Source: a virus | DNA length: 35,369 nucleotides | Virus record (IMG/VR): IMGVR_UViG_3300023179_000287 | Location: 1 to 35,369 of that record | Reading direction: 5' to 3' (one strand) | Part shown: positions 1 to 35,369 of the stretch, one piece after another | Layout: the number at the start of each line of letters is the position of its first letter | How positions within the stretch are numbered: the first letter of the stretch is position 1 | The notes under the pieces: generated by a model | What the model saw: only the letters and a program-made list of their open reading frames with translations | What the model was told of the DNA's origin: nothing | Database searches by the model: none | Program-made: the position numbers and the translations under genes

Positions 1-3000
1 AAATTAGCAGTTATACCAGTTAAACCAGAACCATCACCATAAATGGTACCTGAAACAACTAAATTAGGAACAAGGACATTTCCAGCATCATTAAATGTGG
101 TAGTAAATAACCCTGCTTGAATTCTAGTATTATTACCGGTAGAACTGGAAATCATTGTTGCGCCAAGAGGCGTCGATATATTAGATATCCTCACATTACC
201 CAATGATGCATATCCCTGATCACTAAATGTGTATTCGTAAACTCCTGCTCTAATGATAGTATTATTATCTAAAGTACTTGTGAATGCCCCAGTAGTACCC
301 AGGTTATATCCGTTGGCGGTTACATTACCGGTAACAAATACTTGAGATGCTAGTATATTACCATTATAGGTAGCCATACTAGAAAGATTGGCGGATGCAG
401 AGGATATACCTGTTAGTGCTGAACCATCACCATAAAATTTACCAGTTACAGTTATATTTCCTGCACTTAAATTACCCGTATAAGACTGTAAAAGATTAAT
501 AACATTTGAATATACTCTAGTATTGGTGTAATAGAGATTAGATAATTCTATTACATTTGCTGTGGTCAGATCTGCACTACTAGCTTTACCCGCTATTAAT
601 CCTGATACATTAGCAGCAACTCTAGCATTTGTAAAATATAAATTGCTGCCCTCTGCTAAATTTGAGGTAGTGAAATTACTTAACGTTACTACCATATTTG
701 CCAGATTGGCTATATTAGCCACACTAGATGATCCGGAAGCTATTCCAGTTAAGGCAGATCCATCTCCAAATATTTTTCCGGTTACTATAACGTTGCCTGC
801 GTTTACATTACCAGAATAATTTTGCAAAAGATTAACAACATTAGAATATACTCTAGCATTAGTATAAAAAAGATTGGCCAATTCTCTTATATTTGATGTG
901 GTCAAATCTGCACTACTAGCTTTACCTGCCAATATTCCAGAAACATTTGCTAAAACTCTAGCATTTGTAAAATATAGATTTGTACCCTCTGCTAAATTAG
1001 ATGTGGTTAAATTATCTAAGGTCAATACGAGATTAGCTATATTAGAGGTATTTGCAAAAGCAGTTGCGCCAATAATAGGAGAACCTGGCACCCAATTTGC
1101 GCCATCCCAAATTAAAGCTTGTCCTCCGCTAACTCCTGTTGTATTAACATCTGCCAAGACATTAATACTCATTTGACTTACATTAGAAAATACTCTGGAA
1201 TTAGTATAATATAGTTTAGTGCCTTCGGGTATATCTGTAGTAGATAGTAAAACGATACCAGTATAACCATTGACATTTACAACATTTGCTGCATCTACAC
1301 CATACCCAACTAAAACACCATCTATAACTGTTACAACATCATTATTTGAAACACCATAATTAAAAAATATTCCGGATTGAGTTGCGGTATAATCCACAAC
1401 ATTACTCATTAAAATACCATTAAGAAAAACATTTACTTTTGATGGCCTACTGACTGTTAATGTTTCTCCATTAATATCCACCCCAGAAAATTCTGTTTGT
1501 CCAGATGTAGCAGTAAATGTGAATTTTTTATTATCTACGAATGAAACTGCAGAGACTGTAATATTGGCATTGGCAAAATATTCTAGATTGGCTCGTATTG
1601 TCCCTAGGCCTTCATCATATATGATGGTCTGATCGCCGGCACTAATAGTTCTTCTAGATCTTACATTAGTAAAATAAAGATTAGCAGAACCTTCTCTTAA
1701 ATTATCTGTGGTAAAATTACTTAATGTTACTACCACATTTGCGAGATTAGCTCTCGCAGCAAAATCAGCATTAACTGATATATTTGATAATGCTGCTGCA
1801 GATGTTGGAACCCAAGCTACACCATCCCAGGCTAATATATCATTTACATCCAAATTAACTATATCTACATCAGATAAGGCATTAATACTAAAGTTACTTA
1901 TATCTAAAACTACATTAGCTATATTAGCAACTTCTGCAAATAAAGCAATATTAGATAGGGGAGCAGTTACAACTTTCGATATCCAATTACTACCGTTCCA
2001 AGAAAGCACATGATCAACTGCAGCACCAGTTGTGTCCACATCATATAAAGCATTAATACTTGTTGTAGCTATTCTAGCATCAACACGAGCATTGGTAAAA
2101 TAAAGATTACTCGATGCTTCTCTTAAATTGGCGGTAGTAAAATTACTTAGAGTTAGAACCAAATTTGCAATATTTGCGTTTTCTGATGTCCCGGCAGCAG
2201 CAGTGGCGGGTATCCAATTACTTCCATTCCAAGCTAATACTTGATTTATTGTGGCCCCAGTTGTATTAACATCCGCCAAGACATTAATACTCATTTGACT
2301 TACATTGGAAAATACTCTATTATTTGTATAGTATAGATTGGTACCTTCTGCTAAATTCGAGGTTGTTAAATTACTTAAACTTAAAACTAGATTAGCAAGA
2401 TTTGATCTATTGGAAAAATCAGCATTTACTGATATATTTGACAGTGCTGCTACAGATTGCGGAATCCACTGGCTACCATCCCAAACTAATAGATCATTAA
2501 CATCCAAATCAACTATATTAACGTCAGCAAGGACGTTAATACTCATTTGACTTACATTGGCAAAAACTCTATTGTTCGTATAATATAAATTAGATCCTTC
2601 TCTTAGATTTGAGGTACTTAAATTACTTAAACTTAAAACTAGATTAGCAATATTAGATACATTGGCAAAGTTAGCAATATTGGCTGTAGGTGCAGCAATG
2701 GTTTGTGCTATCCAATTTGAACCGTTCCAAATTAATGCTTGACCGAATGAGGCACCTGTGGTATCTACGTCTGCCAAAACATTTACACTAAGTAAAGCTA
2801 CATTTGATGCTACTCTTGCATTGGTGTAATAAAGATTTGCACCTTCAATTAGATTAGAAGTACTGAAGTTTCTAATAGAAACAACTAAGTTTGCTATATT
2901 AGCTACATTAGCAAAATCTGCAGCTTGTGCTAAAACTATTAATGCGGAAGGATACCAAAATACTCCATTCCATCTTAAATAATCTCCAGATAAGACACCA

Positions 3001-3758
3001 GTAGTATTGACATCTGATAAAAGATCAATACTTGTTGTAGCTATTCTAGCATCAACACGAGCATTGGTAAAATAAAGATTACTTGATGCTTCTCTTAGAT
3101 TCGCTGTTGTAAAGTTGCTTATAGTAGCAACCATATTAGCTATATTAGCAACATTAGCAAATAAAGCAGAATTTGCTATAATTGCCACATTAGCTAATGC
3201 AGCTAAATTAGCAAAGGTGGTTTGTGTGGAAAAATTAGATGTGGTTGAAACGTAAGTGTTAGGTACCCAATTGCTACCATCCCACAATAATACTTGACCT
3301 ACAGATGCGCCTGTAGTATTGACATCAACTAGATTATTTACACTAGTTGTAAGAAATCTCGCATCAACACGAGCATTGGTAAAATAAAGATTACTCGATG
3401 CTTCTCTTAAATTGGCGGTAGTAAAATTACTTAGAGTTACTACCATATTAGCTAGATTGGCTATATTTGCAAATCTAGCCACATTAGCAAACCCAGAAAC
3501 TATAGAGGCATTAACAACACCTAAAACAATATTTGCAATATTGGCATTTTCTGAACTACTAACAACTACAGAGCCAGGGACCCAATTGGTACCATCCCAC
3601 AATAAAGTATTATTAATTGCGGGAGAAATAGCAATAGTATCTACATCTTTGAAATAATCAATTAAGGTATTAGAAAACGAATTAGATCCGAGGGAATTAG
3701 CTGCTACCTTTCCATCGGGACCCAAAAGACTGGCGTATAACCGAGTAGTTGTGGTCAT
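1..3758 (-). CDS. Giant repeat-built tail fibre-like structural protein (partial, C-terminus off window)
   Basis: The minus-strand frame is open from ATG at 3758 to the window edge, about 1252 codons, so the C-terminus is missing. The protein starts MTTTTRLYASLLGPDG and is built from repeated units. Each unit carries a segment like VLLWDGSNWVP, then Ala/Asn/Ile-rich runs (ANIANLV), then NLYYTNARV, then SINVLADVNTTGA. I count roughly eight to ten units. Near position 1600 there is a module SRRTISAGDQTIIYDEGLG that also occurs in the fibre protein at 9573-13073. The end of the visible part has GKIFGDGSALTGI motifs, typical of phage tail fibres. A ribosome-binding site AGGA lies about nine bases before the ATG and a TATAAATA late promoter lies at 3792-3799. 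It is probably a distal fibre or adhesin of the virion; the exact role is inference. Short plus-strand open frames across this stretch are shadows. Confidence 0.85.
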   Translation of the reverse strand, partial: MTTTTRLYASLLGPDGKVAANSLGSNSFSNTLIDYFKDVDTIAISPAINNTLLWDGTNWVPGSVVVSSSENANIANIVLGVVNASIVSGFANVARFANIANLANMVVTLSNFTTANLREASSNLYFTNARVDARFLTTSVNNLVDVNTTGASVGQVLLWDGSNWVPNTYVSTTSNFSTQTTFANLAALANVAIIANSALFANVANIANMVATISNFTTANLREASSNLYFTNARVDARIATTSIDLLSDVNTTGVLSGDYLRWNGVFWYPSALIVLAQAADFANVANIANLVVSIRNFSTSNLIEGANLYYTNARVASNVALLSVNVLADVDTTGASFGQALIWNGSNWIAQTIAAPTANIANFANVSNIANLVLSLSNLSTSNLREGSNLYYTNNRVFANVSQMSINVLADVNIVDLDVNDLLVWDGSQWIPQSVAALSNISVNADFSNRSNLANLVLSLSNLTTSNLAEGTNLYYTNNRVFSNVSQMSINVLADVNTTGATINQVLAWNGSNWIPATAAAGTSENANIANLVLTLSNFTTANLREASSNLYFTNARVDARIATTSINALYDVDTTGAAVDHVLSWNGSNWISKVVTAPLSNIALFAEVANIANVVLDISNFSINALSDVDIVNLDVNDILAWDGVAWVPTSAAALSNISVNADFAARANLANVVVTLSNFTTDNLREGSANLYFTNVRSRRTISAGDQTIIYDEGLGTIRANLEYFANANITVSAVSFVDNKKFTFTATSGQTEFSGVDINGETLTVSRPSKVNVFLNGILMSNVVDYTATQSGIFFNYGVSNNDVVTVIDGVLVGYGVDAANVVNVNGYTGIVLLSTTDIPEGTKLYYTNSRVFSNVSQMSINVLADVNTTGVSGGQALIWDGANWVPGSPIIGATAFANTSNIANLVLTLDNLTTSNLAEGTNLYFTNARVLANVSGILAGKASSADLTTSNIRELANLFYTNARVYSNVVNLLQNYSGNVNAGNVIVTGKIFGDGSALTGIASGSSSVANIANLANMVVTLSNFTTSNLAEGSNLYFTNARVAANVSGLIAGKASSADLTTANVIELSNLYYTNTRVYSNVINLLQSYTGNLSAGNITVTGKFYGDGSALTGISSASANLSSMATYNGNILASQVFVTGNVTANGYNLGTTGAFTSTLDNNTIIRAGVYEYTFSDQGYASLGNVRISNISTPLGATMISSSTGNNTRIQAGLFTTTFNDAGNVLVPNLVVSGTIYGDGSGLTGITAN
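2077..2155 (-). repeat. 79-bp direct repeat inside fibre gene, copy 1
   Basis: This 79-base stretch is identical, base for base, to 3361-3439. A related copy begins near 3051 and shares 57 identical bases with the region starting at about 2053 before diverging. It encodes the FTTANLREASSNLYFTNARVDA unit of the fibre protein. Identity at the DNA level, including third codon positions, points to recent duplication or gene conversion. Confidence 0.9.
3361..3439 (-). repeat. 79-bp direct repeat inside fibre gene, copy 2
   Basis: Exact copy of 2077-2155, lying 1284 bases away (428 codons), so recombination between the copies would delete or duplicate units in frame. Confidence 0.9.
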
Positions 3759-3791
3759 TAAACAGGGTCCTATTCATAATAGTTACTCTAT

Positions 3792-3799
3792 TATTTATA
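3792..3799 (-). promoter_or_regulatory. T4-type late promoter TATAAATA
   Basis: An exact TATAAATA is read on the minus strand in the gap between the oxygenase gene (stop at 3816) and the fibre start at 3758. It matches the late promoter consensus used by T4 gp55 and its relatives. The position, about 34 bases before the start codon, fits expression of the fibre gene late in infection. Confidence 0.75.
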
Positions 3800-3815
3800 T
3801 AACCCAGATATTTAG

Positions 3816-4379
3816 TTACCGAATCTTAGGACCTTGCAACCAGGAGACCAAACTATAACGCGTTCCTTTTGTAACTTCTGAAACAGAATGCTCGAAAAAG
3901 GAAGGAAAAACTAAAACTGATCCTCTTGGTAAGAATTGATTATCTAAAGGATTTGGAATAGAAGCAAAACTAAATCTTCCCCCTTCATAATCTTCAGGTT
4001 TAGATAATTGTATCACTACTGATAGTTTTCTTTCAGAAATTGGATCTTGTAACCAATTAACATCATGATGAATATTATATTTTCCCTTGTATTCTTCTGT
4101 ATATTCAGTAAATTGTAACTCTGTCACATAATCATATATGTCCATATCTAGCGCCGATCTATTTGCTTCTTTTGCAAAGTACAAAATCAAGGCGGATATG
4201 AAATATTCATAAGTATTTATCCATCTAATTTTTGAAGATCTATAGTTATCGTCTATTTTATGATCTTCATCAAAACCTATCCCTGCTATTTTTGGTTCAT
4301 ATTTTAATGATGTAGTAATAATTTTATCACATATTTCATCATCCAGTGCACCAGGCCAAACTTGCCAATAATCTCTCAT
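3816..4379 (-). CDS. 2-oxoglutarate/Fe(II)-dependent oxygenase (prolyl 4-hydroxylase-like)
   Basis: The protein has 187 residues. The C-terminal half has the double-stranded beta-helix signature of 2OG-Fe(II) oxygenases: HxD as H104-x-D106 (in YNIHHDVNW), a distal histidine H164 (FFEHSV), and R174 in GTRYSLVSW for the 2-oxoglutarate carboxylate. The segment YEGGRFSF before the distal histidine is also typical of prolyl hydroxylase-like members. All iron ligands are present, so the enzyme looks active. The substrate is unknown. Hydroxylation of proline or lysine in a structural protein such as the neighbouring collagen-like fibre is an attractive inference, but nothing in the sequence proves it. 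The gene starts two bases after the stop of the next oxygenase-like gene, so the two are co-transcribed. Confidence 0.85.
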   Translation of the reverse strand: MRDYWQVWPGALDDEICDKIITTSLKYEPKIAGIGFDEDHKIDDNYRSSKIRWINTYEYFISALILYFAKEANRSALDMDIYDYVTELQFTEYTEEYKGKYNIHHDVNWLQDPISERKLSVVIQLSKPEDYEGGRFSFASIPNPLDNQFLPRGSVLVFPSFFEHSVSEVTKGTRYSLVSWLQGPKIR

Positions 4380-4381
4380 AA

Positions 4382-5347
4382 CTATTCGGTATCGAAGAAA
4401 AATATATGAAATAAACGTGAATTTTCTAAACTATTTCCAAAATATTCGGATGCAGAATGAATCATTCTAGCATTCCAAATAACTAATCTATTATAGACAT
4501 TGCCCACAGTATCAATCTCATCAAAACGAGTTCTGTCATAATAATCATTTTCATATACATCGTTATATAAAGAATCATTAGAGTGTATACTTCTAACATT
4601 AGTATGCTTTTTACTTCTATAAAAACTTGTGCCAGTTTCAGGAGGCGCATTGGGGGTTAGATAAATAACAGCAGCATAACTTTGTAAATCTGAATGAATA
4701 ACTAAAGAATCCTGTGCTGTACAATATTGAAAAACACCATTACAATCATGTTCTTCCCAAGCTATAATTTTTTTTCCTAACAACTGTTCAAAGATTTGTT
4801 TTGTGCCCGGGGGCAAAAATTTTTTGGCGGTTCTTTTACCTTTAAAATATCTAATGTCTGCAATAAATTCCTGCTCTAAGGCAACTCGTCTTACCAAATC
4901 TGGATCTTCGTAGAAATCATCAACCACAATTATATTAGGAAAAGCTTGACTGGTAATTTTTATTTCCTCATATTCTTGTATAGAAGTGTCACTTAATAAT
5001 CTTGAATAATCTGTGTTTACATTTAGTAAAAAGACATCCTCTACATTGTTAAATAGTTTAACTACCAGTTTAATCTCATCGTTTTTCGGTTTCGGTATAC
5101 TAACATCAAAACCACAAGATATAAATTTGTTGTCTTTAGTGTTGTAATTTTTTGCTACGTCTAATCTTTCGTTAAAACAAAATAAAGATAAAAGTTTATC
5201 ATCTAATTGTAAATAAAATTCTACATTATCTTTCTCAACTGATGGAACTAACCATCCGCTAATTCTTAGATTATTATTTTCGGTGTAAAAATTATCAATG
5301 TATCCAAACACATTAATAGATTTAGTTTTGTGCCATTCTTTAAACAT
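4382..5347 (-). CDS. DUF6445-like putative 2OG-Fe(II) oxygenase
   Basis: The start is chosen at ATG 5347, giving 321 residues. AAAGGA lies about seven bases upstream, and the ATG follows the preceding gene's stop by two bases; an in-frame ATG six codons earlier has no better site. The C-terminal two thirds resemble the phage family annotated as DUF6445: PNIIVVDDFYEDPDLVRR, then an HSD triplet (IHSDLQSYAAVIYLTP), GTSFYR, a distal histidine (RMIHSASEYFG) and an arginine (NSRLFHIFFF). This order suits a 2OG-Fe(II) oxygenase fold. The N-terminal 120 residues look like a separate beta-rich domain of unknown role (VFGYIDNFY, ISGWLVP), perhaps a carbohydrate- or partner-binding module. Its place beside a second oxygenase, a methyltransferase and a glycosyltransferase suggests modification of fibre or host-surface molecules. 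Confidence 0.6.
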   Translation of the reverse strand: MFKEWHKTKSINVFGYIDNFYTENNNLRISGWLVPSVEKDNVEFYLQLDDKLLSLFCFNERLDVAKNYNTKDNKFISCGFDVSIPKPKNDEIKLVVKLFNNVEDVFLLNVNTDYSRLLSDTSIQEYEEIKITSQAFPNIIVVDDFYEDPDLVRRVALEQEFIADIRYFKGKRTAKKFLPPGTKQIFEQLLGKKIIAWEEHDCNGVFQYCTAQDSLVIHSDLQSYAAVIYLTPNAPPETGTSFYRSKKHTNVRSIHSNDSLYNDVYENDYYDRTRFDEIDTVGNVYNRLVIWNARMIHSASEYFGNSLENSRLFHIFFFDTE

Positions 5348-5349
5348 AA

Positions 5350-5883
5350 TTATTCCTTTATCCAATACCAGACATCATTCGGTATAACTTTAAAATTTCC
5401 TTTGATATTATTTTCTTTTCTAAATTTGTGCAGTGCAGAATTAACACCCACTAATGTATAATCATGTCCAGAAAATAATCCGCCTCGTTTAACTTTTTCA
5501 AAATAGTTTTTTAAATCTTTATAGCATTTTTCAAAAGAATGATCCCCGTCTATAAAAATAAAATCCAATGATTCATCTTTAAATTTATAGACTATATCAG
5601 AAGCATCATTTTCATATAATTCAAATCTATCTTTAAAAATTTCAAGATTGTTTACTGCAGTATTTCTAATTTGTTTTATATCTGTCTCTGTTATATAACG
5701 ATTCCAGTCTTGATATGGTAGATATGGATCTATACCATACAATTTACTTATATTACTACATTCTTGTAATAAAAAACCAGCATTATTTCCGTACCAAATT
5801 CCCAATTCTATTCCAACTAAACCAGGACCTAGTTGTTTTATAATCTGAGGTAAAGCAATTCCAGAACTAGTTTCAAATTTCAT
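5350..5883 (-). CDS. SAM-dependent methyltransferase (Methyltransf_24-like)
   Basis: The protein has 177 residues and a Rossmann-type class I methyltransferase layout. Motif I is VGIELGIWYG (residues about 23-32), followed by an acidic strand end LYGIDPY. The post-motif region FELYENDASD leads to the core LDFIFIDGDHSFEKCYKDL, and GGLFSGHDY follows. The IDGDHS motif and the GGxxxGHDY end are typical of the Methyltransf_24 / cephalosporin-hydroxylase-like group often found with glycosyltransferases. The start overlaps the end of the glycosyltransferase gene by 11 bases, so translation is likely coupled. The acceptor is unknown; a sugar or a glycan precursor is likeliest from context. Confidence 0.8.
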   Translation of the reverse strand: MKFETSSGIALPQIIKQLGPGLVGIELGIWYGNNAGFLLQECSNISKLYGIDPYLPYQDWNRYITETDIKQIRNTAVNNLEIFKDRFELYENDASDIVYKFKDESLDFIFIDGDHSFEKCYKDLKNYFEKVKRGGLFSGHDYTLVGVNSALHKFRKENNIKGNFKVIPNDVWYWIKE

Positions 5884-7012
5884 AAGCCAAATTATAATGT
5901 TGAGAAGGTTTTTTATCCAAATTAAAATCTTCGGATCCTAATTCCAATATTCTATTATGAATTTTATTTTCGTAATACTTGCAAATTCTATCAACTTTTC
6001 TTTGTATCTCTGCTCTTCTTGCATTGGTAGCAGTTTCTGGGCTAGTTGTTTGAAAATACAAACAATCTCGTATTTGTATCATTTTAGTATTAAGAAAAGT
6101 TCTAATTAAAAGTTCATAATCATCTACACAATTTAACTTATCATTGTGTCTAGATATAGAGTTATAAAAATTGCTTTTCCAGCATCTAAAATGATTTGGT
6201 ACACCAACTATATGACGAATTGTAGAAAAATTTACTGGCACTATTGCAGGCCTATAATGCCTACCCTTGTACCACAGATCATAATGTTTTCCATACCCGG
6301 TGGCAAAATAATTTCCATAATCTACATTGGATCCATCATCGTAGTATTCAGCAGAGGAGGAAAAACAAAAATTAGAATCAGGATATCGTTTAAAAGCATT
6401 TATAATTTTTTCTAATGCTAGATGATGTAAAACATCATCATGATCCAGTTCAACTAAATATTCTCCACTACAAAGACTTGCAGCAAATCTTTTGGTTTGT
6501 CCAATAAACCCACTGACATTTTTATAATCAAAAATTTTTACTCGTTTATCATTTTTAGTTAAATTTAAAATATAATCTACATTTTTCTTATCAGTTGAAT
6601 CATCTACAATAATCCATTCCCAATCTTGAAAAGATTGCTCTAAAAGAGAGGCATAAACTCTATTAATTTTATTAAAGGTATTAAAGGTTGGAGTAAAAAT
6701 ACTTATGGTAGGATTATTATTTTTCACAATAGTCTCAATATATCTATTATAAATTAAATCCGCGTTTAGGTCAATAGAATTAACATAAATTTTATTTTTT
6801 GAATTTAAAGAAACACTTTTCCAATAACAAGGATTATCTACTAATATTAAAAGTTCAAAATGACTTAATAAAGAATTTTCTATTGTAGTATTAAAAAAGA
6901 AAATTTCAAATTGATTGGCAATATAATCACAAGATTCAATAGTATTAAAAGTTTTTTCTATCTTATCAATTGAAAATATTGCTATTCTAGGCAATATTTT
7001 AGAAGTAAACAT
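5873..7012 (-). CDS. Glycosyltransferase family 2
   Basis: The protein has 379 residues. After about 100 residues of unassigned N-terminal sequence comes a GT-A domain: ISIFTPTFNTFNKINRVYASL, then WEWIIVDDSTD, then GEYLVELDHDDVLHHLAL. The DHDD stands for the metal- and nucleotide-sugar-binding DxD motif. A later CVDDYELLIR fits the catalytic ED-like region of GT2 enzymes. No membrane segment is seen, so it is cytosolic. It lies between the collagen-like fibre and the methyltransferase/oxygenase genes in one minus-strand transcription unit. Fibre glycosylation or synthesis of a surface sugar is the reasonable inference; donor and acceptor are not readable. Confidence 0.85.
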   Translation of the reverse strand: MFTSKILPRIAIFSIDKIEKTFNTIESCDYIANQFEIFFFNTTIENSLLSHFELLILVDNPCYWKSVSLNSKNKIYVNSIDLNADLIYNRYIETIVKNNNPTISIFTPTFNTFNKINRVYASLLEQSFQDWEWIIVDDSTDKKNVDYILNLTKNDKRVKIFDYKNVSGFIGQTKRFAASLCSGEYLVELDHDDVLHHLALEKIINAFKRYPDSNFCFSSSAEYYDDGSNVDYGNYFATGYGKHYDLWYKGRHYRPAIVPVNFSTIRHIVGVPNHFRCWKSNFYNSISRHNDKLNCVDDYELLIRTFLNTKMIQIRDCLYFQTTSPETATNARRAEIQRKVDRICKYYENKIHNRILELGSEDFNLDKKPSQHYNLAYEI

Positions 7013-7015
7013 AAT

Positions 7016-9217
7016 TTATTTAGCTTTTTTCAATTCCTCAATTTCTCTTGATAGGTCTTTGACTGCCTCTATTAATAAGGCAACAATTCTATCATATTTA
7101 ACTGCTTTGGTGCCGTTAATTCGTGTGGCAACTACTTCGGGCAATACTTGTTCTATTTCCTGAGCTATAACACCTACATCCTCTTTTCTAATAAAATATG
7201 AATCGGTTCCGCCTTGTTTCTCAATCCATTCATCTGTCCAATCAAAATTTACTCCTCTTATGGATTTTACTTTTTGTAATGCATTAGAAATATTTCTTAT
7301 ATTTTCCTTATGCGTAATATCTGAAGAATAATATGCAGTTATGTCGTCTACTGCTCTAATAGAACCTGCAGGTCCAAATGTAGCTGGGGCTGCACCCACA
7401 TACAGTGTCGTTACTCTAAGATTTTCTGGAATAGTAGCTGGACCACCTGCTCCGCCTGGGCCTTGTGGTCCAGAATTGCCTTGAGGCCCAGGTGATCCAG
7501 TAGATCCTTGTACGCCTTGTGGACCACCTAATCCTTGTATGCCATTATTACCTTGCGGACCAGGAAATCCTTGTGGACCTTGGAATCCTTGTCGACCCTG
7601 GGGTCCTTGCGGTCCTGGTGGCCCTGTTATGCCTTGGGGGCCTGTAGTACCTTGAGTGCCTGTAGATCCTTGTGCACCTCCAGTACCCTGTGAACCAGTG
7701 TTTCCTTGTGGGCCTGGACTTCCCAAAGGACCAGGCGATCCAGTAGATCCTTGTACGCCTTGTGGTCCAGAATTGCCTTGAGGCCCAGGTGGCCCAGGAC
7801 CCCCACCTGGGCCTGTGCCGCCTGCAGAACCAGTTACTCCTTGGGGCCCCAGGGATCCTTGCGGACCAGGAAATCCTTGTGGACCTTGGAATCCTTGTTG
7901 ACCCTGGGGTCCTTGCGGTCCTGGTGGCCCTGTTATGCCTTGGGGGCCTGTAGTACCTTGAGTGCCTGTAGATCCTTGACTACCTATTCCACCTTGTGGT
8001 CCCGGTGGCCCCGGTGGTCCAGGTGATCCAGTTGCCCCCTGTGATCCTTGTGCACCTCCCACGCCTTGAGTACCTGTTCCACCTGAAGGTCCTTGCGAAC
8101 CAAGAGGACCTTGAGCTCCTTGCGGTCCAGTTGCTCCTTGTCCTCCGGTTGAACCTTGCGGGCCCGAAGATCCTTGGGGGCCAACTGTAGCGGGACCAGG
8201 TGTTCCTTGCGGTCCAGTTGCCCCCTGCCCTCCTGTGGCTCCCTGAGGTCCCGGTGCGCCTTGTGGTCCGGATCCGCCAGCACCTTGTGTTCCTTGCGGT
8301 CCAGTTGCTCCTTGTGGACCCGAGACACCTTGACCACCTAGTAGACCTTGAAATCCAGGTTGACCTTGAGCTCCTTGTACACCGCCAACTCCTTGGGAAC
8401 CTTGGCCTCCTTGTGGGCCAGGAAATCCTTGAAATCCTTGAAATCCTTGGGGCCCCTGAACTCCTTGTGGGCCAGGGATTCCTTGTGGTCCTGCTGGTGC
8501 TCCCCCAGGACCCGGTGATCCAGCTGCTCCCTGAGGTCCCGGTGCGCCTTGTGGCCCAGGCCCATTAGCACCCTGAACTCCTTGAGCCCCTTGTGGACCA
8601 GTATTGCCTTGTGTTCCGCCCCCTCCTTGTGAACCCTGGGAACCTTGAGGCCCTTGTGCGCCTTGTGGTCCGAGTGATCCCTGCGGCCCAGGAGAACCCT
8701 GAGTACCTGCTCCAGGGGGACCTTGAGGCCCAGATAATCCTTGAGAACCAATATTTCCAATTACGAAATTTGAAATAACTATAGAACCTGTACCAATTGG
8801 ACCACTGACTAATGTTACTGCGGTATTATTTGCAGTATAATCGTAGGAAGCGCCACGTGTAAGAGTGATACCATTTAATACAACAAGAACAAGATTTGGA
8901 TCTACAATAGTTAAAATTCTGTTGTTATCGTCTGGTCCATCAAATATGGTATCAGTAGCTAACGTTCCACTAACTCCGTTGCCAACAGTATAAATAAAAG
9001 AAATTAAATTTGATGTACCGGCCCCTCCTCCACTACCAGTAAAAACATTGCTCCAATATCTTCTACCATCCACATTTCCAAGTAAAACATAGCCATTACC
9101 CGCAGGCATACCTAGGTTTGGTTCAGCTTCTTCTAATGAAAGGAAGGAATATCTAACGTTAGATACGTTAGCAGGATTTTTTACCCTTACTTTACCACTA
9201 AGGCTGCGAAGTGTCAT
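7016..9217 (-). CDS. Collagen-like tail fibre with C-terminal S74 intramolecular chaperone
   Basis: The protein has 733 residues. Residues 1-160 form a beta-rich head ([29 protein letters not shown]). About residues 160-605 are nearly pure Gly-X-Y triplets rich in GPQG, a collagen-like triple helix expected to form a long trimeric stalk. After [19 protein letters not shown] the C-terminus is a peptidase S74 / endosialidase-type chaperone. SSDITHK begins at residue 631, so Ser632 and Lys637 have the five-residue spacing of the known Ser-Lys autocleavage dyad. The domain continues through [13 protein letters not shown] to a coiled-coil end, [11 protein letters not shown]. The chaperone should trimerise the fibre and then cut itself off. 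The collagen part is far richer in G and C than its neighbours and casts long false open frames on both strands. Adjacent hydroxylase-like genes make modification of the stalk plausible but unproven. Confidence 0.9.
7551..7672 (-). repeat. 122-bp repeat in collagen region, copy 1
   Basis: Matches 7857-7978 with a single difference (C at about 7593 versus T at about 7899). The offset is 306 bases, exactly 102 codons or 34 Gly-X-Y triplets, so the repeat preserves both the frame and the collagen register. Confidence 0.9.
7857..7978 (-). repeat. 122-bp repeat in collagen region, copy 2
   Basis: Second copy of 7551-7672, with one mismatch. Flanking shorter repeats, for example at 7490-7520 and 7735-7765, extend the similarity and suggest recent tandem duplication of stalk segments. 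Confidence 0.9.
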
Positions 9218-9218
9218 T

Positions 9219-9566
9219 TTAGATTAAACTTGTCTCTAAAATACTCATTGTCATTTTTAAATTAGCATTGGCTCCAGAAAATGCCATTATTGAAGCATTT
9301 TGTTCCAATACCAATCTCCCAGTTAAAACTGATGCTGCATCTGCTCTAATAATATCAAAATTCCTAACTAATTCAGTAAGAACTACACCCGTATTAGATA
9401 CATGGGCAAATGTTACATTGCAATCATAATTAGTTGTAACATTAGTTATCTGAGCCATTAATATAATTGTGGCGGTTTCTTCTGGACAGGTATAATATAT
9501 TCGTGGAGCAGTGTTTAATTCTGCAGTAACTGTTTTAAAAGTATTTAACGGTACTAGGGTTGCCAT
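9219..9566 (-). CDS. Small virion-associated protein of unknown function
   Basis: The protein has 115 residues, a mostly beta-strand pattern, and no membrane segment or catalytic motif that I can see. It begins [17 protein letters not shown] and contains [23 protein letters not shown], which reads like a compact beta-sandwich. It starts after AAGGA about ten bases upstream, ends one base before the collagen-like fibre start and lies six bases after the large fibre gene. Small proteins of this type between fibre genes are common in marine T4-like phages; a tip, collar or adapter protein is possible. I do not recognise a named family. Confidence 0.6.
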
Positions 9567-9572
9567 TTATAA

Positions 9573-12500
9573 TTATCCTTGCTCTATTGCTAATATATAT
9601 GGTGTCATCACTGCAAATAAACTTTTATTGAAAGTTCTGCCGTTGATAGTACCTGTTGCTCTACTAATTAATAATTCATTACCGATTCTAAAGTCACCTA
9701 CATGATCTGTTGATGTATAGTAAACAGCTCCACCATTTCTTTCAACTACCTCATTTTCCTGTATCGGAAGCCCGCCACTAGAAGGCAGAGCACTTGCCAA
9801 TACGTCTCCTGACCCACAGTATTCAAAAGTATGACCAGATGCTGAAATATAACTAGCTTGATGAAAGGAAACAAAGGAATTTGCTGGTACAATAAATAAT
9901 GTTCTTGTATCTAATGTAATATTAGCAAACCCTATCCAATTATTACCAGCCGCGACTTGTACATTTCCTGTTACAGGAGTTCTATCCGCAATAGCAAAAA
10001 ATCTAGCTTCTCCATTTGCTATGTTTGCCCAATTTAAATCGACATAACCAGTAACTTCTGCAGCAATAAAATCTTTATTTGCTAAAAGTAATTTTGCTGC
10101 TCTTTCATAACCACTCCCACTGGTTGGAGGAGTCAGTGTTCCAACATTAGCCGAAATAGGCAATCTAGGTCCTGCAACGTTGGGACCATAAATTATGATA
10201 TTAGCTAGATTATTAAGTAAACTATTTATTTGTAATTGTTCCGGAGCCCCCGCAGTTGTTACAGCAGCAGCTGCTGTAGTATTTTGCGAAACAATATTTT
10301 GCCTTCCCGTTATTAATTGATAAGTTTGTGTTAGAGGCAATGTTTGTAAAATGTAGGAGGATAGATCTTTAATATACAAAAAAGCATTTGCTGTCTGAGG
10401 TTTTTGCGTAGCTCCAACTACAGGAACATCTAAAATAGATTGATTGGTGCTTGAATTGTAGTAATATACCCCAGACATTGTAGCTTGTCTATTTCCACCA
10501 TGTAATAAATCAAAGTAAATACTATCAACAATATAACCTATATCTCTTTCACATTTGGCTTGACCGTTAACTATATTTCCCAAAAATCCCGAATATGTTG
10601 CATTAACAAAAGCAACACCCTCTTTTTGATAAAATAATCTATTGTTAATTAAAACATTAGCAGCATTGACCGTATCAGTATCTGATCTCGGAGGATAGCT
10701 ATTAGTAATTATATTACTTGTGATTCCTACAGTGCCATTGGAAATAATATTTGCTACCAATCCAAAAGTATTACTCAAATCTCTAACAGGCCCTGAACCT
10801 GCGGCAACAACTTTAGTGGCATCTTTATATTGAGGCACAAGTGGTTGATACAAAGGTTGTCCAAAGATATTAGCATCTAAATTTTGTATAGACCTAGTCG
10901 CCAATTGTTTTACATAATTGATCGCAGCAACTGTTTCTACGGATTGATTAGGTATTGCTGATGTTGTTTGCGACCAATACTGACGACCAGAAAAATTAGT
11001 TTGTGTATTACTACTATATACTAAATCTATTGCAAGATCATTTACAATTAATCTGGTATCTCTTTCACATGTGGTTTTATTATATCCGGCAAAAGTTACA
11101 GAATCCCCAATGGAAATTAAATGTCTAAATGGTAATTCAAACATTGGTGACACATTGGATAATCTAAATATTCTTCCCTTAGTATTCCCAATTACTTTTG
11201 CGTAATACAATGGTGGACTTGTACCATCAGCAACTAATCCATAAGTACCAAAAGAAGTATTAGAATTAGTTAGTGAGCAAAATCCTCCATTTTCGCAAAG
11301 AACACCTATATTACAACAAATAGTAAACAGAGAAACTAACTGTGTGTATCCTCTGTTAAGCATATGCACACCTATGCCCCCCTCATTGGTTTGTGTATAG
11401 GCATCCAATACCATTGATCTTAAACCAGTAACATAGCGGCCATCCACACGCATACCTGTACCAGTACTAGTTATTGAGGAGCAATTTTGTACATATGGAC
11501 TAGTTACAATGGTTCCTGCCGAACCATTCGGATTATACGAAAAGACTGCTGAAGGTGACTTATGGTCTCTAAATGTTATACCGAAAACATAAACTGCATT
11601 GTTTACATAAAACATATCAGAATATTGATTCTGAGGTCGTATTGTAACTGTTCTTAAGTTATCTCCGAGTAATGCTACTCTCGCAGGTATAGTCACGGGA
11701 TTGCCAAATAATGTATAATCTCCACTTAAAACTTTAACTGATGTCCAACTAGATGATCTGCTAAGAGCAGTATGAATATTTGCAACAGCATTAGCAAGCG
11801 TTCTGCCATCTAGCGCATCATTGCCGGTTGTGGCAACATATAAAACATTAGCATGTGGTTTATTTTGATCTGCTGTTATGAGACTAATAGATTTAGTTAG
11901 AACAGCTTCTGCTCTTGCATTAGTAAAATATACAAAACCAATATCGGTATTTGCTTTAGTAGGATCTGGATCCTCTGGGACATCTGTAGTAAATAATGTA
12001 ACTATACCAGTTTTACCTGCTACAGATATAACTCCATTAGCTAAAAAGTTTACATTTGCCTTTATTGTACCATTGGCAACATCATAAATAATGCTTTGGT
12101 CGCCTGCACTTATTGCTCCTCTTGATCTGGCATTTGTATAATAAAGATTCGATACAGCTTCAGGAACATCAGCAGTTGTTCCTGAAAATTGAGAAGCAAA
12201 GGAACTTATAACTGTCCAAGAATTACCAGTATATTGTAGAACAACAGTATCGCCTGGCCTTCTAAAATTAATACCGGCATTGTTGTATACATTACTGGTA
12301 ATGATATAGGAACCACCATTGGTTTGTTTCATTGTGATGATCTTTATTTGACCATCTATTCCATTAGGAATATCTAAATATCCAACGCCACCAGTATCAA
12401 TTGGTACTACTGGTGGTTCATAAACTACATTGGCTCCAGCAGTGCCAGGAGTGCCGTTTCTCGTAACATTAGATGTATATTCTGTGCCACCAGGAAAATT

Positions 12501-13073
12501 TGTGCCATCAAATACTGTAGAAAATCTAATTACATTTCCAGAGTTTGTAGATGTACTGACATCAAAAATATATCTTGAACCTCGTATTATCTTTAAACCA
12601 CTAGGAAAAGGTTTAAAAGCAGTATAGGGTTTAGAGGTGTCAGTAGTTTTGACCCAGTTTATGGGGTCATTACCATTAAGTAATATTCTGCCGTTCTGAT
12701 GTGTAACTACAAAAATAGAAGTAATAGGCGAATCGTCTACAACACTAAAACCTTTACCTGCTAAAGAAACCGTTGCATTATATAGAAATAAAGTTTTAGG
12801 TAATAATCGGACATTTGCAATTGCCAATACATTAGCACCAGTATTAGCATATAAATCTGATCGAACAGTGTTTATAGAAATTATATTGGAATCATATATT
12901 CCTTGTATATTTGTTCCAATCAAAACTTTACCATTAATGATTGGATCAACTATAGAAGCATAAATATTAGCAGCAGTTACATTTTTACTAACATTATTTT
13001 GCACCAAATAAAAGTAATCTCCCCTTTGAACTAGGTTCGCTGAGGGTAACTCTGTTATTTTTACATCTGCCAT
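9573..13073 (-). CDS. Large tail fibre/structural protein with beta-helix-like region
   Basis: The protein has 1166 residues. The N-terminus MADVKITELPSANLVQRGDYFYLVQ is the kind of short virion-anchor sequence seen on many T4-like fibres. Around residues 315-380 lies the module NLYYTNARSRGAISAGDQSIIYD, shared with the protein at 1-3758. From about residue 405, LYVATTGNDALDGRTLANAVANIHTAL followed by VKVLSGDYTLFGNPVTIPARVALLGD resembles the start of right-handed parallel beta-helix (pectate-lyase-like) fibres. Later there are two similar blocks (CERDTRLIVNDLAIDLVYSSN and CERDIGYIVDSIYFDLLHGGN), and near the C-terminus VGDFRIGNELLISRATGTI. The role is host recognition or baseplate decoration by inference. 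It is followed closely by the two smaller fibre genes and was probably transcribed with them. Confidence 0.8.
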   Translation of the reverse strand: MADVKITELPSANLVQRGDYFYLVQNNVSKNVTAANIYASIVDPIINGKVLIGTNIQGIYDSNIISINTVRSDLYANTGANVLAIANVRLLPKTLFLYNATVSLAGKGFSVVDDSPITSIFVVTHQNGRILLNGNDPINWVKTTDTSKPYTAFKPFPSGLKIIRGSRYIFDVSTSTNSGNVIRFSTVFDGTNFPGGTEYTSNVTRNGTPGTAGANVVYEPPVVPIDTGGVGYLDIPNGIDGQIKIITMKQTNGGSYIITSNVYNNAGINFRRPGDTVVLQYTGNSWTVISSFASQFSGTTADVPEAVSNLYYTNARSRGAISAGDQSIIYDVANGTIKANVNFLANGVISVAGKTGIVTLFTTDVPEDPDPTKANTDIGFVYFTNARAEAVLTKSISLITADQNKPHANVLYVATTGNDALDGRTLANAVANIHTALSRSSSWTSVKVLSGDYTLFGNPVTIPARVALLGDNLRTVTIRPQNQYSDMFYVNNAVYVFGITFRDHKSPSAVFSYNPNGSAGTIVTSPYVQNCSSITSTGTGMRVDGRYVTGLRSMVLDAYTQTNEGGIGVHMLNRGYTQLVSLFTICCNIGVLCENGGFCSLTNSNTSFGTYGLVADGTSPPLYYAKVIGNTKGRIFRLSNVSPMFELPFRHLISIGDSVTFAGYNKTTCERDTRLIVNDLAIDLVYSSNTQTNFSGRQYWSQTTSAIPNQSVETVAAINYVKQLATRSIQNLDANIFGQPLYQPLVPQYKDATKVVAAGSGPVRDLSNTFGLVANIISNGTVGITSNIITNSYPPRSDTDTVNAANVLINNRLFYQKEGVAFVNATYSGFLGNIVNGQAKCERDIGYIVDSIYFDLLHGGNRQATMSGVYYYNSSTNQSILDVPVVGATQKPQTANAFLYIKDLSSYILQTLPLTQTYQLITGRQNIVSQNTTAAAAVTTAGAPEQLQINSLLNNLANIIIYGPNVAGPRLPISANVGTLTPPTSGSGYERAAKLLLANKDFIAAEVTGYVDLNWANIANGEARFFAIADRTPVTGNVQVAAGNNWIGFANITLDTRTLFIVPANSFVSFHQASYISASGHTFEYCGSGDVLASALPSSGGLPIQENEVVERNGGAVYYTSTDHVGDFRIGNELLISRATGTINGRTFNKSLFAVMTPYILAIEQG

Positions 13074-13085
13074 ATTCTACTGTTA

Positions 13086-13631
13086 TTAACTATTTCTTAC
13101 TACGTTATCGTCGGACGCATCGGTAAACAGTGCGTTGGTTGCATTAGCATTGAAGTTCTTTGACATTGCCACCAAAACCTCAGCCTTTTTTCTTACTGAT
13201 CCTTGAGTAGTAGTATATGTATAAAAGTGAGTCCAACCAGGTTGACTAAAACCATTAGCCTTGTTTCCTGTTATATTGGCTTCATTCCTATCAACTCCAT
13301 AAACAGTACGCTTGTTAACAACATTAGCTACATGAACACCTGCATTACTAACTGCCTGACCATAAGTAAATAAATCTTTAGGTGATTGTTTTATATAAGC
13401 TACCGTCGTATTTAAATTTGCGCTGGTGAATACTTTATCCAATGTCAAAGTATTGGCTGAAGTATTAACAGATTCTATTCTATAAGCAACATTATCTATC
13501 AAAATAGCATAACCAGGTTGCACATTAACGTTACTAAATATAGTATTGTTAGCACGAACGGTTGTACTATTAAGATTAGCTGTTACTTGACCAACAAGTG
13601 CATATTTATCTAATTTGCCCCATTGAGACAT
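13086..13631 (-). CDS. Structural protein of unknown function
   Basis: The protein has 181 residues and begins MSQWGKLDKYALVGQVTANLN. The first 90 residues look like a beta-barrel module with repeated short strands (YAILIDNVAYRIESVN, NTLTLDKVF). The C-terminal half includes SQPGWTHFYTYTTTQGSVRKKAEVLVAMSK, a motif I associate with virion proteins of marine T4-like phages, although I cannot name a family. The start is supported by AGGGGA upstream and by a CATAAATA late promoter at 13650-13657. The stop lies 12 bases before the large fibre start, so it heads the fibre operon. Confidence 0.65.
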   Translation of the reverse strand: MSQWGKLDKYALVGQVTANLNSTTVRANNTIFSNVNVQPGYAILIDNVAYRIESVNTSANTLTLDKVFTSANLNTTVAYIKQSPKDLFTYGQAVSNAGVHVANVVNKRTVYGVDRNEANITGNKANGFSQPGWTHFYTYTTTQGSVRKKAEVLVAMSKNFNANATNALFTDASDDNVVRNS

Positions 13632-13649
13632 TTTTTTTCCCCTTTTGAA

Positions 13650-13657
13650 TATTTATG
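13650..13657 (-). promoter_or_regulatory. Late promoter CATAAATA
   Basis: The minus-strand octamer CATAAATA fits the NATAAATA form of the T4-type late promoter reported for cyanophages. It sits in the 28-base gap ahead of the 13086-13631 gene and would drive the downstream fibre genes. Confidence 0.6.
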
Positions 13658-13659
13658 GC

Positions 13660-14931
13660 TTACTTAGAGCCAAAAACCTTAGCTTCACGTTCTTTCTTAG
13701 CTTTTCTGGTCTTTTGATCCATACCAACAGTTTGTTGCGTATCTCTTGAAAATCTAACTACACCAGGTTTGGTTCTATCCACAGTACCACTTAACTCTTT
13801 ACTATAGAGTTTTTGGTTACCATAGTCTGCTGTAGATTTATAAGCTTCTAAAACGCCCTTCTTAATCAATTCGGCTTCGGCTATAATTTCTATTTTGCCT
13901 GTATCAAATGCCTCTGCTGCGATTTTAACAATATCTTGTTGAAACTCTGGATCATCACTACCGATAATTGTTTTAACTGCATCAAGATAATCAGCATAAG
14001 TTGCTGAGGAAGGTACTTCAACAGTTAAAATATTCTCCAATACTACAGTGATTTCCTCTTTCATTGCTGCCTTAATTGCTTTACGGCGATTGAGTAAATA
14101 AGAATCTGACTTATCTTTTTTACCATCATTGTTAATATCTTCATCCTCTTTACCTACTGGATCCATACCTTCTTTTAGACGTCCTTCTTTTTCTGCAGAC
14201 TTAAGCATTGCTACACGGTCACGATACCCAGCAATACCAGGCTTAATATCCTTTGCAGCTTGCATTTCCCCAGCAGTAGGATTAGCAACATGCTTCATAG
14301 TTGTTTTAGCTTGCGAACTCATTTTAGCTTTAGCATATCTGGCTGCAGCACTGGTCTGTGCTTCATTCATCTGTTCTGCTTCTTCCTTCATACTTTTAGC
14401 ACGAAGTTTAGCTAGAACAGCACCGGCAACTTTTTTGCCTCTTTCTGCTGAACCATAACGCTTAGCAGCAGATGCAGCAATCTTCGCAAACATTTTGCCT
14501 GGTTTGCCGATGTCTTTGCCCGCGCGAGCAGCCTTAGCAGAGTAACTAGCTTCTTCTAAAGTTTCAGCAAATTCATCATCTGATAGCTCATCTACCATTT
14601 CAGAAATTACATCGTCAGATATATCTGCATGTTCATGCATCTTAGCTTTTTTAACTTTCATTGCTTCAGAATATACTTTGCGAATACCATCTTTAAACTG
14701 AACAGTATACCATTCAACATTGCCTTCAGCATCTGGATCAGCATGTGCTTCAGCAATACATTCTCCGTGACCGAAGATTGGGTGCTCTACATGAGTAGCA
14801 CAATAATGTGCCTTGTCTACTTGACCTTCTTCTACTTGTTTATCTGCATCTTCTTTGAGCAAATTTGGTTCCTGCTGACCGGCAGTCACTTTGCGAATTG
14901 CTTCGAAAAGATTGTTGGTAATTCTTGTCAT
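13660..14931 (-). CDS. Virion-associated protein with SH3-like domain and EF-hand-like loop
   Basis: The protein has 423 residues. It starts MTRITNNLFEAIRKVTAGQQEP, an N-terminal pattern shared by several virion proteins of marine T4-like phages. Residues about 42-98 (THVEHPIFGHGECIAEAH, WYTVQFKDGIRKVY) read as a small SH3/KOW-like beta barrel. An Ala/Lys-rich helical stretch follows. At about residues 263-275 DINNDGKKDKSD is a dockerin- or EF-hand-like calcium loop with Asp/Asn at the expected positions. The C-terminal 40 residues are basic. The mixed acidic and basic helices suggest a head-core or packaged internal protein, but this is inference. AAAGGA precedes the ATG, and a CATAAATA promoter at 14961-14968 serves it. 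Confidence 0.6.
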   Translation of the reverse strand: MTRITNNLFEAIRKVTAGQQEPNLLKEDADKQVEEGQVDKAHYCATHVEHPIFGHGECIAEAHADPDAEGNVEWYTVQFKDGIRKVYSEAMKVKKAKMHEHADISDDVISEMVDELSDDEFAETLEEASYSAKAARAGKDIGKPGKMFAKIAASAAKRYGSAERGKKVAGAVLAKLRAKSMKEEAEQMNEAQTSAAARYAKAKMSSQAKTTMKHVANPTAGEMQAAKDIKPGIAGYRDRVAMLKSAEKEGRLKEGMDPVGKEDEDINNDGKKDKSDSYLLNRRKAIKAAMKEEITVVLENILTVEVPSSATYADYLDAVKTIIGSDDPEFQQDIVKIAAEAFDTGKIEIIAEAELIKKGVLEAYKSTADYGNQKLYSKELSGTVDRTKPGVVRFSRDTQQTVGMDQKTRKAKKEREAKVFGSK

Positions 14932-14960
14932 TCTAGTTCCTTTAAAATGAATTATTCTTT

Positions 14961-14968
14961 TATTTATG
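14961..14968 (-). promoter_or_regulatory. Late promoter CATAAATA containing upstream stop codon
   Basis: CATAAATA on the minus strand, about 30 bases before the 14931 start. The TAA inside the octamer is the stop codon of the preceding gene (14964-14966), so the promoter is fused to the gene end. Confidence 0.6.
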
Positions 14969-16916
14969 TCCCTAAACCTGCCGAAACTGTATCCTTGGAC
15001 CAGCTCTTACATGCCCAGTATCTAGCCTTGTGGCGGGGACCCGGATCGTCGCAATTGTGTCTAGCTCTAAAACTACGACGCCTATTTAGATTTCCAGTCT
15101 TAATAGTTAACCCTGTAGTATCTCCAAAATTCACTTTAACTACATTACCTTTATCATTCTTCGTATAGACAGCAAATTTTCCCTTGCCGTCTGATGTTCT
15201 AAAAGGTTTATTTAACTGAACAGTTCTACCATTCTTTTCTGCTTCTTGTAGTTCAATGCCTTCAGGTAAATGACCTTTGGGACCAGTCAATCCACCCCGT
15301 GCTTGCTTATACTTTATCAATGCTTTAGTGCGTTCTTGACTTCCTCGTTCGTCAGCACTTAGTTTACCAGATTTTAGACGTTTTCCAGGAGCACTAATTC
15401 GTCTGCCAGATAATTCGTCGTTGAAGTTTGGATTCTTTACTGAAGCAGAATGCCATGATGGTGCGTTTTTTCTATCTTCATAGCCTTCCGCCACACCTTG
15501 CTTTTCTCTTTCTTCACGCTCTTTCTTTTGCTTAGCTAATAAGTCTTGTATTCGTTTTGAACTGGCATTTACATCATAGCCTGCACGTGCTAAAGAATTA
15601 GTAAATTTTTGTCGAGGAGTTAATTTTTGATATTTGGCTTCGTCAATATTCTTGGGTTTTTTACCTGCTTTCTTCATGGCGATGGCAATAGCTGCCTGTT
15701 GTGCAAGATTTGCAGCTTCATAAGTTTCGTCTTCTTTTACACTTGCCATTCCCTGTTTAGCCAAGTGTTTTGCTGTAGAGAAACCCTGCCCATATTTGCC
15801 TGCTTTGGCCACTGGATTTTTCTTGGGCATATCTGGATCAAATGGTCTATTTGGATCTAAATGCATAGGTAATTTTTTACCTGGATTTTTTAACAAATAG
15901 GACAAAGGAGTATCTGCCTCAGCTAAATTTTCATTTCTTTTAGAGTGAAATGCTTTGGCAGCTGCTTCGGGTGTTTTATGAATGTCGCCTTCTTGTTTAG
16001 ATGTCGATCCAGATGCTGCAAAGTATCCACCTTCTTTATGTTTTAAAATATTAGCACCTTTACGACTCTGTTCATCCTTAGTGATGCCAACATGATAATG
16101 TCCCTTACTAGTTCTATTAGGAAACTTTGTATTATGGGGAACATATTGATAAGTAGCTTCTTCATTTAAATCCCAATCCTCATATTGCTCATCACCAGTA
16201 GGTTCAAAATCCTCTTCTACTGACCCATATAAAGCATCATCACAATCTTCGCAAAAAGACTCAAGTTGTTCTCTAAGTTTAGAAAATGTTTTTTTAGTCA
16301 TTGGTTCATCTACTTCTTGTCTGCCATTCTTTAAAAAATCATGAACTGAACCGATATAATCGTCAGCTTTAGTTATTTTAGATTGGACCCAGGCATCAAG
16401 TTGTTTATTTTTTTTCATCATTTTGGAGAGATCCTTAGCCTTAGATGCTATGGTTTCTAAATCTCCTTTAGCCATTCCGCCTTCATCATCAACCCCCTCA
16501 CTGACAGATTTCCAACCCCCGCCTTTGGATTTATACCATTTAGCAGCCCAGCCATTAGCATAGGCAGAAGGATAGACATCAAATTTAGATTTTGCTAAAG
16601 ATTTAGCTCTTGCCCATAAAGCAGGATTGGTAGGTTTATTTTCTTCTTCTAAATCCATTTCTTCTGTCCTAACATTTATTGGTTTACCGCCTTTTCCCGG
16701 TCTATCTGCTACCGGATCCTCTCTTCGTTTTCTTCTTGCTGCGGTTGCTCTATCAGCTTTACTCATTGAATATGCTTTAGTTGATGGCAAACATTTAGGT
16801 TTACCTTCACCATCTTCTCTCGCACAGTCGCCTTTAATATTACCTTTGGTATCCATTCGAACCCACTTCTGTCGAAACCAAGTTCTTAGATCCTCATTGG
16901 TAACAGGTAACTTCAT
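14964..16916 (-). CDS. Multi-domain virion-associated protein (DUF5872-like and related modules)
   Basis: The protein has 650 residues assembled from small modules. Residues 1-70 (WFRQKWVRMDTKGNIKGDCA, KPKCLPSTKAYSMSKADRA, ARRKRRED) resemble a cysteine-containing basic module seen in T4-like cyanophages. Residues about 92-138 (NPALWARAKSLAKSKFDVYP, YANGWAAKWYKSKGGGW) match DUF5872. The middle is Lys/Glu-rich and low in complexity. The C-terminal end (VVKVNFGDTTGLTIKTGNL, RRRSFRARHNCDDPG, ARYWACKSWS) is another recurring phage module with conserved Cys and His. Such proteins sit in late operons and may be packaged in the head or act in capsid assembly; no enzyme activity is evident. The stop lies inside a late promoter, and the start overlaps the previous stop as ATGA. 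Confidence 0.65.
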   Translation of the reverse strand: MKLPVTNEDLRTWFRQKWVRMDTKGNIKGDCAREDGEGKPKCLPSTKAYSMSKADRATAARRKRREDPVADRPGKGGKPINVRTEEMDLEEENKPTNPALWARAKSLAKSKFDVYPSAYANGWAAKWYKSKGGGWKSVSEGVDDEGGMAKGDLETIASKAKDLSKMMKKNKQLDAWVQSKITKADDYIGSVHDFLKNGRQEVDEPMTKKTFSKLREQLESFCEDCDDALYGSVEEDFEPTGDEQYEDWDLNEEATYQYVPHNTKFPNRTSKGHYHVGITKDEQSRKGANILKHKEGGYFAASGSTSKQEGDIHKTPEAAAKAFHSKRNENLAEADTPLSYLLKNPGKKLPMHLDPNRPFDPDMPKKNPVAKAGKYGQGFSTAKHLAKQGMASVKEDETYEAANLAQQAAIAIAMKKAGKKPKNIDEAKYQKLTPRQKFTNSLARAGYDVNASSKRIQDLLAKQKKEREEREKQGVAEGYEDRKNAPSWHSASVKNPNFNDELSGRRISAPGKRLKSGKLSADERGSQERTKALIKYKQARGGLTGPKGHLPEGIELQEAEKNGRTVQLNKPFRTSDGKGKFAVYTKNDKGNVVKVNFGDTTGLTIKTGNLNRRRSFRARHNCDDPGPRHKARYWACKSWSKDTVSAGLGT

Positions 16917-17383
16917 TTATTTTTAGATCCAGATAATCTAGATCTTTCTAAACTTTTTACTTTCATTACTGTTTTAGAAACTATTCCTGGCTGATTTGCA
17001 ATCATATTTTTAACACGTTGCTCAAGATTATCTCTTTCTTGTGCGGATAAAGATGATTTATCCCTACCTTTAAGCAATTTTTTCATTATCATTCTTCTGG
17101 CCGCGGCCTTGGCTCTATCAGTTAAGACTGCAGTGGAAGAGGGACGCTTTAATTTAGCAGCTTTAGCTGTTATCATCTTAGTTTTTCGTTGTTTCATCTG
17201 CTGCATCTTTTTTAATCTTGTGGATGCAGAAATCTTTTCCGATAATGTTGTAGTTTCTATATCTTCAATCTCATCATCAGTATATAGATCATATATATCT
17301 TCCCACTGTAAATCTTCAGTTAATAAATCTATTTCTTCAATTGATAAATCCTCTTTCTTATAATGTTCATTAAATTTTTTCAT
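16913..17383 (-). CDS. Small highly basic late protein
   Basis: The start is set at ATG 17383, which overlaps the stop of the Dps-like gene as ATGA, rather than at an in-frame start 24 bases upstream. This gives 156 residues. The first 45 residues are acidic (EDLSIEEIDLLTEDLQWEDI) and the rest very basic (LKKMQQMKQRKTKMITAKAA, RMIMKKLLKGRDKSSLS), ending in KSLERSRLSGSKNK. The profile suits a nucleic-acid-binding or capsid-interior protein whose acidic N-terminus may shield the basic part. I recognise a resemblance to late hypothetical proteins of T4-like cyanophages but no defined family. Its stop overlaps the next start as ATGA, so translation is coupled on both sides. Confidence 0.6.
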   Translation of the reverse strand: MKKFNEHYKKEDLSIEEIDLLTEDLQWEDIYDLYTDDEIEDIETTTLSEKISASTRLKKMQQMKQRKTKMITAKAAKLKRPSSTAVLTDRAKAAARRMIMKKLLKGRDKSSLSAQERDNLEQRVKNMIANQPGIVSKTVMKVKSLERSRLSGSKNK

Positions 17384-17811
17384 TTTAGTGTAGCCTTTAA
17401 CATCCAACCGTGTTTTTGATGAACCCCTATTCTATCTTGTATGAAATTAGACAAACCTAATTCTCCGGCATCATCAGCTAACTGATACGCTCTCATTAAA
17501 GATACTAAAACCAAATTATTAGTCATATAAAGATCATTAATCATATCCAAAGCACTGATAGGTTCAGATTCAATTATGGACATCATCTGTTGTAACACTG
17601 ATAATTTTTTAGGAGGATTACCATCTATAGCTTTAAGAAATTCAGCTACTTTATCAATCGCCTCAAACAATTCTTCGTAAATTTCATTTAAAAATTGATG
17701 ATACTGATAAAAATCTGGACCTGATGTATTCCAATGAAAAGTATGAGCTTTGTAATACATACCAAATGTATCAGCCAATACTTTACTAATAGCTAATTGT
17801 AACTCTTCCAT
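17380..17811 (-). CDS. Dps-like ferritin family protein
   Basis: The protein has 143 residues, close to the usual Dps size (about 150-170). It is all helical with the Dps signature AHTFHWNTSGPDFYQYHQFL followed by EELFEAIDKVAEFL. His26, His38, Asp53 and Glu57 occupy the spacing of the classical intersubunit ferroxidase centre (HWN...H...D...E). The family forms 12-mers that oxidise and store iron and in some cases bind DNA. The N-terminus is short and lacks an obvious basic DNA-binding tail. The gene lies in the late virion operon, overlapping its neighbours as TAATG upstream and ATGA downstream. A phage Dps could protect DNA from peroxide during late infection or travel in the virion; the context favours late expression, and the role is inferred. 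Confidence 0.88.
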   Translation of the reverse strand: MEELQLAISKVLADTFGMYYKAHTFHWNTSGPDFYQYHQFLNEIYEELFEAIDKVAEFLKAIDGNPPKKLSVLQQMMSIIESEPISALDMINDLYMTNNLVLVSLMRAYQLADDAGELGLSNFIQDRIGVHQKHGWMLKATLK

Positions 17812-19484
17812 TAATCCAATCCCATTTGTATTCTTTTCTTTGCTACGGTTGAATTAGGTGTTTTAGTAGCTATTAATTTTTTCTCATCATCAGTAGCTTG
17901 AGCATCCGTAGTATATTCCAATTTATGCCGGCCTATTAATTTATTGAAATTACTAAACGAGACCAAACCTACAGGTTTATCTGGTTGAGTGCCCGGACCC
18001 ATTACTTTATCAATACCCTCAGAAATTTTTTGCATATCTTCTTCTCCGTCATCTATTTTGGTATGACCCTTTGATACTATAACACCTTTTGTTTTATAAA
18101 ATTTACCTTTTTCTGGACTAAATTTTACTTGATAATCAGATGTTGTTACTTTTTTAAACATTCCAGGGGTTGCTCTGCCTTTTTTAATGAATTTATCTTT
18201 TGCATTTGGATCATTTTGCATGATCTCTGCCCATTCATCTATATCATTTAAATGTGAGGTAACAGTATGCGAATAAGGATCATCTGCTAGTGATTCATCA
18301 TCATGATCAACTAATTTGGCATAATTTTTATAATGATCTATTATAAAAAGTATATCTTTATCTTGTATACCAAGTAGATTTAACGTGTCATGCGCAATGG
18401 ATGCATACATAGTAAAATCATGTATATTGGTAGAGGTCGCCTTTTCAATTTTAGCTAACTTTTCTAAACCGAACATCTTATCCAAAGCCATTATGGCCTG
18501 TTTCACATATTTGGGATTTAAATCTTTTCTTTCAATAAGTTTTTTAACTAATTCTTGAGCACTAGGACAAATCTCAAAATTTTTAGTTTTATAATCTTGA
18601 TATACCAATTGACCTGATTCTTCTATTAATTTTTTAGAAGGTATGAGTAGGGCCGGTATTTTTTGTTCTTTTAAATTAGGTAATGCAAAATCTGGTTTAG
18701 ATTTAGTTTGTATTTTAGTATAATTTTCTTTTACAAAAGTTTTATTTAATTTGAAATCTTCTATTTCATATATCCAAGTTTTTACTGTCTGTTTATTTTC
18801 TAATTGTACTGTGACGTAATTTGGACCCTTATAAACTATATACCCTACTCTACCATCCTTTAATCTTACATCATCTAATAAATTAAATATATCGTTAGAT
18901 AAATATGATTCTCTTAAAGGTTTCTTTTCTCTAGGTGCATGTATATTATTAAATATATTAGTTGCATCCTTATGCAATTCCTTAGGTAAATATTTCTTCA
19001 ATTCTTCAGGAGATTTAGCTGCTCTAGCCTTTGAACCGGATACACCTGCTAATCCTTGAGCTTTATCTGATCTTTCTTGACCAACTTGTTTAAAATTGAT
19101 ACTATCGAACTTATAATAACCATGGCCACCCCGTTTACCATTATAAGTGCGTAATCTTTCAGCTATATTAGCCCTATCTGAACCACCATAGAATGTAATA
19201 TGTCCTCGTTTACCTTCACTATACATTTGTGATAACGCATGTAAAGGTGTTACAGTAGAAGAAACATTAGTACTTTGAGGAACTGCTTTTGATATATATC
19301 CTACCTTTTGTTCAGCAGATATAGGTCTTTTAGAAGCTTGTGTGGTATAAACATTCACGGATGAATGCTTGCTTCTGTGCATTTGTTGCACTACGGATTG
19401 ATGACCAGTAGTAAAAGGCGACATTCCGCCCACCATTACCGCGTGATCTCCGTATTGTTCTTCGTTAAGTGTCATTGTGCCCAT
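17811..19484 (-). CDS. Cytidylyltransferase-fold nucleotidyltransferase domain fused to late virion-type protein
   Basis: The protein has 557 residues. The first 170 have the layout of an HxGH nucleotidyltransferase. VMVGGMSPFTTGHQSVVQQM gives a TxGH motif (Thr26-Gly27-His28 after Thr25), and near residues 149-155 VSGSKARA stands for the ISxTxxR motif. The family (NMN/pantetheine/glycerol-3-phosphate transferases) moves a nucleotide from NTP with release of pyrophosphate. The first histidine is replaced by Thr, as is tolerated in several members. Residues about 200-245 (VRLKDGRVGYIVYKGPNYVT) form an SH3-like barrel, and the remainder is helical and unassigned. Such fusions are found in late regions of T4-like marine phages. 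The substrate is unknown. No strong Shine-Dalgarno precedes ATG 19484; an in-frame ATG three codons later is possible. A TATAAATA promoter lies at 19503-19510. Confidence 0.65.
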   Translation of the reverse strand: MGTMTLNEEQYGDHAVMVGGMSPFTTGHQSVVQQMHRSKHSSVNVYTTQASKRPISAEQKVGYISKAVPQSTNVSSTVTPLHALSQMYSEGKRGHITFYGGSDRANIAERLRTYNGKRGGHGYYKFDSINFKQVGQERSDKAQGLAGVSGSKARAAKSPEELKKYLPKELHKDATNIFNNIHAPREKKPLRESYLSNDIFNLLDDVRLKDGRVGYIVYKGPNYVTVQLENKQTVKTWIYEIEDFKLNKTFVKENYTKIQTKSKPDFALPNLKEQKIPALLIPSKKLIEESGQLVYQDYKTKNFEICPSAQELVKKLIERKDLNPKYVKQAIMALDKMFGLEKLAKIEKATSTNIHDFTMYASIAHDTLNLLGIQDKDILFIIDHYKNYAKLVDHDDESLADDPYSHTVTSHLNDIDEWAEIMQNDPNAKDKFIKKGRATPGMFKKVTTSDYQVKFSPEKGKFYKTKGVIVSKGHTKIDDGEEDMQKISEGIDKVMGPGTQPDKPVGLVSFSNFNKLIGRHKLEYTTDAQATDDEKKLIATKTPNSTVAKKRIQMGLD

Positions 19485-19502
19485 TAAAATAAAGGTATTA
19501 TT

Positions 19503-19510
19503 TATTTATA
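19503..19510 (-). promoter_or_regulatory. T4-type late promoter TATAAATA
   Basis: Exact late octamer on the minus strand in the 48-base gap between the gene ending at 19533 and the start at 19484. It would drive the nucleotidyltransferase-Dps-basic protein-DUF5872 series. Confidence 0.75.
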
Positions 19511-19532
19511 AAGATTGAAAAATGTATTTCAA

Positions 19533-20813
19533 TTAAGTTATTTCTTCCCAATCTATGGAAGCCAATACTTTATCGTTGTTAGATTTAGCGGCTACTGCCA
19601 AGGTAAAGGTTACAGGTGTTGACGTAAAACTATCTCTTTCTAATTGAAATTTAAAATCACCATCTCTGAGATCTACAGTCAAACTTTGGCTACCTGTAGA
19701 TATCAAATAAGATGATCTTAAATCTGTTCCTCCAGTAACAGAAGTGCCTGAAAGATTATATTCTACAGCAGAATCTGCTCCATCAGAAACCCAAGAGCCC
19801 CCGGAAACATTTGCATTAGTAATAATCTTGTATCTGAAATCACTTTGTGTTGTGCCAACCAAGGCTATGTTTTTAGGAATGACAATGGCATCTAAATGAG
19901 TGGATTTTAATCTAATACTGGCCACCGGATAGAATACATTAGCTGTTGCAAGATTATAATTAGCAGCAGTAATAGGTTGCATACCTATGGTTCGCATTTT
20001 TCCAGACAATTCATAACCACCTTCAGAAATAACTGTAGAGCATATTTGTTTAAGTGTGGAAGAACTTGCAGTTGCTCCGGTGTTTTCTATTTCATATTTA
20101 ACTGGTAGACATGCAGTTTGCATATAAGCACCAGCAGGCGAACTGGAAAAATTGGCATGGTGTATGGAATGACAATGAATAAATCGACCATTAACTACAA
20201 ATCCCATTCTTACTGTGCCAACACCCAACCATTCTATGTCTGTCCAAAAGATTTGAGGATAAGCCAGATTTAAAGTCAATCCAGAAGGACCTGTTCCATT
20301 CATGGGGTCTATGTTCCAATCAGATTGTGCAATTTTTGTATCTACAATTGATCCAGTAGCTTTAGATCGTTTTACAAAATACACATCATCTGATTGTTCC
20401 AGAAAAATACCATTGTCTGTGCTAAAATACCCAACACGTTGCCTGAGATTTGCCTTGCTGGTATTCATAACAAACGTATTAATAATTTGTAATGATTTGC
20501 CTGGTTGATAGGCAAATACTCTATAGCTTTCTCTATAAACTTTAGCATTAGCCGTTGTATCGACAACCATGTCTATACTGGCAGTATTTGCTTGAAAAGA
20601 GTAACTGGTGTTTGCTGTATTTGATGTTGCAAATTTGCCATTATCGTAGTATCGTTGTGAGGAATCAAATAGTGTAAGAGGGGCACTAATTCTAAACCTA
20701 CCAAAAGAATCATAATTTGTAGGTGATAGTGATACAGTTAAAGCATTACCAGTATCATTTCTAACTTCTACATCGTTTACAATAACAGCGCTTCCATTAA
20801 AAAGATATGTCAT
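19533..20813 (-). CDS. Large beta-rich structural protein (marine T4-like type)
   Basis: The start is placed at ATG 20813, giving 426 residues. GGAG lies nine bases upstream, and the ATG overlaps the previous stop as ATGA; an in-frame start 12 bases earlier lacks this support. The protein contains DSFGRFRISAPLTLFDSSQR near the N-terminus, which is a recurrent sequence in virion proteins of T4-like marine phages. Further on there are beta-rich stretches such as WLGVGTVRMGFVVNGRFIHC and DLRDGDFKFQLERDSF. No enzymatic motif or membrane segment is seen. It is probably a surface or fibre-associated virion protein; the precise location is unknown. Confidence 0.65.
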   Translation of the reverse strand: MTYLFNGSAVIVNDVEVRNDTGNALTVSLSPTNYDSFGRFRISAPLTLFDSSQRYYDNGKFATSNTANTSYSFQANTASIDMVVDTTANAKVYRESYRVFAYQPGKSLQIINTFVMNTSKANLRQRVGYFSTDNGIFLEQSDDVYFVKRSKATGSIVDTKIAQSDWNIDPMNGTGPSGLTLNLAYPQIFWTDIEWLGVGTVRMGFVVNGRFIHCHSIHHANFSSSPAGAYMQTACLPVKYEIENTGATASSSTLKQICSTVISEGGYELSGKMRTIGMQPITAANYNLATANVFYPVASIRLKSTHLDAIVIPKNIALVGTTQSDFRYKIITNANVSGGSWVSDGADSAVEYNLSGTSVTGGTDLRSSYLISTGSQSLTVDLRDGDFKFQLERDSFTSTPVTFTLAVAAKSNNDKVLASIDWEEIT

Positions 20814-21577
20814 ACTATTCTCCAACCGTCTCTATAAATCATTTGTATTCCGCCATTATTCTGTGCCAAAATAAATCCGCCGACATCGTTATCAACTGTC
20901 CCTAAAACTGTTATTGGATTTATGGAACAATTACCAGATTCATCCTTTATTATACACATCCTACCGTTATTAGTAATGGAAGGCAATGTTATAGTTACAT
21001 TACCAGCATAATTAACACCAACGTAAAAATCTTTACTAGTAATATTATAACTAGAGGAACTAATTAATTTAGTCTCGTGATCTAATTTTGCAACTGAACC
21101 AGCTCCCCCACCCGAACCATATGCTGAAATTTTACCTAACCATTGTTCTAAAAATTTAATTTTCTTTTGTATGGCACCCATATCTGCATCCACAAGTAGC
21201 GGGTCTGGTTGTTGAAAGCTTTCAACCTTAACACTTTTACTTATTGCATGTGAAACCAAATCAGTGATGCTGGGATCAGTTCTTTTTTCCTCAACTACTT
21301 GCACAGAAATTTCTTCCTCTAAGATTTTATCTAGATCATCTAGAGACGGAGGCAAAGGATATTTATTTTCTATAGAAGTTTTATCTGCTTGTTCTTTTAA
21401 TTCCAAAAGAGCCTTATTTAAATCCAAAAGCGCATTGCTTCGTATAGATTCTCGTATACCGTTTTCAAATTCTTTATGTTGCCTTACTTCTTCCAAAATA
21501 GCAGAATCCACACTCTGACCAAAAGATTTGGCTAAGTTAATCAAAAGTTGCTTTTCTTTGATAGATTTTATAGACAT
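20810..21577 (-). CDS. Structural protein with coiled-coil N-terminus and beta C-terminus
   Basis: The protein has 255 residues. Residues 1-95 are helical with heptad-like spacing (LLDLNKALLELKEQADKTS, LDDLDKILEEEISVQVVEE). A second short helix (MGAIQKKIKFLEQWLGKIS) leads to a glycine hinge, AYGSGGGAGS. The C-terminal 85 residues are a beta-rich fibre-type module (YNITSKDFYVGVNYAGNVTI, GGIQMIYRDGWRIV), the kind that shows up at the tips of phage fibres and neck appendages. The architecture of coiled coil, hinge and small beta head suggests a trimeric fibre or whisker. No clear Shine-Dalgarno is seen before ATG 21577. The stop overlaps the next start as ATGA. Confidence 0.6.
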   Translation of the reverse strand: MSIKSIKEKQLLINLAKSFGQSVDSAILEEVRQHKEFENGIRESIRSNALLDLNKALLELKEQADKTSIENKYPLPPSLDDLDKILEEEISVQVVEEKRTDPSITDLVSHAISKSVKVESFQQPDPLLVDADMGAIQKKIKFLEQWLGKISAYGSGGGAGSVAKLDHETKLISSSSYNITSKDFYVGVNYAGNVTITLPSITNNGRMCIIKDESGNCSINPITVLGTVDNDVGGFILAQNNGGIQMIYRDGWRIV

Positions 21578-21623
21578 TGTATTGACAAGGTGTTATTATA
21601 GCTCTGAGCCTAGATGATAAATG

Positions 21624-22121
21624 TTACTTTTTATTCTTTAGTAACTTTTTAAAAGTGCTTTGATCAATTATATTCCATGGATGTAGTTTAATCATATATC
21701 TAGTTCCTTCGGGTGTTCCCCAATCCCATCGATAAGGGTTTTCATAATCTTCGAAAATAACAGGATTGGATCTTCCGAAGTTTCTCAATAGAACTCCAGC
21801 TCTAGCATTTGCTTCATTTTCATGATCTGATCCTGTTTCTCCAGATTCGTTATTCAGAACTCCTTGTTCATTTTGGGAATGATGAACTAATTCATGTCCC
21901 AATGTTCTTAAAACATCTGCTATATGCCGACCATTAGTGCTCACTTTAATAACATTTGCGTTGGGTGAATACGAACCAAAGCTTTTATTTATTTTCGCAA
22001 CATCTTCTGACGATTCCAATTCAATTTTAGGTAAAGTTTTAATACCCAATTCTCTCACAGTATAATGAACAAAGTTATTAATTATTTCTTTTTCTTTTAT
22101 AACTTCTTTAAAAGTTTTCAT
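21624..22121 (-). CDS. Putative zinc metallopeptidase (HExxH)
   Basis: The protein has 165 residues. At residues 76-80 HELVH is a zincin HExxH motif in a helix (VLRTLGHELVHHSQNE). The acidic helix HENEANARAG (residues 100-109) offers Glu101 or Glu103 as a third zinc ligand, the gluzincin arrangement. There is no signal peptide. Phage homologues occur in late operons of T4-like marine phages, often annotated as hypothetical or metalloprotease. It could process virion or host proteins late in infection; whether it is active is not known. The start overlaps the previous stop as ATGA. After its stop at 21624 there is a 46-base gap to the next gene with no clear terminator. Confidence 0.7.
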   Translation of the reverse strand: MKTFKEVIKEKEIINNFVHYTVRELGIKTLPKIELESSEDVAKINKSFGSYSPNANVIKVSTNGRHIADVLRTLGHELVHHSQNEQGVLNNESGETGSDHENEANARAGVLLRNFGRSNPVIFEDYENPYRWDWGTPEGTRYMIKLHPWNIIDQSTFKKLLKNKK

Positions 22122-23311
22122 GCTTGTGTAACTTTTCTTCCGAATCTAGGATTAAACCTTAATGCGCTTGCTACTTTATTTGGAACAATTTTAAAAAGTA
22201 TATTACCGTGTTTAGCATTTGAAACAACAACGCCTTCGTCAGAACTTTTCTGACCATCTATTTCTGTATTAAAATTACTAGCTTTATTTTTAGATATTGC
22301 AGTGGATAATGCCTCAGTTACATTATTCAAATGGTCATGTAGATCAAAATTAGATTGATACTTTGGTTTATTATATTTCACATCATCTATTAATTTATTA
22401 TAATGATTTACTTTTGCTGCTTTAGATTTTTCTGTTTTAACTTTAGCAACCTCTTTATCTCGTATATTGGATAAATGATTCGTATATCCTTCAATAGTTG
22501 GTTTCTTTAGTTTTCCGTCCTCAGTTCTCAAAGCATTCATATAAGTTAGCATATGTTCTTTATGCTCATCAGATAATCTAAAATGATCAGGATTATTATT
22601 AATTAATTCTTGGGCTTTATCTAGATTTTCTTCTGCCTGTTTTCTAGCAGTTTCAGAATAATGACTAGTGACGGGATGAAAAGATGTATCTGCTACAAAT
22701 ACATCTTTTGAATAATTTACTGCTATTGGGCGAACCCCCGATCTGGCCACACCTTCATCATCATAAGTTGTGTGTAAAGCGATACCCATACTTTTGGGTG
22801 CGCCACTATGAGATATAGTCATTCTATTTGGCGTAACACTTACTTTATTATCTTGTATTTCAGGTTCACTGGGAGTTGGATTGTTAGAATCATGTGTATA
22901 TAATAAATCCCCTTGAACAGTATGATTATTATTTACTAAATCCTTGCCATGTTTTAAAACGTGTTTTAGCGTGGCAGCTAATCCCTGTGCATGACCATGA
23001 TTTTTATCTACATCTGCAGCAGTGTAGTTTATTTTGGGATTCTTATTGAATGCGGATTTAGTCGCAACTGAGAATTGTCCGTGTTTCTTGGAAAGAATAA
23101 CACTCACTCCCCCATCAACTTTTCTTGAAGTAGCTACTTTATTAGACTCTCCCGTTTTAAAAAATTCATGTGTGTCTTTAAGATTTTTAACCGCTGCTCT
23201 TGCGCCGGATAATCCATAAATCACATGTTGTTGATATGGATGATCTAAATGGGATAGTTGTTTGTTTGCATCCTCGTTACTTTCAGTAATAAATGTCTTT
23301 AAACTAAGCAT
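22118..23311 (-). CDS. Late protein with ligase/nucleotidyltransferase-like motifs (DUF6267-like)
   Basis: The protein has 397 residues. By eye it carries the ordered motifs of covalent nucleotidyltransferases (DNA/RNA ligase and capping enzyme superfamily). Motif I is K64-V-D-G (TSRKVDGGVSVIL). A possible motif III lies near VQGDLLYTHD (about residues 132-140). Motif IV is DEGVVV (358-363), and motif V is ILFKIV with Lys374. The long helical insert between about 215 and 320 (ARKQAEENLDKAQELINNNP) is unusual for a ligase. In T4-like cyanophages similar late genes are annotated as hypothetical proteins, and I think the family is DUF6267. If genuine, Lys64 would be the AMP- or GMP-bound lysine. 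It overlaps both neighbours (TAATG, ATGA). An enzymatic role is inference from motifs. Confidence 0.55.
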   Translation of the reverse strand: MLSLKTFITESNEDANKQLSHLDHPYQQHVIYGLSGARAAVKNLKDTHEFFKTGESNKVATSRKVDGGVSVILSKKHGQFSVATKSAFNKNPKINYTAADVDKNHGHAQGLAATLKHVLKHGKDLVNNNHTVQGDLLYTHDSNNPTPSEPEIQDNKVSVTPNRMTISHSGAPKSMGIALHTTYDDEGVARSGVRPIAVNYSKDVFVADTSFHPVTSHYSETARKQAEENLDKAQELINNNPDHFRLSDEHKEHMLTYMNALRTEDGKLKKPTIEGYTNHLSNIRDKEVAKVKTEKSKAAKVNHYNKLIDDVKYNKPKYQSNFDLHDHLNNVTEALSTAISKNKASNFNTEIDGQKSSDEGVVVSNAKHGNILFKIVPNKVASALRFNPRFGRKVTQA

Positions 23312-24345
23312 TAGGGTTGTCCATTTATTTTAATGGATGACGCCATTGGTTTATTATTATGTTTAACCTGTATCGCAAATTGCTTGGCTCCATCAGCCAT
23401 CACATGAATATACCCATTCCCTGCAGCAGCAAAAGATATTTTTTTAGCATTTTTCAATGCATGATAAACAGGATTGTCATGTGATTCTTCAACTGTAGCA
23501 GTAGCTTCTTTACCGGGTAAACTTTTACCACTAACTCTTTGGTATGGTATAGCTTCCTCACTATCAGAAGCTTTTAAATAAGTATTAAGAATATGATTTC
23601 TTAGGCCTTCATGATCTGTTTCGGCTTTTTTATTATATCCCTCTAATATTTTATCTCTAATATCTTTGTGCAAATCTTGTGCTGCTGCTTTAGCATAATT
23701 GTATTTAGCGTCATCGGCTTTTAATTGTTTCTCTCTTACACTTTTTTTTCTGTCCAGCCCATGTTCATCGGCAAACTCGTTTTGTCTTTGATTGGCCATC
23801 CCTTCTAAGTCTAGACCCAAAAATGATCCAACAGTTTCCGTGCCACCATTATGAAATCCTATTTTACCCTTTCTAGATGATTTAGCGGATAATCCTACAA
23901 AATTATGTTTAACCTTAGGGGGAACTTTTTTGAATTTTGCTATTAGGTCTGAAGGATTTTCTTGTTGTGTCAAACTAATACCTGTTGCTGCTTCTATTTG
24001 CCCGGGTTTACTAGTAACATGCACTTTATCTATACCCCTATAACCCTTTTCGTGATTATGCTTTAAAAAAGCAAGAGCCATTGCCCTTGCACGTTTATCT
24101 TGTTCTTCATAAAGACCAGGAACAGCTTTTAATTTTTCTTGAGCATTTTTTACATTGGATTCTTCCTCACCTTCATAGCGCCCCTCTCCTAATGTATTTG
24201 CCTCATGATCATACTTGCCTCTAAGCCAATATGCAAGACGATTTTCATTTACAACTGCTCCAAAGGTATTATAGGCGTGTGCACCTTTTTTCCCCTCTTC
24301 AAAAATTAGATTCAACTTATTTTGTATGAAACTCTTTATGTCCAT
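23311..24345 (-). CDS. Late hypothetical protein
   Basis: The protein has 344 residues and begins MDIKSFIQNKLNLIFEEGKK. It contains GAHAYNTFGAVVNENRLAYW, then GIDKVHVTSKPGQIEAATGI, then a central helical, charged part. The C-terminus ISFAAAGNGYIHVMADGAKQ looks like a small beta sheet. The order of an acidic N-terminal region followed by a VHVTSKP strand is faintly like PD-(D/E)xK nucleases, but I cannot place a full catalytic set and make no such call. It begins inside the end of the 24317-24559 gene (29-base overlap) and ends as TAATG into the ligase-like gene, with which it is always likely to be co-expressed. Confidence 0.6.
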   Translation of the reverse strand: MDIKSFIQNKLNLIFEEGKKGAHAYNTFGAVVNENRLAYWLRGKYDHEANTLGEGRYEGEEESNVKNAQEKLKAVPGLYEEQDKRARAMALAFLKHNHEKGYRGIDKVHVTSKPGQIEAATGISLTQQENPSDLIAKFKKVPPKVKHNFVGLSAKSSRKGKIGFHNGGTETVGSFLGLDLEGMANQRQNEFADEHGLDRKKSVREKQLKADDAKYNYAKAAAQDLHKDIRDKILEGYNKKAETDHEGLRNHILNTYLKASDSEEAIPYQRVSGKSLPGKEATATVEESHDNPVYHALKNAKKISFAAAGNGYIHVMADGAKQFAIQVKHNNKPMASSIKINGQP

Positions 24346-24559
24346 TTAGATATCCATTTTTTTTAAGGTCGTCCAATACTTCATCTGTAGACATATTATA
24401 AAATGTTTTCATTAATTCGCCATCAGTTTTATCTCTTAGATGATGAGTTTCGTTATCTACATCGTGTCTTAGATGATAATTGGCTTGATTGCCTGGATGG
24501 TGTAGCTTTGCTACTGTTGGATGATAATTTTTTGAATCAAAATAACGGAAGGAATCCAT
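24317..24559 (-). CDS. Small His-rich late protein
   Basis: The protein has 80 residues and begins MDSFRYFDSKNYHPTVAKLH. It has ten or more histidines in the first 55 residues (KLHHPGNQANYHLRHDVDNE, THHLRDK), then a helical end (STDEVLDDLKKNGYLNGHKE). Its start has GGAG five bases upstream, and a TATAAATA late promoter lies at 24591-24598, so it heads the operon running to 21624. The His-rich character is shared with the next upstream gene (24683-25117). Metal binding is possible but not shown. No family recognised. Confidence 0.6.
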   Translation of the reverse strand: MDSFRYFDSKNYHPTVAKLHHPGNQANYHLRHDVDNETHHLRDKTDGELMKTFYNMSTDEVLDDLKKNGYLNGHKEFHTK

Positions 24560-24590
24560 CTTTTCTCCATTAGAATATATTGGGATCTAT

Positions 24591-24598
24591 TATTTATA
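24591..24598 (-). promoter_or_regulatory. T4-type late promoter TATAAATA (stem-loop/promoter cassette 1)
   Basis: Exact late octamer about 32 bases before ATG 24559. It directly follows, in transcription order, the terminator hairpin at 24612-24636. The sequence from promoter to hairpin is a near copy of that at 25142-25185. Confidence 0.8.
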
Positions 24599-24611
24599 TG
24601 TTCTAGAAAAT

Positions 24612-24636
24612 CAAAAAGTAAGGGCCCGAGGGCCCT
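24612..24636 (-). terminator. Rho-independent terminator (cassette 1)
   Basis: The minus-strand RNA forms AGGGCC-CUCG-GGCCCU, a perfect 6-bp GC-rich stem with a four-base loop, followed by UUACUUUUUGA. It closes the 24683-25117 transcription unit just before the late promoter for the next operon. Confidence 0.75.
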
Positions 24637-24672
24637 AGTTAAATTAATAGTACATATAGAGAATTTAACTAG
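24635..24672 (-). other. 11-bp inverted repeat after the His-rich gene
   Basis: CTAGTTAAATT at 24635-24645 pairs perfectly with AATTTAACTAG at 24662-24672 around a 16-base loop. In the transcript it lies between the stop codon at 24683 and the GC-rich terminator hairpin, which it abuts. It could protect the mRNA 3' end from exonucleases or assist termination. Confidence 0.6.
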
Positions 24673-24682
24673 ATAATTTTTA

Positions 24683-25117
24683 CTAATTAGTATCTAATTT
24701 TTTAACGTGATCTATAGCCGAATTTAAATCTTTAAGATGTTTTTCTTTGTGCTTAACGGATTCTCTATAATCTCCTTCTCGGGCATTCCATTTACGATGT
24801 ACAACAGAATGTTGCACCGTTGCACTACCATCATCATGGTGGCTTACAGTAATATGATGTTCTTTCTGATGATCGTCATATCCTCCACCGTCAAAATCTC
24901 CTTGATGATAGTAATGATGTTTAACCGGCGAAGAATGTGAGGGCTCTCCTGAGGGATGATATTTATTAGGCCCACTACCATCTGTAAAATTAGCCTTCTC
25001 CCCTCCCACATCATCTCCTGCTGCAGAATTCAATTTTTTGGAAACTTCCTCGTGGCTTTCATAAATACCCATGGATTCTTTCAAAACTTTGATTATGGAT
25101 TGTTCTAAGTTTTTCAT
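24683..25117 (-). CDS. Histidine-rich late protein
   Basis: The protein has 144 residues and begins MKNLEQSIIKVLKESMGIYE. Residues about 53-110 are packed with histidine, glycine and aspartate (KHHYYHQGDFDGGGYDDHQK, HHITVSHHDDGSATVQHSV), and the C-terminal helix is charged. The His content suggests divalent metal binding, but no known fold is evident. The start has a strong AGGAG site, and the gene has its own TATAAATA promoter (25142-25149) and terminator (24612-24636), so it forms a single-gene transcription unit bracketed by two nearly identical regulatory cassettes. Confidence 0.65.
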   Translation of the reverse strand: MKNLEQSIIKVLKESMGIYESHEEVSKKLNSAAGDDVGGEKANFTDGSGPNKYHPSGEPSHSSPVKHHYYHQGDFDGGGYDDHQKEHHITVSHHDDGSATVQHSVVHRKWNAREGDYRESVKHKEKHLKDLNSAIDHVKKLDTN

Positions 25118-25141
25118 TTATACTCCTTGTAATTATACCTA

Positions 25142-25149
25142 TATTTATA
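25142..25149 (-). promoter_or_regulatory. T4-type late promoter TATAAATA (cassette 2)
   Basis: Exact late octamer about 25 bases before ATG 25117, immediately after the hairpin at 25162-25185. It is flanked by the same sequence (TGTTCTAGAAA, forward reading) as cassette 1. Confidence 0.8.
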
Positions 25150-25161
25150 TGTTCTAGAAAG

Positions 25162-25185
25162 TCAAAAGTAAGGACCCGAAAGCCC
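25162..25185 (-). terminator. Rho-independent terminator with UUCG loop (cassette 2)
   Basis: The minus-strand RNA can fold GGGCU-UUCG-GGUCC, a stem with two wobble pairs and a UUCG tetraloop, followed by UUACUUUUGA. It occupies the same position relative to the promoter as the perfect hairpin of cassette 1 and would end the 25198-25758 transcript. Confidence 0.65.
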
Positions 25186-25197
25186 CAAACTTGTTTA

Positions 25198-25758
25198 TTA
25201 AATATTTTCTGACCAAGCTTTAACGACTGGATGTAATATATCGTCAGTATAATCCATTTTCATTGTATTTACTATTGCTAATACTATTTGAATATTGCCT
25301 TTTATATATCCCTTTTTAGAATTAATTCTATCTACACTAGGTCTATAAGGATTTCTTTTTCCCTTTTTTCCTATTTCCATACTAAAAGGTAATTTAGTAA
25401 TAGCACAGTTTCCGTTACAATCATCAAATTTCTTTTGAATATACTCAGCTGTTAGATCAAACTTAAAATTTTTAGTTCTAGCTCTTGTTTTGAGAGCAGT
25501 AAATTCCATTTTTCCAAATTTAAGAGGATCAGCTTTTCGCTTTCGATAACTTTCACCATGTTTTTCTCTAAGTTTAATCTTTTTGTGTTCAGGTAACTCT
25601 TGAATTTTAGCTTTTTTTAGCTGATATTCCCAACTAGAATATGCTTTAGCTAATTCCATTTCCTCATTGTTTAGATCTCTTGCCTTGATACGTTTTATAA
25701 TGTTAAGACGCTTGGCTTCTTTACAAAGAGTTTTGTCATTAAAATCAAATGTTTTCAT
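25198..25758 (-). CDS. HNH-type endonuclease-like protein
   Basis: The protein has 186 residues. The first 90 are helical and basic (ARDLNNEEMELAKAYSSWEY, LREKHGESYRKRKAD). The C-terminal part has the pattern of phage HNH proteins: CNGNCAITKLPFSMEIGKKG, then NPYRPSVDRINSKKGYIKGN, then IQIVLAIVNTMKMDYTDD. The SVDRI-x(4)-GYxxxN core is diagnostic of this HNH subgroup, with Asp of VDRI before the metal site and Asn of GN as the second element. The usual first His is not obvious, so activity is uncertain. Free-standing HNH genes of this kind in T4-like phages are often homing endonucleases. No ribosome-binding site is visible before ATG 25758; instead a perfect hairpin (25769-25788) lies ten bases upstream. 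Confidence 0.65.
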   Translation of the reverse strand: MKTFDFNDKTLCKEAKRLNIIKRIKARDLNNEEMELAKAYSSWEYQLKKAKIQELPEHKKIKLREKHGESYRKRKADPLKFGKMEFTALKTRARTKNFKFDLTAEYIQKKFDDCNGNCAITKLPFSMEIGKKGKRNPYRPSVDRINSKKGYIKGNIQIVLAIVNTMKMDYTDDILHPVVKAWSENI

Positions 25759-25768
25759 AATGTAAATG

Positions 25769-25788
25769 ATAGCCGGTTTCCCGGCTAT
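25769..25788 (-). terminator. Perfect 8-bp hairpin with GAAA loop
   Basis: ATAGCCGG-GAAA-CCGGCTAT in the minus-strand transcript, a GNRA tetraloop on a GC-rich stem. It lies six bases after the winged-helix gene's stop and ten bases before the HNH start. It lacks a proper U-run (CAUUUACAUU follows), so it may be a weak terminator, an mRNA-stabilising end, or a structure that limits HNH translation, as is seen for T4 homing nuclease genes. Confidence 0.6.
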
Positions 25789-25793
25789 TTAGA

Positions 25794-26042
25794 TTAGGCT
25801 GAAAAGGCAGCACTACCTGCTTGTTTATAAGCAGCAGCTACCATAGCACGACTTGGTTTACCTAGACGATATGCTGCCTTACCATTTTTAGTAGTATTGG
25901 TATAGATAGCATGGCCTTCTGAACGAAGCTCACTAATGCGAGGACGAATACTATCCTCTGAGCTTTGTGTTAGACCAGCAAGTTGAGCTGGGGTAAATTG
26001 CCTACCAGATTGCAATACTTTCAGTACGCGTGTTTTAAGCAT
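25794..26042 (-). CDS. Small winged-helix DNA-binding protein
   Basis: The start is set at ATG 26042, which has GGAG six bases upstream, rather than at an in-frame start 48 bases earlier that would add an unlikely hydrophobic leader. This gives 82 residues: MLKTRVLKVLQSGRQFTPAQ, LAGLTQSSEDSIRPRISELR, SEGHAIYTNTTKNGKAAYRL. The pattern helix, FTPAQLA, recognition helix SIRPRISELR and a two-stranded wing is that of a winged helix-turn-helix. Such small proteins in T4-like phages are presumed regulators. An early-type promoter lies at 26099-26127. The target is not known. Its base composition is a little more GC-rich than its neighbours. Confidence 0.75.
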   Translation of the reverse strand: MLKTRVLKVLQSGRQFTPAQLAGLTQSSEDSIRPRISELRSEGHAIYTNTTKNGKAAYRLGKPSRAMVAAAYKQAGSAAFSA

Positions 26043-26098
26043 AATAACTCCAATTAATAAAAACGTCACAAATAGGTGTGCGACTATCACCTTTACTT

Positions 26099-26127
26099 AT
26101 TATATAGAAAATAGTTTTTTTAGTCTA
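26099..26127 (-). promoter_or_regulatory. Putative sigma-70 early promoter
   Basis: Minus strand TAGACT, 17 bases, TATAAT (-35 at 26127-26122, -10 at 26104-26099). The -10 is perfect and the -35 matches four of six. It would start transcription about 50 bases before the winged-helix gene. The -35 overlaps the end of rpoZ. Confidence 0.6.
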
Positions 26128-26331
26128 TCTTTTTTTAACTTTTCTTAAATATTCTTTACCAATTTTACCCTCTTCTATTTCCCTAAGAGCAGTTACAATT
26201 GGTTTATTTTCTTTAGCAACTTTTCGAGCATCTCCTCGCTTAAGTTCTCTAGCTCTTATGGCAGCAATAAGAATCATTTCATATTTGTTACCAATTTTAT
26301 TTGATGCTATTTCAGATGTTATTCTAGCCAA
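26125..26331 (-). CDS. rpoZ: RNA polymerase omega subunit (phage-encoded RpoZ)
   Basis: The protein has 68 residues and aligns by eye over its whole length with bacterial omega: MARITSEIASNKIGNKYEMI, LIAAIRARELKRGD, then NKPIVTALREIEEGKIGKEY. The MARxT start, the IGN(R/K)(F/Y) helix, the LxAAxRARxL helix and the TALREIEEGxI strand-helix are all the hallmarks of omega. The C-terminus TALREIEEGKIGKEYLRKV looks closest to betaproteobacterial omega in my reading. Omega binds the beta' C-terminus and helps assemble and stabilise RNA polymerase. The start codon is TTG at 26331, with GGAG six bases upstream. T4-type phages rewire host RNA polymerase with small subunit-binding proteins, so a phage omega may replace or stabilise the host subunit. 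Tail residues LRKVKKR are basic. Confidence 0.88.
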   Translation of the reverse strand: MARITSEIASNKIGNKYEMILIAAIRARELKRGDARKVAKENKPIVTALREIEEGKIGKEYLRKVKKR

Positions 26332-26374
26332 TTAAAACTCCATTAATTTTTACTTTTTGAAAAAGATTATACTG

Positions 26375-26836
26375 TTATGCTAGTTTAAGTTCTTTAAGAC
26401 GATCAGCAGCATAACTTGCTGCAAAAGCAGATGGCTTAACTAATGGAACAACGTTACAAGTTCCTTTAATGTATCCAATTGCTTGGGATAATACAATATT
26501 GCTTACATATTCATCATCGGGATTTATATCAAGATGAACTTCAACTTCTCTATTCACTAAAACCTCTTGTAATTTTAAATATAGATCACTAACCTTATAT
26601 ACCTCATTCATTAATCTAAAGGTTGGTTTATTCGCTTTTTGATCATAGTCTCTCTCGGTGATTACTTCACCAAAGATTTTGCATCCATGTTTACCATCTA
26701 TATGGACAACTATTGCAAGAACATAATCAGCATACCATATATTATTTTTTCGATATCTTTCTGAATCGCAACCTATGTAAATTTTAGTTTCAGGGCTTTG
26801 TTTTTCTATGAAATTTTTAATTTCCAATAGATTCAT
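26375..26836 (-). CDS. YkuK/DUF458-like RNase H-fold protein
   Basis: The protein has 153 residues. It has the RNase H-fold look of DUF458 (YkuK) proteins: first strand ETKIYIGCDSERYR with the Asp, then YADYVLAIVVHIDGKHGCKI, a helix region LMNEVYKVSDLYLKLQEVL, and VEVHLDINPDDEYVSNIVL carrying further acidic residues. The C-terminus NVVPLVKPSAFAASYAADRL is also typical. T4-like marine phages commonly encode it. The function is unproven; a nuclease acting on RNA or DNA in replication is possible. The start lies inside the end of the upstream FkbM-like gene (20-base overlap), so the two are coupled. Confidence 0.75.
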   Translation of the reverse strand: MNLLEIKNFIEKQSPETKIYIGCDSERYRKNNIWYADYVLAIVVHIDGKHGCKIFGEVITERDYDQKANKPTFRLMNEVYKVSDLYLKLQEVLVNREVEVHLDINPDDEYVSNIVLSQAIGYIKGTCNVVPLVKPSAFAASYAADRLKELKLA

Positions 26837-27323
26837 TTTCGATAGTTTTTATTTTTGAAAATGAAATGCACCATTCATTATCTCTACTAGTATTAATACT
26901 ATGAATGTAATATCCATAACTAGATAAAAACTTTTCGCACTCATCATAAGTATTTTGATTTATATTTGAGTTTGGATTATCTATTGGTTGACATCTTAGC
27001 TCCCCGTTTTCTAAAATAGAGAACTTATCTTGTAGTGTGGCTAAAACATCAATATCTCTCATTTCAGTATCAATATGAATACTGTCAATTTGTAAAATAT
27101 TATTTTCTTCTACAAATTCTTTTAGAGATTTAGAGTCGTTAGAAATTCTAGTATTGAATACTTTACAATTTTTATATTTTTTATACTTGGAATTAGTAAA
27201 ATTGTAAACTTCTTCGGATTGATCTATACCATATAGCATAGCAATATTTTCTGGAAAAACAACAGCTTCTTCCATTAAGGAATCTTGAGTGCTCAATCCA
27301 ACAACGATTTTAGTTATTTTCAT
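26817..27323 (-). CDS. FkbM-like methyltransferase-type protein
   Basis: The start is set at ATG 27323, which has AGGAAA about six bases upstream; an in-frame start 45 bases earlier would add a hydrophobic leader without a ribosome-binding site. This gives 168 residues. The part YGIDQSEEVYNFTNSKYKKY, then SLKEFVEENNILQIDSIHID, then TEMRDIDVLATLQDKFSILE matches the order of FkbM methyltransferases, in which (I/L)D(T/V)E follows a helix of the form SLxxFxxxN. The family O-methylates sugars or other small molecules. It is short for the family, and the canonical glycine-rich SAM loop is replaced by a weak N-terminal segment, so it may be a degenerate or truncated form. Confidence 0.5.
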   Translation of the reverse strand: MKITKIVVGLSTQDSLMEEAVVFPENIAMLYGIDQSEEVYNFTNSKYKKYKNCKVFNTRISNDSKSLKEFVEENNILQIDSIHIDTEMRDIDVLATLQDKFSILENGELRCQPIDNPNSNINQNTYDECEKFLSSYGYYIHSINTSRDNEWCISFSKIKTIENESIGN

Positions 27324-27346
27324 AATGTTTCCTAAAAAATATATAG

Positions 27347-27354
27347 TATTTATT
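27347..27354 (-). promoter_or_regulatory. Possible late promoter AATAAATA
   Basis: AATAAATA on the minus strand, about 24 bases before ATG 27323, fits NATAAATA only loosely. The surrounding sequence is very AT-rich, so chance occurrence is likely. Confidence 0.3.
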
Positions 27355-27411
27355 AGGAAAGGGCACAATGTTGTCGTTTAAGAACAGGCAGTACTTGCCG
27401 CTCCCCTATAT

Positions 27412-27425
27412 TCGTCTCCCGACGA
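27412..27425 (-). terminator. Short hairpin after the lysine/alanine-rich gene
   Basis: TCGTC-GGGA-GACGA in the minus-strand transcript, immediately after the stop at 27426. It is followed at about 27382-27395 by a second small hairpin (GGCA-AGTAC-TGCC) but has no long U-run. It could be a 3' stabiliser or weak terminator. Confidence 0.45.
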
Positions 27426-27827
27426 TTAAGCTGCGATTTGCTTCAGCTCTTCAATCTCAAGATCATCTTCTTCGGCTTTAGTTTCCAAGACAATCTTGGG
27501 TTGCTTGACAGCTTTGGTCTTAGCAGGAGCCTTAACCGTGGCCGGCGCCTTAGCAACTTTCGGCGCTTTAGGTGAAGAAATCTCAGACTTCTTACCCATA
27601 GTTTCATTGATAAGTGTTTCCCATTGTGAGAAAACTCCACCGAGTTCTAGCAAGTATTGGCATGCCTCTGCTTTAGTCATTGTTTTTGGCAACTGAACTA
27701 ATTCTAGAGGATCATGTCCCCCTTTAGCAAGTAATTTAACACGTGATGCTAGATCATTAGCAAAACGAACCTTAGTGGATCCATGTTGAGTAGAAACACC
27801 TGCAACCGTAAACAAACCTTGTGACAT
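27426..27827 (-). CDS. Small protein with histone H1-like basic tail
   Basis: The protein has 133 residues. The N-terminal 75 residues form a possible folded domain (FTVAGVSTQHGSTKVRFAND, LASRVKLLAKGGHDPLELVQ, LPKTMTKAEACQYLLELGGV). The C-terminal part is a Lys/Ala/Pro-rich linker (KAPKVAKAPATVKAPAKTKA) followed by an acidic end (KAEEDDLEIEELKQ). The tail looks like a bacterial histone H1-type DNA-binding tail. The gene has GAAGGA before the ATG and a perfect-consensus sigma-70 promoter upstream (27873-27901), so it should be strongly expressed early. I do not recognise the N-terminal family. A role in DNA or RNA polymerase handling is inference. Confidence 0.65.
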   Translation of the reverse strand: MSQGLFTVAGVSTQHGSTKVRFANDLASRVKLLAKGGHDPLELVQLPKTMTKAEACQYLLELGGVFSQWETLINETMGKKSEISSPKAPKVAKAPATVKAPAKTKAVKQPKIVLETKAEEDDLEIEELKQIAA

Positions 27828-27872
27828 AATATAATCCTTCTCAAATTAGAATAAAATTGTTACTACACCATT

Positions 27873-27901
27873 ATTATATAACCAAAAGTATGGAGTGTCA
27901 A
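27873..27901 (-). promoter_or_regulatory. Perfect-consensus sigma-70 promoter
   Basis: Minus strand TTGACA (27901-27896), 17 bases, TATAAT (27878-27873). This is the full consensus for housekeeping sigma factor promoters and so is expected to be among the strongest early promoters of the phage. It reads into the 27426-27827 gene; the -35 overlaps the end of the SWIM gene. Confidence 0.85.
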
Positions 27902-28278
27902 GCATTTTGGATAAATTTCTTTACCGCGGTGACATGCTTACACGTTTTACGATACTGAAAACCGATACATTCGCAAGTGACCGAACCATTGCTGGAGATC
28001 ACTCTGTATTGTTTGCCTGTCTTTTTGGATTTAACATTGAAAATTCTGCCGGCAGATCTACCTCTTGCCAAATCAAAACCTACAATGTTTTGTTTAAAAA
28101 CCATCGATACAGGATGTAGGTGATGGTCAGTTAAAATACTAACGTAGTCGTCATCTAACCATTTTGGGTTAGGAACGACCTGCCCCTTTAGAGTATTCTC
28201 AACCCAACCCTCATTCTTATATAGATAAGAATAGTGGCGTATCTTGAGCTCTACAAATTGTCCGATTTCTAAGTTCAT
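27898..28278 (-). CDS. SWIM zinc-finger-like protein
   Basis: The start is set at ATG 28278, giving 126 residues; an upstream extension would read through the terminator hairpin at 28301-28325. The protein begins MNLEIGQFVELKIRHYSYLY. The C-terminus VTCECIGFQYRKTCKHVTAV is a SWIM domain: CxCx8CxH with all four zinc ligands. SWIM domains bind DNA or proteins and occur in recombination and transposition factors. T4-like phages carry small SWIM proteins of unknown role. No Shine-Dalgarno is seen, and the predicted start of transcription coincides with the start codon (see the early promoter at 28285-28313). Confidence 0.75.
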   Translation of the reverse strand: MNLEIGQFVELKIRHYSYLYKNEGWVENTLKGQVVPNPKWLDDDYVSILTDHHLHPVSMVFKQNIVGFDLARGRSAGRIFNVKSKKTGKQYRVISSNGSVTCECIGFQYRKTCKHVTAVKKFIQNA

Positions 28279-28284
28279 AACATT

Positions 28285-28313
28285 ATTATAATAGAAAAAG
28301 AAGCCCGAGTCAA
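28285..28313 (-). promoter_or_regulatory. Sigma-70 early promoter fused to terminator
   Basis: Minus strand TTGACT (28313-28308), 17 bases, TATAAT (28290-28285), five of six and six of six matches. The -35 lies inside the loop and the 3' arm of the terminator stem at 28301-28325, so one element ends a transcript and starts the next. The predicted first base falls at about 28278, the A of the SWIM gene ATG. Confidence 0.8.
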
Positions 28314-28325
28314 ATGCTCGGGCTT
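28301..28325 (-). terminator. Rho-independent terminator
   Basis: A perfect 9-bp stem, AAGCCCGAG pairing with CTCGGGCTT around a 7-base loop, followed in the minus-strand transcript by CTTTTTC. It ends the transcript carrying the small membrane protein. A second hairpin (TGTTGTT-CTTA-AACAACA, 28329-28346) stands just before it. Confidence 0.85.
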
Positions 28326-28348
28326 TGGTGTTGTTTAAGAACAACAGA

Positions 28349-28504
28349 TTATGCGTCTTGTGATTCAATTATGCCTTGATTTTCCATAAATTCGAGAGTA
28401 TCTTCTACTCCCTTTCTATGTCCCCACTTGTAACAAGCAAAACAAGCCAATAAAAGCAAAGCAATTTGAACAAGATCCTTTAAATAAAAGTAAATTTCTG
28501 GCAT
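28349..28504 (-). CDS. 51-residue single-pass membrane protein
   Basis: A short gene with a strong AGGAG site six bases before ATG 28504. The protein is MPEIYFYLKDLVQIALLLLA followed by CFACYKWGHRKGVEDTLEFM and a short acidic end. Residues about 11-26 are a hydrophobic membrane span, with the charged C-terminal part (KWGHRKG) likely in the cytoplasm by the positive-inside rule. Two cysteines sit in the span. Similar tiny membrane proteins occur in T4-like phages, where some act in superinfection exclusion or lysis control, but I cannot assign this one. It lies downstream of the gp41 helicase gene and is closed by the double hairpin at 28301-28346. Confidence 0.7.
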   Translation of the reverse strand: MPEIYFYLKDLVQIALLLLACFACYKWGHRKGVEDTLEFMENQGIIESQDA

Positions 28505-28630
28505 TTTATCTCCTTATTATTTTTTTCTAAAAATAGTTCTTTAAAGAATTCTTGCATGTAAAATGCTTCTTTTTAATAGTTCAATTAATTTTTATTTCTA
28601 GCGCCAAGAATATTTATTCGCTTGAGTTTA

Positions 28631-30031
28631 TTAGTATTTTATTCCTGAAAAATCTCTATTTCTCTTAAAAACAGTATTCATAGATGATTCAAGATCTTCG
28701 GGATTTAATGTTATACCGGAATCCGACAATCCCTTTTGTGCAGTTTGTTCTAAATCATACAATTTCATTTTTGCTCTATCTATACCTATAACAAATCTTT
28801 TATTTGTTGTTGGATCATTATATCTATTCTTTAACTGTTTTACCATTAACTGATTCATTTGTTCTAGTTCTTCAGTTGTAATAAGAGCAAACATTAAATC
28901 AACAGTAGCGGGTAAACCAAAAGATTCGGAAGTATCTGTAAGCTCTACATCAGTATTGCCATACCCTCCTCTTGTAGTTTGTGTTGCGCTCAAAATAGGA
29001 ACATTGTTTTCGACAGCAAGTCCTCTTAGTTCTTCTGCTATGGCTTTAATTAAAGTATAAGAGTTAATATTAGCACCAGCTTTAAATCTAGATGATGCAC
29101 AAATATTTAGATAATCAACAATAATTATATCCGGGGAAAATTGCTTTTTTAATTTAAGTTCATTTAATAATAAACTAAAGTGACCTACATGCGCACTAGC
29201 AGTAGGATATTCCTTGATAATTAATTTACCTTGTGTTTTACTTTGGATTTTTTCTATTCTGTTTTTGAATATAGGTTTTGGTAAATCTCTAAGCTGATCT
29301 AAAGTGATGTTCATAAGATTAACATCTATTCTTTCAGCTATTCTTTCCTCAGCCATTTCCAAAGTAATATACAATACATTTTTGCCTTGGTTCAACACCG
29401 ATGCTGCAACATGACACATGAATAAAGATTTTCCAACACCTGTACCAGATAGCACCACATTTAAAGTTTTATTCGGTAGACCACCATTTGTAATTTTGTT
29501 GAACATTTCCAGATCAAATGCTATTCTAGATTCTACTTGATGATAGAACTCAAATCTATCATCGGCATTTTCAATATAATCATGCCCAACCTTTTTATCA
29601 AAAGTTACACCTAATGCAGTTTGTAGGAGTTGGGGAATGCCATCTGTAGACAAGTTTTTATCCCGCCCATCTATAATCGCAATTGAACTTAGAATTGCAT
29701 TATAGATAGCTTTATCTTTACAAAATTTCTCTGTTTGTTTTTCTAACCATACGTCATCAGGATTATTATCTACTAATGTTTGTATAGTTTCAATTACTTC
29801 CGTATACTGATCCTCACTTAAACTTTTATCATTTTGTGCATAAATGATAAGAGCATCAGTATTGGGTCTATTATTGAATTCAGATACGAAATCCTGTATA
29901 TACTTAAAAACTTTTAGATCTGTTTGAGAGGTAAAATATTCCTGTTTTAAAAAAGGAAATACTTTACGCATATATTTTTCATTGTTGATTAAATTCGCTA
30001 GTATCAGATTCTCTATTGTTATCAAACTCAT
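28631..30031 (-). CDS. 41: Replicative DNA helicase (DnaB-like, T4 gp41 homologue)
   Basis: The protein has 466 residues. I chose ATG 30031, which has AGGG about nine bases upstream, over a TTG one codon earlier. The N-terminal 150 residues are the primase-interaction domain. The RecA-type core has Walker A GTGVGKS (about residues 196-202), Walker B IIIVDYLNIC (about 303-312), and the H3/H4 region ENNVPILSATQTTRGGYGNT. The FVIGIDRAKMKLYDLEQT region follows. It unwinds the parental duplex 5' to 3' as a hexamer at the T4-type fork, with the primase gp61. The length is close to T4 gp41 (475). The start lies 53 bases inside the upstream gene, so it is likely coupled to it. The fork module order (polymerase, uvsX, this, 41) matches T4-like phages. 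Confidence 0.92.
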   Translation of the reverse strand: MSLITIENLILANLINNEKYMRKVFPFLKQEYFTSQTDLKVFKYIQDFVSEFNNRPNTDALIIYAQNDKSLSEDQYTEVIETIQTLVDNNPDDVWLEKQTEKFCKDKAIYNAILSSIAIIDGRDKNLSTDGIPQLLQTALGVTFDKKVGHDYIENADDRFEFYHQVESRIAFDLEMFNKITNGGLPNKTLNVVLSGTGVGKSLFMCHVAASVLNQGKNVLYITLEMAEERIAERIDVNLMNITLDQLRDLPKPIFKNRIEKIQSKTQGKLIIKEYPTASAHVGHFSLLLNELKLKKQFSPDIIIVDYLNICASSRFKAGANINSYTLIKAIAEELRGLAVENNVPILSATQTTRGGYGNTDVELTDTSESFGLPATVDLMFALITTEELEQMNQLMVKQLKNRYNDPTTNKRFVIGIDRAKMKLYDLEQTAQKGLSDSGITLNPEDLESSMNTVFKRNRDFSGIKY

Positions 30032-30281
30032 CAATCGCCCTTTTTAAAATATCATTTAATATTTTTTCCATTAATGAATTAAATTCTATAGAATTGAATT
30101 CTCGTTCAGGCAAACCAGAAGTCTTATTAATGAAATGAAAATCTAAAGTCATCATTCCCTCATGATCGGGTTCAAAATCTAAAGTATCAATACTAATGAT
30201 GGTATCTTTGAATTTTCCCCCAGTAAATTTTATACCCCATGCCTTTTCATTGAGATGCCAGGGTTCATATTGAACTTGCAT
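29979..30281 (-). CDS. Conserved phage protein between uvsX and helicase
   Basis: The start is set at ATG 30281, which has AGGAG about eight bases upstream; an in-frame codon 15 bases earlier is unsupported. This gives 100 residues: MQVQYEPWHLNEKAWGIKFT, GGKFKDTIISIDTLDFEPDH, then MMTLDFHFINKTSGLPEREF and a helical C-terminus. Small proteins of this form between uvsX and the helicase gene recur in T4-like marine phages, so conserved position hints at a replication or recombination role, but I know no function. It overlaps the end of uvsX by 17 bases and the start of the helicase by 53 bases. Confidence 0.65.
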   Translation of the reverse strand: MQVQYEPWHLNEKAWGIKFTGGKFKDTIISIDTLDFEPDHEGMMTLDFHFINKTSGLPEREFNSIEFNSLMEKILNDILKRAIDEFDNNRESDTSEFNQQ

Positions 30282-31326
30282 TTTCAAACTCCTCATCTAA
30301 TTCCTGCTCGTTTATCTCTTTTTGTAACATATCTGTGCCGGCTATTTTATAACTTGATTCTATATAATCTCGAAATTCTTTACTAGCTAGTATCGGCATC
30401 CAAAAATCTTTTGTATAAGTATCCTTGTGTCTAAATTTCTTTTCGGATCCTTTATGGGCATACCAGCCATTGCTAGGTTTAACAACAAAACCTCCTTCCA
30501 TAGCAACATCTAGTAAACCTGACCATGTACTAATACCGCCCTCAAAAGAGACCTCAATTGGAATTTTAGATTTCTCTCTTACAAATCTAGATTTTTCAAC
30601 ATTTATAATAAAATTAAATCCGGTTACTTCATTTCCATCTTTTTCTTGTTGACGACCAATAATAAAAATATTATCGGAAGAATAATACAAGCCCGTGCCT
30701 CCAGAAACAATCTGTTTTGGAAATAATCCAATTTCTGAATATGTATGGTTAACAACAATCATTGGTATATCTTTAATTGTTAGATGGGGAGTCACCATTC
30801 TAAATAGAGATTTCATTTGTTTAGCACGTGTCATATCTGCAACTGATTTTCCCTCTAAAGCATCCTCAACTTCTTTTTTGGATGCAAGATTACCTACTGA
30901 ATCAACTACGACAATTACATGATCACCTCGTTCAATATTGTTAATCTGCTGCATACTATCAAACTTAAGTTGCTCGATATCAGTTATGGGCGTATGAAGA
31001 ACACGGGATGTGTCGATACCGAAGTTATCAAAATAAGACTGAGGGCTACCAAACTCAGAATCATAAAATAATATAATAGAATCTTCATATTTGTCTAAAT
31101 ATGCCTTTGCGCAGAGTAATGAAAAAGCAGTTTTAAAATGCTTAGATGGTCCGGCAAATACAGTCAATCCGGGAGTCAATCCTCCTTCTAAGCTACCAGA
31201 TAAAGCAACATTCATCATTGGTACAGAAGTCTGAATCATATCCTTCTTTAAAAAGAATTTAGATTTACTTAGTACCTCTGTTTCTTTAATTGTAGAATTT
31301 TTTTTCAATTTTTCTAATATAGACAT
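30265..31326 (-). CDS. uvsX: UvsX, RecA-like recombinase
   Basis: The protein has 353 residues. Walker A is GPSKHFKT (59-66), the UvsX form of the RecA P-loop. Walker B is VIVVVDSVGNL with D142. The block LASKKEVEDALEGKSVADMT, RAKQMKSLFRMVTPHLTIKD reads like T4 UvsX almost residue for residue, and the later VVNHTYSEIGLF and VSGGTGLYYSSDNIFIIGRQ give the L1/L2 region. It coats single-stranded DNA and catalyses strand exchange in recombination-dependent replication and repair. AGGAAA precedes ATG 31326 by about eight bases. A glycosyltransferase-like gene is inserted between it and the polymerase, unlike T4. Length is normal (T4: 391). Confidence 0.95.
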   Translation of the reverse strand: MSILEKLKKNSTIKETEVLSKSKFFLKKDMIQTSVPMMNVALSGSLEGGLTPGLTVFAGPSKHFKTAFSLLCAKAYLDKYEDSIILFYDSEFGSPQSYFDNFGIDTSRVLHTPITDIEQLKFDSMQQINNIERGDHVIVVVDSVGNLASKKEVEDALEGKSVADMTRAKQMKSLFRMVTPHLTIKDIPMIVVNHTYSEIGLFPKQIVSGGTGLYYSSDNIFIIGRQQEKDGNEVTGFNFIINVEKSRFVREKSKIPIEVSFEGGISTWSGLLDVAMEGGFVVKPSNGWYAHKGSEKKFRHKDTYTKDFWMPILASKEFRDYIESSYKIAGTDMLQKEINEQELDEEFENASSI

Positions 31327-31335
31327 ATATATTTC

Positions 31336-32133
31336 CTAAAGTACAATTTGCCATGGTTTTCTAGTTTCTATTGGATTAATTTTACCATCGATTATCATTC
31401 TATCTGTACTTCTAATGTATTGATGATAATAAAATTCATTATTTTCCATTGGAAGAACTTCAATCAAGCTTCTTAAAGAGGATTCCATAACATGAATTTG
31501 TTTTGCGTTTTGTAGAATGGTTCCGAAATAGAACATATTTTCACCTCTGTCATTATAAATGATCTTATAGTTTTTGTCATTAATTTTGGCAACCTTATTC
31601 ATATCCATTGAATAACCGCGTGAAGCATCATCTAAAATAAAAATGTAATCCTCATCATTTGGATTTAATTTATTAAACACTCTATTCTCTTGTTGCATGT
31701 CTCGAGAATAGTAACAACTTATAAATCTATGTTTCCAATCAATATTCATATAATCATAAAAACATTTTTGTAAAACATCTATAGTTTGTTTTTCTAAAGT
31801 AGTCCAAGCTACTTGATAGTATTCCATACCAGGTTTAATTAAATCATCATATGGTTGTCCAGGCAAAACATCGTGCCCTATAATGTATACTGTAGCTGGA
31901 TTCGTATTTTGAATAATATATCTTATTGCATAATATTCGCCACCTGAAGGTATACCTACTACCTTTATACGAGAATCATCTCTAAACATAAACTCTACCA
32001 TACTTTGGTATTGTTGCCAAGCTGTTACATAAATGATATCTAGTTTATGTTCAACTAACAATCTTCTTGTCATACCATTGAACACCACATGATCACCGAT
32101 ACCTAGGGCATGTGTTAAAACTCCTACTCTCAT
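31336..32133 (-). CDS. GT9-like putative glycosyltransferase
   Basis: The protein has 265 residues. The N-terminus MRVGVLTHALGIGDHVVFNG MTRRLL resembles the GxGDxxxxxP/G nucleotide-sugar fold start of family 9 glycosyltransferases (LPS heptosyltransferases). Later HVMESSLRSLIEVL could be the C-terminal glycine-poor equivalent of the donor-binding motif. It is shorter than cellular heptosyltransferases (about 350), so one domain may be reduced. It overlaps the DNA polymerase stop as ATGA, which couples its translation to the polymerase C-terminal part. A glycosyltransferase in the replication core is unusual; it could be cargo. The assignment is by motif and is moderate. Confidence 0.5.
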   Translation of the reverse strand: MRVGVLTHALGIGDHVVFNGMTRRLLVEHKLDIIYVTAWQQYQSMVEFMFRDDSRIKVVGIPSGGEYYAIRYIIQNTNPATVYIIGHDVLPGQPYDDLIKPGMEYYQVAWTTLEKQTIDVLQKCFYDYMNIDWKHRFISCYYSRDMQQENRVFNKLNPNDEDYIFILDDASRGYSMDMNKVAKINDKNYKIIYNDRGENMFYFGTILQNAKQIHVMESSLRSLIEVLPMENNEFYYHQYIRSTDRMIIDGKINPIETRKPWQIVL

Positions 32134-33098
32134 GAAAATAATCCCTCTAGACTTGCCTTAGGTTTAGCTTGCCAACCTATACCATTAAGAATAGTATTCA
32201 TTGGTTCTAAAAAGGCTTTTTCAAACATAATATCATAATCAGTATATTTTTTTAAATTTAATTCCTCTGGAATAGAGGAAACAAATGCTATACAATTTTC
32301 CCCAATTGTATTTGGTTCTTTTAGATATAAAAATTTAATCTTATCACCTTCACGGATTAGTTCATATTTTTTATCTAATTTCTTTTCTTTGAGATAATGA
32401 TTGTACAATAGTGAACCTCTGACATGCATTGGGGTGCCCTGTTTATAAATTGATGCTCTGTCAGTATACTTTTCTACACCATTGACGCTTCGAGGAAATG
32501 CAATATCTTCTGGTTTATATTCTTTAAATTTTTCCTCAAACTCTTTTACAAATTTCTGTAGATAAGCTTCGTTTTTAGTTAAAACTAATTTAACCGCTTC
32601 TCTTAAACCTTCTCTAATTGTTTCAGGAGTAGAGGATCTAACAACCTCTAGTCCCATAACTTTCAATTTAGGTTCCTTATATTGAACACCCTCATTATTG
32701 TATACATTTAAAGCGTATCTTTTCTTTGCTACCCAAATGCCTCTTTCAGCAATTACTTCTCGTTTAAAGTATACTTTTCTTTCAAAGGCGTTGGTATAAG
32801 ACATGAGCTCATCGCATGCCTTGTTGATAACTTTTTCAATTTTTTCTGTACAAATTTTATCAAGTATCTCAACAACTTTATCGGAAGGTAAATCCCTATA
32901 AAATTTTTTAACTAAATTATCCAACGTAATGTAGCATGCATCAGTATCAGAATAAAAAGAATAAGTAAAATTGTTAGTACCGCATATCTTATTAAGATAT
33001 TCATTTAATGCTTTACCTACGGTTCTAATTATATACTGTCCTGTAATAGTAATACCCTCAGCTATTCTATCATCATAAAATCTAAAGTATTCGTTACC
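32130..33098 (-). CDS. 43: DNA polymerase gp43, C-terminal piece (motif C, palm and thumb)
   Basis: The frame is open from GGT at 33098 to the stop at 32130, 322 residues. It starts GNEYFRFYDDRIAEGITITG and continues QYIIRTVGKALNEYLNKICG to motif C, FYSDTDACYI, with both catalytic Asp of DTD. WVAKKRYALNVYN, LKVMGLEVVRSSTPETIRE and the C-terminal KASLEGLFS all match T4 gp43. The end corresponds to the clamp-binding tip of gp43. The first recognised start in frame is TTG at 32924, beyond motif C, so independent initiation would give an inactive protein. There is no ATG or GTG between 33098 and 32927. The piece therefore needs to be joined to the frame ending at 33103. See the bypass element at 33096-33108. 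Confidence 0.85.
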   Translation of the reverse strand, partial: GNEYFRFYDDRIAEGITITGQYIIRTVGKALNEYLNKICGTNNFTYSFYSDTDACYITLDNLVKKFYRDLPSDKVVEILDKICTEKIEKVINKACDELMSYTNAFERKVYFKREVIAERGIWVAKKRYALNVYNNEGVQYKEPKLKVMGLEVVRSSTPETIREGLREAVKLVLTKNEAYLQKFVKEFEEKFKEYKPEDIAFPRSVNGVEKYTDRASIYKQGTPMHVRGSLLYNHYLKEKKLDKKYELIREGDKIKFLYLKEPNTIGENCIAFVSSIPEELNLKKYTDYDIMFEKAFLEPMNTILNGIGWQAKPKASLEGLFS

Positions 33099-33108
33099 TT
33101 AGTTAACC
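33096..33108 (-). other. Candidate 10-nt translational bypass (GGT-TAACTAA-GGT)
   Basis: On the minus strand the sequence is CTT GGT, then TAACTAA, then GGT AAC GAA. The take-off codon is GGT (33108-33106), immediately followed by stop TAA (33105-33103) and then C-TAA (33102-33099), a second stop in the frame in which the downstream piece is read. The matched landing codon is GGT (33098-33096). Joining take-off to landing restores ALG-NEYFR, the motif B/fingers join of T4-like polymerases, with no residue lost. A +1 shift runs into TAA at 33101-33099. A -1 shift runs into stops 40 bases on. A 10-base insertion or an assembly error would look the same. This is inference; the sequence pattern itself is directly seen. 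Confidence 0.55.
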
Positions 33109-33237
33109 AAGCGCACCGAAAAGACTATTGAGTTGAATTTTTCTAGCCATTTGATAATTATTCAAACTAGAAATTTTCTTCTCAGTGTCTTTTCGAAGCG
33201 CTTGCAGTTCCTCCATAGAAAGATTTTTAAGGTTCAT
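33103..33237 (-). CDS. 43: DNA polymerase gp43, middle piece (motif B)
   Basis: A 44-residue frame from ATG 33237 to TAA 33103: MNLKNLSMEELQALRKDTEK followed by SSLNNYQMARKIQLNSLFGA LG. Residues 33-41 are motif B (KIQLNSLFG), the KxxxNSxYG element of the fingers that binds the incoming nucleotide. The ATG has AAAGGG upstream, so this piece has its own initiation site. It looks like the start of a second polymerase gene (43B in T4-like phages with split polymerases), followed by the bypass candidate and the C-terminal piece. In T4-like polymerases this segment directly follows the palm part ending the first piece, with a variable linker of about 20 residues. Confidence 0.75.
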   Translation of the reverse strand: MNLKNLSMEELQALRKDTEKKISSLNNYQMARKIQLNSLFGALG

Positions 33238-33262
33238 ATTTTCCCTTTGCAACGTTCAAAAT

Positions 33263-33284
33263 GCCATCTTTTCATATTGATGGC
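33263..33284 (-). other. Hairpin in the polymerase gap
   Basis: GCCATC at 33284-33279 pairs with GATGGC at 33268-33263 around a 10-base loop, followed by ATTTTG. It lies in the 82-base gap between the stop of the first polymerase piece (33320) and the start of the second (33237). It could be a weak terminator, an attenuator, or a remnant of an inserted element; it is short and not strongly supported. Confidence 0.5.
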
Positions 33285-33319
33285 GGTTTCTGTTTTATCA
33301 TAAATTTGTTTTCATAATG

Positions 33320-34777
33320 TTATGATCTTCTTCGTATTTCTTCTTCTATTAACTGCATCTCTTTTTGAGCAGCAATCATCAACTTCTTATACTTTTGTCG
33401 GTCATCAAATAATTTTTGTACAATCTCAGGAAAAATTCCCTGCTTGTCGGTTTTAAATTTATAACCATTAGCAGCCATACAAAGTTTATCTTTTTTCAAT
33501 ACATCGAGGGAATGCTCTTTGTTTATTAATGTATTGACCGTTACATCTGCGCCATTGGGAATAATAGTTTCAGGAGACATATTATATTGCATAATAATAC
33601 TTGGGTATAGACTTGTAGCATCAAAAGATACTACCCAATCATATTTGCCAGGTACAGGTTCTTGAACAAATGCTCCTTCAATTTGTCTGCCTTTTCTATT
33701 CTCGTCTCTTTGATGAACTACAATATTTTTCTTCCACAACTGATTAAATAGTATACAATCCCATGTTCGAACAGCCGAGAAAATATCTACATAATTACAT
33801 TTCGCATCATATGCCATTGTAAGAATAAGTTCAATCAACTTCATCTTATCCTCAAGTTTATCTACAATTTCAGTATCTACTACGTTATACTCGACAAACT
33901 TCTGCCAATTATTTTTATAGAACATTCTAAAGGATTCATACTCACTATAATCTAATTTTTCCTTACCCAATTCTACTTTAGCAATGTGATCCAATCTATA
34001 GGATTCTTGAGCATTGTATGTGAATTTCTTATACAAATCTAAATAATCTAAAATAGAAACACCCATTAGATCAAAAACAATTTCAATTTTTTTAAATCTG
34101 GATATCTCTTTTTGGTTGACAATTCCCCATGGTGATAATTGTTTAAGAGAATCCTCCCCTAGAACCTTTTTTATTCTATTAGCTAGGTAGGGGATATCGA
34201 AAAACTCTATATTCCAACCAGTGACAATATGCGGATAATTATCAGACCAGACACCTATAAACTTTTTCAATAGATCGTATTCATCATCGCATCTTATATA
34301 TGTATGGTTTTCTTTTGAAACCTCAAAATATTTAGTACCAAATGTGGTAATATTTTTACTATTATAATCTTGAATAGAGATTAACAATACTTCTTCTAAA
34401 GGATCATTGGTATCAGGAAATCCAAATTCTGCAGACGTTTCAATATCTATAGAATAGATTTTGAGTTGTGTCATATCAAAATCTATATTCTTTGGAAAAG
34501 TTTTAGTGATGTATTGGTATGCAAAATTAGTATTACCAAATATTGGAAATCCTTCTACATCTTTGTATCTTTTAACAAAATCCTTAGCCTCATTTATATC
34601 TTCAAATTCAATTGATTCAAGATTTTGTCCAAATATTGATTTATATTCTGTTTGTTTTTGGCTTTTAACAAATAGAGTGGGCGAAAAATGTATTTTATCT
34701 TGAACAGATTTGCCATCATTAATGCCACGAACAAGAATTTTGTTACCAAATTGCAATACATTGGTATAGAAACGCAT
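33320..34777 (-). CDS. 43: DNA polymerase gp43, N-terminal piece (exonuclease and motif A)
   Basis: The protein has 485 residues. Family B exonuclease motifs are Exo I D111-I-E113 (YSIDIETSAEFG), Exo II N189 with F193-D194 (WNIEFFDIPYL), and Exo III Y297 to D301 (EYNVVDTEIV). Polymerase motif A is D386 in SFDATSLYPSIIMQYN. The end (QKYKKLMIAAQKEMQLIEEE IRRRS) reaches the palm/fingers region. Everything for proofreading is intact, but motifs B and C lie in the next pieces. The arrangement is like the split 43A of some Aeromonas T4-like phages. GGAGG sits six bases before ATG 34777. Joined, all three pieces give about 850 residues, normal for the family (T4: 898), so no part is lost. Confidence 0.9.
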   Translation of the reverse strand: MRFYTNVLQFGNKILVRGINDGKSVQDKIHFSPTLFVKSQKQTEYKSIFGQNLESIEFEDINEAKDFVKRYKDVEGFPIFGNTNFAYQYITKTFPKNIDFDMTQLKIYSIDIETSAEFGFPDTNDPLEEVLLISIQDYNSKNITTFGTKYFEVSKENHTYIRCDDEYDLLKKFIGVWSDNYPHIVTGWNIEFFDIPYLANRIKKVLGEDSLKQLSPWGIVNQKEISRFKKIEIVFDLMGVSILDYLDLYKKFTYNAQESYRLDHIAKVELGKEKLDYSEYESFRMFYKNNWQKFVEYNVVDTEIVDKLEDKMKLIELILTMAYDAKCNYVDIFSAVRTWDCILFNQLWKKNIVVHQRDENRKGRQIEGAFVQEPVPGKYDWVVSFDATSLYPSIIMQYNMSPETIIPNGADVTVNTLINKEHSLDVLKKDKLCMAANGYKFKTDKQGIFPEIVQKLFDDRQKYKKLMIAAQKEMQLIEEEIRRRS

Positions 34778-34803
34778 AGAGAACCTCCAACTTTCAAGCT
34801 TAT

Positions 34804-34811
34804 TATAAATA
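34804..34811 (+). promoter_or_regulatory. Plus-strand late promoter TATAAATA
   Basis: Exact T4-type late octamer on the plus strand, in the divergent region between the polymerase and the secreted protein, about 120 bases before the latter's start. It is the only exact plus-strand match I noticed that is outside a gene and points at a gene. Confidence 0.5.
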
Positions 34812-34880
34812 ATAAAGTAATAAAGTTCTATAGATCATATATTCATAATAAATTGTGTATATAATATTTATGCGGTTTCC

Positions 34881-34908
34881 TTGAATTTCGTAATAATGAA
34901 TTTATACT
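34881..34908 (+). promoter_or_regulatory. Putative sigma-70 promoter for the secreted protein
   Basis: TTGAAT (34881-34886), 16 bases, TATACT (34903-34908), about 25 bases before ATG 34933. Matches are four of six and five of six, so it is moderate. The divergent region 34778-34932 otherwise shows only AT-rich sequence. Confidence 0.5.
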
Positions 34909-34932
34909 TTTAACGAAAACTAGGAGATGCAT

Positions 34933-35369
34933 ATGTTTAGAGCATTGATCGTTTTACTTTTATTTTTTTCTTCCTTTGTTTATTCTCAGACAAATACCAG
35001 TACACAAACAACCAATGGTGGCACTACTACCAGCACAACAGGTTTAATTAATCAAGGTGGATATGATGGTGGCAAAAGTTTAGTTGACACCAATTCTACC
35101 TCTAATAGTACCAGCACTGTAACAACCAATAATAATAGTGTAAGTACAACTAATTCCGTATCCACCAGTACAGTTAACAGTAATTCAGTTAATACAAATA
35201 ATAACAACAGCACTAGTACCAGTGTAAATACCAATAATAATGTACAAAGTGGTACAGTTACCAACAACAATAACAATAACTTAACTGGTTCAGTAACCTA
35301 TACTAACAACAACAATAACGTTAGTTCTGGTTCAATGACATATAATAATAACAATGTCAATTCAGGAAC
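34933..35369 (+). CDS. Secreted Asn/Thr/Ser-rich repetitive protein (partial)
   Basis: The only convincing plus-strand gene. ATG 34933 has AGGAG six bases upstream. The first 18 residues (MFRALIVLLLFFSSFVYS) are a signal peptide with a likely cleavage before Gln19. The mature part is low-complexity Asn/Thr/Ser: NTSTQTTNGGTTTSTTGLIN, then NQGGYDGGKSLV, then repeats like VTNNNNNNLTGSVTYTNNNN. A unit of about 16-18 residues (NNNNxVxSGxxTYxNNNN) recurs towards the window end, so the protein continues beyond 35369. The pattern suits a cell-surface or beta-solenoid fibre, perhaps amyloid-like, but no family is recognised. A phage-encoded exported protein could alter the host surface or block other phages. 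Confidence 0.75.
   Translation, partial: MFRALIVLLLFFSSFVYSQTNTSTQTTNGGTTTSTTGLINQGGYDGGKSLVDTNSTSNSTSTVTTNNNSVSTTNSVSTSTVNSNSVNTNNNNSTSTSVNTNNNVQSGTVTNNNNNNLTGSVTYTNNNNNVSSGSMTYNNNNVNSG

Follow-up and report, generated by a model that had tools for sequence, protein, structure and literature searches.

It is likely that the essential DNA polymerase gene (gp43) of the T4-related phage studied here, and of several distant uncultured relatives, has been invaded by a GIY-YIG homing cassette, the 10-nt insert of which is crossed by a ribosome hop. In the genes carrying this insert, ribosomes would most probably have to hop over the ten bases; we infer from sequence that they do so, how efficiently, and that the insert serves in self-protection. 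The window, i.e. the whole stretch of DNA analysed, comprises 35,369 nt (positions 1-35,369 of the IMG/VR virus record IMGVR_UViG_3300023179_000287), with the polymerase on its minus strand.

A polymerase gene broken twice

The gp43 of the window is a T4-type family-B polymerase in its split form. The gene is broken twice, by a gp43A/gp43B split 135 nt upstream of the insert and by the insert itself, and comprises the following features.

33320..34777, minus strand: gp43A, exonuclease and first half of the polymerase, 485 aa, C-terminus EMQLIEEEIRRRS before the stop (Pfam DNA_pol_B_exo1 and DNA_pol_B; phrog_262 positions 7-495; split-form family phrog_2062)
33234..33311, minus strand: C-terminal remnant of a GIY-YIG homing endonuclease, end TETAINMKRWHFERCKGKI before the stop (aligns with the C-terminus of the intact endonuclease of contig L002)
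33243..33248, minus strand: AAAGGG, likely ribosome-binding site of gp43B (from the sequence)
33103..33237, minus strand: first ORF of gp43B, 44 codons, starting with ATG, ending with the take-off Gly and closed by TAA (MNLKNLSMEELQALRK...NSLFGALG and stop; phrog_1918 positions 12-54; phrog_262 positions 492-528)
33106..33108, minus strand: putative take-off codon GGT (Gly, gp43B codon 44; GGT, GGA or GGC in other carriers)
33099..33105, minus strand: coding gap TAACTAA (consensus TRA-N-TAA across four lineages)
33103..33105, minus strand: frame-0 stop TAA, within the coding gap
33099..33101, minus strand: +1-frame stop TAA, within the coding gap; beyond the gap, the polymerase homology continues in this +1 frame
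33096..33098, minus strand: putative landing codon GGT, within TAAGGT (GGT in 9/9 hop loci)
32940..32948, minus strand: DTD codons of motif C (no in-frame ATG, GTG or TTG from the landing site to here)
32130..33098, minus strand: distal part of gp43B (GNEYFRF... to the stop), 322 codons including the landing Gly (phrog_262 positions 528-851; phrog_1918 positions 54-380)

On the minus strand, the codons GGT GCG CTT GGT are followed by TAACTAA and then by GGT AAC GAA TAC TTT AGA. The sequence-only reading from which this analysis started had reported GGT-TAACTAA-GGT at 33096-33108, where it is indeed present on the minus strand; the exact 13-mer occurs once in the window. What that reading held about the frames is borne out: the gap blocks both frame 0 and frame +1 with a TAA, in the upstream and downstream frames respectively, while the -1 frame stays open for about 15 codons and ends at a TAG, so that a simple +1 shift, -1 shift or readthrough is ruled out in the window by the stops in those frames. 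The absence of ATG, GTG or TTG before motif C was also correctly noted, the first such in-frame codon after the landing site being at codon index 58 and motif C (SDTD), which lies downstream of the gap, 50 codons past the landing glycine. Homology likewise resumes without a lost residue, as claimed: on the phrog_262 profile the 44-aa piece ends at 528 and the C-terminal piece begins at 528, and on phrog_1918 the two pieces meet at position 54, which means that one glycine is common to both. Taken in order, the profile matches (phrog_2062 and phrog_1918; phrog_262 at 7-495, 492-528 and 528-851) cover the whole polymerase.

The same reading took the rest of the polymerase to be intact, which is wrong: gp43A and gp43B are separate genes here, and a decayed endonuclease lies between them. 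This remnant, which ends in MKRWHFERCKGKI and a stop, fills the roughly 80 nt between the two genes; its stop overlaps the gp43B start as ATGA, and the gp43B start (ATG 33237) is in a frame other than that of gp43A (end 33320). Other T4-related phages are known to have gp43A and gp43B divided at this position, and the split form has its own PHROG families. The second split, with an endonuclease remnant upstream of the insert, makes the parallel with T4 gene 60/mobA closer.

Some neighbouring observations can be recorded here. A suspected break in the DnaB-like helicase of the window (28631-30034) was rejected, the frame being ordinary. In another contig (L007), a DnaB-like helicase gene downstream of a recA/uvsX-like gene has an apparent intein-like interruption with its own stop, possibly a split intein. 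At the end of the window (34927-35367, plus strand), a repetitive ORF rich in Asn, Ser and Thr, with a signal-peptide-like start, runs off the contig.

Recurrence and mobility of the insert

An exact pattern search of IMG/VR found GGT-TAACTAA-GGT in four further polymerase contigs (L002, L003, L004 and L005). A search with free stops, in which the length was fixed and the two stops were required only to be T-purine-purine, so that other gap lengths would be missed, added GGA-TGACTAA-GGT in L312 and GGC-TGAATAA-GGT in L311, L313 and L314. With the window, the 10-nt element is thus found at the same codon boundary in nine hop loci, with the consensus GGN-T(A/G)A-N-TAA-GGT-AAY. These represent four deep polymerase lineages (the window clade, L005, the L311 type and L312), the C-terminal pieces of which are 45-53% identical. 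The gap is 7 nt long in all four, the frame-0 codon after the take-off is a stop (TAA or TGA) in 9/9 loci, and the +1-frame TAA is kept in every lineage. Take-off and landing codons are GGT/GGT in the window and L002-L005, GGC/GGT, read by the same tRNA through wobble, in L311, L313 and L314, and GGA/GGT, matching in two bases only, in L312. The constancy of the 7-nt gap, the stop, the +1 TAA and the landing GGT at 45-53% identity is the trace expected of selection on a recoding signal.

Other matches to GGN-TAACTAA-GG in IMG/VR had no polymerase context and were set aside as chance, as were both matches from a scan of bacterial genomes; the broad pattern TAACTAAGG gave about 100 matches, with polymerase context only for four that were already known. 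No carrier was found in the collections of cultured phages, in which the closest isolates are uninterrupted. Vibrio phage vB_VmeM-32 (KU160494) was rejected as a carrier: a tblastn gap suggested an interruption, but its GALG site, and with it motif B, is intact. The annotation divides its gp43 into five pieces, and genes resembling homing endonucleases lie within and beside it.

The sequence-only reading had expected close relatives with an uninterrupted site to speak against a hop. Such relatives do exist, as 153 of the 167 scored polymerase loci with the site are uninterrupted, but they do not overturn it, since interrupted genes turn up again and again in lineages of their own. The 10 nt are precisely what is missing from intact relatives, and alignments of isolate cyanophages to L312 show a deficit of exactly 10 nt. 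Carriers and intact genes are intermingled on the polymerase tree, even inside the window clade.

At the place of the window remnant, L002 has a complete GIY-YIG endonuclease gene of 265 aa with the same C-terminus (PF01541, E 3.7e-6). An intact GIY-YIG gene also lies between gp43A and gp43B in L312; it shares 42% of residues with its L002 counterpart over 170 aa and gives a weak match to PF19835 (E 8e-4, below cut-off). Remnants are present in the window, which retains a C-terminal stub only, and in L003 and L004, and the C-terminal stub of L311 and L314 (KGKGKNWRCIKK) resembles the end of the L312 endonuclease (RGKAKGWLCIKK). No endonuclease trace was seen in L005, in which gp43A and gp43B overlap as ATGA. 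The intact genes and stubs of L002, L312, L311 and L314 point to one GIY-YIG endonuclease family tied to one kind of insert, and the nuclease of the cassette is assigned by its sequence to the GIY-YIG homing endonucleases (Seg type). In the comparison of the window with L002, L003 and L004, the flanks are mostly 60-90% identical at the DNA level, but identity rises to 95-100% (for L002 rather less, 85-98%) between roughly 180 nt upstream and 35 nt downstream of the insert. The 44-codon piece has a synonymous distance of 0-0.35, while the sequences flanking it exceed 1.4. This near-identical tract between diverged flanks is the mark of co-conversion by homing.

How the two parts of gp43B may be joined

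The proposed cassette would consist of the GIY-YIG endonuclease gene, the gp43B start and, within the codons of motif B, the 10-nt insert (TAACTAAGGT). Having split the gene into gp43A and gp43B, the endonuclease would later have decayed in the window, while the insert, parting GALG from NEYFR, probably gives resistance to the endonuclease; this self-protective role would follow the published view of gene 60 (PMC5009743). Translation of gp43B would begin at ATG 33237, and the ribosome would stall with peptidyl-tRNA-Gly on GGT and the stop codon in its A site. The peptidyl-tRNA-Gly may then let go and re-pair with the second GGT ten bases on, with AAC as the next codon, to yield a single gp43B of 365 residues, the partner of gp43A. 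Judging from the codons, P-site tRNA-Gly has no re-pairing in the +1 frame (GTT, GAT or GCT), in which a slipped ribosome would run into TAA one codon later, while re-pairing at +10 is possible, and the only single translational event predicted to join the pieces is a 10-nt bypass with tRNA-Gly re-pairing at the landing GGT. The take-off site lies 44-46 codons from the gp43B start in the carriers, compared with codon 46 in gene 60, which suggests a similar length of nascent chain in the tunnel.

Both polymerase pieces are under strong purifying selection. Among the window, L002, L003 and L004, dN/dS is 0.07-0.09 for gp43A and 0.054-0.081 for distal gp43B, with dS > 1.4 for both; synonymous divergence from the window has reached saturation in L005, and the L311 and L314 polymerases, identical over the compared part, give no dN/dS. 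As dN/dS is low on both sides while the endonuclease decays (its gene is shortened by most of its length in the window, L003 and L004, i.e. 3/4), the polymerase pieces appear to be in use and the insert to be no mark of a dying gene. An error of sequencing or assembly, or a polymerase gene that is dead, could be suspected from the loss of frame, the decay of the adjoining endonuclease and the uninterrupted state of most relatives; given this selection and the presence of the element in eight other contigs from different metagenomes (the assemblies L313 and L314, themselves from different metagenomes, are identical over 4,957 nt), it is very improbable. The sequence-only reading had itself named two such alternatives, of which assembly error is excluded because the insert recurs in independent metagenomes, and a random 10-base insertion in decay is contradicted by a conserved pattern in four deep lineages and by strong selection on both sides. 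Removal of the 10 nt from the RNA, instead of skipping by the ribosome, would result in the same protein, and no result of the analysis favours it. It is hardly credible in view of both the known systems and the length of the insert, since 10 nt is too short for a ribozyme and we know of no intron or editing system that removes 10 nt.

It is also unlikely, if less so, that the insert is a homing-protection scar which is left uncrossed, so that ribosomes would initiate distal gp43B internally, either on a non-standard codon or at a later site, and the polymerase would be assembled from three pieces. The TAAGG ahead of the distal piece resembles a ribosome-binding site, and split polymerases are viable, 43A and 43B of Aeromonas phage 25 being active and co-purifying (PMC2988022). 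Possible in-frame starts (TTG, GTG or ATG) lie between the gap and motif C in L005, L311 and L312, which makes internal initiation possible there; however, the window, L002, L003 and L004 have no ATG, GTG or TTG before motif C, the candidate starts of the other lineages are at differing positions, and the conserved 7-nt gap, stop and landing GGT would be left unexplained. If the ribosome shifted to +1 at GGT-TAA and then read through the second TAA, three residues (N-X-G) would be added; this route would lead to the right frame, and sister gp43B genes do have a +1 site, CTT-TAA-C (see below). It is nevertheless improbable, as it requires two rare events, the first by a tRNA-Gly that is unable to re-pair in that frame; the +1-frame TAA is, contrary to expectation, kept in four lineages, and the product would carry an insertion in the invariant motif B.

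A minimal gene 60-like hop, as the sequence-only reading had proposed, is the best-supported reading, the bypass being suggested by recurrence, the conserved pattern and purifying selection. Synthetic stop-hops are generally inefficient. The polymerase is catalytic and needed in modest amounts, so even a hop of low efficiency may be enough. Only one family-B polymerase is present on the 112-kb contig that holds L004, although carrier contigs are fragments and a second polymerase could lie elsewhere. None of the gene 60 stimulators (the KKYK signal, the strong take-off and 5' hairpins, and GAG six nt before the landing site) is evident around the site. A KKYK-type nascent-peptide stimulator is absent from the 44-aa leader, which resembles the leaders of split gp43B genes without a hop. 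For most stretches, folding is no better than after shuffling, and L005 folds differently; a weak CUUGG-UUAA-CUAAG hairpin (z -1.4) is not dominant in longer folds or in L005, and as a stimulator RNA structure looks weak and not conserved.

A parallel candidate +1 site and known recoding systems

A pattern search prompted by the locus L078 found CTT-TAA-C between KV[SQCG]L and NSAYG of gp43B in 16 loci (12 distinct sequences); loci with CTT-TAA-C, all in split phage DNA polymerases, are L078 (=L319), L315-L325 and L327-L331. These gp43B genes have one base more than intact genes and the same kind of leader as the hop loci. The arrangement AAAAAGGTG-NNN-CTT-TAA-C is present in 16/16 loci. In the release-factor-2 gene (prfB), the frameshift site consists of an SD-like hexamer, one codon, CUU, a stop and C. 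The gp43B arrangement matches this geometry and is a candidate +1 site. AAGGTG is found in 12/12 distinct carriers and 0/15 distinct intact comparators (Fisher p 6e-8, ignoring relatedness). The nuclease upstream, in the three loci checked, is DUF559/Vsr-like with a helix-turn-helix, unlike the GIY-YIG enzyme, and the case for recoding at the window site gains strength from two unrelated nucleases that are each paired with a separate recoding site in codons of one invariant motif. We lean slightly towards the generalisation that gp43 homing cassettes carry their own recoding as self-protection, a 10-nt stop-hop at GALG|GN with GIY-YIG and a CTT-TAA-C +1 shift at KVSL|NSAYG with DUF559/Vsr-like nucleases, so that the target in motif B would be destroyed and the protein restored. 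In L328, gp43A is also interrupted upstream, at about 997-1560 on the reverse strand of the locus, by a second endonuclease ORF, which is HNH-like, and this polymerase looks to be split more than once. No report of a hop or a +1 site in gp43 was found in the literature, in a search that omitted most subscription journals.

Nearly all that is known of programmed bypassing in bacteria and phages comes from T4 gene 60, of which shorter matched-codon counterparts have long been expected; the 2016 review lists no natural in-frame stop-hop (PMC5009743). If true, the gp43B site would provide such a counterpart, short and natural, of the gene 60 hop and a minimal comparative system, with natural variants from four deep lineages, for finding the required signals. 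Gene 60/mobA would then exemplify a general strategy in which selfish nucleases settle in invariant codons of essential genes and recoding keeps the host alive.

Among split gp43A/gp43B genes, those of Aeromonas phage 25, Acinetobacter phage PhT2, S-H34 and S-CREM2 share the split position and a related gp43B leader with the window, with 44 residues to the shared Gly in S-H34 and S-CREM2, as in the window. GALGNxYFR is uninterrupted in gp43B of S-H34, S-CREM2 and PhT2, as seen here, and in that of phage 25 according to the literature. In the cyanophages S-H34 and S-CREM2, gp43A and gp43B are separated by short ORFs, 246 and 297 nt. Synthetic E. coli stop-hops also use matched codons around a stop over a very short distance, but they span 9 nt and specify one residue (PMC5009743), whereas the hop in the essential gp43B would span 10 nt and land in a different frame. 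The byp elements of Magnusiomyces capitatus mitochondria are likewise short inserted nucleotide blocks crossed in translation; they differ in being read by mitochondrial ribosomes at 81 sites, with little context dependence and several without perfectly matched codons (PMC5009743).

The closest likeness is to T4 gene 60/mobA, which has a Gly take-off codon followed by a stop, a matched Gly landing codon (PMC5009743, PMC3014915, PMC2988022), a homing endonuclease gene that lies immediately upstream and divides an essential gene of replication, and an insert absent from relatives and thought to protect from the endonuclease. It differs in its 50-nt gap, against a 7-nt gap and a 10-nt displacement in gp43B, in lying in a topoisomerase gene instead of a DNA polymerase gene, and in its endonuclease, mobA being HNH and the gp43 cassette GIY-YIG. 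Gene 60 bypassing was called apparently unique among T4-related phages in 2010 (PMC3014915), whereas the putative gp43B hop site is found in four deep lineages. The gp43B site would work like gene 60 while being new in gap length, gene, endonuclease and visible signals.
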